A stretch of DNA of 64,000 nt from Hyphomonas sp. (GTDB taxonomy: Bacteria; Pseudomonadota; Alphaproteobacteria; Caulobacterales; Hyphomonadaceae). This document shows, piece after piece, positions 1 through 64,000 of this stretch (positions are counted from its first letter, which is position 1; every line of letters starts with the position of its first letter). The translations under genes and the position numbers were made by a program. The notes under the pieces are model-generated. The model did no database searches. It had not been told where the DNA came from and saw only the letters and a list, made by a program, of their open reading frames with translations. The DNA lies in assembly GCA_017792365.1 (NCBI GenBank), contig CP051229.1, forward strand, positions 2,790,001 to 2,854,000, in the 5' to 3' direction.

Positions 1-2
1 TG

Positions 3-497
3 ATCCTTTCGCAGATCGCGCGCGCGTGGCTGCTGAAGGGCGGCCCCGCACGGCTCGAACGGGCGCTTGCAGGCATTCAGCCTTTGTCGGTGATCGCGCT
101 TCTGGCGACACTTATTCTGCTGTTTGCGTTTCAGGGTGAACAGATACTGACGCAGCCGCTGATCATCTTGCTGTTGGCCGCGCCGATCGCATTGCAGACC
201 TACTTCATTTTCGGCCTCGGCTATCTTCTGAACCGCGTCACCGGAGAAGCCCACTGCATCGCCGGGCCCTCGGCGCTGATCGGGGCCAGCAATTTCTTCG
301 AGCTGGCGGTTGCCGCAGCAATCAGCCTTTTCGGCCTGAATTCCGGCGCTGCGCTTGCGACCGTCGTCGGCGTGCTGATCGAAGTGCCGGTCATGCTCAC
401 GCTGGTGGCGATCGTGAACCGGTCGAAGACCTGGTATGAAGCCTCAGGATCGGTCCGTCGCCTCGCTGGTGAAGGCGAGCGCCAAGCGCCTCAGTAG
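3..497 (+). CDS. ACR3-family arsenite efflux permease, C-terminal part (5' end outside window)
   Basis: The reading frame is open from the first bases of the window and ends in TAG, so only about the last 164 residues are present. They hold several hydrophobic helices typical of the inner-membrane BART/ACR3 fold, including the segment GASNFFELAVAAAISLF followed by VGVLIEVPVML, which are hallmarks of ACR3 arsenite/H+ antiporters (family knowledge). The last 20 or so residues are a charged cytoplasmic tail. The protein would pump arsenite out of the cytoplasm. An ars regulator or arsenate reductase would be expected upstream, outside the window. It runs convergently into proA, with 18 bases between the two stops. 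Confidence 0.85.
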   Translation: MLSQIARAWLLKGGPARLERALAGIQPLSVIALLATLILLFAFQGEQILTQPLIILLLAAPIALQTYFIFGLGYLLNRVTGEAHCIAGPSALIGASNFFELAVAAAISLFGLNSGAALATVVGVLIEVPVMLTLVAIVNRSKTWYEASGSVRRLAGEGERQAPQ

Positions 498-515
498 CCG
501 CTGTCGCGTAAGGGA

Positions 516-1805
516 TCAGGCCCGCGTCTGGCCGGCGCCGCGGACCTGGTACTTGAAGATCGTGAGCTGTTCGGCGCCGACCGGGCCGCGGGCGTGGATG
601 CGGCCGGTGGCGATGCCGATCTCGGCGCCCATGCCAAACTCGCCGCCGTCGGCGAACTGGGTCGAGGCGTTGTGCATGACGATGGCGCTGTCGACTTCGG
701 CGAGGAAACGCTGCGCGGCGTCATCGTCCTCGGTGATGATCGATTCCGTGTGCTGCGAGCCGTACTTCGCGATGTGCGCCATCGCGCCGTCGAGATCGTC
801 GACCACGGCGACGGACAGGATCGGCGCGAGATATTCGGTGGTCCAGTCTTCCTCTTTGGCGGGGATCATGGCGTGGATCTCGCGGGCGCGATCATCGCCG
901 CGCAGCTCGCATCCCTTGGCTTCGAGCACGGCGGCGACCTTGGGCAGGAAGCGGGCGGCGATGGACTTGTCGACGAGGAGCGTTTCGGCCGAGCCGCAGA
1001 TGCCGGTGCGGCGCAGCTTGGAGTTGACGACGAGCTCGATCGCTTTTTCTTCGTTGGCGCTTGAATGGACGTAGACGTGGCAGAGACCTTCGAGGTGTCC
1101 GATCACGGGCACGCGCGCTTCTTCCTGTACACGGCCGACGAGGCCTTTGCCGCCGCGCGGGACGACGACATCGACCATGCCCTCAAGCCCGGTGAGGATC
1201 ATGCCGACGGCGGCGCGGTCGCGGGTAGGCACAAGCTGGATGCCGTCGGCGGGGAGGCCGGCGTCTTCAAGGCCCTGCCGCAGGCAGTCCGCGATGGCTT
1301 TGGATGAGTGGAGGCTTTCCGATCCGCCGCGCAGAATGGCGGCGTTGGCGGCGCGGATGCACAGGGCGCCGGCGTCGGCGGTAACGTTGGGGCGGCTCTC
1401 ATAGATGATCGCGATGACGCCGAGGGGGCCGCGCACGCGCGAGATTTCGAGCCCGTTCGGCTGGGTCCACTTCGCGATGACGTCGCCGACGGGATCGGGC
1501 AGCGCCGCGACAGCTTCGAGGCCTTCGGCGACGCCTTCGATGCGCGCATCCGTCAGCTCCAGCCGGTCGAGCATGGCGTCCGACAGGCCTTTCTCGCGCC
1601 CGTACGCCATGTCCTTTTCATTGGCTTCGAGGATCGCGGCGCGGTTCGTCCGCAGACGTTCGGCCATCGCCTTGAGTGCCTTGGTGCGCGCGTCCGGGCC
1701 GGCCTTGGCGAGCTGGGCTGAGGCGGCGCGGGCGCGGCGGCCCATGACGAGCATCTCAGCCGCGAGGGCGGCGTCGGATGAGGAGAGGGGAGCGGCGAGG
1801 GTCAT
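516..1805 (-). CDS. proA: Gamma-glutamyl phosphate reductase
   Basis: Full-length ProA of 429 residues, which is normal for the family. It reduces gamma-glutamyl phosphate to glutamate-5-semialdehyde with NADPH, the second step of proline synthesis, in the cytoplasm. It has the aldehyde-dehydrogenase fold. The segment [11 protein letters not shown] lies in the nucleotide-binding part and [13 protein letters not shown] carries the catalytic Cys. The C-terminal [13 protein letters not shown] is also characteristic. It follows proB after a 60-base gap and is the last gene of the GNAT-obg-GFA-proB-proA run. No frameshift is seen. Confidence 0.96.
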
Positions 1806-1865
1806 GACAGGGTGGTCCGGATGTTAGCACGGTAGACGAATAACGCACGAGGCGAGGGCGAGGCC

Positions 1866-3005
1866 TCACGGTTCGGCGAGCACCAGGTCGTCGCGGTGGA
1901 TGAGGGCCGGGCGACCGCGAAAGCCGAGGATGGATTCGATGTCGGCGGATTTTGCGCCGATGAGGCGGACGGCGTCCTCGGCAGAATAAGAGCAGATGCC
2001 GCGCGCGATGATGGCGCCCGTGTCATCGACAACGGCGACGGCGTCGCCGCGATCGAACCGGCCCGAGACCTTGCGCACGCCCGCAGGCAGCAGCGACTTG
2101 CCTGCCTTGAGGGCCTTTGCGGCGCCGTCGTCGATCGTGATCTCACCGGCGGGATTGAGCGCGCCCGCCAGCCACTGGCGTCGTGCGGTTTCGGGCGTGA
2201 CGTCCGGCAGGAACCAGCTGGCGCGGGCGCCGCTGGCGAGCGCATCGAGCGGGCCGCCCTTGCTGGTGGTGTTGGCGCCGAGGGTGATGGCGGTGGCGCA
2301 GCCCGCCGTCATGGCGATGCGCGCGGCTTCGAGCTTGGTCGACATGCCGCCGGAGCCTGTGCCGGTCGCTTCGTTTGCGCCGCCGGCCATGGCGAGGTGC
2401 TCGGACGTGATGCGCCGGATTTCCGGGATGTGCCTGGCGTTGCGGTCATGCGCGGGGTTGGCGTCGTAGAGGCCGTCGACATCGGACAGGAGGACCAGCA
2501 CATCGGCGCCGATCATCTGGGCGACACGGGCGGCGAGCCGGTCATTGTCGCCATAGCGCAGTTCGGCGGTGGCGACGGTGTCGTTCTCGTTGACGATCGG
2601 GATGGCGCCGCGCTCGATCAGCGTTTCCAGCGTGGCGCGGGCGTTGAGCCAGCGGCGGCGGTGTTCGGTGTCGTCGAAGGTGACGAGCGCCTGAGCGACG
2701 GGGAGGCCATGGAGGGCGAGCGCATCCTCCCACGCGCGCATCAGTCGGGGCTGTCCGGCGGCGGCGGCGGCCTGCTTTTCCTCGAGCCTCAGCTTGCCCG
2801 CCTTGAGGCCGAGCGCGCGGCGGCCGAGCGCCACGGCGCCGGAGGTGACGATCACCACCGACTTCTTGTCTGCGTGGAGTTGGGCCGCATCCTGCGCAAT
2901 GCGGCGCAGGCGTTCGGCATGGGCTGCGCCATTGGCCGGATCGATCAGGAGCGATGATCCGACCTTGATGACGATGCGGCGGGCGGAATTGAGGGGCGTG
3001 GTCAT
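1866..3005 (-). CDS. proB: Glutamate 5-kinase
   Basis: A 379-residue ProB with an N-terminal amino-acid kinase domain ([10 protein letters not shown] near the start, NENDTVA and [13 protein letters not shown] in the middle, GTGGM-type glycine loop) and a C-terminal PUA domain (about residues 285-370). It phosphorylates glutamate to gamma-glutamyl phosphate, the first and feedback-regulated step of proline synthesis. The frame stays open upstream to 3269. The ATG at 3005 was chosen because homologous sequence ([13 protein letters not shown]) starts there and because it overlaps the stop of the preceding GFA-type gene as ATGA, implying translational coupling. Confidence 0.95.
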
Positions 3006-3443
3006 TGTGCTGAAGGCTTCCGGCCCGTGCGCTGCGCGGGGTCGGGGCGGCCCGACCACACGATGTCGAGACCATCGACATGCACCCAGCCAGGCGCGTT
3101 GTCGGTGTAGGACATGTATTGCGGCGCCATGGCGTCGGGGTTGTCGAGCGTGCCGGGCTTGATGTGGAGGACATCCGCAGCGGAGGCAGGGGCATGGAAG
3201 ATGCGCGTGCCGCAGGTCGGGCAGAAGCAGCAATCGACGCTGGCGCCGCTGTCGCCGGGGCGCGACCACGTCTTGAGCTCGCCTGTGAGGTCAAGGTCGT
3301 CGCGGCGCACGCGCAGGCTCATGCCGAAGGCCGAGCCCGACTGCTTGCGACAGCGCAGGCGCAGATCGAGAGGAAGACGGGCTCCGCGGTGATGCGATAC
3401 CGCACGGCGCCGCACTGGCAGCCGCCTTCGAGGGGGAGGGCGG

Positions 3444-3447
<4 letters not shown>
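3002..3447 (-). pseudogene. GFA / CENP-V-like zinc protein, frameshifted
   Basis: Conceptual product of about 147 residues of the GFA family (named after glutathione-dependent formaldehyde-activating enzyme; most members are uncharacterised zinc proteins). The first part from ATG 3447 reads with GGCQCGAVRY, the first zinc Cys pair. The second part, in another frame, has CRKQSGSAFG, then [10 protein letters not shown], the second Cys pair, and HIKPGTLD. The break lies at about 3350-3362, where the usual CxCxxC motif is about four bases short. The gene overlaps the obg stop and the proB start by ATGA junctions on both sides, so it is part of the operon. The frame break may be a real decay or a sequence error; the intact overlaps favour error. 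Confidence 0.7.
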
Positions 3448-5079
<1,632 letters not shown>

Positions 5080-5136
5080 GTTCGTCCCTCTTACCGACCC
5101 TTCGCGGCGCGCTGATCTGGGAACAGGGAGGGAATG

Positions 5137-5160
5137 AAAAGGGAGGCGGTCCGCCTCCCC
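5137..5160 (-). terminator. Rho-independent terminator after rpmA
   Basis: Read on the minus strand, a GC-rich hairpin (GGGAGGCGG paired with CCGCCTCCC, almost no loop) is followed by TTTTC. It lies between the rpmA stop (5226) and the acetyltransferase start (5079), so rplU-rpmA can form its own transcription unit. Confidence 0.6.
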
Positions 5161-5225
5161 TGTTCAAATCTCAGGTTCGGACCGCTTCCTGGGGGAGGCG
5201 ATCCGGATGTCGTGTATCCGTTCGC

Positions 5226-5495
5226 CTATTCGGCTGCCTTGGTTGCCGGGACGACGTCGACGAAGGTGCGGTTGAGTTTACCGCCGCGGAAGGAAACCTT
5301 CCCGTCAATCTTCGCGAAGAGCGTGTGGTCGCGGCCCATGCCGACGTCCCTGCCGGCGTAGTACTTGGTGCCGCGCTGGCGCACGATGATGTTGCCGGCG
5401 ACAACCTGTTCGCCGCCGAATTTCTTCACGCCGAGGAACTTCGGGTTTGAATCGCGACCGTTGCGCGATGAACCGCCTGATTTCTTGTGGGCCAT
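5226..5495 (-). CDS. rpmA: 50S ribosomal protein L27
   Basis: An 89-residue L27 starting [16 protein letters not shown], with the typical basic core [15 protein letters not shown] and C-terminal FVDVVPA. L27 sits near the peptidyl-transferase centre of the large subunit. It begins directly with MAHKKSGG and has no cleavable N-terminal extension of the Firmicute type. The ATG at 5495 is 58 bases downstream of the rplU stop, the usual rplU-rpmA pair. The frame is open further upstream but the homology starts here. Confidence 0.97.
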
Positions 5496-5553
5496 GAGGT
5501 CCGCTCCGTCGTCCTTTCTGTGGCCGGTAAGGCCAGGTTCGTTTCCAGGCTGT

Positions 5554-6219
5554 TTAGGCCAGGTCTTTGGCTTCCTTGACCAGCTGGTCGTAGGGCACGC
5601 GGCCCTTGAAGATCTCGCCGTCGAGCTCGTCGAACTTCTCCTGCGAGAGGCCGGCGAGTTCGGCATAGGTGTTGAAGCCGGCTTCGTTGAGCTTGGTCGC
5701 GCCCACCTTGCCGATGCCGGTCAGCTTCGTCAGGTCGTCGCCGCCAGCAGCTTTGGCCGCGGGCTTTTCAGCCTTGGCTTCGGCCTTGGGCGCATCGGCC
5801 TTCTTCTCAGCCTTGGGCGCATCGGCGGTCTTGGCTTCGGCTTTCGGGGCGTCAGCCTTCTTGGCTTTCTTCGCCGCAGATTTCGCTTCGCCGGTCGCCT
5901 TTCCCAGCTTCGACGCGATCTCGGTGATGCGGATCACGGTTTCCTGCTGACGATGGCCTTTCTTGCGCATGTAGGTGTTGCGCTGGCGCGTCTTGTAGAT
6001 GGTGATCTTGGCGCCCTTGCGCTGTTCGAGCACTTCGCAGGCGACCTGTGCGCCGCCGACCAGCGGCGCGCCCATTTCGACCGACGAGCCGTCGCCGACC
6101 ATCAGGACATCGCCGAACACGTGGGTGGCACCAGCCTCGACCGGCAGCTTCTCGACGACGAGGATATCGTCCGGAGCGACCCGGTATTGTTTTCCGCCCG
6201 TCTTGATGACCGCGAACAT
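5554..6219 (-). CDS. rplU: 50S ribosomal protein L21 with long C-terminal extension
   Basis: Residues 1 to about 103 are a complete L21 ([18 protein letters not shown] near the N-terminus, [16 protein letters not shown] near the end), a 23S-rRNA-binding protein of the large subunit. About 118 further residues follow. The first stretch is Ala/Lys/Glu-rich with repeats of the type [10 protein letters not shown]. The last 60 or so residues form a compact domain, [19 protein letters not shown], that resembles a helix-hairpin-helix. Total length is 221 against roughly 100 for ordinary L21. Extended L21 proteins are known in alphaproteobacteria; the role of the tail is not known to me. First gene of the rplU-rpmA unit. 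Confidence 0.95.
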
Positions 6220-6738
6220 GGCTTCGTCTCTTTATATATGCGCAACAGCCAGTAAGGCGGCGGCGGTTGAATTCTCAAGGTCGGCGCCATGGTCCCGGGG
6301 CCCGGAAATGGGCCTGAATCAGGTCGGATGCGCCAGAAACTCGCACCGCCCGAGAGGCTCTCACGGGCGGGGAGCGGGCATATAGACGGGATGAGGCCGG
6401 ATTGTCAAACCTCGCGGCGGGTTTTTGGAGCGGTTAACGCGGGGGTCCGGGATGAAAACCGGGCTTCGGGGCCTGGAGGTATAACTTGCCCCCAGGCCGG
6501 TCTGGCAGAGGTGATCAGGACCGGGCGAACCGACCTGGCGGGACCGCTCCCGCGCCCTTAATCCGAAGCCCGTAATCCGGAGCTCGTAATCCGAAACCCT
6601 TAATCTGCGCGGCGGTCGGCATGGTTCAGTCATCAGCCCACGCGCTGTCGCGGAAGGCGCCGTGATCCAGAAGCGCCGCTGCGACGGGTCGCCCAAGCTT
6701 GCACAACCGGCAGCCCTGTTATAGAGCCCGCTTCCTGC
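6220..6738. other. Intergenic region between rplU and tRNA-Ser, with an rplU-side hairpin
   Basis: No convincing gene. It must contain the rplU promoter on the minus strand. A hairpin at 6346-6370 (CCGCCCG paired with CGGGCGG, with an inner GAG/CTC helix) lies about 130 bases upstream of the rplU start. It could be a 5' leader structure or an upstream terminator; I cannot tell which. Further ORFs here are G+C-driven noise. Confidence 0.4.
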
Positions 6739-7148
<410 letters not shown>

Positions 7149-7406
7149 GTGTTCAGCATTGAAATCGCAATCGCGGTAGTAGTCCTTGGACTCGTCCTAG
7201 GCTGGATACTGCCCCGAGTGCTGCTGGTTCTACTCGGGGGCGCGATCGTCACTGGTGTCATCGCGGCAGCGGCCGACGAGTACTCATTAAAATGGGCGGC
7301 TATTACAGCGATCGAACTCGTGCTTGGCCTCGCGCTTGGTTGGAAGCTGGCGAGTTGGATCGGGCCCAAGCGGAAGATCAGTTCGAAGACTGAAACTACT
7401 CCATAG
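7149..7406 (+). CDS. Small two-helix membrane protein, unknown function
   Basis: Predicted product of 85 residues from a GTG start, preceded by GGAGG with a five-base spacer, which decides the start over the longer open frame from 7101. Two hydrophobic segments: IAIAVVVLGLVLGWILP followed closely by VLLVLLGGAIVTGVIAAA, and a later amphipathic/hydrophobic stretch TAIELVLGLALGWKLASWI. The C-terminus is basic (GPKRKISSK). I do not recognise the family. It is the first gene of the island and lies between attL and a partial third copy of the att sequence. Confidence 0.55.
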   Translation: MFSIEIAIAVVVLGLVLGWILPRVLLVLLGGAIVTGVIAAAADEYSLKWAAITAIELVLGLALGWKLASWIGPKRKISSKTETTP

Positions 7407-7419
7407 CGATCGACTCTCT

Positions 7420-7434
7420 CACCCTCTCCGCCAG
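7420..7434 (+). repeat. Partial third copy of the tRNA-Ser end (15 bp)
   Basis: CACCCTCTCCGCCAG at this site is identical to the last 14 bases of the tRNA gene plus one following base. It may mark the junction of an older or tandem insertion between 6829 and 7434. Confidence 0.5.
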
Positions 7435-7495
7435 CGGTGAGGGCATTCCATTATTGCTCCAAAAATCAGAGACTCAAGGCGAGCCTGGGAGGCCG

Positions 7496-7526
7496 TGTAG
7501 GACGTTGCTCTTGCGAATGTAGGACG
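7496..7526 (+). promoter_or_regulatory. Direct repeat TGTAGGACG upstream of the methyltransferase
   Basis: TGTAGGACG occurs at 7496-7504 and 7518-7526, a 22-base period or about two helical turns, roughly 160 bases before the methyltransferase start. This spacing suits a dimeric DNA-binding regulator. No dedicated regulator gene is evident beside it. Confidence 0.4.
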
Positions 7527-7687
7527 ACAATCAGGCGTTACTCAGCGAAAACCGCCGAGAGCCATCTACCCCCACCATAACCCGTCCGGCAGGGACGGTT
7601 CTGGATCGAGCAAGGAGCCGATTCGGGTGGATCTTTCCGGCCAGGCTGCATAGAGTCTGAGATGGGATTCGTACAACGGAGGCAGCT

Positions 7688-9319
7688 TTGGCGTCTAACC
7701 GGAAGCTTCGCGCGATAGACTTGTATTCGGGTGTTGGTGGCTGGTCCCTCGGATTACGGTTGGCCGGCATACAAGTAGTAGCCTCTTATGACATCTGGGG
7801 TGCCGCCAACGAAACCAACTTCAAGAACAATCGACATCAAGCGCAGACGATCGACATTCGCCGTTTGGATGCGGCCGATCTGCCAGCTGCAATTGATCTA
7901 GTGGTAGGAAGTCCCCCATGCACGGAGTTCTCCTACTCCAATCGCGGTGGATCAGGCGACTTGGACGACGGCCTAAAGGATATCGCTAAGTTTCTCTCAG
8001 TCGTTGACCACATAAAGCCAAAAGCTTGGGTGATGGAAAACGTACCCCGAGTGGCAGAAATTATTGACCGCGAGTTGCGTGAAGGTCGGCTCCGATTACG
8101 CGCATTTGGGTACTCAAATGCGTATTTACGACATGGAGCAGTTCGGACTGCCACAACGCCGCCGTAGATGTTTAGCGGGAACATCAATTTTGATTTGCTG
8201 GAAAGCTACCGTAGTCATCAGACGGCTAAGACACTGGGTGATGTCGTCGGTGCGTTGTCCAAAAATCCGATTATCGACCCTAACTATGGTATCACACTCA
8301 AGAGCAGTGAGGTGTCCGACCATGAGATTGAACCCTACCTGAGTGATGAGGAGGTTAGGATCAACCGTGCCTCAAAGATGCTCCACCCCGTCTACAACGC
8401 CATGTCGTTCCCGGACCGGCTAGATCGAAGCGTTAGGACTATCACCGCGACCTGCACGAGGGTGTCGCGAGAAAGCATAGTAATTCGAGGCTCAATCAAC
8501 AGCAAGAAATTACGACGTTTGACACTTCGAGAGCGTGCGACGCTCCAAGGTTTCCCCATAACCTATCAATTCTATGGTTCGACCTATTCTCAAAAACAAA
8601 AGATGATCGGCAACGCCATGCCGCCGGTCTTCACCTACTTGATCGGCAATGCGATCAGAGGCACCTCTGTCGCGCGGCTTAAGCCGATTGCTCATCGCGC
8701 CGCGCAAATTAAATCACCGTCGGACTCTTCGCAGCAAACGCCTCCCGCCGCAGCAAAGAAGCTGTACCCAGCGGATCGTACCTTTCGGTTTGCTATCCCA
8801 AGCTTGCGGTTGAAGAGCGGGGTCAGATTTGAGCTCTCGAACCTGGGTAGCACTGACCGCTCGTGGAGTGTGCAATTCTATTATGGTACATCCAAGGACA
8901 TTCGATCGATCCTGCTGGATCAACATCTGTACAAGCGCTTGATGAAGTCGCTGCCTACCGAGTTGCGGTCAGCAGTTACAACGCATTTGGGGGTTGCTGT
9001 CGACTTCCTAGCCGAAGCAGACTTGAAAAATCTACAAGGTCTGTGGAGCCACCGCCGTCCCGGTGGTACCAGACCCTTCGCTCTTCTCGACATGCTGGAT
9101 TCGGTCGCACGTGAGTTGAGGCAACTGACATCACAAGAGATTCCGGTTGTTGAGGATGTCTTGCGTGAGATTTTGGGTAGTGGGGTCGCAGTTGGTCGCC
9201 AAAAGCTGGAGAGAAACGCGCCGCTTGTCTTGTCGGGGTTGGTTCTGGGTGCCGCCGTAAACGACAAACTCAGTCGGTCGACAGGTGCTCCGGAGTCGAT
9301 CAGCAGAAAACGAGCTTAG
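7688..9319 (+). CDS. C5-cytosine DNA methyltransferase with C-terminal extension (two compensating frame slips)
   Basis: Transfers a methyl group to cytosine in DNA, presumably to protect host DNA from the neighbouring nuclease genes. The TTG start follows GGAGG by five bases. Motif I is DLYSGVGGWS (about residue 11). Motif IV is GSPPCTEFS with the catalytic Cys about residue 78. Motif VI is ENVP, and motif VIII QRRRR reads in a shifted frame. The last two motifs are RERATLQGFP and GNAMPP. The frame slips at about 8107-8111 (an extra base near TTTGGG) and back at about 8177-8179 (a G missing in GCGGG). Correcting both gives about 543 residues. After motif X, about 190 residues follow that are not part of a standard C5 enzyme. 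It is convergent with the nuclease-like gene, with 15 bases between them. Confidence 0.88.
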
Positions 9320-9334
9320 CTACCTCAAAGATGG

Positions 9335-10294
9335 TCACACGGGTACGCATTCATAGCTGGATGGTTTCAGTTCCCATGCCGGTTCTTCGGTTTGGAAAAG
9401 TGCTGCGAAAGGTCCTGGGATTTTTTCTGGCTCATATTGAGAGTCAGAGAGTTTAGAAGACTCGATGATGTAGAGGCAGTATTCTTCGCCGAGCTCCTCT
9501 GCTGTCAGAATTTCGTTGGCGGACCAGAAGAAGCGTCGCTGTCCAACATACGATTTCACCTCAATGAATAGGTCGTGCACCAGAGCGGAGTGGGAGGAAA
9601 AAGACGCAATGTCGTATCCTGCTCCCACATCATCCACGGAGACTCGACGAATTTGTCCATGCAGCGGATGATCTTGGAGTCGACGACGCTCATATTCGAG
9701 CACCCACTCTTCTGCGGCCACTCCACGAGCCTCCATCTCAAGTAATTTTTGCTTGAGTTCGATGGCACTTTGAACGCGCCGCGCCTTACGATTGAAATCG
9801 CGAACGCCCTTGAGAAACAACGCTTTGAAGTCATCGTGCACTTGCCAATAGCGCGCATGAACATCCTTACGAAAACCTATCCCAAACTCGATCACCCAGA
9901 GGCCGAGGCCGTTCAAACTTGCTGGCAGGAGTTTGGAGTCTAGCCAGATGCTGCCATCATCCTTGGCCTGCAGACATTTGCGGATGTTTGCTTCCGTAAG
10001 CGCTTCGGCGACGCGAGTTGCTGTGGAAACACACAAGCGAGCGCGGATGTCCTCAATGTCAAATACACCCGTGATTGAGAGGTGATCGTCGATTGAGGTG
10101 ATGAACCCGAAAGCAACAAGCTGTTGAACAGTATTTACGATGCGGGATACCGAGCTCGGTCGCAGAGCGTGCACATTCTGGACGAACCGAGCACGCTCCA
10201 TCGGCTCGCTCGCTTCACCGAGAACTCTGAGCACCTGTAACGTCTGAATTTCTGAGAGGAGACCGTCACTCGGTCTTGCGATGTTCATAGGCAT
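9335..10294 (-). CDS. Winged-helix / DUF3883 (NOV) nuclease-like protein
   Basis: About 319 residues. The N-terminal 80 or so look like a winged helix (LSEIQTLQVLRVLGEAS, then SSVSRIVNTVQQLVAFGF). The C-terminal third matches the DUF3883/NOV pattern: EEWVLEYERR, then GAGYDIASF, LFIEVKS and FFWSANE. The D...EVK spacing is that of a PD-(D/E)XK nuclease, so DNA cleavage is likely but inferred. The gene overlaps the 3' end of the SNF2 gene. A TTG at 10333 extends the frame, but the ATGs at 10294 or 10288 look better; the start is uncertain. Last gene of the minus-strand run from the ParB-like gene. Confidence 0.75.
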   Translation of the reverse strand: MPMNIARPSDGLLSEIQTLQVLRVLGEASEPMERARFVQNVHALRPSSVSRIVNTVQQLVAFGFITSIDDHLSITGVFDIEDIRARLCVSTATRVAEALTEANIRKCLQAKDDGSIWLDSKLLPASLNGLGLWVIEFGIGFRKDVHARYWQVHDDFKALFLKGVRDFNRKARRVQSAIELKQKLLEMEARGVAAEEWVLEYERRRLQDHPLHGQIRRVSVDDVGAGYDIASFSSHSALVHDLFIEVKSYVGQRRFFWSANEILTAEELGEEYCLYIIESSKLSDSQYEPEKIPGPFAALFQTEEPAWELKPSSYECVPV

Positions 10295-12245
10295 CGAGAA
10301 TTGCTCGAATGTCTTGGAGGTTTTCTCCGTCAAATTTGGACGTGAGTAGGGGGATGTCGTTGGCGTCGACGAGTTTGGCCAGCCGATCTTCTTTCAACGC
10401 GAGCCGACTATCGATGTCGATGTCGACGGTGCCGGGGCTCTGCAGGTAGTAGTAGGTGACCGGATCGCCGCCGGCGGGATTATATCGATGAATTCGGTCT
10501 TTTGACTGAATGAATCTTCCGGCGTTGAAATCTCGATCAAAGTACACCGCAGATTGGCAGGCCTTGTGTAACGATATCGATTCGCCAACGGCCTGTGGAT
10601 TCGCGATCAGAATACCGTGCGTCGTGACACGATGGAACTCGTCGATGATCTGCTCCCGAGTACCCCAATCCTGATTGTCGTCGTCTTCTATACCCTGACT
10701 CGAAACCGGCGTCGCTCCGGACAGGACTTCGACGAACGGCGCTAACTCACCGAGAGATTTCTTCAGTAAATCCAAGTTTCCAAGGAAGTATGACCAAACG
10801 AGGATTTTCCCCTGTGTGTCCAAGACCTCCTTTACGATACTCTTGCACGCCACCATGCGTTCGAGATCTAGTTCGGCGTTGAAGCCGCTGATGAGGTCCG
10901 CGATCTCGAGTTCCGCTACGGAGAAGCTACCTGTGTCGCCATCATCGAAGAGTCTGTCATCTTCAATAGGACGTAGCAGAAGCTCGGGGTTACAGCATGC
11001 CTGTCTGAGACGAATTAATCGTGCACGGACTCTAACCGTGCTTGGAGACCCATTCAAAACTTGGCGCAGTGCTGGGATGATTTGTCTCTCTAAGCCTCTG
11101 TATATCCGCTCCTGAGTGGGACCCATTTCAACCGGTACGCGGACTTGTGAAGCCGGAGGTAAATGCAAATCTGATTTTCTGATGCGCGTGAAGAATGGCC
11201 GAATGCGTTCCTGGAGCTGCGGTATGGCTTGCGACAGTGAACCGTCAGTCATCGAACGCAGAGATGGATTCGAAAACCCAATCACATTTCGCGCAGGGTA
11301 AATAAAGCGAAACAGATTCGAGAGATCTTCATAGCCGTTTGGTGCTGGTGTGCCGGTGAGGACTACTCGTGCAGCGGCGAGTGGCGCCAGTCTGAGCGTC
11401 GAAGCTGCTCGAATTCCGTCCTCCCCTTTGATGTAGTGCGCTTCGTCTAGGACGATCATCGTCCGCTGAGAAGCCATCCCTAGAAAGGTACGGAAATCTT
11501 CTTCCGAGTTTGCGAGGGTGGAATACGAAGTCAGCGTAAGCTCCGTAGTCCGAGAATCCGGGTGAATTCCGGTTAGATACGCTTTGCGCTCAGCCGACGG
11601 GACTATTCCAGACAACCGCTTTGATTTCGCGTGGTTGCCAAAGATTGCTGCATACTCGTCCTCCCATGCCTTAAATGATGAGAGCGGTCCGACGATGAGC
11701 AGTCGCGAGACACGCTTGTCGTCATCAGCTTTCAGGCTGCGGAGATATGCGTAGCAGGCGTAAACGATTGACGTCTTGCCCGCTCCGGGAACGGAGAAGT
11801 TGCAGGAATGCTGCGCGAACGCCATATGGAAAGCTGACAGTAGCTGCTTCCTGTAAAATTTTCTGTTGTGACAGAGGCGCTCAACTTTGCTTACGAAGTC
11901 AGAGAACGCTTCCACGTCAACGTCGCCATTCCAAATTCTGTCGGCCTCTTGGGAGAACCGCAGAAATTCGAGTCGCTCACGTTCAACATCAGAAAGCAGG
12001 ACGGAAGCGTGCGCTCCGGCAGAAGCGCTCGCGCCGAGTTGGGAAAGCAACTTCACCAACGTGTTGTAGCGGCTGGACAACTCCCCCGGAGGCGTGGCTA
12101 CGACGACGGTGCCGTCAGGATCTGTCGACGCGGAAAACTGCCTTAGGAAGGTAGCTAGTACCGGGTGACGTCGCTGAGAATTGGAGAGGCCTTTGAGCGC
12201 CAACTGCTCGTCCGCAGGATCATATTCGAGTACAACGTCACCCAA
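10266..12245 (-). CDS. SNF2-family helicase/translocase
   Basis: A 659-residue superfamily-2 ATPase. The Walker A loop is SVPGAGKTS (residues 151-159), the Walker B box is LDEAH (266-270) and motif III is LTGTPAPN (296-303). The C-terminal RecA domain ends with QSKDRIHR near residue 590. The roughly 150 residues before the ATPase are not assigned. Proteins of this type translocate on double-stranded DNA and often power restriction, as in HsdR or DISARM helicases. The TTG start has AGGA nine bases upstream, overlapping the ParB-like stop 11 bases away, so the genes are tightly co-transcribed. The natural reading is a motor that works with the ParB-like and DUF3883 proteins. Confidence 0.88.
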   Translation of the reverse strand: MGDVVLEYDPADEQLALKGLSNSQRRHPVLATFLRQFSASTDPDGTVVVATPPGELSSRYNTLVKLLSQLGASASAGAHASVLLSDVERERLEFLRFSQEADRIWNGDVDVEAFSDFVSKVERLCHNRKFYRKQLLSAFHMAFAQHSCNFSVPGAGKTSIVYACYAYLRSLKADDDKRVSRLLIVGPLSSFKAWEDEYAAIFGNHAKSKRLSGIVPSAERKAYLTGIHPDSRTTELTLTSYSTLANSEEDFRTFLGMASQRTMIVLDEAHYIKGEDGIRAASTLRLAPLAAARVVLTGTPAPNGYEDLSNLFRFIYPARNVIGFSNPSLRSMTDGSLSQAIPQLQERIRPFFTRIRKSDLHLPPASQVRVPVEMGPTQERIYRGLERQIIPALRQVLNGSPSTVRVRARLIRLRQACCNPELLLRPIEDDRLFDDGDTGSFSVAELEIADLISGFNAELDLERMVACKSIVKEVLDTQGKILVWSYFLGNLDLLKKSLGELAPFVEVLSGATPVSSQGIEDDDNQDWGTREQIIDEFHRVTTHGILIANPQAVGESISLHKACQSAVYFDRDFNAGRFIQSKDRIHRYNPAGGDPVTYYYLQSPGTVDIDIDSRLALKEDRLAKLVDANDIPLLTSKFDGENLQDIRAILDAYEHRKTE

Positions 12246-12256
12246 GCGTTTCGATC

Positions 12257-13555
12257 CTAATTGAGGCTACTCTTCTCAAAAAGTTTCTTCATCTCGTAAC
12301 TGAGCCGATTGATTTCTATGGCCAGTTCGCGGTTTTCATTCGAAATCAACGCGGGATTATCGAGACTGATCCGCTCCAAGAGATCCTTCGCGCGGCGTAG
12401 GTACTCATTCGGCTGCAATTCCTCCGTAGCTAGCTTGAGTCGGTACTGAGCCTGTCCGAAGGTCTGCTTCATGTCGTTTCCGACAGCAGACTTCCACACC
12501 TCATCTCTGGCTTTGGCGGCGACTTCCTTCGAAGGGTAGTCGGGATTGGCCTGCATGTACTCTTCGAGCGAACCCATGCTGTCAGTTTTTGGGAGGACTT
12601 TCTCGGCGTAGTCTTCGCGAAATTTATCCCAGTTTTCTTTGTTGGCGAAGAAGTTCTTTCCCTTCCCGCCGTGAGAAATGTCGCGGTAGCTCTTCTTGGT
12701 GGCGTCGAAAAAATCATCCCCGCGGATATAGTCAAAATGTATCGCGCGAAGCCATGCTAGGTCCGTTTCATCGAACGACCAATCAATGTTGTTGGCCGAA
12801 CCGCGTTGCAACCGGTTGAGGTCTGCATACAGATCAACGAACATACCCTCTTTCGTCCCTAGTAGCGTGTAGAGACGAGGACATTGAATGTGCTCAAGGT
12901 AGTCGTCCATCAAATCCATTATACCCAAAAGCCGTTTTGTATTTCCCTTTCCCTCGTCCATCAGCTCATCGACTTCCTCTGGGGAGATATTGAGGTCCCG
13001 GCAGAGCCGCCGTGCATGTAGGTATTTTTGGAGGGGTCCGTACTCGACCTTGGAGTCTTCGCCGAGTTGGTATTGCGTTTCGAGACGCACGATCTCAGCT
13101 TGGTTGTCGGCGTAGGCATCTGGAAGGATGATGCCGTCGAAATACTGCTTCTGCTTGGTTTGTCTTTCGAGGCGGCGCAGCAGCATGGCGCGACGATTAC
13201 CGTCAATGACGACACCGTCGAGGCTTACTATCCCAGGTCTTTGTTGGCCTTTGCGCTCTAGGTCGCTCAGCGTGTGCTTGTTCCGCTGGAGGTTGGAATT
13301 CCACAGCAGGTCGTCGATTTTTTGGTGAAGCGCCTCATCATAAAGATCAGGCGAGATCGCGTTCTCCTGTTCCCAGGTGAGCATCTCCGCTTCAAGACGG
13401 CCGTTGTGTCGATTGTAGATCAGATAGTCGAGATCGATGCGGTAGACCTGCAGTAGTTGAGTCTGTCCCTTGTAGAACAGCTTCTGCGTCTGCTCGCCTG
13501 CAGATTGCCTTAATGCGCTGAGCTTCGACTTTCGCGTTTCAGTGCTTAGGATCAA
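12257..13555 (-). CDS. ParB/Srx-fold protein of a restriction-like module
   Basis: About 432 residues. A ParB-like signature GVVIDGNRRAMLLRRL lies near residues 115-130, preceded by a segment on binding positions (LQRNKHTLSDLERKGQQ). ParB/sulfiredoxin folds bind nucleotides (CTP or ATP) and occur in DNA-modification systems such as DndB/SspE (background). The rest is helical and unassigned. The start chosen is TTG at 13555, because GGGGG lies five bases before it and its TTGA overlaps the stop of the small upstream ORF; a TTG at 13567 is also possible. It is not a plasmid partition gene: no parA neighbour is present, and it sits directly in front of the SNF2 gene. Confidence 0.7.
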   Translation of the reverse strand: MILSTETRKSKLSALRQSAGEQTQKLFYKGQTQLLQVYRIDLDYLIYNRHNGRLEAEMLTWEQENAISPDLYDEALHQKIDDLLWNSNLQRNKHTLSDLERKGQQRPGIVSLDGVVIDGNRRAMLLRRLERQTKQKQYFDGIILPDAYADNQAEIVRLETQYQLGEDSKVEYGPLQKYLHARRLCRDLNISPEEVDELMDEGKGNTKRLLGIMDLMDDYLEHIQCPRLYTLLGTKEGMFVDLYADLNRLQRGSANNIDWSFDETDLAWLRAIHFDYIRGDDFFDATKKSYRDISHGGKGKNFFANKENWDKFREDYAEKVLPKTDSMGSLEEYMQANPDYPSKEVAAKARDEVWKSAVGNDMKQTFGQAQYRLKLATEELQPNEYLRRAKDLLERISLDNPALISNENRELAIEINRLSYEMKKLFEKSSLN

Positions 13556-13791
13556 AGTTCCCCCCAAGGGTGTTGATGGTAACCAAACCGCAGTTCCGAA
13601 GCGATGGACTTGGTTACCCTAGAGACCGGCAGGACAATCGTACTCCCAACACGGGGAAGCTCAAAATCCATCAATTGTAAGCGATGGCCATATTCTATGT
13701 ACTTGCTGCATTGGGTTCGCGATGGAGCTGGCCATGCTGAGACCGCTCCAGAAAATGAGTTTGATGGGCGAATGTTCGTAGCGGTCTTCAT
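13552..13791 (-). CDS. Small ORF (79 aa) coupled to the ParB-like gene
   Basis: ATG start at 13791; the TGA stop overlaps the TTG start of the ParB-like gene (TTGA), which is the main argument that it is translated. The product is rich in small and polar residues in the first half, then has beta-like segments (GSTIVLPVSRVTKSI). I recognise no family. An opposite-strand ORF of 71 residues covers the same bases, but lacks the coupling evidence. Confidence 0.4.
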   Translation of the reverse strand: MKTATNIRPSNSFSGAVSAWPAPSRTQCSKYIEYGHRLQLMDFELPRVGSTIVLPVSRVTKSIASELRFGYHQHPWGEL

Positions 13792-13921
13792 TGCGATTGG
13801 GCCTGTTCGAAAAGGTTAGGAACAGTCTTCGGACTTTCCAGAACCAAGTGGCTTCTTTGCATTACGCGGCTTGCTGAAAATCGACATGTTCAAAGTCTGC
13901 ACCTCTGGTCCGTTAGTCGCG

Positions 13922-14713
13922 TCATGCGGCGGCTCGTAGCGCTGGAACTTGCCGGACCAGAGATGAGATATCGAGTCCATCAACCAGCGCTACACGGTTG
14001 CTGATTGCCAGTTCCTCTGCCGGCGTCGAAAAGCCGTGACGGGAAAACACGACCGCAATAGTCGCGCCATAGTGGTCCCTAGCAGCGCTAATCTCCTGGA
14101 CCGCGCGTACGCCAGCCGGTTTGTTCAGGTTCTTGCACTGCGCCACGCACCGCAGTTCTTGAAGGCTGAATACGATGTCGGCACCAAAGTCCGCTCCGGG
14201 CACAGTTAGGTTCACATCGGTCGAAAGAGCCTTGAGTGCTTCTAGGCAGGCTATTTCGTACGCTTGTCCTTTCGCAAAGCTGGAAGGATCAGTAGGTGCC
14301 AGCTCGGCGATCTCGAGTTGAGCGAAGCTCACGCACCACACAACTTCATGGCTCACGTAATCCCAGGAGCCGATCCCCTCTGATTTCATCAATCTGAGCA
14401 TCGACCTCTGGACCTTCCTGAGGTCTGGCTTGCCGTAGGAATCGCGTTTGACATCTCGAGTGAAGACGGCTCGCGCTCTGTCGCTGATTAGGCTGTAGTC
14501 ATTAAACGTCGATACGAAACTCCTCATGATCCCCTCTGCGGAAACCAATTTGCCGTATTCTTCGGTAAGGTAGCGGTCTTTCAGAAGATCGATCCGCTGG
14601 CGCGCTGTTGTCTCGGCTGGCTGCTTTCGCAGGTATTTGAAGCCGCTCTGGCTGAGTTTCTTGCGAAGGCGTTCCTCTAGACGAAGCTTCTTGTCGTAGT
14701 CGTCCATAGCCAT
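13922..14713 (-). CDS. Mrr-like restriction endonuclease domain protein
   Basis: About 263 residues. The C-terminal half has the Mrr/RecB-like PD-(D/E)XK core: KGQAYEIACLEAL (first acidic residue), GADFGADIVF (catalytic Asp), VAQCKN (QxK motif), then DHYGATIAVVFSRHGF. Mrr-type enzymes cut DNA, often only when it is modified. The N-terminal 130 residues are charged and helical and may recognise DNA. ATG 14713 was chosen over ATG 14728 because a GGGG lies seven bases upstream. It is transcribed in the same direction as the ParB-like and SNF2 genes but is separated from the small ORF by 130 bases. It may belong to that module or be an independent type IV-like defence gene. Confidence 0.75.
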   Translation of the reverse strand: MAMDDYDKKLRLEERLRKKLSQSGFKYLRKQPAETTARQRIDLLKDRYLTEEYGKLVSAEGIMRSFVSTFNDYSLISDRARAVFTRDVKRDSYGKPDLRKVQRSMLRLMKSEGIGSWDYVSHEVVWCVSFAQLEIAELAPTDPSSFAKGQAYEIACLEALKALSTDVNLTVPGADFGADIVFSLQELRCVAQCKNLNKPAGVRAVQEISAARDHYGATIAVVFSRHGFSTPAEELAISNRVALVDGLDISSLVRQVPALRAAA

Positions 14714-14809
14714 GTTCGGACCCCGCATGCGAACAGAGAGATGCTTCAGCTTTCACCAGAGAAAGTGAATGCGGTTAACGATTGATGGACTCTTTTGAGG
14801 TCGGCCACT

Positions 14810-14943
14810 TGTCTCAAAAACCACCGTTTTCGAGGCTGTGGCGTAAAGGCCATATCTCCCTGTTTTTCCTATCATAAGTTGTCTCATAAATTGTCTCGAA
14901 ACTGGTTTGGTGGCATAAGTGCTCAGGGACCATTTTTGAGACA
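14810..14943. promoter_or_regulatory. TGTCTC boxes: candidate res / crossover site of the serine recombinase
   Basis: TGTCTC occurs at 14810-14815, 14880-14885 and 14892-14897, and its inverse GAGACA at 14938-14943, just before the recombinase ATG. The outer pair is TGTCTCAAAAA against TTTTTGAGACA. Serine resolvases usually bind such dyads immediately upstream of their own gene. Confidence 0.5.
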
Positions 14944-14951
14944 GGACAGCC

Positions 14952-15500
14952 ATGAGAGTAGGTTACGGGCGAGTATCGACAAAGGAGCAGGACACCGCCT
15001 TGCAGACGCGTGCGTTGGGCGAAGCAGGGTGTGAACGCATCTTCACGGAAACCGCGTCAGGGGCGCAGAGGGAACGTCCAGAGCTTGCTAGCGCGCTCCA
15101 GTTCTTGCGCCCCGGCGATACGTTGGTTGTTTGGAAACTGGACCGGCTTGCGAGATCGATGCGTCAGCTCATCGAGACAGTGGAGCAGCTCTCCGAAAGT
15201 AATGTCGGTTTCATCTCACTGACTGAGGCTATCGACACCAACACGCCGGGCGGACGCTTGGTGTTTCATATCTTCGGCGCTCTCGCAGAGTTTGAACGCG
15301 AGCTCATTCGGGAACGCACGAAAGCTGGGCTGAAAGCAGCCCGAGAGCGCGGCGTTGCTGTCGGTCGACCGAAAGCACTGGTTGGAGACCAGTTGAAGCT
15401 TGCTAGAAGTCTGAAGGCTGCGGGCGCTCACTCGGGGGCTGAAATTGCGCAAATATTGGGTATCAGCCGCGCGACCCTGTATCGTTCACTGCAAGTATAA
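14952..15500 (+). CDS. Serine recombinase (resolvase/invertase family)
   Basis: A 182-residue small serine recombinase. The N-terminal catalytic domain has MRVGYGRVSTKEQD with nucleophile Ser9, then VVWKLDRLARS and AEFERELIRERT. A C-terminal HTH_7 helix-turn-helix follows (SGAEIAQILGISRATLYRSL). It would resolve or invert DNA at sites like the TGTCTC boxes directly upstream. It is divergent from the Mrr-like gene. It is a second recombinase in the island, distinct from the integrase; no Tn3-type transposase accompanies it, so it may be a leftover of a transposon or a dedicated resolvase of the island. Confidence 0.93.
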   Translation: MRVGYGRVSTKEQDTALQTRALGEAGCERIFTETASGAQRERPELASALQFLRPGDTLVVWKLDRLARSMRQLIETVEQLSESNVGFISLTEAIDTNTPGGRLVFHIFGALAEFERELIRERTKAGLKAARERGVAVGRPKALVGDQLKLARSLKAAGAHSGAEIAQILGISRATLYRSLQV

Positions 15501-15678
15501 GGCTTTCGTGGCGTATTCACCGGGAAAAATGAGCGACCCCCATTCAGGGCTTGTGGGCTACCCTAAGACCCTTTCCATAATATTTTGGGAACGGGCGATT
15601 CAGTCTCGGTATTGATCGTCGCCATTTTTCTTGTTCAGACATAGTGCCCATGCCTCTCGCTCCCCCCAAGTCCTCCAA

Positions 15679-15948
15679 CTATCGGCGGACATGCACGTCA
15701 CTTGCCGGGCTCTCCAGACGCTCCAAATAGTCCGCCACCACCTTCCAAAATGCGCCGCCACACAATTTGGAAGCTTCGCCATTCGTTATTAGACGAACCC
15801 ACGGGTTCTTCGAAGAGATCTGGCTTGAAAACATTGGCATGAGATCAAGGTTGGAAACGCTGCCGGTGCAATAAATAGTAATTTCGACGCGGACGCTCCG
15901 TATAGCGACTAGCCGCAACTCCGCTTGATATTCGCAATCTGTGCACAT
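15679..15948 (-). CDS. Hypothetical 89-aa protein (doubtful)
   Basis: ATG start at 15948. The product begins MCTDCEYQAEL and has a hydrophobic mid-section and a charged end. There is no clear ribosome-binding site and no family recognised. It is kept only because its amino-acid composition is more protein-like than that of competing frames. Confidence 0.22.
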   Translation of the reverse strand: MCTDCEYQAELRLVAIRSVRVEITIYCTGSVSNLDLMPMFSSQISSKNPWVRLITNGEASKLCGGAFWKVVADYLERLESPASDVHVRR

Positions 15949-16313
15949 TCCGCTTGTTGATGACCGAACATCTGGGTCAGCGAATTCTTGTTCGCGCTAT
16001 ATGGCAGACTAGAAAGTCGCCCACCAAAAAATGACTTGGATGAGTGTCCGCGCGACTCAGTGCGCCAGTGATCGCTCGATCTGCGTTTCGCGTTTCCAGC
16101 GCAACAGTGTCGCTGCCGCAGCAGGAAAGACCGGTCTTCCCATTTTTTGGTGCGGCGCTTACAGATCTCCTGAAAAAATCTGGACGATGGCCAAGGCCGG
16201 CACGCTCTGGGAACCCTTATACTGCTCAGATAGCGGAAATTCGGGGGTTCTCGGCAAGGTGAGTGCAACCCAGCGAATTCCACTGGTTGTTTCGTCCGGG
16301 CACTGTCCAAGAT

Positions 16314-16364
16314 ACGTGGGGTAAATCCGTAACACGTGGGGTGTCACACATTGTCTGTCACACA
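16314..16364. repeat. Iteron-like ACGTGGGGT repeats followed by inverted TGTGTGAC pair
   Basis: ACGTGGGGT occurs at 16314-16322 and 16334-16342, a 20-base period. GTCACACA, the complement of the arm motif TGTGTGAC, follows at 16343-16350 and 16357-16364. The site could be an additional recombinase-binding site, a promoter operator or a replication origin for the HUH-like protein. Confidence 0.4.
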
Positions 16365-16621
16365 TGCGCAGATACGAAGATGCATGTTGAGCGCCCGCAT
16401 GAGTTCCGCCGCGATGATCATGTATTAAGTCCGCGATTTGGGAGGGGACAGCATGAGTCACTACCGTCAGCTAGTTGGCTATCCCACTAGATGCTCGGTA
16501 GAAATGTTCGAACCGGTGGTTGCCCTGGCAGCGTTCACGCCGGCCCACTTTCGTCCTATGGTAGGTTGAGCGCCGCTGGCAAATGATTCAATTAAGTCCG
16601 GTTTGGGGGGAGCGCATCGGC

Positions 16622-16849
16622 ATGAGCAAGTTGATCGGACTAATTGTTTCATTTGTTCTGTTTAGCGCAGGTTGGACGGGGATAATCGATGCATTCTTCG
16701 AGTGGCGCGATGCCGTAAATCCAATGATAAATCTCTACCTATGCGGAAGAGATAGCGTCTTGAGGCTGATTCCATTTTCCGTCCCGGATGGATTAGTCGA
16801 ATACCTCCTTATTTGCACAGGAGCACAAAATAGGTACCGTTCTATTTAA
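16622..16849 (+). CDS. Small membrane or secreted protein, unknown
   Basis: A 75-residue product. The ATG at 16622 was preferred to an ATG at 16583 because GGGGGAG lies about ten bases before it and the hydrophobic N-terminus (MSKLIGLIVSFVLFSAGW) starts there. One transmembrane or signal segment, then a polar region with one Cys pair. I recognise no family. It is followed after 37 bases by another small membrane-protein gene on the same strand. Confidence 0.4.
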   Translation: MSKLIGLIVSFVLFSAGWTGIIDAFFEWRDAVNPMINLYLCGRDSVLRLIPFSVPDGLVEYLLICTGAQNRYRSI

Positions 16850-16886
16850 TCGAGAAGTTGGGAACGTTGATCACAACGAGAACATA

Positions 16887-17165
16887 TTGGCTCGTGTTAT
16901 AATATTTCTTTTGCTTCCGTTTCTGATCTATTTTGCGGCTGCGGTAGCGGTTCTTGTATTGTTCTATGAACGGTCGTTTGCCGCTCGAATGCTCGTTTAT
17001 GTAAAAAACCTCCTTTACGCCTTCCTCCCGCCGATTTTTTTTGATGTTTTTAGTAGTGGGCCTGAGAAGCTAGTAGATCGACGCTTCAATTTTTCAGACG
17101 TCTTCTTCTGCAGCAAACGAGCTAATCGGGATGATTGTCAGGACGCTCTCAAAATCGATTTGTAG
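16887..17165 (+). CDS. Small membrane protein, unknown
   Basis: A 92-residue product from a TTG start. It has a strong N-terminal hydrophobic stretch (IIFLLLPFLIYFAAAVAVLV) and a second hydrophobic part (LLYAFLPPIFFDVF), then a hydrophilic tail with two Cys. The start is uncertain. Its last 28 bases overlap the 3' end of the convergent HUH-like gene. With the preceding gene it may form a two-gene membrane unit of the island. Confidence 0.4.
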   Translation: MARVIIFLLLPFLIYFAAAVAVLVLFYERSFAARMLVYVKNLLYAFLPPIFFDVFSSGPEKLVDRRFNFSDVFFCSKRANRDDCQDALKIDL

Positions 17166-18145
17166 TGTGCCTGAAACTCGCCATAGAGCTTTCTCGCTCT
17201 GGATTTTACTGAACGCGTTGCGGCAATAGTCTTGCCGTCTAGTAGCTCGGCGGTGATGAGGGAATGCTTTTGAGCGTACGCGGCCCATCCACCTTGGGGA
17301 CCAGCTTCAGAGACTTTTACAAAGGAAGGTTCCTTGTCGCCCGCCAATACATGCAGCGCTTCGACCGTTGCCTCTCTGGCCTCTGCGCCGCCGCCGAAGG
17401 CAATCCCACCGTGAAGGTGGGGATCGATCCCCACACCACTCTCCAATGCAAACCAGAAGCTCGGCGCTTCAAGTCCAAGGCGCCGTCTCAACAATTTCGA
17501 AAGTCGGCTTTGGAGGTGCGAGGCTAGCCCTATCCTGGCATTCCTTGCGGCCGCTTCGACAGCTGGGGTCAGCATAACCGTGAAGGCCCTAGCGTGTGCT
17601 GGTTCTAAGGACCAAGCGTAGAATGCCGACTTCAACAATGGGGTGGTTTTGTCCCAACCGTAGACCCTAACTTCGTTGCCAAGGCGTTTGGCGCGATCAA
17701 GTTTGGAGATGCACTTCAGGCGCCGGTTTATTCGAGATACTTCTTTCAGGTTGTCCGAATCTATCGCTCGCTGCAGGCTTTCAATGAGATCATCCTTGCA
17801 CCTCAGGATACTCTTCAATTTCGGTCTGGCGACGAGACTTTGTTCGTAGAGAAAGTTTTCAGCTAGTCGCTTCACTAGCAAACTGCTCGATGTCGACAGG
17901 CAGTCGGGCTCGATATTCCGCAGTATTTCAAGTGTCTGCCTGTCTCGCTTAAATGACGGCCAAGGGGGCGGCGTCGGAGAACTTGCAGCGCCATCCTCAT
18001 ACTTTTTGCGCTGCTCTGAAGATCGATCATCACTGTCAAACTCTTCGAGCGCCATCCGTCGCCGCTCTAGCGAAAGTTCCCGCGAGCGAGTCAGCCGTTT
18101 GTTGTGGCGGCGGATTACTTTGGCAGCTGCCGGACTAATCAACAT
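17138..18145 (-). CDS. Protein with HUH-endonuclease-like motifs, possible replication initiator
   Basis: A 335-residue protein. The N-terminal 230 are basic and helical, without recognised domains. From about residue 229, SFWFALESGVGIDPHLHGG resembles motif 2 of HUH rolling-circle enzymes, where a strand with Glu precedes two metal-binding His (His243 and His245). Tyr290 and Lys293 in WAAYAQKH form a YxxK like motif 3, whose Tyr nicks DNA. These are motif-level matches only. In that reading the protein could nick the island's DNA for replication or mobilisation. The gene is 12 bases from the integrase stop and in the same direction, so it may be co-expressed with the integrase. Confidence 0.5.
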   Translation of the reverse strand: MLISPAAAKVIRRHNKRLTRSRELSLERRRMALEEFDSDDRSSEQRKKYEDGAASSPTPPPWPSFKRDRQTLEILRNIEPDCLSTSSSLLVKRLAENFLYEQSLVARPKLKSILRCKDDLIESLQRAIDSDNLKEVSRINRRLKCISKLDRAKRLGNEVRVYGWDKTTPLLKSAFYAWSLEPAHARAFTVMLTPAVEAAARNARIGLASHLQSRLSKLLRRRLGLEAPSFWFALESGVGIDPHLHGGIAFGGGAEAREATVEALHVLAGDKEPSFVKVSEAGPQGGWAAYAQKHSLITAELLDGKTIAATRSVKSRARKLYGEFQAHYKSILRAS

Positions 18146-18157
18146 GGCTCACCCACA

Positions 18158-19885
18158 TTATTTCACTGATCGGAGGTGGCTAAGGTCGAGAAACGAAAAT
18201 CCAATCTGAGAGCAGTATGGCCGATGGTAGTCAGCTAGGTCAGGCTTCCTGTAATGCCTTCTCATGCCTTCAAGAGCATGTCCCATGATCCGATGCCGCC
18301 AGTCGTCAGGGAACTGCACACGTGACATCTCTGTCTCTAGAGTGTGGCGGAAGCAGTGAAACACCGGCCGGTCGCCGTCCAACAATTCTTGGCGCAGGAC
18401 TTTGTTGTTGAAGTTGTTCTGGCACGGAGCGCAAGAGTATGGTTTTCCCGCTGGCTTCCTCCAATCGGGGAACAGGCGCGTCTCTCGCTTATTTCGTAGG
18501 TCCCGAACGTAGTCGCTGAAACCAATTTCAGCGAGCCGTGGATGGATGGGTATTTCGCGGACCGCGCTCGCCGTTTTTGTGCCTCTCACTACGAAGTGCG
18601 GCAGTTGATGTTCAGTCGGCAAATGGATGTCGCTGAGTAGGAGTGATGCGATCTCATTGGCCCTCATGCCGGTAAATAGCGCAATCAACGGTGGCCAGAA
18701 GTATCGATCACGTATGATCATGCTGCCGGGTGTGTTGCGTGCTATTTCGTCCTTGCAGCCTGTCCAAATAGGGTGACTGAAAATGGCGCTCAGCTCGTGC
18801 TCCCTAAAGGGACGTCGAGACGAGCTCAGTTCGTGCGCGCCATCGATTCGAATGCCTTGGAAGGGGTTGTGGCTGGTGAGTTCTTTTCTGAACGACTCAG
18901 CAACAGCAGCGTTTAGCGCCCCGACATAACCGACCTTGATTGTGCGCGCCGCAAGCGTCCTGAATGGCATATTGCGCTGACCGTTCGCTTCGATTGCCTG
19001 GCGGAGCGAGAGCCCTGCGAAGCGTTCTGAGTATCTGGCCGGAACTCGACGTAGCTGATCAGCAAACTCCTCCACGTGGGATCGTCTAATCAACGCCAAC
19101 GACGAAATCCCCACCAAGTCATGCCAAGCCCGGACAGCATTTCGCATCTTGATAACCATGTGCGGCCGGTCAGCCTTGACCTTCGAATAGTATTCGACGG
19201 CTTGATCCAAGGTGTACCTCGAAGGCTCGGGTCCTTTGGGGCGCCCGTTCAGGAGTTGATCAAACCCGTCGGAGCTTTGCGAGGACAGAATGATTTTAAG
19301 ACCGCTGAGATGCGCCCTCGTTAGTAGGTGGCAGAATAGAGCGTGCTCTCCGGATTCCGTTGCAACGTCCCAACCATAGCGGTTAGCTAACTCAGCGGCG
19401 GCCCTCAAAATGAGGGGAGATTTGGAGGAGCGTTCGAGCTCATCCCGGATCTCCAGCCAATCACTTAGAGGGCGCCCAGCGACCCAATCGGAGACAACGT
19501 GGCCGACCTCTTCAAGGGCGTCCTCATCGAAGTGGGCCGTGGATTCTTGGATCAAACTCCATCGGTATCGATCCGCAACTTCGATCAATACTTCTCTTGT
19601 GGGCTTGTTGCGCAGAGGAGGAGGGAGGTCAGCAGGGTTGAAGGACGAATTGTCTGCGAGACTGACTGACGAACCGGCGAGGTCCGTGCTCTGCGCCATC
19701 TGGTGAAATCGATCTCGGGCGGATTGCGCGCGCTTCATCGCAACGTCGCGGTCTCGCGTCCTCAGGCTGAACTGCACAAACTCCGAGTCGCCAAAGGATG
19801 CAGAGCCGCGAAGGTGCTGAGGTACACGTTTCTTGAAATGGTAGGTGCCGTTGCGCTGGATCGTGTCGGGCAGAGACTTGGGCAT
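18158..19885 (-). CDS. Tyrosine site-specific integrase of the island
   Basis: A 575-residue phage-type integrase. The N-terminus (RNGTYHFKKRVPQHLRG) is the small entry domain seen in many island integrases, and a SAM-like core-binding region follows. The catalytic residues are visible: Arg in GMRANEIASL (about 407), HxxR in FHCFRHT (about 510-513), His in MGHALEG (about 535) and the nucleophile Tyr in RRHYRKP (about 545). It would recombine the tRNA-Ser attachment site. The gene starts 91 bases inside attR, with the TGTGTGAC pair (19892-19911) directly upstream of its ATG, so the integrase probably represses its own promoter when bound. Confidence 0.95.
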   Translation of the reverse strand: MPKSLPDTIQRNGTYHFKKRVPQHLRGSASFGDSEFVQFSLRTRDRDVAMKRAQSARDRFHQMAQSTDLAGSSVSLADNSSFNPADLPPPLRNKPTREVLIEVADRYRWSLIQESTAHFDEDALEEVGHVVSDWVAGRPLSDWLEIRDELERSSKSPLILRAAAELANRYGWDVATESGEHALFCHLLTRAHLSGLKIILSSQSSDGFDQLLNGRPKGPEPSRYTLDQAVEYYSKVKADRPHMVIKMRNAVRAWHDLVGISSLALIRRSHVEEFADQLRRVPARYSERFAGLSLRQAIEANGQRNMPFRTLAARTIKVGYVGALNAAVAESFRKELTSHNPFQGIRIDGAHELSSSRRPFREHELSAIFSHPIWTGCKDEIARNTPGSMIIRDRYFWPPLIALFTGMRANEIASLLLSDIHLPTEHQLPHFVVRGTKTASAVREIPIHPRLAEIGFSDYVRDLRNKRETRLFPDWRKPAGKPYSCAPCQNNFNNKVLRQELLDGDRPVFHCFRHTLETEMSRVQFPDDWRHRIMGHALEGMRRHYRKPDLADYHRPYCSQIGFSFLDLSHLRSVK

Positions 19886-19891
19886 GGGTAT

Positions 19892-19911
19892 TGTGTGACG
19901 TAATGTGTGAC
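19892..19911 (+). repeat. Paired TGTGTGAC repeats, candidate integrase arm sites (right)
   Basis: TGTGTGAC at 19892-19899 and 19904-19911, the same 12-base period as the left pair at 6892-6911. They sit immediately upstream of the integrase start codon. Confidence 0.6.
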
Positions 19912-19975
19912 GAATTCACAGGCATTATCGTTGAAAACACATAAATTTTTGATTAATCAGGCATAAATTTGCCAA

Positions 19976-20002
19976 TGGGTTCGAATCCCACCCTCTCCGC
20001 CA
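19976..20002 (+). repeat. attR: right copy of the 27-bp tRNA-Ser repeat
   Basis: Exact copy of 6802-6828 without the rest of the tRNA. It marks the right boundary of the island; host-type high-G+C sequence resumes afterwards. Confidence 0.93.
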
Positions 20003-20434
20003 CTGCTTCGATCACGTCCAGCCGCTGCGCGATGTCCTCCGCGATGGCGGCCTGACCGGCCGGCGCGCGGTCGCGCTTTGATCCATGGCTCTGTACACAG
20101 GCCCGGCTGACCTCGAAGTATCTCGCGGCAAACCCCGTCCGACGCTGCATATGATCTAATCGTCGCGGAATCCTTCGGGATGCTGACCGCATATTTGCCG
20201 GTCGTTCTTACCACAAAGAAGAAGGCCTGCCGGCCGGTCATTTCTGAACTCGGCGGCCGAACCCGTGCCGCAATCCCATTGGCTCGACGTTGTGGGGGCA
20301 GGCGGCCGCGGCTGGCTCCTTCCGGGTACGGGCTTGACGGAATTGTCGAAACGCGGCCGGAACAAAGACGTATCTGCCTTGACATCGCCGCGAATTTTAA
20401 ATAACTGACTGGTCGGTTAGTTAATGAGAGCGAA
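20003..20434. other. Intergenic region between the island and the TetR export operon
   Basis: About 430 bases of host-like composition. The open minus-strand frames have no recognisable homology. The region ends with the TetR operator-like palindrome at 20403-20422. Confidence 0.5.
20403..20422. promoter_or_regulatory. TetR-type operator
   Basis: AACTGACTGGTCGGTTAGTT is an imperfect dyad (outer arms AACT and AGTT) of the ACTGACTGGTCGGT class common before AcrR/TetR regulators. It ends 12 bases before the TetR start, which suggests autorepression of the four-gene export operon. Confidence 0.6.
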
Positions 20435-21072
20435 ATGAAGCGAGCCAGGACCGAAGAGGCAAAGGACGAGCGGCGACTGGCGTTGCTGCGCGCCGGTCTG
20501 GACGAGTTCTTCGAGCGGGGCTTCACCGCGGCCCGTATGGACGACATCTCGAAGCGGGCAGGGCTCTCCAAGGCGCCCTCTATCTCTACTTTTCCTCCAA
20601 GGAAGAGCTCTTCAAATCGATCGTCGAAGAGTACGCCGTCCCGAACGTCGAGCGCATTGAAGCGATGACGCGTGCGGCCCCGTCGGCGCTCGGAGGCATT
20701 CGGATGATCGCCGCGTTCGCACCCGAACTCATCCGCAAGTCCGATGTGCCCAAGCTGATGAAGGTGCTCGTCGGCGACGCCACGACCTTTCCCGAAGTCG
20801 TTCGCGCCTATCGGCGCGCCGTTCTGGATCGCCTGCTGGCGGCTCTGTCGGCCTTGCTGGCGCGCGGTCACGAAGCCGGCGAAATCCATGCCCCCGACCC
20901 CGTTCTGACAGCGCGGCTCGTGATCGCGCCAGTGGCTCTGTCCGGCCTCTGGCAGGTGATGTTCGGCAAGGACCGTACCGCGCGCGTCGATCTCGATGCG
21001 CTGTTCAGCCTTCACGTCGACATGCTGTCGCGCGCCCTCGCGCCGCCGGAGCCTGCAGGAGGAAGCAAATGA
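20435..21072 (+). CDS. TetR/AcrR-family repressor of the export operon (one-base frameshift)
   Basis: The N-terminal helix-turn-helix (RLALLRAGLDEFFERGF, then MDDISKRAGLSK) reads in one frame. The recognition helix end (ALYLYFSSKEELF) and the ligand domain, with ALGGIRMIAAFAPEL, are in another. A G appears to be missing at about 20572 in AAGGCGCC; adding it gives a continuous protein of about 212 residues. Its stop overlaps the HlyD start as ATGA. The likely role is repression of the operon through the palindrome just upstream, with release by an exported toxic compound. The arrangement recalls the E. coli CecR-YbhGFSR locus. Confidence 0.85.
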
Positions 21073-22031
21073 TCCGCCTGTCTTGCCTTCGAAATTGTCT
21101 GGTCAGCATTGGAGCCGCGTTCGCAGCGGCAGGTTGTGGCGGCTCCGAAGAGAACTCGACCTACCTCGGCTACGTCGAAGCCGAATACACCTACATCGCA
21201 TCGCCCCAGAATGGCTGGATCACATCGATGCCAGTTCGCGAAGGCGACCGCGTCGAAGCTGGCGATCTGTTGTTCGAACTGGACAAGGATCGCGAACGCG
21301 CGGCGCTCGCTGAAGCCGATGGTCGGGTTGAGCAGGCAAGCGCCCAGTCCGCCGATCTCCGCACCGGCGCGCGTCCTGCCGAGATCGCCGCCCTTCAGGC
21401 CCAGCTTGAGGATGCCAAAGCCCAGTTGGCCCTGGCGCAGGCCGAATATGACCGCACTAAACCGCTAGTGGAGCAGGGCGCTGTCGCCGTCGCCGTGGGC
21501 GACCGCGCGGAAACAGATCTCAATCGCGGCCGCGCCCGAGCTAAGGCGGCCGAAGAGGCCATCCGTGTTGCAGAACTTGGCGGCCGCGAAGCTGCACGCG
21601 GCGCCGCGGAAGCCGCGGCCGACGCTGCCGGCGCCGCGCGAGAACAGGCCGCCTGGCAGCTCGAGCAGCGTAGCGTCACGGCGCGTCGTGCAGGTCGCAT
21701 CGAGATTGTGGTAGGGCGTCCTGGCGAGTTCGCCAACGCCGGGCAGACCGTGCTGGCAATCCTGCCGGACGACGCCCTGAAGGTGCGCTTCTTCGCGCCG
21801 GTGGAAGCCGTACAGGCAATCGCAGTCGGCGATACGGCCCTGTTGTCAGCAGAGAGCGGCGGGCAAGCAGTATCGGCCACCGTCACGTTCATCGCCGCCG
21901 AGCCCGAGTTCACGCCCCCGGTCATCTACAGCAGGGATGTGCGCGACAAGCTCGTCTTCGCCGTCGAAGCCCGCCTCCCATCCGGTGCAGACCTGCGCCC
22001 CGGGCTGCCTGTGGACGTTTCGTTACCATGA
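21069..22031 (+). CDS. HlyD-type membrane-fusion lipoprotein of an ABC exporter
   Basis: A 320-residue periplasmic adaptor. The N-terminal signal ends in AAAGC, a lipobox. A biotinyl-lipoyl half follows (YVEAEYTYIASPQNGWI), then a long alpha-helical hairpin rich in Ala, Glu and Gln (about residues 75-195), then the second lipoyl half and a beta-barrel. It links the inner-membrane ABC pump to an outer-membrane channel. It is coupled by ATGA overlaps on both sides. Confidence 0.88.
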   Translation: MIRLSCLRNCLVSIGAAFAAAGCGGSEENSTYLGYVEAEYTYIASPQNGWITSMPVREGDRVEAGDLLFELDKDRERAALAEADGRVEQASAQSADLRTGARPAEIAALQAQLEDAKAQLALAQAEYDRTKPLVEQGAVAVAVGDRAETDLNRGRARAKAAEEAIRVAELGGREAARGAAEAAADAAGAAREQAAWQLEQRSVTARRAGRIEIVVGRPGEFANAGQTVLAILPDDALKVRFFAPVEAVQAIAVGDTALLSAESGGQAVSATVTFIAAEPEFTPPVIYSRDVRDKLVFAVEARLPSGADLRPGLPVDVSLP

Positions 22032-22960
22032 CCGCGGATCTGGCCATCGATGTCCGCGGACTGGTCAAACGTTTTGGCGACAAGACCGCCGTCGACGGCG
22101 TCGATATCCAGATGCCGCGTGGGGCGGTATGGGGTTTTCTCGGCCCCAACGGATCGGGAAAGACAACGACGATCCGGATGATATGCGGATTGCTCAAACC
22201 CACCGAGGGTGAGGGGTCGTGCCTCGGCTACGACATCGCGCGCGAGGCCGGGCGCATCAAGAAGCAGACCGGTTACATGACGCAACGCTTCTCGTTCTGG
22301 AGCGACATGACGATCCGCGAGAATCTTGAATTCGTCGCGCGGCTGTATCAGCTCGACCCGGTGGGCCGCATCGTCGATGCAACGCTTGAGAGCCTCGGGC
22401 TCACCCAGCGCCAGCGCCAGCTCGCCGGGGCGTTGTCCGGCGGCTGGAAACAGCGCCTGGCGCTCGCCGCCGTGACCATGCACAACCCGAAACTTCTCCT
22501 GCTCGATGAACCGACTGCCGGCGTCGACCCGCAGGCCCGCCGCGACTTCTGGGACGAGATCCATCGCCTCTCGACAGAAGGCATGACCGTGCTGGTTTCG
22601 ACACATTACATGGACGAGGCCGAGCGTTGTGACCGCATCGTCTATCTCGCCAACGGCAAGAAGGTTGTCGAAGGACGCGTCCCCGCAATCATCGAACGAT
22701 CCAACCTCGTAACGTTTAAGGGTGAAGGCGAGGGGGTTCGCCAGCTCGCGGGCAGGCTGAAGGGCAAGCCTGGCGTCGAACACGTCGCGTACTTCGGTTC
22801 GGCCCTGCACGTCAGTGGAACCGACCGTGACAAGATTGAACAGTCGGTTCTTGCGGCCCGGTCGGATGATGTCGAATGGCGCGAAGTCCGCGCCAGTCTG
22901 GAAGACGCGTTCATCGCTTTGATGGCTGGCGCCGGCGCCGACACGCGGGTGCACGCATGA
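22028..22960 (+). CDS. ABC exporter ATP-binding protein
   Basis: 310 residues with Walker A GPNGSGKTTT, signature LSGGWKQRL and Walker B LLLLDEPTAGVD, then the H-loop STHYMDEA. It powers drug or lipid-like export through the following ABC-2 permease. It has one nucleotide-binding domain, whereas YbhF of E. coli has two. ATGA overlap with the HlyD gene upstream and with the permease downstream. Confidence 0.93.
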   Translation: MTADLAIDVRGLVKRFGDKTAVDGVDIQMPRGAVWGFLGPNGSGKTTTIRMICGLLKPTEGEGSCLGYDIAREAGRIKKQTGYMTQRFSFWSDMTIRENLEFVARLYQLDPVGRIVDATLESLGLTQRQRQLAGALSGGWKQRLALAAVTMHNPKLLLLDEPTAGVDPQARRDFWDEIHRLSTEGMTVLVSTHYMDEAERCDRIVYLANGKKVVEGRVPAIIERSNLVTFKGEGEGVRQLAGRLKGKPGVEHVAYFGSALHVSGTDRDKIEQSVLAARSDDVEWREVRASLEDAFIALMAGAGADTRVHA

Positions 22961-24096
22961 CGGGCGCCCGAGCATCGCTGTCGCGTATCTGGGCGGTCTT
23001 CATGAAGGAACTGGTCCAGATGCGCCGAGACCGGCTCACCTTCGGGATGATGTTCGGCATTCCGATCGTTCAGCTGATCCTCTTTGGTTTCGCCATCAAC
23101 ACCGATCCCAGAAATCTACCCACGGCCGTGCACCTCGAAGAGCAGACGCCAATTGTCCGCACAATTCTCAGCGGCCTTGAAGTCTCCGGCTACTACGACA
23201 TCGTAATGGAAACGCCCGATCCACGGGAAACCGCTGATCTTCTGGCGCGTGGCGAAGTTGCGTTCGTCGTGTCGATCCCTGCCGGCTTCACCGAGCGCCT
23301 CATACGCGGTGACCGCCCTCAGATCCTGATCGAGGCAGACGCGTCGGACCCCGCCGCCGCGTCCAACGCCATCGCCAGAGCAGAAGCCATCATTTCCAGC
23401 GCGTTGCGGCTCGATCTGCGTGGTCCGCTGGAAAATCTCGCCGCCAGGCGCCAGCCCTTCGAAGTCGTCGTCCACGCCAAGTACAACCCCGAAGGCATCA
23501 CCCAGTACAACATCGTGCCCGGCCTGCTGGGCGTCATCCTAACCATGACCCTTGTGATGATCACCGGTATGGCGATGACCCGCGAGGTCGAGCGCGGCAC
23601 GATGGAAAATCTTCTCGCCATGCCGGCCCGTCCGCTTGAGGTCATGGCCGGAAAGATCGCACCCTATGTGCTGATCGGCGGTATTCAGACCGTCGTTATC
23701 CTCACTGCGGCGCGATTTCTATTCGACGTCCCGTTCGTGGGTGCGCTGTGGATGCTGCTGCTCGGAGTCGCCGTATTCGTACTGGCCAACCTGGCCCTTG
23801 GCTTCACTTTCTCGACGATCGCGCAGTCTCAGATGCAGGCGATGCAGCTTACATTCTTCTTCTTCCTGCCGTCGCTCCTGCTCTCTGGCTTCATGTTCCC
23901 TTTCCGCGGGATGCCAGGCTGGGCGCAGGCCATCGGTGAAACGCTCCCGCTCACTCACTTTCTGCGCATCGTCAGGGGCGTCATGTTGAAGGGCGCTGAC
24001 TTCACCCAGCTCCTCACATCCCTGCTCGCAATGAGTACCTTCACACTCGTCGTTATCGGCATTGTGATGGCGCGCTACCGCCGCACGCTGGACTGA
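22957..24096 (+). CDS. ABC-2 type exporter permease
   Basis: 379 residues with an N-terminal transmembrane helix (MMFGIPIVQLILFGFAIN), a large periplasmic loop (about 45-180) and five more helices, including the conserved LPSLLLSGFMFPF region. The ATG at 22957 overlaps the ATPase stop; an open frame further upstream is inside the ATPase. It is the last gene of the TetR-HlyD-ATPase-permease operon. Only one permease is present, so it probably acts as a homodimer. Confidence 0.92.
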   Translation: MTGARASLSRIWAVFMKELVQMRRDRLTFGMMFGIPIVQLILFGFAINTDPRNLPTAVHLEEQTPIVRTILSGLEVSGYYDIVMETPDPRETADLLARGEVAFVVSIPAGFTERLIRGDRPQILIEADASDPAAASNAIARAEAIISSALRLDLRGPLENLAARRQPFEVVVHAKYNPEGITQYNIVPGLLGVILTMTLVMITGMAMTREVERGTMENLLAMPARPLEVMAGKIAPYVLIGGIQTVVILTAARFLFDVPFVGALWMLLLGVAVFVLANLALGFTFSTIAQSQMQAMQLTFFFFLPSLLLSGFMFPFRGMPGWAQAIGETLPLTHFLRIVRGVMLKGADFTQLLTSLLAMSTFTLVVIGIVMARYRRTLD

Positions 24097-24257
24097 GTTC
24101 TGTTGGCGGCGTACCGGCCATGAGGAGCGCCCCTATCTCCATCAGAGGGCTCTTAACTGGCTGCTTGCAAGCGGCATCATGCCAGCGATGCCCAGCTTGT
24201 CGGTCCGGCAGGCTTGGCAGATGGTGCTGTGGCGACACGCCAGGTGGTCGCGAACGG

Positions 24258-25499
24258 CTAGCGTGGCTCCGCCTCAGCTGTCACTGTTTCGGTCCTCACC
24301 TTCACTTCGCCCCTCAGTGTCGCTTCCACTGGACAGCGGCTGGCGATGGCGATGATCTTCTCTCGCTGTTCGGTGCTGAGGTCGCCGCTAAGTGCGATCC
24401 GCACGCGAAACTCGTCAATCTTGTTTTCCTTGGTTTCGCAATCCGCGCAGTCTCTTGCGTGAATCTTGTCGTGCGTCACATGCACGCGAACGCTGTCGAG
24501 CGGATACTTTTTCAGGTCAGCGTACATCCTCATGGTCATCGATTTGCATGCGCCAAGACTGGCCGCGAGGAGATCGTAAGGCGTCGGCCCGGTCCCGCCG
24601 CCGCCGACCGCGGCCGGCTCGTCCGCCACGATCGTCGCGCCGCCGGCGCGGATGATGTTCTGGAACTTGTGGGCGCCGGTTTCCTCAACCGTCACTTCCC
24701 CTTCCGCACCGGCGTCCGGGTTTTTTTCATCCTGCGTCTCCGGCGCAAAATACCGCTCCGCCCAGTTTGCGATCACATTCGCGGCGAAGCGGGCGTCAGC
24801 TTTTCTCGTCAGTAGATGGTCCGCGCGGTCCAGTGACACGAAGCTCTTCGGATGCTTCGCCGTCAGGAAAATGCGCGAGGCGTTGTCGATGCCGACCGTT
24901 TCATCGAGGGGGGAGTGCAGGATGAGCAGAGGACGGTCCAGTCTGGATATCCTCTCCAACTGAGGCTGTTCGCGGATGTCCTCCAGAAACTGCCGTTGCA
25001 CGTGGAATGTACGGCCGGCCAGCTCCACCGTCGCAGAGCCTTCAGCCTCGATGCGTTCGATCGCCTCTGCAAACATGTTTGAAACGTGCTCGACATCGCT
25101 TGGCGCGCCGATCGTTGCGACCGCCCTGGCTTCCGCAATCTGTTCCGCCGCCGCCAGAACCGCCGCGCCGCCAAGACTATGCCCGACCAGCAGCTGGGGC
25201 GCGGTATGATTGGCGCGCAGGTAGTCCGCTGCAGCGACGACATCCGCAATGTTGGACGTGAAGTTCGTGTTCGCGAACTCCCCGCCGCTGGCGCCCAGCC
25301 CGGTGAAATCGAAACGCAGAACGGCAATGCCGCTTTGCGTCAGCGCGCGCGATACGCTGACGGCGGCGCGGGAATTCTTGCTGCAGGTAAAGCAGTGCGC
25401 AAACAGCGCGAAGGCCCGCGGCGGCTCATCGGGCAGTTCAAGGCGCGCTGCCAGCATGTCGCCACGCGCGCCTGCGAATGTGATGGCTTCAGTCTTCAT
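24258..25499 (-). CDS. Bifunctional alpha/beta hydrolase - OsmC fusion
   Basis: 413 residues. Residues 1 to about 255 are an alpha/beta hydrolase with the nucleophile elbow GHSLGG and acid/His in DETVG and DRADHLL. Residues from about 275 are an OsmC-like domain with the two conserved Cys in SLGACKSMT and SRCPVEATL, which reduce organic hydroperoxides in related proteins. The fusion is a known architecture. A cytoplasmic detoxification role is likely, the substrate unknown. It stands alone, convergent with the export operon. Confidence 0.9.
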   Translation of the reverse strand: MKTEAITFAGARGDMLAARLELPDEPPRAFALFAHCFTCSKNSRAAVSVSRALTQSGIAVLRFDFTGLGASGGEFANTNFTSNIADVVAAADYLRANHTAPQLLVGHSLGGAAVLAAAEQIAEARAVATIGAPSDVEHVSNMFAEAIERIEAEGSATVELAGRTFHVQRQFLEDIREQPQLERISRLDRPLLILHSPLDETVGIDNASRIFLTAKHPKSFVSLDRADHLLTRKADARFAANVIANWAERYFAPETQDEKNPDAGAEGEVTVEETGAHKFQNIIRAGGATIVADEPAAVGGGGTGPTPYDLLAASLGACKSMTMRMYADLKKYPLDSVRVHVTHDKIHARDCADCETKENKIDEFRVRIALSGDLSTEQREKIIAIASRCPVEATLRGEVKVRTETVTAEAEPR

Positions 25500-25752
25500 G
25501 GCGATCGCCTGCTGTAAGGGTTGCTGGAGACGTCCGCCGGTGCGAGTCTCGACGGCCGCGCGACATGACCGATCCTATCCAGTCATGGTTCAGTAGAACA
25601 ATGTCGGCGGCCCGAATCCGACCGTGAGGTAGAGGGCGATCCGGCGAGCATCGCCATGACGGTGAGGGAAAGGCTTCACATGTCTTTGGTCCGTGTTCAG
25701 GCGCCCGGTCGCCGGCCTGAAACTGGCTCGCCGGCGACCGGGACTGCATGGT

Positions 25753-26322
25753 TTAGCTGGCTGCGCGGATGCGCGGGGTGAAGGCGTTCTTCTGGAACGG
25801 CGCATCCACCGGCGTCTCCGCGATATGGTTCACGTAGTTCGAGATCGTCTTGAACGCGACGCCGAGCACGACTTCCAGAACCTGCGCTCGCGAATATCCC
25901 GCTTCGAGGAATGCGCTCACGTCTGCGTTGGAAACAAAGCCGCGATCGCGCACCACCTTCACGGTGAAGGCTCGCAACGCCTCGAGTTTGGCGTCAATGA
26001 TCGGTCCGCCTTCGCGCACCGCGCTGATCACCGACTGATCCAGCTTCTGAGCCTGAGTGATCGTGGTGTGCGCAGCCACGCAGTAATGGCAATCGTTCTC
26101 CACGGACGCGGAAATCAGCACCACCTCGCGCTCGAGCGGCGAAAACCCCGCTTTCTCGCTCAGAATGCCGCTGAGCGTCAGATAGGCCTCAATGACCGCC
26201 GGGCTTTCGGCGAATTCCGCGATCAGGTTCGGAACGGCGCCAAAGGCTTTCTGCGCGCCCTCCAGGAACGGTTTCGAGCCGTCCGGGGCTGTTTCAAGGG
26301 TGTGGATGGGGAAATCGCTCAT
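25753..26322 (-). CDS. Carboxymuconolactone decarboxylase / AhpD-like peroxidase-related protein
   Basis: 189 residues with the AhpD CxxC site in ENDCHYCVAAHT and the helix EREVVLISAS before it. Such proteins reduce peroxiredoxin-type partners or act on peroxides. The ATG at 26322 is preceded by AGGAGAT; the frame is open further upstream but without a ribosome-binding site. It is divergent from the LysR gene at 26452, so it is probably regulated by it. Confidence 0.9.
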   Translation of the reverse strand: MSDFPIHTLETAPDGSKPFLEGAQKAFGAVPNLIAEFAESPAVIEAYLTLSGILSEKAGFSPLEREVVLISASVENDCHYCVAAHTTITQAQKLDQSVISAVREGGPIIDAKLEALRAFTVKVVRDRGFVSNADVSAFLEAGYSRAQVLEVVLGVAFKTISNYVNHIAETPVDAPFQKNAFTPRIRAAS

Positions 26323-26451
26323 CAGATCATCTCCTGTTGGATTGCGGTCCGCCGTCCGCTTCAGGGCGGCGACAGCCACGAGATAGGGGATGTCGTTTCG
26401 GAGAATAATCTGGCAGAAAGGCATAGCATTTATGCCAGATCGGAATGTAAC

Positions 26452-27342
26452 CTGGACCGGATCGACGCCCTTCGCCTGTTTATCCGCGTTGCGGAAACCG
26501 GCGCGTTCTCCAAGGCCGCCGCGGAGGCCGGGATCGGCCAGCCCGCGGTCAGCCGGGCGGTGTCGGGTCTTGAAGACGCCTTCGGCGCGCGTCTGTTCCA
26601 GCGCACGACACGAAAGGTCACGCTGACCGAAACCGGCGCAAAGGCGCTGGAGCGCGCAAGGCTGATTGTCGAGGAGTTCGAAACGCTCGGCGCAGAGGTC
26701 AGGGGGCTTGAGCGCGAACCAGTCGGCATGCTGCGCGTCTCAAGCTCGATCGCCTTCGCCCGCTCGGAACTCGTGCCGCACGTCCCGGACTTCCTGCGCC
26801 AGTATCCGCACCTCCTGCTGGATCTCAATACCGACGACCGCCAGATTGATCTGGTGGCCGAAGGCGTCGACCTTGCGTTCCGCTTTGGCGCCCTCAAGGA
26901 TTCCTCGCTCACCGCGCGTCGGCTCGGCGAATACTGCCGCGTACTCGTTGCCTCACCCGCGTATATCGAACGCGCCGGAGAGATACGCGCGCCGCTCGAT
27001 CTCCAGACCGCCCGGTGCATTGTCTTCACCGCGTCATCGCAGGTGCATCACTGGACGCTGATGAAGGGCGGAGTGCGGAAGGAAGTCGAAATCGAGGGCG
27101 ATGTCCGCGCCTCGACAGGCCGGGTGGTCCTCGACTTCGCCCGCCTTGGCCTCGGCGTCGCCATGCTTCCAAAATTCCTGGCGGCGGGCTCAATCGAGCG
27201 CGGGGAGCTGGTTCACATCCTGCCTGACTGGAAAGGTCCGACCATTGATCTGCACGCCGTCTGGGCGTCCGGTCGCCGCCTGCCGCGCCGCGCACGAGTG
27301 TTTCTCGAATTCATTCAGCCGCGCCTTGGCCTCACTGGCTGA
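26452..27342 (+). CDS. LysR-family transcriptional regulator (start uncertain)
   Basis: About 296 residues. Winged-helix N-terminus DALRLFIRVAETGAFSKAA, then GIGQPAVSRAVSGLED, followed by the LysR substrate domain (SSSIAFARSELVPHVPDFL, then VDLAFRFG). No in-frame ATG exists near the homology start. An ATG at 26445 is one base out of frame with LDRIDALRL, so an inserted T at about 26448 or a CTG/ATT start must be assumed. It probably regulates the divergent AhpD-like gene. Confidence 0.82.
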   Translation: MDRIDALRLFIRVAETGAFSKAAAEAGIGQPAVSRAVSGLEDAFGARLFQRTTRKVTLTETGAKALERARLIVEEFETLGAEVRGLEREPVGMLRVSSSIAFARSELVPHVPDFLRQYPHLLLDLNTDDRQIDLVAEGVDLAFRFGALKDSSLTARRLGEYCRVLVASPAYIERAGEIRAPLDLQTARCIVFTASSQVHHWTLMKGGVRKEVEIEGDVRASTGRVVLDFARLGLGVAMLPKFLAAGSIERGELVHILPDWKGPTIDLHAVWASGRRLPRRARVFLEFIQPRLGLTG

Positions 27343-27393
27343 CCGGAGCGGCCTGCGCGGCGCCGGTCACTGCCGCACACTTGCGTGCGTGCG

Positions 27394-27849
27394 CTAGCGC
27401 AGGGCGCCGGCGCTCCAAAGTTTGGTATACGCCTCGCAGTGGATGAGGACGGATTTGTACTTCGAAAGATCGACGCCGTCCGGGATGGTATAGGATTGCG
27501 CGCCCTTGTTTGCCTTGAGTTCGGAAATCAGCAGCGCGCCGTCTGTCGCGTTCGCGTCCTCGACATCGCCGACATCCAGCGGCGACAGAAAGATCTTGAG
27601 ATCGGGCGCGTTACGCGTCCGGAAGTCCTCGTCGAGATTGATCGTTACGGTTCCGTCCTGTCTCGATACTGACCACATCCCCGAGGCCCGCTGGGACTTC
27701 TTTGTCCACGCGCCGGCGGCGATCTGGTCGCTGGTCGCCGCGCTCTGCGAAGCAGTCTGGGCGGCGGGCTGCTGCGCACTGGCGAGCGCGGATGCGCCAA
27801 CAGCAAAGGCGACCAGCGAAGCGGCGATCAGTCTGGATACATGTGTCAT
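27394..27849 (-). CDS. Exported DM13-domain protein
   Basis: 151 residues from ATG 27849. A cleavable signal peptide (RLIAASLVAFAVGASALASA) is followed by a Gln/Ala linker. The DM13 domain then has GTVTINLDEDFRTRNAPDL, YTIPDGVDLSKYKSVLIHC and a conserved Cys. DM13 domains are thought to take part in electron transfer or adhesion; the role here is unknown. The frame is open upstream but the signal peptide fixes the start. Confidence 0.8.
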   Translation of the reverse strand: MTHVSRLIAASLVAFAVGASALASAQQPAAQTASQSAATSDQIAAGAWTKKSQRASGMWSVSRQDGTVTINLDEDFRTRNAPDLKIFLSPLDVGDVEDANATDGALLISELKANKGAQSYTIPDGVDLSKYKSVLIHCEAYTKLWSAGALR

Positions 27850-28155
27850 GTGATGCTGTCCGTTCAGGCGTTGGCGTTGTCGTCGCCTCACCTCCGACTT
27901 CGCCGCCGTCCAGAGATCCGTTACACTCGACCCGCATCTCAGCCTGCGGCGCAACGCGTACGTTAGGCACAGGACACTGAGCGATCGGGATGAGGCGGTA
28001 TCGCTCCTTGAACTCGCCGCGCTTTATCGATCCTCTTTGGAGTGATCGCGCCGGTCCGATTTTATGATCGAATGACACGGGCTGGCGCAATCTTGCCGCT
28101 CGGTTTTGGACAAAAGGCGCGTGTCGTTGATGTCGCGGCCCAGGATTGACAGCGT
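27850..28155. other. Intergenic, about 300 bases
   Basis: Between two minus-strand genes. No ORF with protein-like composition and no clear hairpin terminator. Confidence 0.4.
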
Positions 28156-28791
28156 TCACATGAAATACGGCTTGTCGGCATCGCTGTTGGGTTTGTTGAC
28201 GCCGACATTCGCCCGGATGTGCTGACCGGGCGACAATACTGTATCCGCAATGAGGCTCGCGACGCTCTTGCGGGATACGACTGTACCCTTGAATGGGTCA
28301 TCTCGCTGGGTGAGTTCGTAGTCGATTTCGTCCTCGTCTGTCAGCCACGCGGGGCGCACGAGGGTGTAGTCGAGCGATGAAGCCTCAATTGCGTCAGCTG
28401 CTCTTCTGAACGGCTTCAAGGCGTCCCCAATCGTCTGATCGTTCCATGCGCCGAACTTTCCCGGTACTTCATCATAGATGCCGAGCGACACGACAAAGAT
28501 GAGGCGTTTGACGCCTGCGTCCTGCATGGCCGCTATGATGCGATCAGCCTGCGTATCGAGGTCATCACCTGTCAGGTTTGCATAGACGATGCCCTGGCCA
28601 GCGACTGCGGCGCTGAGGTCTTCATTGTTGAGGACGTCACCACGCACGATCCGGGCATTCTGCGGCGCATCCTTCAGTTTCTTCGGGTCGCGGACGAACA
28701 GGGAGAGATCGACGCCCTGCTTCTGCGCGAGCATGGCAGTGACCCAACGCGCGATCTGGCCGTTGGCGCCGAGGACTAGAACGTTCGTCAT
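28156..28791 (-). CDS. NmrA-like NAD(P)-binding oxidoreductase
   Basis: 211 residues with an N-terminal Rossmann fold, NVLVLGANGQIARWV, then DVLNNEDLSAAV and YTLVRPAWL. It belongs to the atypical short-chain dehydrogenase group that binds NAD(P)H and may act as an oxidoreductase or redox sensor. It is divergent, by 32 bases, from a headless LysR gene; LysR/NmrA-like pairs are common, so the latter probably once regulated it. Confidence 0.88.
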   Translation of the reverse strand: MTNVLVLGANGQIARWVTAMLAQKQGVDLSLFVRDPKKLKDAPQNARIVRGDVLNNEDLSAAVAGQGIVYANLTGDDLDTQADRIIAAMQDAGVKRLIFVVSLGIYDEVPGKFGAWNDQTIGDALKPFRRAADAIEASSLDYTLVRPAWLTDEDEIDYELTQRDDPFKGTVVSRKSVASLIADTVLSPGQHIRANVGVNKPNSDADKPYFM

Positions 28792-28823
28792 GGCTGAAAC
28801 CTGTTTGTTCTATCGAATATGCG

Positions 28824-29513
28824 GTGAACGACCGGGAGGGGCCGACGAAGCGCCTCCCTTTGTCAGCGGCCGAGGAACCGCATTCACCCCACGGTTTCCA
28901 GAACCTTCGATTGGTCACGACCGTCGAACACGCCGCCAAAATGTACCTGATGCCGGCGCTCAATCGGTTTTTGCCGGATTATCCGGACATCACGGTCGAG
29001 GTCGTGATCGACTACGGCCTGGTGGATGTCGTGGCTGACCGCTTCGATGCGGGCGTGCGGCTCGGGGAGGCAGTGGCGAAGGACATGATCGCCGTGCGCA
29101 TCGGTCCCGAGATCAAGATGGCGATTGTCGCAACGCCGGACTACCTCAAGGCAAACCCAGCGCCAGAACATCCGCGAGAATTGGTTGAGCACCGGTGCAT
29201 TAATCTGCGGCTCCCGACGTCCGGCAAACTCAACGAATGGCGGCTGGCAAAACGCGGTCGGGCCGTGCACGTGCGGGTCGATGGCCCGCTGATCTGCAAC
29301 ACAATTGATCTCATTCTGGACGCTGTGCTCTCAGGGATGGGCTTGGCCTACCTGCCTCTCGACGTTGTTGAGAAGGACATCAGAGCGGGGCGGCTTGTGC
29401 CGGTGCTGGAAGAGTGGACTACACCGCTGCCAGCGTACCACCTCTACTATCCCAACCGTCGGTTCGCATCGCCAGCCTCTAAGTTGCTCGTGGAAGCTGT
29501 GAGATATCGTTGA
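28824..29513 (+). pseudogene. LysR-type regulator lacking its DNA-binding domain
   Basis: From about residue 30 the product is a normal LysR effector domain: RLVTTVEHAAKMYLMPALNRF, written with breaks as TTVEHAAKMYLMPAL, then DYPDITVEVVIDYGL and RFDAGVRLGE. The winged helix and linker helix (about 90 residues) are absent. The first 28 residues, from GTG 28824, are unrelated. The simplest reading is an N-terminal deletion that left a non-binding remnant. Confidence 0.75.
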
Positions 29514-29737
29514 TTGCGGAATACGCTGAAGGTGGCAAAAAAGGTCGTTGTGCTGAGGAGCCAAATCCGCAAAGGGCGAGTAGCGATCGTTTCGGCGACG
29601 GCGACTGAAGTATCGTCTTTGAAGATAAATCGTACCAACTGGCCGACGGTGACAGAATATGCATGACGCGTTCAACGCGAGGTTTCGAGCGCAGATCAGT
29701 CTGAAACGTTGAGCGGATGCTGCCTTCAGCCGATCCG

Positions 29738-30757
29738 TCAGGCGGGAGCGACCACGGGGCAGGCGATGGAGCGATTGCCGACTTGGCGCAGGGCTGGAAC
29801 ATCCGTTGAGCATTGCGAGATTGCGTGGGGGCAGCGCGGGTGGAAGGGGCAGCCTGACGGCGGGTTGCGCGCGTTCGGCGCTTCTCCCTTGAGGGGGAGG
29901 TAAGGCGAGGCCCGGTCCGGGTCAGGTACAGGCGCTGCGGCGAGCAGAGCCTGAGTGTACGGATGCTGCGGGTCGTTGAACAAGGCATCGCGGTCCGCGA
30001 GTTCCACGATGCGCCCGAGATACATCACGGCGACCTTGTGGCTGATGTGGCGCACGACCGACAGGTCATGTGAGATGAACAGATAAGCCAGCCCCAGTCT
30101 TTGCTGCAGATCCATCAGAAGATTCAGGATCTGCGCCTGAATGGAGACGTCGAGCGCAGAGACCGCTTCATCGCAAATGATCAGGTCCGGTTCGAGGGCC
30201 AGCGCGCGCGCAATGCTGATGCGTTGTCTTTGACCGCCAGAGAACTGATGAGGGTACCGCCTGCCCATTTCCGGGGACAGGCCGACAAGCGCGAGCAAGT
30301 CACCGACCCGGCGGCGCAGCACGTCTGGTTCGCCGGCCAACCCATGCACGACCAGCGGTTCAGCGACGATATCCGACACCTTCATGCGCGGGTTCAGCGA
30401 AGAAAACGGGTCTTGGAAGACGATCTGCATGCGCCGCCGGACCGGGCGCAACCGCCGGGACTCAAGATCGGTGATGTCCTGTCCGGCGAAGCTGATGCGT
30501 CCGTCGGTGGGCGTCTGTAGGCGCGCGATAGCCATCGCGCAGGTCGTCTTGCCGCATCCGCTCTCACCCACGATACTGAGCGTCTCTCCGGCATGAAGAT
30601 CGAACGAGACGCCGTCCACGGCCTTCACATGGCCGCTCACGGTCGCCAGCGGGCCCGCCCGAATTGGAAAGTGCACCGCCAGGTTCTCGACGCGCAACAA
30701 GGGATGCGTCTCTGTCGCGGGCGTGACCGCATTCGGATTCGAAATGATTTCAGTCAT
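29738..30757 (-). CDS. Oligopeptide/dipeptide ABC importer ATPase (DppF/OppF type)
   Basis: 339 residues with Walker A GESGCGKTT, signature FSGGQRQRISIARAL and Walker B LIICDEAVSALD. The C-terminal oligo/dipeptide extension has a Cys cluster (GCPFHPRCPHA, then QCSTDVP), which in relatives binds an Fe-S cluster or is structural. The ATG at 30757 overlaps the end of the partner ATPase by eight bases. Last gene of the dpp-like operon. Confidence 0.93.
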   Translation of the reverse strand: MTEIISNPNAVTPATETHPLLRVENLAVHFPIRAGPLATVSGHVKAVDGVSFDLHAGETLSIVGESGCGKTTCAMAIARLQTPTDGRISFAGQDITDLESRRLRPVRRRMQIVFQDPFSSLNPRMKVSDIVAEPLVVHGLAGEPDVLRRRVGDLLALVGLSPEMGRRYPHQFSGGQRQRISIARALALEPDLIICDEAVSALDVSIQAQILNLLMDLQQRLGLAYLFISHDLSVVRHISHKVAVMYLGRIVELADRDALFNDPQHPYTQALLAAAPVPDPDRASPYLPLKGEAPNARNPPSGCPFHPRCPHAISQCSTDVPALRQVGNRSIACPVVAPA

Positions 30758-31718
30758 AGCCAACGCACGCCATCATATGTCCGCCGCCGCCCACGGCGCG
30801 CAGCGGCGGCCGGAATGCAGTGCAGCCCTCATGCGCGAACTGACAGCGCGGCGCGAACGGACATCCGTCCGGCAGGTTGGCGACATCCGGCGGCGAACCA
30901 TCGATGGCCTTCAAACGCGAACGCGGATTGACGCTGGCCCCCGGTATCGAAGCCATCAATCCCAGCGTGTAGGGGTGTTTCGGGTTGCGGTAGAGTTCCT
31001 GTGCGGTCGCCGTCTCCACTATGCCGCCTGCATACATCACCGCCACCTTGTCGGCGTATTGGGCGACAACGCCCAGATCGTGAGTGATCAGGACCAGGGC
31101 GGAGTTCATTTCTCGCGTCAGCGTCTTCAGAAGATTGAGAACCTGGGCCTGAACCGTGACATCCAGTGCGGTCGTTGGTTCATCCGCGATGATCAGCGCG
31201 GGCGAGCACGCCAGCGCCATTGCGATCATCACGCGCTGACGCATGCCGCCTGAAAACTGGTGCGGGTAGTCCTTCAGTCGTTGGCGCGGATCGGGAATAG
31301 AGACGCGCTCAAGCAGTTGCGCGGCTTCTTCCAGCGCTTCCTTCCACGAGACGCCGCGATGAATGCGAATTGGCTCGGCGACCTGTTTGCCGATGGTCAA
31401 CGCCGGGTTCAGCGAGGTCATTGGCTCCTGGAAGATCATCGAAATCTCGTTGCCGCGTATGCGACGAACAGCTGCCTCATCCAGCGTATGCAGATCGACA
31501 CCGCCGAAACAGATGCTGCCATCGACAATCGAGCCGCCGTGACCGAGCAGCCCGAGAATGGAGAGAGCGGTAACGCTCTTGCCGGACCCGCTCTCGCCCA
31601 CGATCGCCAGCGTCTCGCCGCGCGCGACATCGAATGTGACCGACTCGACGACACGGACATCGTCTGGCGCTTCGCCGAACGCGATGGACAGGTCTTCAAC
31701 ACGAAGGAGCGTGCTCAC
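30750..31718 (-). CDS. Oligopeptide/dipeptide ABC importer ATPase (DppD/OppD type)
   Basis: 322 residues with Walker [10 protein letters not shown], signature [15 protein letters not shown] and Walker [13 protein letters not shown], plus the Cys-containing C-terminal extension ([11 protein letters not shown]). It forms a heterodimer with the DppF-type partner. GTG start overlapping the binding-protein stop (GTGA). Confidence 0.93.
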
Positions 31719-33433
31719 TCGAACCCCATCTCCCGCTTCATGTCGTGATCGATCCAGATCCGCGCGTAGATCGGGCCGGGGCGGACCGCGCCGGCGCGGA
31801 GCTCACCCCCGTAATTGCGGACCCACGGCCACCATGCGGTATGGAGGTACTGGATTGGCAGCCAAAGCGCGGGCGCTTCATCGAGGATGTCAACCGTCAT
31901 CTCGCGCGCCAGCCGCACGCGGTCTGCCTCGTCGCGCGTTGCATACATCTCCTCGACCTTGGCGTCGAAGTCCGGGTCGGAATACATGGAAGCGTTCCAG
32001 GTCTGACCCGTGACGAAGTTCTTCCGCAGTGTCGTGTAGGGGTTCACGTGCCCGGTGTTGAGCAGATAGCCGGCCGAGTGCGTGCGCGTCGTCATCGCCG
32101 ACAGGAATGCGCCATACTCCAGAGGCCGGATGGTTACGTTGATGCCCACAGCATCCCAGTAGTCGGCGATCAGCGGCAACAGGTCCATGTGGTCGGGCGT
32201 GCAGCTGCAGACATCGACAGTGATGTCGAAGCCGTCGGGATAACCGGCATCGGCCAGCATCTCGCGGGCCTTGGCGGGATCGTAGCTGAACAGCTCCTGC
32301 ACCGAGTCCGGCATATCCTCCAGCGCCTGGTAGTAATCGCCGAAGTCGGGATGTTGCGGGAACGCGAGCAACTCGGCCTGGCCGCCGTAGAAGACACGCA
32401 CGATCTCGCGCTGATCGACCGCAAGGTTCATCGCCCGTCGCACACGGATATCGTCGAAGGGCTCGATGTCGACGCGCAAGACAACGGACTGGCCGAGCGT
32501 TGAGAGCCATCGCTGCCACTGCAATTCCGGCGTCGTCTCTTTCAGGTGATCAACGGCGATCCAGCGGATGGTCTCAAGGATGTCGAGTTTTCCGGTCCGG
32601 ATCGCTGTCAGAAAGGTCGCCTCGTCGCGGATGATCCGGTAGTTGAGCTCGTCGACGAACGGTATCGCGAATTTCTTTTCTCCGATCTGCTCGCTGTCCC
32701 AGTATTCCTGGTTGCGCCGATAGGTCTGCACATTGCCCTGAACATAGCGGTCCAGTCGAAATGGCCCTGTGCCGACCAGTTTGCGCCAGTCGCGCTGATC
32801 GATGTCCGCAGCCTCTCTGGGGATAATGCCGGAGTAATAGCCCCAGCCGAAACGATAGTCCCACTCGGCATTGAAGCGGTTGAAGCGGAACACCACCGTC
32901 CGTGCGTCCCGGGTTTCGACCTTGTCGATGTGGTCGAAGTAGGACGGTATGCGGCGGGGGCTTTCGGCAAGGTAGTTGTAGGTGAAGACCACGTCGTCGG
33001 CCGTGAGCTCGCGTGCTTCCATGACGCCCGGCACGGCCTGGAACATGACGCCGGACCGCATGCGCACCACGAGCGTCAACGGATCTTCCCACTCCCAGTC
33101 CTCAGCAAGCTCGCCCCGGATACCTTCCTCCGGAAGGTAGCCCTCGGCGATGAACTTGTAGGGGCCGCCGCGGCTGACGGCCTTGTCGAGGTCGCCGGCA
33201 AACAGCTGCTCGCGAACCATTCCGGCGTCGTGATTGCTCTTCCACGCCCAGTCCGCGGGATCCCAGGACAGCGCCGACAACGTCACATACACTGTGCCGA
33301 CGTTGAGCTGTCCGCCGTAGAGCGGCTCCTCGGCAGGCGTCGGCTGGGGCAACTCTTCCAGCCGCGGCGGGCCGCATGCGGCAAGCGCGAGCGCGACGGC
33401 AAGCGCGATACTTATGTGTTTGGGATTGATCAT
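31715..33433 (-). CDS. Periplasmic solute-binding lipoprotein, SBP_bac_5 family
   Basis: 572 residues, a lipoprotein by its signal ending LALAAC. The family-5 binding fold (peptides, nickel, opines, sugars and similar ligands) shows KLVGTGPFRLDRY and RRAMNLAVDQREIV in its hinge region. It lies between the permease and ATPase genes, coupled by ATGA and GTGA overlaps. The cargo cannot be read from sequence; the neighbours suggest peptides or polymer-derived oligomers. Confidence 0.9.
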   Translation of the reverse strand: MINPKHISIALAVALALAACGPPRLEELPQPTPAEEPLYGGQLNVGTVYVTLSALSWDPADWAWKSNHDAGMVREQLFAGDLDKAVSRGGPYKFIAEGYLPEEGIRGELAEDWEWEDPLTLVVRMRSGVMFQAVPGVMEARELTADDVVFTYNYLAESPRRIPSYFDHIDKVETRDARTVVFRFNRFNAEWDYRFGWGYYSGIIPREAADIDQRDWRKLVGTGPFRLDRYVQGNVQTYRRNQEYWDSEQIGEKKFAIPFVDELNYRIIRDEATFLTAIRTGKLDILETIRWIAVDHLKETTPELQWQRWLSTLGQSVVLRVDIEPFDDIRVRRAMNLAVDQREIVRVFYGGQAELLAFPQHPDFGDYYQALEDMPDSVQELFSYDPAKAREMLADAGYPDGFDITVDVCSCTPDHMDLLPLIADYWDAVGINVTIRPLEYGAFLSAMTTRTHSAGYLLNTGHVNPYTTLRKNFVTGQTWNASMYSDPDFDAKVEEMYATRDEADRVRLAREMTVDILDEAPALWLPIQYLHTAWWPWVRNYGGELRAGAVRPGPIYARIWIDHDMKREMGFE

Positions 33434-34339
33434 TGGCGCCCCCGCATCCTTGGATCGAGAAGGTCGCGAAGCGCGTCACCGAAAATGTTGATGCTGTAGA
33501 CGGCGGCGGCAAGGCAAAGGCCCGGCGCCAGCGCCAGCCACGGACCGACATACATATATGTCCGTCCTGTGCCGCTACATGCCGCCCCATGTCGGGGCGG
33601 GGGCGGCAATGCCGAGGCCAAGGAAGGACAACCCGGCTTCAACGAGAATGACGGCGCTGATCCGCGTCGTGAAGACGACGATCACGACGGGAGCAATGTT
33701 GGGCAGGATATGCCGCCAGATGATGTGTCCCCATCCGGCCCCGATCGATTGGGCGGCGCGTGTGTAGGTGTTCTCTCGCACGGACAGCACGGCGCCGCGC
33801 ACGATCCGCGAGCCGCCGATCCCATACAGCAAGCCTAGAATGACTATGATCTGCGTCGCGCCGGGGCCAAGCACGGAGATCACGACGATCAGGAGCACCA
33901 GATCGGGAAAGGTCATCCAGGCATCGACGAAACGCTGAATGACGGAATCCAGCCGCCCGCCGAAATAGCCGGCGATTGCGCCAATCGCGACCGACACCAC
34001 GGTCGCAAAGGCCGAGGTCACGACCGCCACGATCATTGACACCTGGGCGCCCTTCAACACGCGTGAGAACACGTCGCGCCCGATATGGTCGGTCCCGAAC
34101 AGATGTGACAGCGACGGCCCTTCCAGGCGTGCGCGCAGATTGGTCTCGTTGATGCCATAGGGCGCAAGGAGGTCGGCGAACACGCCGAAGAAGACAAAGA
34201 TCAGAAAGACGGCGCCGCCGATCGCGCCGAGCGGTTTGCGGCGCACCAGCTCCCGCAGGAAGCCCGCAAGCCCCGCATTCGGTGCGGCTCGCGGCGGCCC
34301 GGGCTGAACCAGGTTCGTCGTGGTCGGGGAAACGGTCAT
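33430..34339 (-). CDS. Dpp/Opp-type ABC importer permease C (frameshifted near 3' end)
   Basis: An N-terminal cytoplasmic tail and first helix are followed by the OppC_N region and five helices. The EAA loop reads AAQSIGAGWGHIIWRHILPN. The frame breaks after PAPTWGGM at about 33573-33576 (two bases missing or one extra). It continues in the other frame with GRTYMYVGPWLALAPGL and NIFGDALRDLLDPR, which is the standard permease end. The continued frame ends with an ATGA overlap into the binding-protein gene, so the intact gene is the real state or very recent. ATG 34339 overlaps the permease B stop. Confidence 0.88.
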
Positions 34340-35286
34340 CCCTTGCGCACCCTGGGATCGAGGAACCCGTAGCAAAGATCGACCGCCAGATTGATCAGCA
34401 GGATCGCGATGCCGGTGACGAGGAACACCCCTGTGATCACTGGATAGTCCCGTGATGAAACGGCCTCGAGCAGTAGCAATCCCATGCCCGGGATCACGAA
34501 GATCTGCTCCAGCACCACGGTGCCGCCGATCAGCAGCGGCGCCTGCAGGCCAATGAGCGTTACAACCGGGATCATGCAGTTCCGCAGGGCGTGCCGGTAG
34601 ACGACCATCGTTTCGCTGAGGCCCTTGGCGCGCGCGGTGCGGATGTAGTCCTGACGAAGCACCTCCAGCATCATCGTGCGTGTCATGCGCATCGTGACGG
34701 CGGACAGGGACAATCCCAACAGGATTGCGGGCGGCAGTACGTGGCTAAGGTTCCTGATCGGATCGACCCAGAGGGGGACAAACTCAAGTTCTGGCGCCCA
34801 TCGCCACCAGACAGACGGAAAGACCATGACCAGTGTGCCGAGCCAGAAGCTGGGCACGGCAAGCATGATCAGGGAGAAGGAGCGTATGAGGTAATCGCCA
34901 GCCGTGTCCTGCTTCATCGCAGAGTAGATGCCGATCGGCAGCGCGACAGAGATCGAGACGACCAGAGCGAGGAAGCCAAGTTCGAGCGTGATCGGCAACC
35001 GCTCGGCCAACAGTTCCGACACCGGCGTGTTCTGCCATAGGGAGTTGCCCAAATCGCCCTGGACCACGGAGAATAGCCAGACGCCGTATTGTTCAAGGGC
35101 GGGGCGGTCGAGCCCCAGGGCCGCTTCCAGCTGTGCGCGGTCGGCATCCGATGCGACGTCATTCTGCGACAGCATCAGGTCGATGACGTCTCCCGGAATC
35201 ATGCGAATCGCGAAGAAGACGATCAGGCTGACAAACAACAGCGTCGGCGCCAGAGCCAGCAACCGCCGGACGACATAATCGCGCAT
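34336..35286 (-). CDS. Dpp/Opp-type ABC importer permease B
   Basis: 316 residues with six transmembrane helices. The N-terminal helix starts ALAPTLLFVSLIVFFAIR. The EAA loop is RTARAKGLSETMVVYRHAL and the C-terminus is the usual CYGFLDPRVRKG. The ATG is preceded by GGGAGAG. First gene of the B-C-binding protein-D-F importer operon. Confidence 0.94.
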   Translation of the reverse strand: MRDYVVRRLLALAPTLLFVSLIVFFAIRMIPGDVIDLMLSQNDVASDADRAQLEAALGLDRPALEQYGVWLFSVVQGDLGNSLWQNTPVSELLAERLPITLELGFLALVVSISVALPIGIYSAMKQDTAGDYLIRSFSLIMLAVPSFWLGTLVMVFPSVWWRWAPELEFVPLWVDPIRNLSHVLPPAILLGLSLSAVTMRMTRTMMLEVLRQDYIRTARAKGLSETMVVYRHALRNCMIPVVTLIGLQAPLLIGGTVVLEQIFVIPGMGLLLLEAVSSRDYPVITGVFLVTGIAILLINLAVDLCYGFLDPRVRKG

Positions 35287-35428
35287 TTCTCTCCCTTGTC
35301 TTTTTATCCAGCCTAGCGGGCGCGATCATCCGGGCAATCGAATTTCCTGGTCCATGCACGCGTTGTCCGCTGGCTGCTTTGTAGAACTTGCTTGGTAGGT
35401 TCTTGCTCCGCTTGTTGTTCTGCCGCTT

Positions 35429-36637
35429 CTATTTGACCTGTCGTGTATCCGCCGCCGGGCTGAGCAGGCCTGCAAAGACGGGGCGCACGTAGAAATCCCC
35501 TGCTGTTTTCGGCGTCAGGCCAGGCGCCCAGTATTGAAGTTCCGCCGCGGCGTTGATGGCGCCTGAAATGACCTGCGCGGCCGTGGCGACGTCGACGGGT
35601 CGAACCGATCCATCTTCAAGACCATCGCTCAGGACGCTGGCGTATCTGGCGGTGATGCGGTCGAAACCTGCCAGCAGGCGCGGCCGCATGTCCTCCGGCA
35701 CGGCGGCGAGCGCCGATGTCCGGAGCAATGGCCGCTGTCCCGAAACCTGGCCGCCGACCATTTCCATGACCTGCGAGGCGAGATTCATCAGGCCGTCTTT
35801 TGCGACTTCGTCAGCGCGGGCCTGCGCGAGTTTCAGGATGTTCCAGGTGCGCTCGAAACACTGCTCGACCAACTCATCCTTCGTCTCGTTGTGGTGATAG
35901 AAAGCGCCCTTCGTCACCTTCAGCCGTGCCGAGATTTTCGCGACCGAAGCGCCGAGGTAGCCCTGTTCGTTGATCAACTCGGTGCAGGCGACCAGAAAGG
36001 CGTGGCTGGACTCGCTTTCAGGAATGCTCCCGAGGGAGGGAGGCGGCCAGTCATCCCTGGCCTGCGCAATGCCGTTCAGCAGTATCTCTGCGGTCCGGCT
36101 GGCCATCCGGGTATAATCTTCGGGGTTGTAGCGCGGCAGCCAGAGGACGGCCCAGAACATCTGGGACAGAAGGAGATGGGCGCGCGCATTGCTTTCGCGA
36201 TGCTGCAGCGAGGGCGCGCCCGTCAGTTTGAAGAGGCTGCGCACCTTCCTGAACAGATCGGTGAACGCTTCGCCCGCCCCGGGATCCCGAAGTGTTCGCA
36301 TGTCTTCGAACCATGCGATGGGTTCGAGTTCTCCTTGGCGCACGCGTCGTTGCGCATCGAAGAAGCTGTTCACAAAACTGACGAGAGCTTCCGAGGCTGT
36401 GCCTTCTTCAAGCGCGGTGGAGATATGTTCGTCCATACGCGCGATCGAACGCGTGTAGCAGGCGACGGCTAGATCTTCCTTCCGGCGGAAGTAGTAACCC
36501 ACAGCCCGCGGCGCCAGTTCAAGCTCAGCTGCAACCAGCGCAATCGTCATCCCGTCCAGGCCTCTGCGGTTCAGGAGGTCGGTCGCCACTCGCACGATCG
36601 CCTCCTTGCGCAGATTGTACTTCGACTCAGCGGTCAT
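35429..36637 (-). CDS. Tandem double TetR-family regulator
   Basis: 402 residues made of two TetR repeats. Repeat 1 (about 1-195) has the HTH DLLNRRGLDGMTIALVAAELEL then APRAVGYYFRRKEDL. Repeat 2 (about 212-400) has INEQGYLGASVAKISARL then VTKGAFYHHNETKDEL, each followed by its own ligand-type helical domain. A single chain could thus act as a pseudo-dimer. It lies between the importer and the TonB receptor/PVA-like cluster, and could control either. The palindrome CCGTACCGGTACGG at 39448 is a candidate binding site. Confidence 0.88.
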   Translation of the reverse strand: MTAESKYNLRKEAIVRVATDLLNRRGLDGMTIALVAAELELAPRAVGYYFRRKEDLAVACYTRSIARMDEHISTALEEGTASEALVSFVNSFFDAQRRVRQGELEPIAWFEDMRTLRDPGAGEAFTDLFRKVRSLFKLTGAPSLQHRESNARAHLLLSQMFWAVLWLPRYNPEDYTRMASRTAEILLNGIAQARDDWPPPSLGSIPESESSHAFLVACTELINEQGYLGASVAKISARLKVTKGAFYHHNETKDELVEQCFERTWNILKLAQARADEVAKDGLMNLASQVMEMVGGQVSGQRPLLRTSALAAVPEDMRPRLLAGFDRITARYASVLSDGLEDGSVRPVDVATAAQVISGAINAAAELQYWAPGLTPKTAGDFYVRPVFAGLLSPAADTRQVK

Positions 36638-36889
36638 TGCGTTGATTGATCCGGACGGCGCGCAAGACGGGAACCAGCATCACTGGAAGACAGCGGCCGC
36701 TGGCAAATATGCATGTGCGGCCCCCGTCACAAATCACTTCGCGCAACCTCTCTTTCTGCCTTGGCGTGACGCCTCGGGTGGGTGTCTCGGATCGGCCGCT
36801 CCATCGCGGACCAGATCAAGCAATGACCATGTCGCAAATCGCAGATCAACTCCGGAGATCCCGGTCCTGCCACCGGTAGCCGCTGTCCT

Positions 36890-39322
36890 CTACAGCCGAT
36901 AGCGCAGGACCACTGAGTAGAAGCGGTCTGCGCCGTATGACAGGGTGCGCGCAGCATTGCCGCCGATTACCGCGACGTTGACGTTGTCGGAGTAAATCTC
37001 CTCAAACAGGTTTGAAACCGAACCGGTGATATCGAAGCGGTCGTCGGGCGAACGGTAGGTCAGCGTCGCGCCTACGATTGTTCTGCCCGGAATGTGAAAG
37101 CGATCCTGCTCAAACGGTGACGCGAAGTAATCGCCCTGATGCGCAATGGATCCGCCGGGATAGAGGAATCCTCCATTGCCGAGCGGCACGGCGTAGTATC
37201 CGTAGACGCTCGCCTTATGTCGCGGCGTTCTCGGAATCTGGTTCCCTGACAAGTCCTGCGGCGTCTGTTGCGCGGGAGGTGCGGTGATGTCGACCGCGCC
37301 GCAAACAGGAGGATTGGATCCCGGGACGTTTGGGCAGAATGAATCGAACGTCGGATCCAGATAAGTATAAGAGAACACAATGTTCGACCGGTCATTGGGC
37401 TGCCATGTGGCCTGCAGCTCCGCGCCCTTGATGACTGCCTTCTCTGCGTTGACGAACCGCTGATAGACCGGTCCGACGGGCTCCGGCTGACCATTCACCT
37501 GTACGATCGAGCGCGTGCTGATCGGGATCTGCATATCGAAGAAGTCCTGATAGAAGATCGAGCCGTCGAACCGGAACTGGCCCATCGTGTAGCCGACGCC
37601 AAGCTCGTAGACATCGAGGAACTGCGACTCGGCGATGTTGTTTGGCGGCAGGCCCTGTCCGAGCGTGAATGCCGAGGACTGATACCCCCGCGAATAAGCG
37701 CCATAGAGCTCGAAGTCGTTCACCGGTTGCCATGCGAGCGCGGCCCGGCCGGATAGGGCGGAATCACTTTGCTCCGGGTTCGCGGAACTGACCGCCGGCG
37801 TGAAGTCGCCCGCAAAGAATGGCGGATAGTAGAAGACATATCTGAAGTCGGTCTTCGCGTCTTTGTCGTCCCACGTGTAGCGCAGGCCGCCGTCGAACCG
37901 CAGGGTGGGGGTGATATCAAAGACAACGTTTCCGAACACTGCGGTCGAGCGAATGTTGTACTTGTTGCGCTGCTCGAACTCAGACTTCCTCGGATTTGGC
38001 GCCGCAAGCGTCGCCCCTCCGCCGATGGTCGGATTGGCCAGGACATCGCCGGCTCCGGGAATGTTTTCCCAGTATGACTCATCGAAGTGCTGGTTGAAGT
38101 AGTAAGCGCCAACGACCCAGTCGACCGGGCTTCCAGCATTGCTCTCAAGCCTGAGTTCCTGAGACCAGAAATTGTTGTCGTTATAGTAGTTGGACCGGTA
38201 GTCCGTTGGCACAACCGTGCCGGGCGCAAACGGGTCGGTCGGTGCAGCGACGTAGCTGGCGCGTGATGTGAGATCCCGGTCGGCCGAGCCCGTCGCAAGG
38301 TACTGCTGGTAGCCGCCGACATACACCAGCGTCGCGAAATCGAGATCGTAGTCGACGTTGACGATGTTCTGGAAGTTGTTGTCCAGCTTGTCGAAACCCA
38401 CATAGTCGACATTGATCTGGTAGGGTTCGGATGGCGCCGCCACGTCATAATTGTACTGCGGGTTCGGCGAAAGCCCGCCGAAAACGGGGCCGGTGTTGTA
38501 GGCTGCCACCGTGGGGTAGCCGGGCTGGTTGCTATACGTGAAATGCGTCGCGCGGTTGCGGATGTGTAGCCGTTCGCCGGTATACTCAAGCTGGAACTCG
38601 AAATAGGTGTTGTCGGTCGCAAAACCTGCGTCCTCAGCCGACCCGATATTGTCCTGCAGGGTTGGGCCGACAAACCTCTGCGCGCCCAGCCGGTAGCCCA
38701 GCTTGTCATTGATTGGCCCAGCCACATTGACCCCGAGGTCGTGCCAGCCCGCACGGCCCACTCCAACCTCAACTTCGCCGGTGAACTCGTCAGTCGGCGC
38801 GCGCGATATCAGATTGACAGATCCCGCAAGAGAGTTGCGGCCATAAAGCGTGCCGCCAGGCCCACGCAGGAACTGTACGTTGCCGCCGAACAACGTGCTC
38901 TCCGCAATGTTCGATGGGACGAGATTGATGAAACCGTCGACATACTGAATGACGGCGTTCTCCTGACCCAACAGGGTTTGGGGCGTCTGTCGACCGACGC
39001 CACGGACGTTGATCCCGAATGTGTTCGTGAAGACAAATCCCGGCGTGACGTCGACGAGCTGTCGGACCGTTCCGACGCCCGCCAGGTTCCTGTCTTCCGC
39101 GTCGATGATCGACACCGACTGCGGCTGGTTGAGCACCTCATCGAACGTCTCGCCGCGGACAACAATGACTTCTCCGCGGGATTCAACCTGCACTCGAGTG
39201 CGCTCGGTCTCCTGGTCATCAGTCGTGGCGTTGTTCTCCTGCGCCTGTTGTGCGTCCGCAGGCGCGAACGCGAGCGCTGCTCCAAGTGCGCAGCTTGCGT
39301 ACAAAGCTCTCTTGCCAATCAT
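36890..39322 (-). CDS. TonB-dependent outer-membrane receptor
   Basis: 810 residues. Signal peptide MIGKRALYASCALGAALAFA, then the plug domain (DEVLNQPQSVSIIDAEDR, then NVRGVGRQTPQ, GRNSLAGSVNLI) and a beta-barrel ending in ..RFYSVVLRYRL with the C-terminal aromatic pattern. ATG 39322 was chosen from signal peptide and GGGAGAG before it; the frame is open further upstream. Ligand unknown. It is divergent from the PQQ dehydrogenase gene, so polymer or polyol uptake is a plausible job. It is distinct from siderophore-only loci since no iron-uptake genes are near. Confidence 0.9.
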   Translation of the reverse strand: MIGKRALYASCALGAALAFAPADAQQAQENNATTDDQETERTRVQVESRGEVIVVRGETFDEVLNQPQSVSIIDAEDRNLAGVGTVRQLVDVTPGFVFTNTFGINVRGVGRQTPQTLLGQENAVIQYVDGFINLVPSNIAESTLFGGNVQFLRGPGGTLYGRNSLAGSVNLISRAPTDEFTGEVEVGVGRAGWHDLGVNVAGPINDKLGYRLGAQRFVGPTLQDNIGSAEDAGFATDNTYFEFQLEYTGERLHIRNRATHFTYSNQPGYPTVAAYNTGPVFGGLSPNPQYNYDVAAPSEPYQINVDYVGFDKLDNNFQNIVNVDYDLDFATLVYVGGYQQYLATGSADRDLTSRASYVAAPTDPFAPGTVVPTDYRSNYYNDNNFWSQELRLESNAGSPVDWVVGAYYFNQHFDESYWENIPGAGDVLANPTIGGGATLAAPNPRKSEFEQRNKYNIRSTAVFGNVVFDITPTLRFDGGLRYTWDDKDAKTDFRYVFYYPPFFAGDFTPAVSSANPEQSDSALSGRAALAWQPVNDFELYGAYSRGYQSSAFTLGQGLPPNNIAESQFLDVYELGVGYTMGQFRFDGSIFYQDFFDMQIPISTRSIVQVNGQPEPVGPVYQRFVNAEKAVIKGAELQATWQPNDRSNIVFSYTYLDPTFDSFCPNVPGSNPPVCGAVDITAPPAQQTPQDLSGNQIPRTPRHKASVYGYYAVPLGNGGFLYPGGSIAHQGDYFASPFEQDRFHIPGRTIVGATLTYRSPDDRFDITGSVSNLFEEIYSDNVNVAVIGGNAARTLSYGADRFYSVVLRYRL

Positions 39323-39767
39323 CGTTTCTCTCCCATTCGTCCGCTTTTTTGTTTCGATCCTGGCCGCTGGTGGGCGGCCCGGCGTCGAGGCAGCGGTGAT
39401 TTTCAATGAGCTGACCACGGGACCGCTCGCATCGTCAACAAAATTTGCCGTACCGGTACGGAAAAAATGATCGGTAGTGGTTTTGGGTTGGTTTTTTGCT
39501 GGCTGCCAAGCGGTGGCTGATACAGCAAGCAATCGCCCGCTAGCCGCATAATTCTGGGCGAAATGTCGTGGTCGTCGGGGCGGCGTAGTCCGTCGAGTCG
39601 GCTTTTTCGTTCGGTCAGCGGTTGCTTCCTGCAAAAATTCGCCGTATCGGTTTGCAACGACGCGCAGGGGAGATCTGCGGTGGGCGAGTAGCGGCGGAGG
39701 GCGCTTAGCCCTGCGTTTGGGGAGAGCGCGGGCGTGTCCCGACCCTGGCGATCCGGAGGATGAATCG
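39323..39767. promoter_or_regulatory. Divergent promoter region with 14-bp palindrome
   Basis: About 445 bases between the TonB receptor and the PQQ dehydrogenase. A perfect palindrome CCGTACCGGTACGG lies at 39448-39461, flanked by TTTG and AAAA. A related half site, CCGTATCGGTTTG, occurs near 39643-39655. No ORF of interest. The palindrome is a good candidate operator for a dimeric TetR-type regulator. Confidence 0.55.
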
Positions 39768-41720
39768 ATGAAGTTGTTCGCTGCCGGGACCGCGGGAAGT
39801 GCGCTGGCGCTCTTGATCAGCTCGTGCGCAGGCCCGCCGGAAACCGATCGAGCGTCGGAGGTTCAGGGGACGGCGCCCATGGCGCAGACCGGCGGCCCGA
39901 CGGAAGAAGACGGGGCGGCGCTCTATCTGGCTCGCTGCGCTTCATGTCATGACAATCCGCAGGACCGCACACCGCATCGCAGCGTGATTGAGCAGAACTC
40001 ACCCGCATTCATTTACAACGCGATGACGACGGGCCTGATGCAGCCCATGTCCATCGGTTTGAGTGACGACGATATGAAGGCGATCGCGCTTCATCTGAGC
40101 GTCGTGCAGGGCGCACGCGGCACGGCGGGCGATCAGGATGTCAATGCGATCTGGGGGGAATCCTCTGCTTCGTTTCCGCTGGATGGTCCGAAGTGCAGCG
40201 CAGCGCCGCCGCCCGTCGATCTGGCCGCGTCGCAGCAGTGGAATGGCTGGGGACCGACAAAGACCAACGCACGCTTTCAAACGAACCCAGGCCTTTCCGC
40301 CGCCGATGTGCCGCGTCTCAAGGTCAAATGGGCCTTCAAGTATCCTGGCTCGAAAAACGGACAGGCGACGATCATCGGTGATCGCCTGTTTGTCACCTCG
40401 ATGTCTGGCGCGGTTTACGCGCTCGATGCCGACACCGGGTGCGTCTATTGGCGGCATGATGCGGGATCGCCCACCCGCTCCAGCGTTTCGATCGGACCGA
40501 TGCCGGAAGGGTCCGGCGCGCAGAGCGCTCTCTATTTTTCCGACTGGTCAAAGAGTGCGGTAGCGATCGACGCCGACACTGGCGAGCAAGTCTGGAAGAC
40601 ACAGATCGAGGATGAATTCGGCGTCCAGATGACTGGCTCGCCGACGCTGTGGAACGGCGTGCTGCTGGTGCCGATCTCTACAGGCAACGAGGCGTTCGCC
40701 ACCAACGACAATTACGAATGCTGCAAGTTCATTGGGTCTCTCGTCGCGCTCGATGCGACGACCGGCGAAATCCTCTGGAAGCGCTACACGACGGAGCAAC
40801 CAAATCTTCCCTATCGTCTCAACGCGAAAGGCCAACAGATGTGGGGGCCCGCTGGCGGCTCGATCTGGTCTGCGCCGACAATCGATGCGGCGCGCGGCCT
40901 CGTCTATGTGTCGACCTCGAACTCGCACACCGATATGCCGCACGACGGCTCCAACGCCGTTTTGGCGATCGACATCAGGACGGGCGAGGTCGCGTGGAAA
41001 AACCAAGTCTGGCCGGATGACAACTACATCATCGGCTGTCCGCGCGCCGCTAACTGCCCTGAAGTGCTGGGTCCGGACTTTGCGCTCGGCGCATCGCCCA
41101 TCCTTCATACGCAGGCGGACGGACGGCAGCTGCTGTTGGCGGGCCAGAAGTCCGGCATTCTCTGGGCGCTAGATCCGGCCGATGATGGCAAGATCGTCTG
41201 GCAAACTCGCCTGTCGCCCGGCAGCGCGCTTGGCGGCGTCGAATTCGGCCCGGCCGCCGACGAGGACAAGGTCTATGTGGCGATCTCCGATGTCATCGCA
41301 GGTCCGGAAGGCAAGCCGGGTCTCTATGCGCTTAATGTCAAGGATGGGTCAATCGCGTGGGAGGCGCCGTCTCCGGTGCTGCCGTGCCGCTGGGATAACA
41401 CCTACTGTCACCCGGCAATCTCGCAGGCCGTGACGGTCATCCCGGGCGTCGTCTTTGCGGGCGCAATGAACGGACGGTTCCGGGCATATGATACGGATAC
41501 CGGTGAAGTAGTCTGGGAGCACAATACGGCCGACGAGCCGATGATCTCAGTTTTGGAAGAGACCGTGTATGGCGGGGTTATGGACGGCGCCGGGCCCACG
41601 GTCGCTGATGGGATGGTGTACGTACATTCCGGCTATGCCGGCAGACAGAACGCTAACCCGCGCGACATGACCGGCCGCGATGGCAATGTGCTTATTGCGT
41701 ATTCCGTAGATGGAGAATGA
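39768..41720 (+). CDS. Quinohaemoprotein alcohol dehydrogenase resembling polyvinyl-alcohol dehydrogenase
   Basis: 650 residues, lipoprotein-type signal ending LISSC20. An N-terminal cytochrome c domain carries CASCH (57-61). A PQQ beta-propeller follows, with repeats such as GAVYALDADTG, GSLVALDATTGEILW and GLYALNVKDGSIAWE, and the vicinal Cys318-Cys319 that form the disulfide ring over PQQ. A cytochrome domain at the N-terminus with a propeller behind it is the layout of polyvinyl-alcohol dehydrogenase, and the next gene resembles its usual partner. It would oxidise secondary alcohols of a polymer or polyol in the periplasm and pass electrons to a cytochrome. GGAGGA precedes the ATG. Another secondary or polyol substrate is possible. 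Confidence 0.8.
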   Translation: MKLFAAGTAGSALALLISSCAGPPETDRASEVQGTAPMAQTGGPTEEDGAALYLARCASCHDNPQDRTPHRSVIEQNSPAFIYNAMTTGLMQPMSIGLSDDDMKAIALHLSVVQGARGTAGDQDVNAIWGESSASFPLDGPKCSAAPPPVDLAASQQWNGWGPTKTNARFQTNPGLSAADVPRLKVKWAFKYPGSKNGQATIIGDRLFVTSMSGAVYALDADTGCVYWRHDAGSPTRSSVSIGPMPEGSGAQSALYFSDWSKSAVAIDADTGEQVWKTQIEDEFGVQMTGSPTLWNGVLLVPISTGNEAFATNDNYECCKFIGSLVALDATTGEILWKRYTTEQPNLPYRLNAKGQQMWGPAGGSIWSAPTIDAARGLVYVSTSNSHTDMPHDGSNAVLAIDIRTGEVAWKNQVWPDDNYIIGCPRAANCPEVLGPDFALGASPILHTQADGRQLLLAGQKSGILWALDPADDGKIVWQTRLSPGSALGGVEFGPAADEDKVYVAISDVIAGPEGKPGLYALNVKDGSIAWEAPSPVLPCRWDNTYCHPAISQAVTVIPGVVFAGAMNGRFRAYDTDTGEVVWEHNTADEPMISVLEETVYGGVMDGAGPTVADGMVYVHSGYAGRQNANPRDMTGRDGNVLIAYSVDGE

Positions 41721-41755
41721 TCGCTCGAAACAGGGCGGCAAAAAGGGAGGTGGAC

Positions 41756-42892
41756 GTGACGAACAAGCAATTCTCATGGAAGGCCGATACGCTGCGTGCG
41801 GGCCTCGTCGTCGGTATTCTGACCGCGGTCTCAGCGTGTTCGGCGAATGAGACGAATCCCGTCGACCTCAAACAAGAGGCGGCAATCCTCGAAGAGCCAG
41901 CCGGTTTTGACTGGAGTTGTCCTGAGGGTTTCGAGGTTAAGGAGGGACTGAATACGGGTTTCTCCAGCGACGGCATGGAGCGCGCATTCATCGTCATCCC
42001 GCCCAAGAATGCTGAGGGTCCAGCGCCGGTTTGGGTGCCGCTTTCCGGCACCGTCGAGTCAGCGAACGCCAATCTTTACGTGGACCGCTCAGGGGCCAAC
42101 GCGAAGCTGGTGGATCACGGCTACATGGTCATTGGACCGGTAAGGCAATGCGCCGAACAGGACCCGGATATCGGCTTTGCGGAATGTGACGGTCCCGGCT
42201 CGAATGGCTGGAACTGGAAGCCGTGGAACGATGGCCGCGCCCGTGGCCCTGAAGGCGAAAAATGGAAACAGGATGCCGGTCCAGACTCGCGGTTCTTCGA
42301 AGCGATGGTTCGGTGCGTCGGAACCCAGTTCGATCTCGACGCTGATCGCCTTTACATCGGCGGCATTTCAGCAGGCGGTACGGTCACGAACCGCGTCCTC
42401 TCGTTCAATTCCGATTTCTGGGCGGGCGGCATGCCGCTCTCCGGCGAATGGTACGTTTCAGCTGACGACGGTTCGTCGCTGGACTTCAATGAGGCGCGTG
42501 ACGCCGTCACTGCCGAGCCGTTGAAGGTTCACCAGGGAAGGGTGGGGCCGTATCCGCTGCCTGAGAGTCTGGATTCGATGATCGTGATTACGGTGTGGGG
42601 CGGGGAAACCGACTTGTACGATTGCGGACCGCCGCTGGGGCTCTGCGCCGATTACCGGCCGAGCACACAGGCTGGCGCCAACTACTTCGATGCGATGGAG
42701 AATGTCGTGAGCGTGGCGTGCTCGTCGGACCACGGCCACCGCTGGCCGTCGACGAACCGCGACGCCTTCAACCTGTGGGCGCTGGAGACGATGGCTTCGC
42801 ATCCCAAGGGATCCGACCCGGCTGCGTTTGAACTGACCGAGCCGCCAGAAGGCTATTCCTGCCGGGTCGGGACGTTCGACGATCACTACTGA
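41756..42892 (+). CDS. Lipoprotein serine hydrolase resembling oxidized polyvinyl-alcohol hydrolase
   Basis: 378 residues. The start is GTG 41756, five bases after GGGAGG; an ATG at 41717 overlapping the dehydrogenase stop is also open. The signal ends VSAC, a lipobox. The nucleophile elbow is GISAGG and the end has CSSDHGHRWP with the likely catalytic His. The sequence is Cys-rich. Oxidized-PVA hydrolase cleaves beta-diketones made by PVA dehydrogenase into a methyl ketone and a carboxylate, and the gene order here fits. The match is from memory of the family, so it is probable, not proven. Confidence 0.65.
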   Translation: MTNKQFSWKADTLRAGLVVGILTAVSACSANETNPVDLKQEAAILEEPAGFDWSCPEGFEVKEGLNTGFSSDGMERAFIVIPPKNAEGPAPVWVPLSGTVESANANLYVDRSGANAKLVDHGYMVIGPVRQCAEQDPDIGFAECDGPGSNGWNWKPWNDGRARGPEGEKWKQDAGPDSRFFEAMVRCVGTQFDLDADRLYIGGISAGGTVTNRVLSFNSDFWAGGMPLSGEWYVSADDGSSLDFNEARDAVTAEPLKVHQGRVGPYPLPESLDSMIVITVWGGETDLYDCGPPLGLCADYRPSTQAGANYFDAMENVVSVACSSDHGHRWPSTNRDAFNLWALETMASHPKGSDPAAFELTEPPEGYSCRVGTFDDHY

Positions 42893-42940
42893 ACGGCCAG
42901 CGCGAGAATATCCTCCCCGTCGCAATGAACGGCGACAACT

Positions 42941-42968
42941 GGCTCCGGCCTCTGTGCAGGCCGGAGCC
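42941..42968 (+). terminator. Hairpin between hydrolase and SDR genes
   Basis: GGCTCCGGCCT and AGGCCGGAGCC form a perfect 11-bp stem with a six-base loop (CTGTGC). No T-tract follows, so it may be a partial terminator or an mRNA-stability hairpin within the operon. Confidence 0.45.
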
Positions 42969-43005
42969 GCTTCTCCTGGAACGGTAAAGAGAGTTTGAGA
43001 CAAAG

Positions 43006-43809
43006 ATGAGCGGACGTCTTGAAGGCAAGGCTGCACTGATCACCGGCGGCACCAGCGGCATTGGCGAGGCCACAGTCGAGGTCTTCGCCCGGGAAGGGGC
43101 CAACGTGCTGTTTACCGGGCGCAACGCTGACAAGGGCGAGGAGCTCGTCGGCCGTCTTGGCCCAAATGTTCGTTTCTTCAAGGCGGACGTTACGCGTGAA
43201 GCGGACATCGAAGCGTCGATCAAGGCGGCCGTAGATGCGTTCGGCCGCCTCGACGTGCTGTTCAACAACGCCGGCGGGCCAACGCGCGGGGAAGTCGACA
43301 CCATCACGCAGGAAGACTTTGCCAACGCGTGCAACCTGCTGCTCGGGTCGGTTGTGTTCGGCATCAAGCACGCCGCCACCGTGATGAAGGCGCAGGGCGG
43401 CGGCGCCATCATCAACAACGCCAGCGTCTCATCCAACCGCACGCACATGGGCGAGTATCTCTACTCGATCATGAAGGCTGGCGTTGTCCAGACCACGCGG
43501 ATGGCTGGCATGGAGCTCGGCAAGCACGCCATCAGCGTCAACTGCATTTCGCCAGGCGCCGTCGCCACGCCGATCTTCTATGACGGCTCTGCGGTGGCCG
43601 CGGGTCTTGAGGCGGGCAAATCAGAAGCCAAGCTCGAAAAGCTGACCCGCAACCTCTCCAAGGCGACCCCCCTGAGGCGATCGGGTCTTCCCGTTGATAT
43701 CGCGCATGCGGCTTTGTTCCTGGCGAGCGATGAGGGAAGATACATCAATTGCCATGACACGGTTGTGGACGGCGGAATGACAGCCGGAGGCCGGGTCAAC
43801 TACGAGTAG
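43006..43809 (+). CDS. Short-chain dehydrogenase/reductase
   Basis: 267 residues, classical SDR: TGGTSGIGEA (NAD(P) loop), NNAGG, and the catalytic YSIMK with an upstream Ser. NAD(P)-dependent oxidation or reduction of a hydroxyl or keto group. It follows the dehydrogenase/hydrolase pair on the same strand, so it may act on the hydroxy- or keto-products. Confidence 0.92.
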   Translation: MSGRLEGKAALITGGTSGIGEATVEVFAREGANVLFTGRNADKGEELVGRLGPNVRFFKADVTREADIEASIKAAVDAFGRLDVLFNNAGGPTRGEVDTITQEDFANACNLLLGSVVFGIKHAATVMKAQGGGAIINNASVSSNRTHMGEYLYSIMKAGVVQTTRMAGMELGKHAISVNCISPGAVATPIFYDGSAVAAGLEAGKSEAKLEKLTRNLSKATPLRRSGLPVDIAHAALFLASDEGRYINCHDTVVDGGMTAGGRVNYE

Positions 43810-43847
43810 ACAAGCCTGAACAAGGGCTGCTGGAGGAGGAAACATCG

Positions 43848-44972
43848 ATGATCACGCTAGGAGCCAGTCTCGTCGTCCTGACCATGGCGCAGGCCGTCCA
43901 ACCCAATCTCCCCATCGCCAACCCGCCGACGGCGCCGAGTGCGGTCGCGATCCCCGAAAGCCCGCCGAAACCAGCCCAGCCCACCGTAGGGAACGATCCG
44001 CGCACCGGCGAGCCGGTCGCCAAGCGCGGCCTCGGCCCAGCAGACTACGCCTACACCATGCCGGAAGGCGTCACGACGAAAGAGGTCGTCTACTATTCCG
44101 AGGGCGTGCCCTGCTACGCCAAGGTCTTCTATCCGAAAGGCTTCGACCCGGAACAGAGCAAGCTGCCCGCTGTCGTTCTCGGCCAGGGCTGGGCGGGCAC
44201 GCATGTGTCGATCGAGAAATACGCCGCCGTCTTTGCCGAACACGGGCTGGTCGCGATGGCCATCGACTATCGCGGCTGGGGCAATTCAGAAGGCGAGGCG
44301 CGGCTCATCTCACCCGTCAATCTCGGCGGCGGCATGGAGCGCGACGAGAACCGCCACCAGATTGTCGAGAACGCCACGGTCTGGATCAAGCGCACGCAAC
44401 TCGATGCGGCGAAGCACCAGCAGGATTATCGCAACGCCATCTCCTTCATTCAGGGCGAACCCGGCGTCGATCCCGATCGCATCGGCCTGTGGGGGTCAAG
44501 CTATGCCGGCGGGCACTCGGTTGCTGTCGCCGGACAGGATGCGCGCGTGAAGGTGATCGCTATCCAGATCCCAGGCATTGGCGGCGATCCCGATGGACTG
44601 AAACCTCAGGATTATTCCGGCGCCATTCTGGAAGACGCCATCAAACGCGCGCGCACCGGGCAGGGCGGCGAACTCTGGACGGGATACTCCCGACCGCTGC
44701 TGGTGGATTTCGAGATGGTCGAAGCCAACCGCGAAAACAACACGATGCAGTGGGCGAAGAACATCGGAGAGCGCCCCTTCATGGTCATCGTCGCCGAGTA
44801 CGATGAGCTGATCAACAACGACAACGCGGGCAAGGCGGCTGTCGGCTACGCGAAGGGGCCTACCGAATATATAGTCGTACCTGACATCACTCATTTTGAG
44901 ATGTATTCGGGCGAGCCTTTCGAGATCGCTTCACAGGCCGCAGCTCGCTGGTTCACGACGTATCTCAAATAG
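43848..44972 (+). CDS. Exported alpha/beta hydrolase
   Basis: 374 residues. A short hydrophobic N-terminus ending near AQAVQPN suggests export, then a Pro-rich linker. The hydrolase core has GQGWAGTH (oxyanion region), nucleophile GSSYAGG, and late His in DITHFEMYSG. GGAGGAGG lies before the ATG. It would cleave an ester, amide or C-C bond in a substrate related to the cluster's pathway; the exact reaction cannot be given. Confidence 0.85.
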   Translation: MITLGASLVVLTMAQAVQPNLPIANPPTAPSAVAIPESPPKPAQPTVGNDPRTGEPVAKRGLGPADYAYTMPEGVTTKEVVYYSEGVPCYAKVFYPKGFDPEQSKLPAVVLGQGWAGTHVSIEKYAAVFAEHGLVAMAIDYRGWGNSEGEARLISPVNLGGGMERDENRHQIVENATVWIKRTQLDAAKHQQDYRNAISFIQGEPGVDPDRIGLWGSSYAGGHSVAVAGQDARVKVIAIQIPGIGGDPDGLKPQDYSGAILEDAIKRARTGQGGELWTGYSRPLLVDFEMVEANRENNTMQWAKNIGERPFMVIVAEYDELINNDNAGKAAVGYAKGPTEYIVVPDITHFEMYSGEPFEIASQAAARWFTTYLK

Positions 44973-45015
44973 GCGCGCATGAGCCAGACAGTCCGGCGGT
45001 ACGAGAGAGATCAAG

Positions 45016-47004
45016 TTGACTGATACGAGCACGCCGCAGATCCGGCTCTACCAGAACTGGCTGCGCGACAATCTGGGTTTGAGGTTCGACACCTACGAGG
45101 ACCTGTGGCGCTGGTCGGTCACCGATCTCGAGGCGTTCTGGCAAAGTCTCTGGGACTACGAGGAGATGGCTTCGCCAACGCCACACGCGCGCGTCCTTTC
45201 GCGGGAGCAGATGCCCGGCGCCGTCTGGTTCGAGGGCGCGCAGGTCAACTATGCGCAACGGGTCTTCCGTCACGTCGAACCTGCCGATTCAGCCGGCCAG
45301 CCAGCAATCATAGCTGAAACCGAAGCTGGTGACGTCCGCGAACTGTCCTGGCCGGAACTCAGGCGGCAGGCCGCATCCCTTGCGCTGACGTTGCGCGGAT
45401 GGGGCGTCGAACGCGGCGACCGCGTCGTCGCCTACCTTCCCAATGGTCCAGAAGCGGTGGTCGCGTTTCTCGCCGCCGCGAGCATCGGGGCAGTCTGGAG
45501 CATCTGCGCGCCGGACATGGGGCTGAACGCGATCATAGACCGGTTCAGCCAGATCGAACCGAAGGTGCTGATCGCAGCCGATGGCGTGCACTACGCGGGC
45601 AAGCCGATGGACCGGACGGACACGCTGAGCCAGCTCATCGAACGACTGCCGACGCTTGAGCAGACCCTCGTGGTGCGCACGCCCTACGCTTCGCGCGAAC
45701 TGGATGCGTCGATGGCATTCGCCGATGCAATCGCGAAGACAGGCGAGGACGTCGACGCCTTCGAGCCGGAATGGCTGCCGTTCGATCACCCGCTCTGGAT
45801 CCTTTATTCCAGCGGCACCACCGGCCTGCCCAAGGCGCTGGTGCACAGTCATGGCGGCGTCCTGATGATGGCGGCGGCCGGCGGCAAACACATGGACCTG
45901 GGACCCAGCTACGACGCGAACACGTTCGGTGAACGCTTCCACTGGTACAGTTCGACCGGCTGGGTGATGTGGAACGCGCAGATCGGCGGCCTGCTCGGCG
46001 GTGCGACGATCTGTATTTACGACGGCTCGCCCAACGGCGCGCGCGACAATCCCGATTGGGGTGTCCTATGGCGGTTCGCTGCGCGCCACGAGGTCACCTA
46101 TTTCGGCGCCGGCGCGGCCTTCTATGGGTCCTGCATGAAGGCGGGCCTCAGTCTTTCTGATTGCGGGGACCTCTCCGCCATCCGCGCCATCGGCAGCACC
46201 GGCTCGCCGCTGCCGCCCGATGTTCAGGCCTGGGGCGCCGCGCAGTTCGCGGCCATCGGCACGCCGGACATCTGGTGGCACAACTTTTCGGGCGGCACGG
46301 ACATCTGCGCCAATTTCGTCTGCGGAAATCGCGAACTGCCGCTACAGCCCGGTCGCATGCAATGCCGCCAGCTCGGCGTCGCCACCGAAGCCTGGGACGA
46401 TGAGGGCAGGCCGGTCATCGGCGAGACCGGCGAGCTTGTCTGCACGCGTCCCATGCCGAGCATGCCGATCTACCTCTGGGGCGACGACAGCGGTGAGCGC
46501 TATATCTCGTCGTACTTCGATGTCTATCCGAACATCTGGCGTCACGGCGACTGGCTCACAGTCTGGCCGGACGGCAGCTGCGAAATCTCCGGGCGCAGCG
46601 ACACGACGATCAACCGGCACGGTGTGCGCATGGGTACAAGCGAAATCTACGCGGCCGTGGAGGCATTGCCTGAAGTCTTGGATTCAATGGTGGTCGAAGT
46701 CAGCCGCGAGATTGGTTCCAGCGAGCTGATCCTCTTTGTCGTCCCTGCGGCGGAGGCGCCATTCGACGACGAGTTATGCGATCGCATCAAGGCCGCCATC
46801 CGCACCTACCTGTCGCCGCGCTTCATTCCAGACCGGATCGTCGAAGCACCGGCAATTCCGCGCACGCTCTCCGGCAAAAAGCAGGAACTGCCGATCAAGC
46901 GCCTTCTCGAAGGACGTCCCATCGAGAAGATCATTAATCGCGATGCGATGGCGAATCCGGAGAGCCTCGGCTGGTACCAGGCATTCGCTGAAGCAAGCAG
47001 CTGA
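45016..47004 (+). CDS. Acetoacetyl-CoA synthetase
   Basis: 662 residues, an adenylate-forming ligase of the acetoacetate type. The ATP loop is YSSGTTGLPKAL, followed by GWVMWNAQIGG, FSGGTDICANFV and the late GRSDTTINRHGVRMG, with the C-terminal Lys in LSGKKQELPIK. It converts acetoacetate or a related beta-keto acid and CoA to the thioester. TTG start with GAGAGAG six bases before it. As last gene of the cluster it would feed cleavage products into central metabolism. Confidence 0.92.
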   Translation: MTDTSTPQIRLYQNWLRDNLGLRFDTYEDLWRWSVTDLEAFWQSLWDYEEMASPTPHARVLSREQMPGAVWFEGAQVNYAQRVFRHVEPADSAGQPAIIAETEAGDVRELSWPELRRQAASLALTLRGWGVERGDRVVAYLPNGPEAVVAFLAAASIGAVWSICAPDMGLNAIIDRFSQIEPKVLIAADGVHYAGKPMDRTDTLSQLIERLPTLEQTLVVRTPYASRELDASMAFADAIAKTGEDVDAFEPEWLPFDHPLWILYSSGTTGLPKALVHSHGGVLMMAAAGGKHMDLGPSYDANTFGERFHWYSSTGWVMWNAQIGGLLGGATICIYDGSPNGARDNPDWGVLWRFAARHEVTYFGAGAAFYGSCMKAGLSLSDCGDLSAIRAIGSTGSPLPPDVQAWGAAQFAAIGTPDIWWHNFSGGTDICANFVCGNRELPLQPGRMQCRQLGVATEAWDDEGRPVIGETGELVCTRPMPSMPIYLWGDDSGERYISSYFDVYPNIWRHGDWLTVWPDGSCEISGRSDTTINRHGVRMGTSEIYAAVEALPEVLDSMVVEVSREIGSSELILFVVPAAEAPFDDELCDRIKAAIRTYLSPRFIPDRIVEAPAIPRTLSGKKQELPIKRLLEGRPIEKIINRDAMANPESLGWYQAFAEASS

Positions 47005-47435
47005 TACTTCACGTCTGAGCCGGGTCGGGGTTGGGTCAAAGGCCGGCTTCGCCTTGCCCGGGCTCGCGCAGATTTTGTGAGCGCCCTTGCCAGCTTTGTG
47101 GGCGTACGAGGTATTCGGCGAAGCTTGGGCCACGCTGAACCGGAACGTACATCTCTGTGGCCTGTCGCGGCATTGGCGGGCGAGCGCTTCTCAAGACACC
47201 AGGTGAGCGCTTGCGAATGGGTCGTCCACGTTTCTCAACAATTCGCCCCCGGGGGAGGTCGCCCCGGGGGCGCCTGCTTTGGACGATCGCTCCCGTTTTC
47301 CGGGCGCGAACCGTCCGGCACAGGATTGTTGCGGTCAGTATCCGCTGAAACAGCATCGCGCCCGCACACGACATCTAGCGCCAACGCGATAGCGAGAAGG
47401 GGAGGCGGAGATTGTGATCTCTCCGCCTCCAAACG
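47005..47435. other. Intergenic with two strong hairpins
   Basis: About 430 bases with no convincing gene. A GC-rich stem at 47244-47272 (CGCCCCCGGGG paired with CCCCGGGGGCG, seven-base loop) and the hairpin at 47401-47430 (listed separately) are the visible structures; both are palindromic and lie between convergent genes. Confidence 0.5.
47401..47430 (-). terminator. Hairpin downstream of the second TonB receptor
   Basis: GGAGGCGGAG and CTCCGCCTCC pair perfectly (10 bp, loop of ten). It lies five bases past the receptor stop on the minus strand and is followed by CCTTCTC, a weak T-rich end. Likely terminator, possibly bidirectional. Confidence 0.55.
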
Positions 47436-50393
47436 CTAGAACCGCCGCGTGACCCGCGCGAAGATCGTACGGCCGCGATAATCGTACTGGGTGCCGGCAA
47501 GTGCGATGTTGCCGATCCGCTGCCCGCCATCCGCAGAGATGATCGGCGGTTGCGCGTTGAAGACGTTCGCCACGCCGCCGGTCAGGGTGAAGTCATCCTG
47601 CACCCAGCGGATCGAGAGGTCGTGAGACAGCCATGGATCCGTCTTGGAGATGATCCGACCCGGGCGGCCGAAGTACGTGATGTCTTCATCGAAGCCGAGG
47701 ATCGTGTTGTCTGTGCCGTCCACGTAGTCAACGAACCACGCAAACGTCAGATCGCCTCGCTTGAACTGGACATCGAGCGCGCCGACCCATTCCGGATCGC
47801 CGATCGTGCCGTTGAAGTCGTTTGTCTCGAAGCCGGACTCTTCGCCCGTATCGAACAGCAGGTTGACGTCCTCCAGCGTCTTGGTCGCCGTCAGGTCCAC
47901 AATCAGGTTGCCGACGTCGAACTCATGCTCGTAGCGGATCTCGAAGTCGATGCCGCGCGTCGATTGTTCGTTGACGTTGATGAAGCTGTCACGGACCTCG
48001 GTCACGGCGTAGGCCGCTGTCGGGTCCGAACCCGAGTTGCGATCAAACAGGTTGCAGAACGCGTTCGGGAAGGTTGGCAGCCCGTAGCAGCCGCCGAGGA
48101 TGGTGCCGGAGCCGAGGTTCGCAACCTGGTCGTTGATGGTGATGTCGAAGTAGTCGATCGCCACGCTGAGGTTCAGCTCGGTCGGCGTGAAGATCACGCC
48201 AATCGTTTCCGCATCGGATGTCTCGGCGTCGAGAACGCCGAAGCCGCCGCCTGTAACAATCGTGGCGGCGGTGGACGCGCCTTGATAGTCGCCCGGAATG
48301 CCGGCCGCCGAGCAGTTGTTGCGAATATTCTCGTTGGAGCTGTTCGCCCAGTCGATGCAGGGGTCGACAGAATCCTGCGGCAGGAAGCTCGTCTGGTTGC
48401 CAAGGAACAGTTCGTAGAGAGCCGGCGCGCGGTACGACGTACCCTTGGTCGCGCGCAGGCGAACCGCAGGTACGACCTGCCAGTTGAGGCCAGCTTTCCA
48501 GACGCTGTCGTCGCCGTAGGAATCATAGTCGAAGGCGCGGACGGAGCCGTCGAACGTCAACTCCTCAAAGCCCGGCGTACCACGAAGAATTGGCACCGAC
48601 AGCTCGGCGAAGTATTCGGTCGCCGCATCGTCGCCTTGAGTTGTGAGGGCTGAGGACGTGCCCCACAGGAGGCCGTCCTGAGCTTCCTGGGCAGGCCGGT
48701 CGTCGATCTCGAATGTGCGATACTGCGCGCCGAGCGCCAGCCCCACAGGGCCAGCCGGAAGGTCGAAGACATCGCCCGTTACAAGGGCGTCGAAGACCGT
48801 CTGCTCATAAGCGGTCGTGCCGACCGCGTTGATGGTCAGGAGGTCATAGACTGCTGGAGACGGGTTCCCCTTCAGGAATTCCGGGTCGAACCCGTCATAG
48901 TTTGGTCCGTAGAAGAGACCATCCGCATTCGGATACAGCCAGTCGCCAGCCGTCTCCACGTTGATCTCATTGCCCGTGTATTCGCCTTCCGATTTTGAAT
49001 AGGAGGCGTTCACTTCCCAGGTGAAATTTGACAGGAACCCTTCGGAACCAAAGCCGCCCGTCAGTCCGCTGCTGAGGTAGTAGTAGTCGACCGACACGTC
49101 GTCGTTCGACGGCCACAGAACGACCGGACGCGCCAGCGCGGTCGGGAAGGGTGTCGGCGAGCCGCCATAATCGCCGGGCACATCATAGCCCGAAGGCGGG
49201 GCGATGACCGGGAAGAACTGGCGCAGACGACGCAGTTCGGTTTCGCGATGGTTGTAGAGAAGCTCGGTCGTCCAGTCGACATTGCCCAGATTTGTCAGCG
49301 TAACATCGGACTTCGCGTACACGCTGAAACGCTGTGTCGCCGAAAGCAGGTCGCTATCGAGATACCTCTGATCGTTCAGCACGTCCTCGAAATAGGCCTG
49401 CCCGCCGCCTGCATAGCTCTGGTTTGTCCGTGGACGGTATCCGGGCAGTGGGCCGATCGTCACGCCGTCGGGTGACGGGATGAAGCGCGTGGCGCCGACA
49501 ATGACCGTGTTGTGATAGATGTTCCCGTCGGTGCAGCCGCCAAGCTCGGTGCCGGCGAGGATCGAGCGGTCTTCCCGGTCGATGCGCGCGCCAGTGTCGG
49601 GATCGTAGACATAATCCTGGTTGCACCGCGCCCAGCTGCGGTCGCCGTTCTTCAGGGCTTTCAAATCCTCGTATTCAAACGCGGCCATCAAACTGCCGTT
49701 CGACCAGTCGTGGCCGATCGCGCCATCCACCTGGAAGGTGTCGCCGCCGCCGAGGGTGGTCTTGTTGTACTGAACCGTCAGTTCCGGCCGGTCGATGGAC
49801 GAGCGCGTGATCAGGTTGGCGACGCCCGCGACGGCGTCGGAACCATAGATTGACGAAGCGCCATCCTTCAAAACTTCCACGCGGTCGATGATCGAGTTCG
49901 GCATGACGTTGAGGTCGAACGAGCCGACCTGACCGCGCGTGCCCGCCGGGCCCGGCCGCTTGCCGTTGATCAGGACCAGCGACCGCTGTGCGCCAAGTCC
50001 GCGAAGCGAAATCGAGTTGATGCCGACGCCGCCTTCGACGACGAACCCCCCGAACGAGTTGTTGAGCTGTACGGAACCCGCCGCGACCGACGATCCCTGC
50101 AGCAGCTCGGCGGTATCCACGAGGCCTTCGAGCACGGCCCCGTCACCGGTGATGACTGTAATCGGCGATGAGGAAGTGAATGTGTCCCGCGCGATCCGCG
50201 AGCCGGTGACGACCACGCGCTCCCGGTCTTCGCCGGCTTCGGGGGTCTGCGCCTCGAGCTCTTCAGGCGTGATGACCTGCACGGGCGTTGGCGCTTCCTG
50301 CGCGCTGGCGTGCGCCGCCGACAACATAACGATAGCCGCCATACAAGCGCCGCTCAGGAGCGACTTGCGTTTCGGCATGGACTTGTACTGCAT
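47436..50393 (-). CDS. TonB-dependent outer-membrane receptor
   Basis: 985 residues. Signal peptide SLLSGACMAAIVMLSAAHASA, plug with VVTGSRIARDTF, LRGLGAQRSLVLINGKRPG and VEVLKDGASSIYGSDAVAG, then a long barrel ending RTIFARVTRRF. The plug pattern is that of the large receptors for peptides or oligosaccharides common in Caulobacterales and Sphingomonadales. It is divergent from an S9 peptidase gene across a 600-base A+T-rich region, so peptide uptake is a reasonable guess. Start at ATG 50393 with AAGGAAC upstream; ATG 50378 also possible. Confidence 0.92.
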   Translation of the reverse strand: MQYKSMPKRKSLLSGACMAAIVMLSAAHASAQEAPTPVQVITPEELEAQTPEAGEDRERVVVTGSRIARDTFTSSSPITVITGDGAVLEGLVDTAELLQGSSVAAGSVQLNNSFGGFVVEGGVGINSISLRGLGAQRSLVLINGKRPGPAGTRGQVGSFDLNVMPNSIIDRVEVLKDGASSIYGSDAVAGVANLITRSSIDRPELTVQYNKTTLGGGDTFQVDGAIGHDWSNGSLMAAFEYEDLKALKNGDRSWARCNQDYVYDPDTGARIDREDRSILAGTELGGCTDGNIYHNTVIVGATRFIPSPDGVTIGPLPGYRPRTNQSYAGGGQAYFEDVLNDQRYLDSDLLSATQRFSVYAKSDVTLTNLGNVDWTTELLYNHRETELRRLRQFFPVIAPPSGYDVPGDYGGSPTPFPTALARPVVLWPSNDDVSVDYYYLSSGLTGGFGSEGFLSNFTWEVNASYSKSEGEYTGNEINVETAGDWLYPNADGLFYGPNYDGFDPEFLKGNPSPAVYDLLTINAVGTTAYEQTVFDALVTGDVFDLPAGPVGLALGAQYRTFEIDDRPAQEAQDGLLWGTSSALTTQGDDAATEYFAELSVPILRGTPGFEELTFDGSVRAFDYDSYGDDSVWKAGLNWQVVPAVRLRATKGTSYRAPALYELFLGNQTSFLPQDSVDPCIDWANSSNENIRNNCSAAGIPGDYQGASTAATIVTGGGFGVLDAETSDAETIGVIFTPTELNLSVAIDYFDITINDQVANLGSGTILGGCYGLPTFPNAFCNLFDRNSGSDPTAAYAVTEVRDSFINVNEQSTRGIDFEIRYEHEFDVGNLIVDLTATKTLEDVNLLFDTGEESGFETNDFNGTIGDPEWVGALDVQFKRGDLTFAWFVDYVDGTDNTILGFDEDITYFGRPGRIISKTDPWLSHDLSIRWVQDDFTLTGGVANVFNAQPPIISADGGQRIGNIALAGTQYDYRGRTIFARVTRRF

Positions 50394-50998
50394 GAGGTTG
50401 GTTCCTTCGCGCCCTACAAAACACTGCGGTGCGTGTGACGGGTAAGCGGCCGGTTCCAGTGTTCGACGTGGGCAGCCAGCTTTCCGTCACAATTCCGACA
50501 CCAGATTGCCATCGGTCACCATCTTCCTGACAGCGTCAACGGGATCGGGCGTGGCTGCGCATCAATCGCTCAATAAATTGGCATGTGTTGCAAAAAAAGT
50601 GCAGTAACTTAGCGGCAGGGAATATTATTGTCCCTATTGTCTGCATATTCAGATAATAAGCCCTGAAATATCAGATTTATTTTTATCTGACATATCAGGT
50701 AAAAATGAGAGTCGGCTGGCCGATGGCAAAAATCTTCCAATCCGGGTCGCGGGTTTGTGGTCGACTTTTCGACCCGTACGCGGCGCCAAGTCGAAGCGGA
50801 GCTTCGAAAAATTAACTAAAACAGTGACTTGCGCAAAATTTCTGGCGATTTGCGCGACGAATGTAAAAAATGTGCGCGAAGCCCTCGCGAACCCTCTGCT
50901 GCCGATAGGCCCTTGCACAGGGGATGCTCTGCCTTTCATGTTGGTGGCGAATTGTCGGGCGGGACGTCGCGCAATCTATCACTAAAGAACGACGGAAA
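50394..50998. promoter_or_regulatory. Divergent A+T-rich promoter region with repeated dyads
   Basis: About 600 bases between the receptor and the S9 peptidase. CTGAAATATCAG at 50663-50674 and CTGACATATCAG at 50687-50698 are near-identical dyads with a 24-base period; they also form a TCAGAT/ATCTGA inverted repeat between them. They are candidate operators. No gene is seen. Confidence 0.5.
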
Positions 50999-53027
50999 AT
51001 GACAAGAGCAATTTCGATACTTTCAGGGCTCATTGGCGCGTGTTCGGCGCTTTGTGTTTCATTGCCGGCGCAGGCTGAAGAGTTGAGCGCGGAGGCCTTT
51101 GCGAAGGCGCCTGCGGTCGCGGGCGTGACGATGTCAGCCGAGGGCGACTTCCTTGTCGGCATCGTCGCCGACCCCAACAATCCCGAAGCGCGCGCGCTGG
51201 CTTCATGGGACCTGTCGGCGATCGATACCTCCAAACCGCTTCTCCCCAGTCACATCACCCCCTCCGAAGGACGGATGACGTTCCAGAGCGGCATTGCGCT
51301 GAAGGCGGGCAAGGCGGTCGCAGTCGCAAATCAGCCTGGCACTTTCAACCTCAACGGATGCGGAGAGGGGAACACGACGGGCGCGACAAAGACCTGGGTC
51401 TACAAGACCTACCTGACCGATTCCGACGTCGCCGATCTCGAGGACCTGAACCAGCGCGGAAACACGGTCGGGCTGAGCGAACTCACCCTGCGCTGCCTCG
51501 AGCTCGCAGCCGCCCCGGGTTTCATCGATCTGCCCCTCGATCCCGATCACATCATTATTGCGCGTGTGGAGTCGGACGACCTGCAGACCCGGTTCTCGAA
51601 GGTCAATCTTCGCAACGGCCGCTCAACGCCGCTCTATCGCGACAACAGCCTGGAATCTATCGGCTTCATCGATCCGCGTGACGGAAAGGTGCGCACCAAG
51701 CAGCGCTTCGACAACGTCAGCGGCAACCAGTACGTCTTCGATGTTCTGATCCTGGATGAGGCGACGGGCCGTTTCGAAGCTGAACCGCCCCTGCGCACGG
51801 ACACGGAAACCCGAAACACCGTTTCGATCGTGGGCTTCGACGAGGAGACCAGGAAGTACTTCGTCGCCACCGACAAGTTCTCTGACAAGGTGGCGATCTA
51901 TCTCTACGATCCGCGTACCGACGCATTCGACGACGAAGTGCTGTTCGCACACCCGGACTTTGACGCCTCGGGCGTGGTGCTGGGGCAGCACGAGAGTGAT
52001 TTCGGCGAGATTCTGGGCTTCACCTACAATGGCGCAGATCTCACCTACTACTGGGTCGATCCGGATATCCGATCGATTCAGGAAGGGCTGGAGCAGGCCT
52101 TCCCCGGCCAGATGGTTTACCTCCGCAAGTGGACCGGCGATCGCAACCGTGTGCTCTTCGACGGAAAGCCCGAAGCACCCGCCGACCTATTATCTGCTGC
52201 TCGACAAGTCCAACGTCGTCGGCATCGGTAACGAGCGGCCGTGGATAGACCCGGACGACATGGGCGAACGCGAACTTGTCTACTACACGGCGCGCGACGG
52301 CATGCGCATCCCCGCCTTCCTGACGCTGCCGCCCGGCTTTGAGAAGGGCGACCCGGCGCCGCCGGCCGTCGTCCATCCCCACGGCGGCCCCTGGGCGCGC
52401 GACAGCATCGGATGGGATCAGTCCGCCTGGACGCAGTTTCTCGCCACACGCGGCTATGCCGTTCTCCAGCCACAGTACCGTGGAAGCGAAGGTTGGGGCC
52501 ACGAACTGTGGATCGCCGGCGACCGCGAGTGGGGCCAGAAGATGCAGGACGACAAGGATGACGGCGCCCGCTGGATGGTTGAACAGGGCTACGCCGCCGA
52601 GGGCCGCATCGCGATCTTCGGATACTCCTATGGGGGCTTCGCCGCCTTCGCCGCGTCAGTCCGTCCCGACGGGCCGTTCCAGTGCGCGATTGCTGGCGCC
52701 GGCGTCTCGAACCTCACCCGGATCGGCAACAACTGGAGCGAGAACCGCCTCCAGCGCGCCTATCAGGGCGTGACGGTGACGGGGATGGATCCGAACCGGA
52801 ACATCGACAAATTCGATATGCCGATCCTGATCTATCACGGCGCCAACGACGTGCGCGTTCCGCTGTTCCACGCCAACGATTTCTACAACGCGGTCAGGTC
52901 GAGCGGGAAAGCCAAGTTGCTGGTTCTGGAAGACATGGGACACCAGCTGGACAAGTGGACCCCGGAAAACAATCGCGACTCCCTGAACGCGATTGAGGAC
53001 TTTCTGGATAACGACTGCGGCTTTTAG
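50999..53027 (+). CDS. S9-family prolyl oligopeptidase (one-base frameshift)
   Basis: About 676 residues after correction. Signal peptide (AISILSGLIGACSALCVS, cut near QAEE), an N-terminal beta-propeller, then the peptidase domain. The catalytic Ser is in FGYSYGGFAAF, the Asp in YHGANDVRVP and the His in EDMGHQLDK. The frame changes at about 52178-52180, where one C too many in CACCC splits DGKPEAP from TYYLLLDKSNV. The exported enzyme would cleave short peptides behind a proline or similar residue in the periplasm. It is divergent from a TonB receptor, a common peptide-uptake pairing. Confidence 0.9.
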
Positions 53028-53232
53028 TGCGGCGTAGGCCCGGATCAGGGTAGCTACGAGCTTCAAGTTCGTATCGGCAATGCCTGACTTGCGGTCATTT
53101 AACCCCGTCAAGTCGTTGGCCACGCCACGCTAGCGTCGGCGTGCCAGTGGACGAACTGAGCCTCTTTCAGGTGACGGGCCCACAGCGTTGTGAGCGTGTG
53201 AGAATGGCCGCCAACACCAGTTGGCGCCGCTG

Positions 53233-53976
53233 CTATTGCTCCGACGCGTCGCCAAGTCGCCATTGCTCGATCTGTTCAGCGACAAACGGGGCCAGCGCTT
53301 TCGCAATGACGCTTACGCCTTCAGCATTGGGGTGGATCCCGTCCGGCAGGGTAAGATCATCCCGCGACAGAACCGGACCAAGGAAGTCCGCATACAGTGC
53401 AACGTCGTAACGCTGCGCGAGGGCGGGAAAGATCCCGGCGAAGTCAGCCTCCCTGCCAGCCGGCGCCATTCCCGCCGGAACCTCGATGCCAACCATCGCG
53501 ACCTGCAGCCCGCCAGCCTGCGCTGTCTCTATGATCTGAGCCAGGTTCGCTTCCGCGATGTCGGCCTCATAACCGGACAGATAGTCGTTTCCCCCAAGCG
53601 CGAGCACGAGGATGTCGGCGTCAACGCCTCTCACGCTCCAGTCATACCGCTCAAGCGCCGCGCGCGTGGTGTCGCCGGATACGCCCGCGTTCAGGATCGT
53701 CGCTTCAATGCCCAGCCCGTCGATCAGCGAAGCCAGTTGCTCAGGCAGCGCATCCTGCGCCGGCAGGTCATAGCCTGCGGTCAGGCTGTCCCCGAGAAAC
53801 ACGACAATCGGCCGGGCGGCGTCATCCGCTTCGACGATGTCCGGGCGTGCATTTTCATCGGTCTGGGCAGTTTCATTGTCCGCAGGCGGCTGCTCGGAAC
53901 CTTGCGAGCAGGCCCCAAGCAACCCAAACACCAGTGCGCAGATAGTTGATTTCCAATGTGAACTTATCGCCGCCAC
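53233..53976 (-). CDS. tesA: SGNH-type esterase/lysophospholipase (TesA-like)
   Basis: 247 residues from a GTG. Lipoprotein signal ending LLGAC, an acidic linker, then the SGNH hydrolase: FLGDSLTAGY (nucleophile Ser), NAGVSGDT, LALGGNDYL and DGIHPN. It hydrolyses acyl esters or thioesters in the envelope. The divergent neighbours are ybbA and ybbP, the same arrangement as tesA/ybbA in E. coli and many other bacteria. Confidence 0.9.
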   Translation of the reverse strand: MAAISSHWKSTICALVFGLLGACSQGSEQPPADNETAQTDENARPDIVEADDAARPIVVFLGDSLTAGYDLPAQDALPEQLASLIDGLGIEATILNAGVSGDTTRAALERYDWSVRGVDADILVLALGGNDYLSGYEADIAEANLAQIIETAQAGGLQVAMVGIEVPAGMAPAGREADFAGIFPALAQRYDVALYADFLGPVLSRDDLTLPDGIHPNAEGVSVIAKALAPFVAEQIEQWRLGDASEQ

Positions 53977-54020
53977 AACAAACAGCCTCTCTTTGGTTCA
54001 CGACCCAGCAAAGCCTGCTC

Positions 54021-54734
54021 ATGCCTGATCTAGCGAACGAACGTCAATTTCCGCCATCTGAGACCAACTCTACTCCGAAAGTGCAGCTGGATGACGTCCA
54101 GCTGACCCTGAATGCCTCGTCCGGTCCGGTGGAGATCCTTCGCGGCGTCAACCTGACGGTAGCCTCGGGCGAGACCGTAGCGATCGTGGGGCCATCCGGG
54201 TCCGGCAAGTCATCGATGATTTCGCTCGCCGCGGGGCTGGAACGGCCGACTTCAGGACAAGTGAGGCTGCTCGGTCAGGATCTCGCCCCGCTGAACGAGG
54301 ATGGCCTCGCGCGGCTCCGGCGCGGCCGCGTCACGATGATCTTCCAGTCCTTCCATCTCCTTCCAACCATGAGCGCATTCGACAATGTACGTGCGCCGCT
54401 GGAAATCTCCGGATTTGAGGATGCGGATGAGTTGGCGCGCCAAGCGCTCGACGATGTGCGGCTTTCCCACCGCCTCGATCATTTCCCCGGCCAGATGTCC
54501 GGCGGCGAGCAGCAGCGGGTCGCCGTGGCGCGGGCGCTGGCCTGCTCGCCCGAGGTCGTATTCGCCGACGAGCCGACCGGAAACCTCGATACAGAAACTG
54601 GCGCCCACGTTGCGGATCTGCTTTTCGATATTGCAGCGAAACGGCGCGCTGCGCTCATCCTTGTGACGCACGACAGCGACCTCGCCAACCGCGCCGGACG
54701 GGTGCTGACGATGCAGAAGGGTGTGTTGTCTTGA
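54021..54734 (+). CDS. ybbA: ABC transporter ATP-binding protein, YbbA/LolD type
   Basis: 237 residues with Walker A GPSGSGKSSM, signature MSGGEQQRVAVARAL and Walker B VVFADEPTGNLD, the MacB/LolD pattern. The start is ATG 54021; the frame is open upstream to 53946, but that overlaps the divergent tesA start. The stop overlaps the permease TTG as TTGA. With YbbP it would form an envelope complex that moves or senses lipophilic or peptide molecules. Confidence 0.9.
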   Translation: MPDLANERQFPPSETNSTPKVQLDDVQLTLNASSGPVEILRGVNLTVASGETVAIVGPSGSGKSSMISLAAGLERPTSGQVRLLGQDLAPLNEDGLARLRRGRVTMIFQSFHLLPTMSAFDNVRAPLEISGFEDADELARQALDDVRLSHRLDHFPGQMSGGEQQRVAVARALACSPEVVFADEPTGNLDTETGAHVADLLFDIAAKRRAALILVTHDSDLANRAGRVLTMQKGVLS

Positions 54735-57252
54735 AGCCGGCCCTTCTGAGAATTGCGTGGCGCGAGTTCGCCGGCAGCCTGATGCGCTTCAGGATCTACC
54801 TGGCGTGCCTTGGTGTCGGCGCCTTCGCAATTGCCGCTGCGGGATCGACAACCCAGAGCTTTCGCGAAGGTGTGACGGATCAGGCGCGTATTCTGCTGGG
54901 CGGGGATGTGTCGTTCACGCTCGCACGTCGAACCGCCAACGCAGAAGAGGCCGCCTATATCGCGGGTCTGGGCGAAGTATCGCCCACCGCAATGATGCGC
55001 ACGATGGCGCAGTCGACTGCGATCCGGAAGCAGGTCGACATGCGCGCCGTCGACAGCGCTTTCCCGTTGCTCGGCGAGATGGTCGTGGAAGGCGCAGACC
55101 CTCAAGCGGACGCGCTGGCCCAGCGCGACGGCCGGTGGGGCGCGGTCGTCTCACAAAGCTTTCTCGACGAACTGGATGTCGAGATCGGCGATCCCATCGC
55201 GCTCGGCACAATGAACGCGTATGTCGCCGCAAAGCTGGTTTCAGAGCCTGACCGTTTGGGACAGTCGGGCGTATTCCAGCCGACGGCGCTGGTTTCGATG
55301 GAAGCTGTGCAGTCCGCCGGCCTGCTCGACCCAGGTCAGCTGTTTCGCTCAACCTATCTGGTCAGACTTTCCGAAGACCTCCCGCTTGATGAGCTTGAAG
55401 ATGCAGCGCGCGAAGTCATGGGCGAGGATGGACCGCGCATGCGCCGGCCGGAAGACGCGGTTGATGGCTTGCAGCGTCTGCTTGACCTGTTGAACTCGTT
55501 TCTGTCCGTCGTAGGCGTCGCAGCGCTGGTCGCTGGCGGGCTCGGCATCTCCCAGGCGACGAGCGCCTTCTTGGAAAGCCGCATTGGTTCGATTGCCGCG
55601 CTGAAGTCCTTTGGCGCCAGCGGCGCTGACATCCGCACGATCTATCTGATCCAGCTCATGGGCCTCGCAGTGCTGGGCGCTGCGATCGGCGTGACGCTCG
55701 GCGCAACCACCCCAGTAATCCTCGAACTCGTAGCGGGTGAGTCATTCCGCTGCCGCAGGAGACCGCCATCTATCCTGCGCCGCTCCTGATCGCCTTCGCG
55801 CTCTCGCTGTGCACGACGGCCGCATTCTCACTGCCGGCGCTGGGCCGCGCCAGGGCGACGCCGCCGGCAGCATTGTTCCGCAGGGTAGATATGGGCGGCA
55901 GGACATTGGGGCCGGCTCCGGAGATGGCTGGCGCCGTTGGCGCGGCGGTCCTGTTGCTGGTGATCGGGGTTGCGACCAGTCCGAGGCCGTTGATGTCGTT
56001 CCTCCTGCTGGTAGGCGCCGGCGGTGTCTACGCGGTGCTGGTCGCCTGCGCCCAGTTGATCAGGATGGCTGCGCGCAGGGTGGCCAGTCGCACACGCGGA
56101 ATGTCGCGTCTCCTGTGGTCGAACCTTGGCGGCGCCAACTCCCTTGCGCCACAGATCGCGCCGGCGCTGGGCCTTGGGCTGGCGCTCCTCGTTCTGGTCG
56201 CCAGCGTGCAGGACAATCTCCTGCGGCAGATCGGAGAGACCGCGCCGCAGACCGCACCCGCGCTCGTCTTCTCCCAGATCGCCAATCGCGAAGCTGCGGC
56301 GTTCGACCAGCTGCTCAGCGAGCAGGGCGTCGAAATTTCGGATCCGGAAACCTATCAACGCGTCCCGACGCTGCTCGCACGAATCGTCTCCATCAACGGC
56401 GTGGAAATCGAGGAAGAGGATGTATCGGAATCGGAACGCTGGGTGATCGGAAGGGAAGTGAACGTCACCTATCTCGACGAACAACCTGACGATGTCGAAC
56501 TGCAGTCGGGCGAATGGTGGCCGGCGGATTATGACGGAAGTCTGCTGGTCTCTGTCGAGCAGGGCGTTGCAGAGGGGCTCAAGGTTGATGTGGGAGACCG
56601 CATCGCATTCCGGATTTCCGGTCGCACCGTCGAATCCAGAATGTCCTCGGTTCGCCGGGTTGATTGGGGCGGCTTTGGCGTGAACCGCCCATTTGTGTTT
56701 TCACCAGGCCAGTTGTCTGCAGCCAATCCTCAACACTTTGCGATCGCCCAGGCTCCAGTTGAGCGCGAAGCCGCAATCATCAATGCGGTCGGCGCGGCTT
56801 TCCCGGAGGTCATCGTCTTCCAGACGCGCGAGGCGTTGGCCACGGCGCGCAGGGTCGTCGGCGACATCAGCATCGCGGTGAACGCCATCGCCGGTGTCGT
56901 GACGATCGCAGGCCTGCTGGTGCTTCTGGGCGCGCTGGCGACCATTGCGCGCAAGCGCAAGGTCGAGTCCGCAATCCTGAAGACGATCGGCGCAACGCGG
57001 CCGCGTTTGCTCGGACTTTACGCCATCGAACTGGGTCTGGCCGGAGCCGCCGCCGCGCTCGTGGGTGTCGTCGTCGGCGTTGGCGCAGCGTTGCCCGTGG
57101 TCGTTGTGGTCTTCGAGGCGACATGGTCCTGGCCGATCCTGCCTGTGGCGGTCATCACGACAGGATCAATTCTCGTCTGCGCGGTAGGCGGCGCAATCAT
57201 CGGCGCCGCCTTGCTGGCCCAACGCCCCATGCAGGCCCTGCGGACAGCCTGA
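54731..57252 (+). CDS. ybbP: ABC transporter permease, YbbP/FtsX type (one-base frameshift)
   Basis: About 840 residues after correction. An N-terminal helix (SLMRFRIYLACLGVGAFAIA), a periplasmic MacB-like domain, a FtsX core (SFLSVVGVAALVAGGLGISQA), a second set of helices and a C-terminal FtsX core (AIAGVVTIAGLLVLLGALA). The break is at about 55743, where a base is missing between ELVAGES and IPLPQETAIY. TTG start overlapping the ybbA stop. Length and double FtsX layout match YbbP. Confidence 0.88.
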
Positions 57253-57393
57253 ACGCCCCACCGCCGCCGGCGAGTTCCCGCCAATCACTAGACGGGAGCG
57301 TTGTGTCCGCCTTGAGACAAGAGCGAAAATGTGGAGCGGGCTGGAAAAGCGACCGGCATTGGCCCCTAGCCGCAATCCGTTCGGCAATCTCAG

Positions 57394-58137
57394 CTACGCC
57401 TCGGCCCGGTCCGTGAATCTTCCCGCCCGCGCCGGCAGCGCATCCAGGGATGGGCGCATGTCGGCAGCGGACTTGTCCGGCAGCTGCTCCATCGGCACGT
57501 GCCCGCCATCCGGATAGGTCACAAGCACTGCCCCCGGGATTGCAGCTGCCATCTCCTGCGAAGCCGCCACCGGAATGATCCGGTCCTGGTCGCCCGCCAT
57601 CACAAGGGTCGGCACTGTGATCGCAGAAAGCCGGCTCGCCGTCAGCGGCTCTCGCGGCGAAGAATTCTGCGTCAGCAACACGTCGCGGTGGCCGGGCGCC
57701 AGCGCAAGTTCGGCGTAGCGGTCGATGAGCTCCTCAGTGACGAGCTCCTCGTCGAGGTAGGCTGCTTCCAGTCCGCCGGTCGCAAACATGCGCGGGTTGA
57801 ACATCTTGAGGATGGCGCGGCCAACGGGATTGTTAAGCAGCATGAAGATCACAGGCGGCCCCTCACCCGTCTCATCGTCCGCGCCGGACCACCCTGCGCT
57901 GTTGACCAGCACCAGTCCGTCCAGCCGTTCGGGATGATCGAGGGCGTAAGTCAGCGCAACCGCTCCGCCCATCGAGTTGCCAACCAGCACAAAACGATCG
58001 GCGCCAACCTCCGTGGCAAGCTCATCGATCAGGGCGGCGCTGCCTTGCAACGACGCACGGTATCCGTCCGGACTGGCGGTCAGTCCGTGCCCCGGCAGAT
58101 CGACAGATATTAATCGGACGTCGCCTTCCAGCGAGAT
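57394..58137 (-). pseudogene. Alpha/beta hydrolase lacking its N-terminus
   Basis: From about 58120 downwards the frame gives LISVDLPGHGLTASPDGY, then nucleophile GNSMGG, cap domain, and the late Asp/His in GDQDRIIPV and GGHVPMEQ. The first 40-60 residues with the oxyanion HG loop are not found in this frame. Between the upstream gene's stop (58222) and this part there is too little room for them. It is either truncated or broken by frame slips near 58120-58160. Confidence 0.65.
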
Positions 58138-58221
58138 TGCGCTGGTCAGGTACGGGGCATTGCTATGGCGTCGCGTGGCCCACCGCCGACGGGGCGGGCG
58201 TCGCCGTCACGGGTTGTGGGG

Positions 58222-59876
58222 TTATCGAGCCTTGGCGTATCCTGATGCACCGTCGCGGCGGGGGTCAGCGCTGCCGCGCCAGGCGCCGTTTTCGAGGGCG
58301 ATCGCGTGGACGCCGCCGAAATAGGCGTTCAGGCCATCGATAATGAGGTCGGTCTGTGGGGCCGCAAGGTCTAACTCCATTGCCGCGACATCCAGCCCCG
58401 GAAACGTTGATTCAACATAGGCGTTGTCGCGGCCGTCATCATCCGGGACGACGTGGACTCGCGGCGCAGAGACGGCCGCCTCGATGCCTGCATTCACATC
58501 GATCCAGTGGCTGGACACCTGGGTGACGGCGGAAATGATCCGCGCGCTGCCGGGGCTTCCGAGAATGACGACCGGACTGCCGTCCTTCGCGATGATGGTT
58601 GCGCTCATGGAGGAATAGGGCATGGCGCGCGGCGCAACCGAAAAAGCGTGTCCCGGCTCTTCCTCAAGCGATTGCATGTAGTTGTTGTACAGGAAGCCGA
58701 GCGACGGACTGGCCACGCGCGCGCCGAAATAGGAATCGATGCTGGCCGTGACCGAGACCGCGAGCCCGTCGGAATCGACAACCGAGAAGTGCGTTGTTTC
58801 TCCGCCTGCGTCTCGATGGGATCGCGCGACGCCTTGCGATAGCGCAGCGGCCGCCTCCTTGCTGATTTTCTGACCGATGTCCTTCTCGTAGTTGACGAGG
58901 TCGGTTTCCGGCGTGTCGTTGCGCGACCGGTGGGCGAGGCGCAAGGCCTGCAGCAGGGCAGCGGCGCGGCCTGCGTCTGGCGCGCTCAGCGTATCCGCCG
59001 GGAAATGTTCGAGGATGTTGAGCGCCTGAAGCACGACCCAGCCGCCCGCAGGAGGGGGCAGTGTGTAAACGTCAAATCCGCGATAGGTGGTCGCGAGCGG
59101 TTGCTGCACGCGCGGCTCCGGGGTCGCAGCCAGGTCATCGGCGGAGATCCAGCCGCCAAACCGGTTCATGTCGGCGACGATTTCGGCGGCAATCGCGCCG
59201 GTATAGAAATCCTCGGCGCCGTCCCGCGCCAGCCTTTCTAGCGTCTGCGCCAGTATGGGCTGGCGAACGATGTCGCCGAGCTGCGGAAGCGCGCCGTCGG
59301 GCATGAGAAACATCGGGGCGGCGGTCGGGCTCTCCCGCAGATCATCCTCGTGACGCTGATAGACGAGTGCGCGAAACTGACCGACTTCAAAGCCTTCTTC
59401 GGCGTAGCGGATCGCCGGCGCCAGCGTGTCAGCCCAGCTGACAGTTCCGCTGCCGTAATTGCGCTGGGCGAAATCCATGACCCTGACGGTCGATGGGACG
59501 GTCGTCGCCGTCCAGCCGGTAACAAGCGCCCGTTCCGGAATCACGTCGGGTATGGCGCTGGCGGCGTATGAAGTGCCGTTGATCACAAAGGGCGCGCCAT
59601 CTGGGGGATGAACGATGATCTGGGACTGACCGCCGAGCCCGGACATCGCCGGCTCTGTGACGCCGAGCGCGAATTGTACGGCGAGGGCTGCGTCGATCGC
59701 GTTTCCGCCGCGTTCGAGAATTTCAACACCCGCAGCCGTCGCTTCCGGCGATGCCGAGACCACCACGCCCTGCATGACATCCGGAGAAGCGCTGTCGGCG
59801 CTGCGTTCACCGTCGTACAGGCTGTCACCAGCGTCAGGGCAACGACGAGGCTAGCGAAACAGGAGCGAAGCTGCAT
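58222..59876 (-). CDS. ggt: Gamma-glutamyltransferase (frameshifted in signal region)
   Basis: About 551 residues after correction. The start is ATG 59876 with a lipoprotein-like signal (SLVVALTLVTAC). The enzyme follows in another frame: GVVVSASPEATAAGVEIL, then AMSGLGGQ. The catalytic Thr is in GGETTHFSVVD, where the precursor self-cleaves, and the small subunit has LGSPGSARI. A base is missing at about 59806-59812. It hydrolyses or transfers gamma-glutamyl groups such as from glutathione in the periplasm. It overlaps the upstream esterase gene by 26 bases. Confidence 0.88.
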
Positions 59877-60744
59877 GGGATGCCATCAACGAGTTGTCGT
59901 GGGGAATGTTGGGCGCGTAGGCAAGCCGCCAGTGGATCGGGCAGTCTAGCGTTTCGGCGCACTGGCGCCCGCTTTCGAAGAAGTTTCGTCCGCGCGCAAG
60001 GCGATGCGGGCCCTGCAGCATAGCGGGCGGCGTGCGGTTCAGCGAGCTCTGTTCGGTGTCCGTGTCGGCCGTGCCGAGCAGGATCGTCAGGGGTTGTGCG
60101 AGCCACCTGCGCAGGTCCGCATCGCCGACCGGTTCTTCACCTACGCCGAACGGGGCCGGCGCGCTGCGATCGGGCAGCGTGTACCAGCCGGCGTTGGCCG
60201 CGACCGCTGTATTGATCCGGGCGTCTTGAGTGAACAGCAGGAAGCGGTGCACGAACTGGGCGCCCGCCGAATGGCCATAGAGGAAGTAGCGCTGGGCGCT
60301 CAGTCCCAGGCGCGCGACCACCATATCGAACAAGGGCTCAATCGCGCTGAAACTCCAGTGCTCGACGGGCCGCAGCTGGCCATCTTCATCGCGCCGGCGG
60401 CCAAGATTATATGATTCCGATCCTGGAAACTCCGATTGCGCGAACTCCGGCGCGACGATCAGGAAGCCGTGTCTTTCGGATTCTGCGACCCATTGGTCCC
60501 GATAGTCGCTGGCGTTGCGGCCCTGTCCGTGCATCACGACCAGAACCGGCGTGTCAGGTCCGGCGCCGGATGGCAGGTGGGTCCAGACATTGAGCGCCGG
60601 ACCCTGCCATTGGTCGAATACGAAACTTCCGCCGCCGAGCTGAAGGGAGCGCTGCGATCGGGCCGGCGGCGCCGTTGCGCATGCGGGAAGCGCCGCCAAA
60701 GCGCCGATGATGAATGTGCGGCGCAGGGGATCGCAGGCTTTCAT
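59851..60744 (-). CDS. Exported esterase of the poly(3-hydroxybutyrate)-depolymerase/LpqC-like group
   Basis: 297 residues. Signal with RR and Cys (LRRTFIIGALAALPACA), so probably a Tat-exported lipoprotein. The core has VLVVMHGQGRNASDY (oxyanion HG), nucleophile GHSAGA and a late His in NIPHDNS. It would cleave esters or short polyesters in the periplasm. AGGAAACG before the ATG. Specific substrate unknown. Confidence 0.8.
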   Translation of the reverse strand: MKACDPLRRTFIIGALAALPACATAPPARSQRSLQLGGGSFVFDQWQGPALNVWTHLPSGAGPDTPVLVVMHGQGRNASDYRDQWVAESERHGFLIVAPEFAQSEFPGSESYNLGRRRDEDGQLRPVEHWSFSAIEPLFDMVVARLGLSAQRYFLYGHSAGAQFVHRFLLFTQDARINTAVAANAGWYTLPDRSAPAPFGVGEEPVGDADLRRWLAQPLTILLGTADTDTEQSSLNRTPPAMLQGPHRLARGRNFFESGRQCAETLDCPIHWRLAYAPNIPHDNSLMASHAASLLFR

Positions 60745-60782
60745 TGCGTTTCCTGCCTTGTCCCTGCGCCGCCTATCCATGA

Positions 60783-63765
60783 CTAGAACGTCTTCGAGAT
60801 TTCCCCGTAGACCACCCGGCCTTCGGACGAATACAGACCCGTGATGAAGCCGTAGGTTTCATCGGCGTAGGGCGGCAGTTCGTCTGTGAGGTTGCGAACG
60901 CCGAGCTTCAGCTCAGTTCCGCCGGCCAGCCCCGGTCCGGGCTCGAACTCGTAGGCGACATAGCCGTTGACCGTGTACCAGTCGTCGACCTGCCAGCGGA
61001 TGCTGGTGTCTGTGTCGAGCGTGGCGGAGCTGTCCTCAACTTCAGAGACGTAGCGAACCGACCAGCCAGAGCTCCAGCCGCCAAGGTTCCAGTTCAGGAA
61101 GGCGCTGCCGCGCCATTCCGGATTACCGTTGAACCGCAGGTCGTCAAAGGTCGTGCCGTCTTCCTGAATTTCGAGGATCTGCTGGATCTGCGTCGCGCTT
61201 GCGCCGATGCCGAAGCGGCCGATCGGGGAGTCCGGGAAGGCGTAAGAGATCGCCATGTCGTAGCCTTCGACATCGCGCTTGTTGAGGTTCACGTAGCCAT
61301 CGAGCACGTTGATGACTTCGCCGGCCGGCGCGCGCTGGTCGGTCGGGTTGGCGGCGTTGTAGGCGTTGAACGCTGCAATCTCGTCGGCCGTGGCGGCGGC
61401 GCGGATGACTTCGGCAATGCCCGAGCCGCCGGCGATACGGTTGTTGAAGTCTTCCTCGAGAAGGCGCTCCACGCCGATGTTGGCGATGGCGTTTTCGGTT
61501 TCGACGCGGAAGTAGTCGACCGAGATGCGCAGGCCGTCGAGCACGCTGTATTCCGGCTCGAAGATCACGCCGAGCGTCTTGCTGGTGCTCTCCTCCGCTT
61601 TGAGGTCCGGGTTACCGGCGCGCGTCGAAATCCTGTACGTCTCGCCGATATCCGCCGGCGTCATTGTCACAGGCGAGCGGTAGATGTCTTCGTCGCCCTG
61701 GTTGCGGCGGGTGATGTCGCCCTGGTTGATCTGCACCAGGTTCGGCGCGCGGAAGCCCTCGCCGTAGGCTGCGCGGATCGCGAGGCTGGGGAAGAGGCTC
61801 CAGTAGGTCGCGACCTTGGGCTTGAAGCTGTCGCCATAGTCCGAGGAGTCCTCGTAGCGGGCGGCCAGCTGCAGATCGAGCGCGTAAACCAGCGGGAAGT
61901 TGTTGCCTTCGCCGATGATCGGAATGTTCAGTTCTCCGAACGTCGCCCACACGTCGCGTTCGCCGCCGAAATCGTCGGTCGCCGAGACGCCGACGAGGTC
62001 GCTGCGGTCAGGTTCTGCGCCGGTGGTGAACTGGATCGTGCCGTCGAGGCGTGGATCGGAATCCTCGAATATCTCTTCCTGGCGGTAGTCGACGCCGAAC
62101 GCAGCGCCGACATCGCCGCCGGGGAGAGCGAACAGGCGGTCATTGACTGCCTTGGCGTCCCAGGTCGTGAGCTTGGATTCACCCTTGCGAACCGAGCTGA
62201 CGCGGATCTGCGAAAGCACGCTTTCCGGGTTTGCGAACGGACCGCCAAACGGGTTAAAGGCGTCGGGCGTTGACAGGGAGAGTTGCTGCTGAAGTAGATT
62301 CTTCGATGTGCGGTTGAATTCCTCGTCGATCGCGGTTGCTTCAGAAAAGCCAATCGCGCTTTCCACGTTCCAGTCGCCCACATCGAAGCGCAGGCCGCCG
62401 AGCAGGCGATAGAGTTCCTGTTCGACTTCGATCATGCGTGGCCCGAGCTCGATGGGCCGGTAGGAGACCACAGCGGCGTCTAGTCCGGCCGCTGGCGCAT
62501 CGATCCCGGGCAGGCGGTTCGGGCTGCCGACCGGTCCAAACGGGTTGTAGTAGTTGCTGGCGGGAATGATCAGGTAGGCCAGCGAGGAGTCGATCGGTCC
62601 CGGCGCGCGCTGGGTTTCCGACTCTGAAGAGTAGTACAAAGCCTCGCCGAACAGTTCGACGCCATTCACAAGCTGATGGTTGAACGTTGTGCCCAGGTTG
62701 AAACGCGACACCTGCGGGATGACCGTCTCGTCAAGCGAGAAGTCGTAATAGAGGTCGCGATCGATTGTGGCGCTGTCATCCAGCGTGATGCCGGGTGCGA
62801 GCGTCGCGAGGCTGCCTGGCTGATCCGGGGTCTGGATATGATAGCCGGCGGCCGTCGAGCTGAAACCGCCCGCTGACGTAAGGTTGGTTGTGCCGCGGCG
62901 CACGCGAATGCCCTGGAATCTTCCGTCCGGAAGCAGCATGCCGGCGCGGAAACGACCGTATGGCGTTGAGGTCGATCCGTTGTCCCACTGGGTGTCGCCG
63001 ACCCAGCCGTCCGGCACGATGTTGCGGCGGTCGGACGTCGCGTACCATTCCGGGTAGTCGAGGACGTTGACCTTGTCCCGCTCGTAATAGCTGAGCGCGA
63101 CGGTCAGGTTCGAGCGGCCTTCGTTGAAATCAAGACCCTTGCGGCCGCCGACTGCGAGTTCCTTGGGGAAGGTCGGTTCCTTCGCCATAGCGGAAGGTGA
63201 GTTCGCCAGCATTGTAGTCATCGAAGAGCGACATGTTGACGACGCCCGCGATGGCGTCTGAACCGTAGAGCGCCGATGCGCCGTCGCGAAGGACTTCGAT
63301 GCGGCTGATCAGGTTGGCCGGAACAGCGTTGACGTTGGTGAACGTCTCCGGGACGCTGTCGACCGCCTGGGATTGCGGGTGGGGTGCGATCCGTCGTCCG
63401 TTCACCAGGGTGAGCGTGCGTCCCGATCCGAGGCCGCGCAGGTTGGCGCCGCTGACGTCGCCGCGCGCGCCGTTGGTGCCGGTGTTGTTGTCCGAGAATT
63501 CGACATCGCCAGCGGCCGGAATGTTCGCCAGCAGCTCGCCAGTTGAAAGGTCGCCGCTCGCCTCGAGATCATCTCTTGTGACGACGGTCACCGGAAGGGC
63601 GCCTGAATCGGCAACGCCGCCAATGTATGAACCGATCACGACCACGACTTCAGGCTGGTCGGCCGCGTCCTGCGGTGCGGTCTCCTGCGCTAGAGCGGGA
63701 ACGCCGGCGAGTGCGGCGCCGGCAGCAAGAAACAGACTCAAACGCGAACCAAGATCGTCAGACAT
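60783..63765 (-). CDS. TonB-dependent outer-membrane receptor (frameshifted)
   Basis: About 993 residues after correction. Signal (SLFLAAGAALAGVPALA), plug with VVVIGSYIGGVADSG, LRGLGSGRTLTLVNGRR and IEVLRDGASALYGSDAIAGV. In a second frame follows the barrel from about ELAVGGRKGLDFNEGRSNL to VVYGEISKTF. The break is at about 63155-63165. Upstream is an A+T-rich promoter stretch. It lies at the start of a run TonB receptor - esterase - gamma-glutamyltransferase - hydrolase on the same strand, so the ligand may be a peptide or ester-bearing oligomer. Confidence 0.9.
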
Positions 63766-63918
63766 TGCGCTCTAGCTCCAGATGCGGATCGGCAACCCCG
63801 ATGTTTTTCGTCCCCTGAGGATCAGGTTCGGACCGGATTCGGCTTAGAGCGCGTTTTTGAACATATATCAAGAATAATATACGAAGCCGCCATAATATAA
63901 CAATAAGCTATATACCAA

Positions 63919-64000
63919 TTACCTGGCGCGCTTCTTGAGCTCGGCGTCGAAAAGCTCAACCTGGGCGCTTAGCGCCGTCTCGAACTTGCTGACGAAATCG
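63919..64000 (-). CDS. C-terminal end of an unidentified minus-strand gene (cut by window edge)
   Basis: The last 26 residues or so read as FETALSAQVELFDAELKKRAR and stop at TAA. The piece is charged and helical, too short for a family assignment. Confidence 0.45.
   Translation of the reverse strand, partial: DFVSKFETALSAQVELFDAELKKRAR

Follow-up and report, generated by a model that had tools for sequence, protein, structure and literature searches.

How might a bacterium couple the methylation of its own DNA to the destruction of foreign DNA, and could a ParB-like protein take part in such machinery? The question is raised by a stretch of 64,000 nucleotides from Hyphomonas sp. (contig CP051229.1, positions 2,790,001 to 2,854,000; hereafter the window), where genes for a C5-cytosine methyltransferase, a DUF3883 protein, an SNF2-family ATPase, and a ParB-like protein lie together on an island (Table 1). 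This cassette looks like an undescribed means of telling own from foreign DNA. If so, a CTPase-type clamp of chromosome segregation would have been recruited to link DNA methylation with foreign-DNA destruction, and a "hypothetical protein" gene set found on prophages, Enterococcus plasmids, and the chromosomes of many phyla would be explained.

A sequence-only reading of the window had proposed a tRNA island that carries a restriction-like defense module. The island is confirmed: the 3′ end of tRNA-Ser(cga) is copied as a 27-bp repeat at 19976–20002, the two att repeats end at 6828 and 20002, and the GC content steps to 0.53 from 0.62–0.66. All open reading frames named in that reading were found in place, and the methyltransferase and DUF3883 genes are indeed convergent, with 15 bases between them. 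Relatives of the cassette also reside on mobile DNA, namely prophage Javan191 and IMG/VR contigs; a viral scan with a single ParB-like sequence as query gave no matches, an alignment query being required.

Table 1. Features of the island, with positions in the window
Feature	Position	Strand	Remarks
Integrative element	6829–20002		13,174 bp; sits in tRNA-Ser(cga) 3′ end; GC step, repeats, integrase
C5-cytosine methyltransferase with C-terminal extension, frame broken	7688–9319	+	ORFs 7688–8167 and 8168–9319
DUF3883/NOV_C nuclease (predicted)	9335–10333	-	Winged helix, residues 24–91; C-terminal D241...E258-V-K260
SNF2-family ATPase	10266–12245	-	GxGKT, DEAH, and motif VI retained
ParB-like protein	12257–13567	-	CTPase-type fold; KorB/Noc-like HTH region; helical C-terminal part; P motif D122-GNRR126, E163
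79-aa ORF	13552–13791	-	No family match, no relative in 107 loci
Mrr_cat nuclease	13922–14728	-	Upstream neighbor on same strand; not a conserved part
Tyrosine integrase with DUF6538	18158–19885	-	Mobility gene of the element, at attR end

The genes recur together. A genome scan recovered 277 relatives of the ParB-like gene, and among the 58 loci with full context, which were chosen by ParB similarity and are not mutually independent, SNF2 was present in 55, a C5-methyltransferase in 53, and all four genes in 47; DUF3883 was likewise found in 47, with MutH or type III Res in others. The claim of a single module, which had been staked on such co-occurrence, has thus survived, and the recurrent four-gene cassette is largely real, with hundreds of bacteria across many phyla carrying it. 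In its conserved operon of DNA methyltransferase and nuclease, it has the gene content of restriction–modification in the broad sense. Protein distances co-vary strongly (Mantel r 0.76–0.94), with values of 0.94 for ParB–SNF2, 0.90 for ParB–DUF3883, and 0.80 for ParB–methyltransferase, none of which was reached in 999 permutations. Across 80 loci, the median gap from ParB to SNF2 is 3.5 bases and the median overlap of SNF2 with DUF3883 is 26 bases; in the window the gap is 11 bases and, as in relatives, the SNF2 and DUF3883 genes overlap.

As judged from gene content and order, the ParB-like, SNF2, and DUF3883 genes form a tightly coupled operon core that accompanies the C5-methyltransferase; the methyltransferase and its partner, in many relatives a BanI/DpnII-like nuclease or a MutH-like protein and often Vsr, are exchangeable. 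Type-A relatives encode a restriction endonuclease that matches the RE_BanI and DpnII profiles (14 of the 58 full-context loci), and type-B cassettes read Vsr–methyltransferase–ParB–SNF2–DUF3883 and possess no dedicated restriction endonuclease; Vsr and MutH genes both occur among the related cassettes. Two further components had been proposed for the module. The 79-aa ORF, described as tightly coupled to SNF2 and ParB, has no family match and no relative in 107 loci, and is probably either no gene at all or a part that is not conserved. The Mrr-like nuclease is present and its gene intact (Mrr_cat, E 3e-15); as a part of the system it is not supported, being linked to the ParB-like gene in the window only (1 of 107 loci), where it possibly takes the place of the partner nuclease of related cassettes.

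The core proteins are as the sequence-only reading had named them. In the window, SNF2 (E 2e-21) and DUF3883/NOV_C (E 4e-15) are identified by profile, and the ATPase motifs of the former and the D241, E258-V-K260 nuclease signature are conserved across 45 dereplicated loci. D241, E258, and K260 are nearly invariant among 44 DUF3883 sequences, in agreement with the D...ExK signature of PD-(D/E)XK nucleases. Residues 194–323 of DUF3883 align with a SPARDA filament chain (9qcc; Z 8.9, rmsd 4.2), and Foldseek, queried with the model of DUF3883, found nothing below E 0.001 and returned mostly winged helices. For the ParB-like protein the fold is visible by structure alone, a PDB sequence search with its profile having yielded chance matches only. 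Its structure model superimposes on KorB (8qa9; Z 11.0, 197 residues) and also matches Noc and ParB-CDP (Z 9.5 over residues 40–173); the alignment used for structure modeling leaves out three rows from annotated records. The GxxR P motif, whose GNRR is invariant in one comparison, is kept as G-x-R-R in 102 of 106 loci, and the protein is thus predicted to adopt the ParB N-domain fold, as had been claimed. The GxxR arginine is required for NTP binding, and which nucleotide is bound is not predictable from sequence (PMC12704722).

That no described system matches also stands: PADLOC has no model that matches the ParB-like protein and gives only weak ZorD, DpdE, and DrmD matches for SNF2, and a literature search found no description of this gene set. 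SpyI on phage 1207.3, considered as a described relative, was ruled out as a LlaJI/McrBC-like system. Type II restriction–modification shares the C5-methyltransferase, the Vsr companion, and, in type-A relatives, the BanI/DpnII-like endonuclease; the cassette differs in its additional ParB-like/SNF2/DUF3883 operon and in that the window and many cassettes lack the endonuclease; in the window, Mrr_cat only, and no dedicated site-specific endonuclease, was recognized. Type I and III systems likewise combine an SF2 motor, a nuclease, and a methyltransferase, but here the methyltransferase is mostly C5 rather than N6/N4, the SNF2-family motor has its own gene, and a ParB-like protein is added; the window holds a C5-methyltransferase and no Res. 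DISARM class 2 resembles the cassette in its SNF2 helicase (DrmD, E 2e-4) and C5-methyltransferase (DrmMII matches), yet the island has no DrmA, DrmB, or DrmC protein, neither DrmB nor DrmC being among the PADLOC matches listed for ten island proteins, and has the ParB-like protein and DUF3883 instead. Dnd and Ssp include a ParB superfamily member (DndB or SspE), whereas here SNF2 and a C5-methyltransferase accompany it and no Dnd or Ssp model matches an island protein. For Zorya there is a partial match to the ZorD helicase domain and none to ZorA, ZorB, or ZorC. The Dpd (7-deazaguanine) system also contains a ParB-like protein, DpdB; its similarity is confined to weak DpdE matches for SNF2, while the cassette carries C5 methylation and no matches to DpdA or the Dpd modification genes. 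The MORC/MutL-type restriction–modification operons share the SNF2 helicase, cytosine methyltransferase, Vsr, and variable nucleases, but have a GHKL ATPase where the cassette has a ParB-like NTPase fold (Iyer 2008, PMC2292703, which does not mention ParB); no island protein matches HATPase. In one divergent relative, L133, an adjacent gene encodes a HATPase_c_3 protein.

The reading we favor, as moderately probable, is a horizontally moving variant of restriction–modification that places a ParB-type clamp and an SNF2 motor between methylation and cutting. The methyltransferase would methylate a site of the host genome, and Vsr, in cassettes that have it, would repair deaminated 5mC. Unmethylated sites in incoming DNA would be recognized by the methyltransferase or the partner nuclease, a place that Mrr may fill in the window, and not by the ParB HTH. 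The NTP-bound ParB-like protein would then close on DNA, acting as a sliding clamp or a switch, and recruit or license SNF2, which would travel on double-stranded DNA with the DUF3883 PD-(D/E)XK nuclease as the latter cuts or shreds it; which nucleotide is bound, that a clamp forms, and that the motor translocates are elements that we infer. The setting is backed by the BanI/DpnII-like endonucleases, Vsr, MutH, and the BglII endonuclease with N4/N6 methyltransferases, and the exchange of the methyltransferase around a constant core counts in its favor. Recognition by the methyltransferase or partner nuclease has against it the type-B cassettes, which have no dedicated type II endonuclease. The idea that the ParB-like protein recognizes the methyltransferase's site is weakened because the methyltransferase is exchanged between L066 and L055 (23% identity) while the ParB-like protein (75%) and its HTH region (81%) stay alike; nor does the HTH co-vary with the methyltransferase recognition region in excess of the ParB N-domain (partial r 0.27 and 0.27).

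Also counted against the clamp-and-motor reading is the methyltransferase of the window, broken as assembled, where SNF2, ParB-like, and DUF3883 frames are open: an active nuclease against unmethylated sites should kill a cell lacking the methyltransferase, so either the assembly has erred, or the system is silent, or restriction depends on some further factor. The family assignment stands (E 7e-24 and 1e-11, in two pieces), and a single intact gene does not; a stop divides it into two in-frame ORFs, and motif VIII (GLPQRRRRCLAG), flanked by two indels (near 8091 and 8182), can be read only in another frame. An intact, self-protecting methyltransferase in this genome is hence unsupported. The frame breaks may be either true decay or assembly error. 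It is quite possible, though we lean against it, that two genuine indels killed the enzyme and left the window with an inactive copy in decay, since a stop intervenes and motif VIII has dropped out of the frame, whereas relatives keep it open (L012–L014, at 51–53% identity, have open frames). Yet the stretch lying out of frame has kept its sequence well and the shifts cancel, which makes them either very recent or spurious, and the SNF2, ParB-like, DUF3883, Mrr, and integrase frames are all open. A second, unrelated C5-methyltransferase of the same genome (L139) likewise has two frame changes and a coding-frame scan of sampled genome stretches shows other frame-shift-like sites, with no clean control, all of which fits assembly indels; the scan is weak evidence, since of the spiked deletions, at most 40, it picked up only 9, and the known breaks escaped it. 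A tblastn search of the window for Vsr remnants gave chance matches only.

The constancy of the trio amid exchanged methyltransferases and endonucleases would also suit an ordinary methyltransferase–endonuclease pair with an independent accessory module that does not read methylation, the trio destroying DNA already nicked or cut or acting once the pair is defeated. Consistent with this, the ParB–SNF2 pair adjoins type III Mod/Res genes at L105 and L106 (Res being found only in L010 and L104–L107), a BglII endonuclease with N4/N6 methyltransferases at L129 and L132, and other genes on Enterococcus plasmids. However, type-B cassettes keep all four genes though they have no dedicated endonuclease to help, and we consider this account, destruction of damaged DNA included, unlikely. 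That the ParB-like protein helps to partition or maintain the mobile element, its neighbors being coincidental cargo, is highly improbable despite its HTH-bearing ParB fold and mobile-element linkage, for an integrated element has no need of partition, parA genes lie nearby only at the divergent plasmid locus L009 among annotated loci, and the strict operon with SNF2 and DUF3883 occurs in chromosomal loci of many phyla.

One may also tentatively imagine the ParB-like protein as a general switch of methylation status that drives different effectors, SNF2 with a nuclease in most cassettes and a serine hydrolase in some; if true, this would be restriction–modification with an exchangeable punishment arm, including a membrane-attacking, abortive form. 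The suggestion comes from a single clade of ParB-like proteins (six loci, support 100) whose loci carry a serine hydrolase in place of SNF2 and DUF3883. This hydrolase is of the PGAP1/lipase type, with HSMGG, D, and H conserved, and its gene lies next to the C5-methyltransferase.

The genes for a C5-cytosine methyltransferase (MTase), a ParB-like protein, an SNF2 protein, and a DUF3883 protein form a real, widespread, mobile cassette, restriction-modification (R-M)-like and new in layout, of which the window carries one copy. The open reading frames from which the sequence-only reading had assembled a restriction-like defence module are all present (see table). In Pfam, the matches to C5 DNA methylase (split over two pieces), NOV_C/DUF3883, SNF2, and Mrr_cat have strong E-values; the one match of the 436-aa ParB-like protein, to ddrB-ParB, stays below threshold. 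In the window, which spans bases 2790001-2854000 of a complete genome of 3.40 Mb, the three-gene core is complete and the methyltransferase is broken as assembled; the closest kin of the cassette belong to Pseudomonadota (Sphingomonas, a Rhodobacteraceae MAG, and Solimonas). As that reading had anticipated, the set matches no known system in PADLOC: PADLOC-DB 2023 holds no model of the ParB-like protein or of the four-gene set. NCBIfam and PHROGs have no model for the ParB-like protein or DUF3883, and the mostly open-access literature yielded near themes (MORC operons, Dnd/CxC, BREX-related systems, a ParB fold survey) and not the cassette, which on these sources is provisionally undescribed.

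Features of the cassette and its element in the window
Feature	Position	Strand	Remark
att repeats of 13.2-kb element	6802-6828, 19976-20002		27 bp, tRNA-Ser(cga)
Partial att copy	7420-7433
C5-MTase	7688-9319	+	ORFs 7688-8167, 8168-9319
DUF3883	9335-10333	-
SNF2	10266-12245	-
ParB-like	12257-13567	-
79-aa ORF	13552-13791	-
Mrr_cat	13922-14728	-
Serine resolvase	14952-15500		182 aa, open
335-aa protein	17138-18145
Integrase	18158-19885	-

Scanning genomes with a query alignment of five rows gave 277 relatives; 79 loci entered the analysis, together with 17 viral ones. Iterated profile searches across 107 loci detected SNF2 in 95, MTase in 87, and DUF3883 in 80; relatives of the Mrr-like protein and the 79-aa ORF, both formerly counted in the module, occur in the window only. 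The proposed co-occurrence is borne out in the 58 full-context loci (at least 5.5 kb on either side), which contain SNF2 (55), MTase (53), DUF3883 (47), and all four genes (47/58), in a sample selected by ParB similarity whose events are not independent. Among the exceptions, a MutH-domain protein replaces DUF3883 (L073, L075, L082), a serine hydrolase replaces SNF2 and DUF3883 (L038, L039, L084), and type III Res is found (L105, L106); three more are plasmid loci. The loci cover at least Pseudomonadota, Bacteroidota, Bacillota, Actinomycetota, Chloroflexota, Campylobacterota, Omnitrophota, and several candidate phyla.

Two layouts recur. In type A, an MTase (median 470 aa) and a BanI/DpnII-like REase precede ParB-SNF2-DUF3883; type B has a longer MTase (median 558 aa), frequent Vsr, and no BanI/DpnII-like REase. 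The window groups with the type B loci L012-L014, its MTase convergent behind DUF3883; Vsr is present in L012 and L014 and absent from the window. In Streptococcus phage Javan191 (tblastn against phage records), REase-ParB-SNF2-DUF3883 with a convergent C5-MTase matches the window's gene order. Type-A cassettes on prophages (L006, viral loci L091-L098) adjoin Cro/C1-type HTH and M78-peptidase genes, and are probably placed at the lysogeny region.

Across 80 same-strand trios, the ParB-SNF2 gap (median 3.5 bases) and SNF2-DUF3883 overlap (median 26 bases) make the three genes look like one operon. Their between-locus distances co-vary (ParB-SNF2 0.94, SNF2-DUF3883 0.92, ParB-DUF3883 0.90; with MTase 0.76-0.80). 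Loci L066, which carries MutH, and L055 are alike in ParB (75% identity), SNF2 (71%), and DUF3883 (56%), whereas their MTases differ (23%), which marks the trio as the core and the MTase side as exchangeable. The trio also joins R-M systems of other chemistry: in the distant L129 (7095-12633) and L132 (5970-13509), a BglII-like REase and an N4/N6 MTase directly precede it, and in L127, at a contig end, a D12 MTase adjoins a ParB-SNF2 pair. Elsewhere, such a pair directly follows type III Mod/Res genes (L105 2933-9800, L106, L104). The ParB-like protein matches 52 Enterococcus plasmid records; on two such plasmids (L007, L008), a gene for a ~870-aa protein with a sigma-70 region-4-like HTH precedes a divergent pair. 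On an Exiguobacterium plasmid (L009 9148-11721), an N-terminal PLD-like domain is fused to SNF2, and ParB-like and ParA genes adjoin.

The ParB-like model (pLDDT 92.9) resembles KorB (residues 39-315, Z 11.0, 197 residues, rmsd 4.8), Noc (Z 9.5, 203 residues, rmsd 4.2), and nucleotide-bound ParB (residues 40-173, Z 9.5, rmsd 1.7), and the P motif DGNRR is invariant. According to a 2025 fold survey (PMC12704722), which does not mention SNF2, the P-motif arginine is needed for NTP binding, with CTP, ATP, or GTP bound and specificity unpredictable. In the DUF3883 model (pLDDT 90.3, pTM 0.66), residues 24-91 form a winged helix and residues 194-323 resemble a SPARDA filament chain (Z 8.9, rmsd 4.2); D241 and E258-V-K260 are nearly invariant. 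Earlier papers treat DUF3883 as a new REase domain that is fused to SNF2 (PMC3710099) and as a group of presumed type II REases (PMC10609329).

Alongside the gene content, order, co-variation, catalytic motifs, and predicted fold documented here, we infer a mechanism in which methylation by the MTase would protect, unmethylated sites would act as the trigger, a ParB-NTP clamp would license the SNF2 motor, and DUF3883 would cut. Site recognition by the ParB-like protein, one of two roles previously suggested for it, is disfavoured by the MTase exchange between L066 and L055, across which ParB stays similar; the reader is therefore likely the MTase or partner nuclease. Six loci (L034, L038, L039, L052, L056, L084) pair the ParB-like gene with a PGAP1/lipase-like (alpha/beta) serine hydrolase that retains HSMGG, an aspartate, and a histidine, in place of or beside SNF2 and DUF3883; a C5-MTase lies near all six and the full cassette beside two. 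These ParBs form a single clade (6 rows, support 100) nested among SNF2-paired ParBs, which, in this small sample of six loci, supports ParB as a switch and not a mere SNF2 loader.

In the window, the METHYLTRANSFERASE (C5-MTase) frame is interrupted in the assembly by a stop between two same-frame ORFs. Relatives read HLGCVTHIIDMANYGLPQRRRRCVAGNF, and the window counterpart AHLGTQMRIYDMEQFGLPQRRRRCLAG sits in a different frame, implying mutually cancelling shifts near 8091 and 8182; the window also departs from relatives at conserved motif VIII positions. A second C5-MTase of this genome (L139 5368-6445; genome 849367-850444), with an open Vsr gene downstream of it, has two frame changes, which together with the window's hint at assembly indels; a third (L140) is open. 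A codon-model scan of sampled stretches, of low sensitivity on spiked deletions and with no clean control genome, gave ~1 frame-shift-like site per 20 kb. Given L139 and these sites, assembly indels are at least as likely as decay.

The cassette lies in an element at tRNA-Ser(cga), whose end forms the 27-bp repeat TGGGTTCGAATCCCACCCTCTCCGCCA; its 14-base core occurs 3 times versus 0.04 expected. The inter-repeat span of 13,174 bp has a GC of 0.53 (flanking chromosome 0.62-0.66) and encodes a tyrosine integrase with DUF6538. The third, partial repeat bounds a 0.6-kb leading segment holding a 101-aa ORF. Also inside the element are the serine resolvase gene and, directly downstream of the integrase, that of the 335-aa protein, which matches no family.
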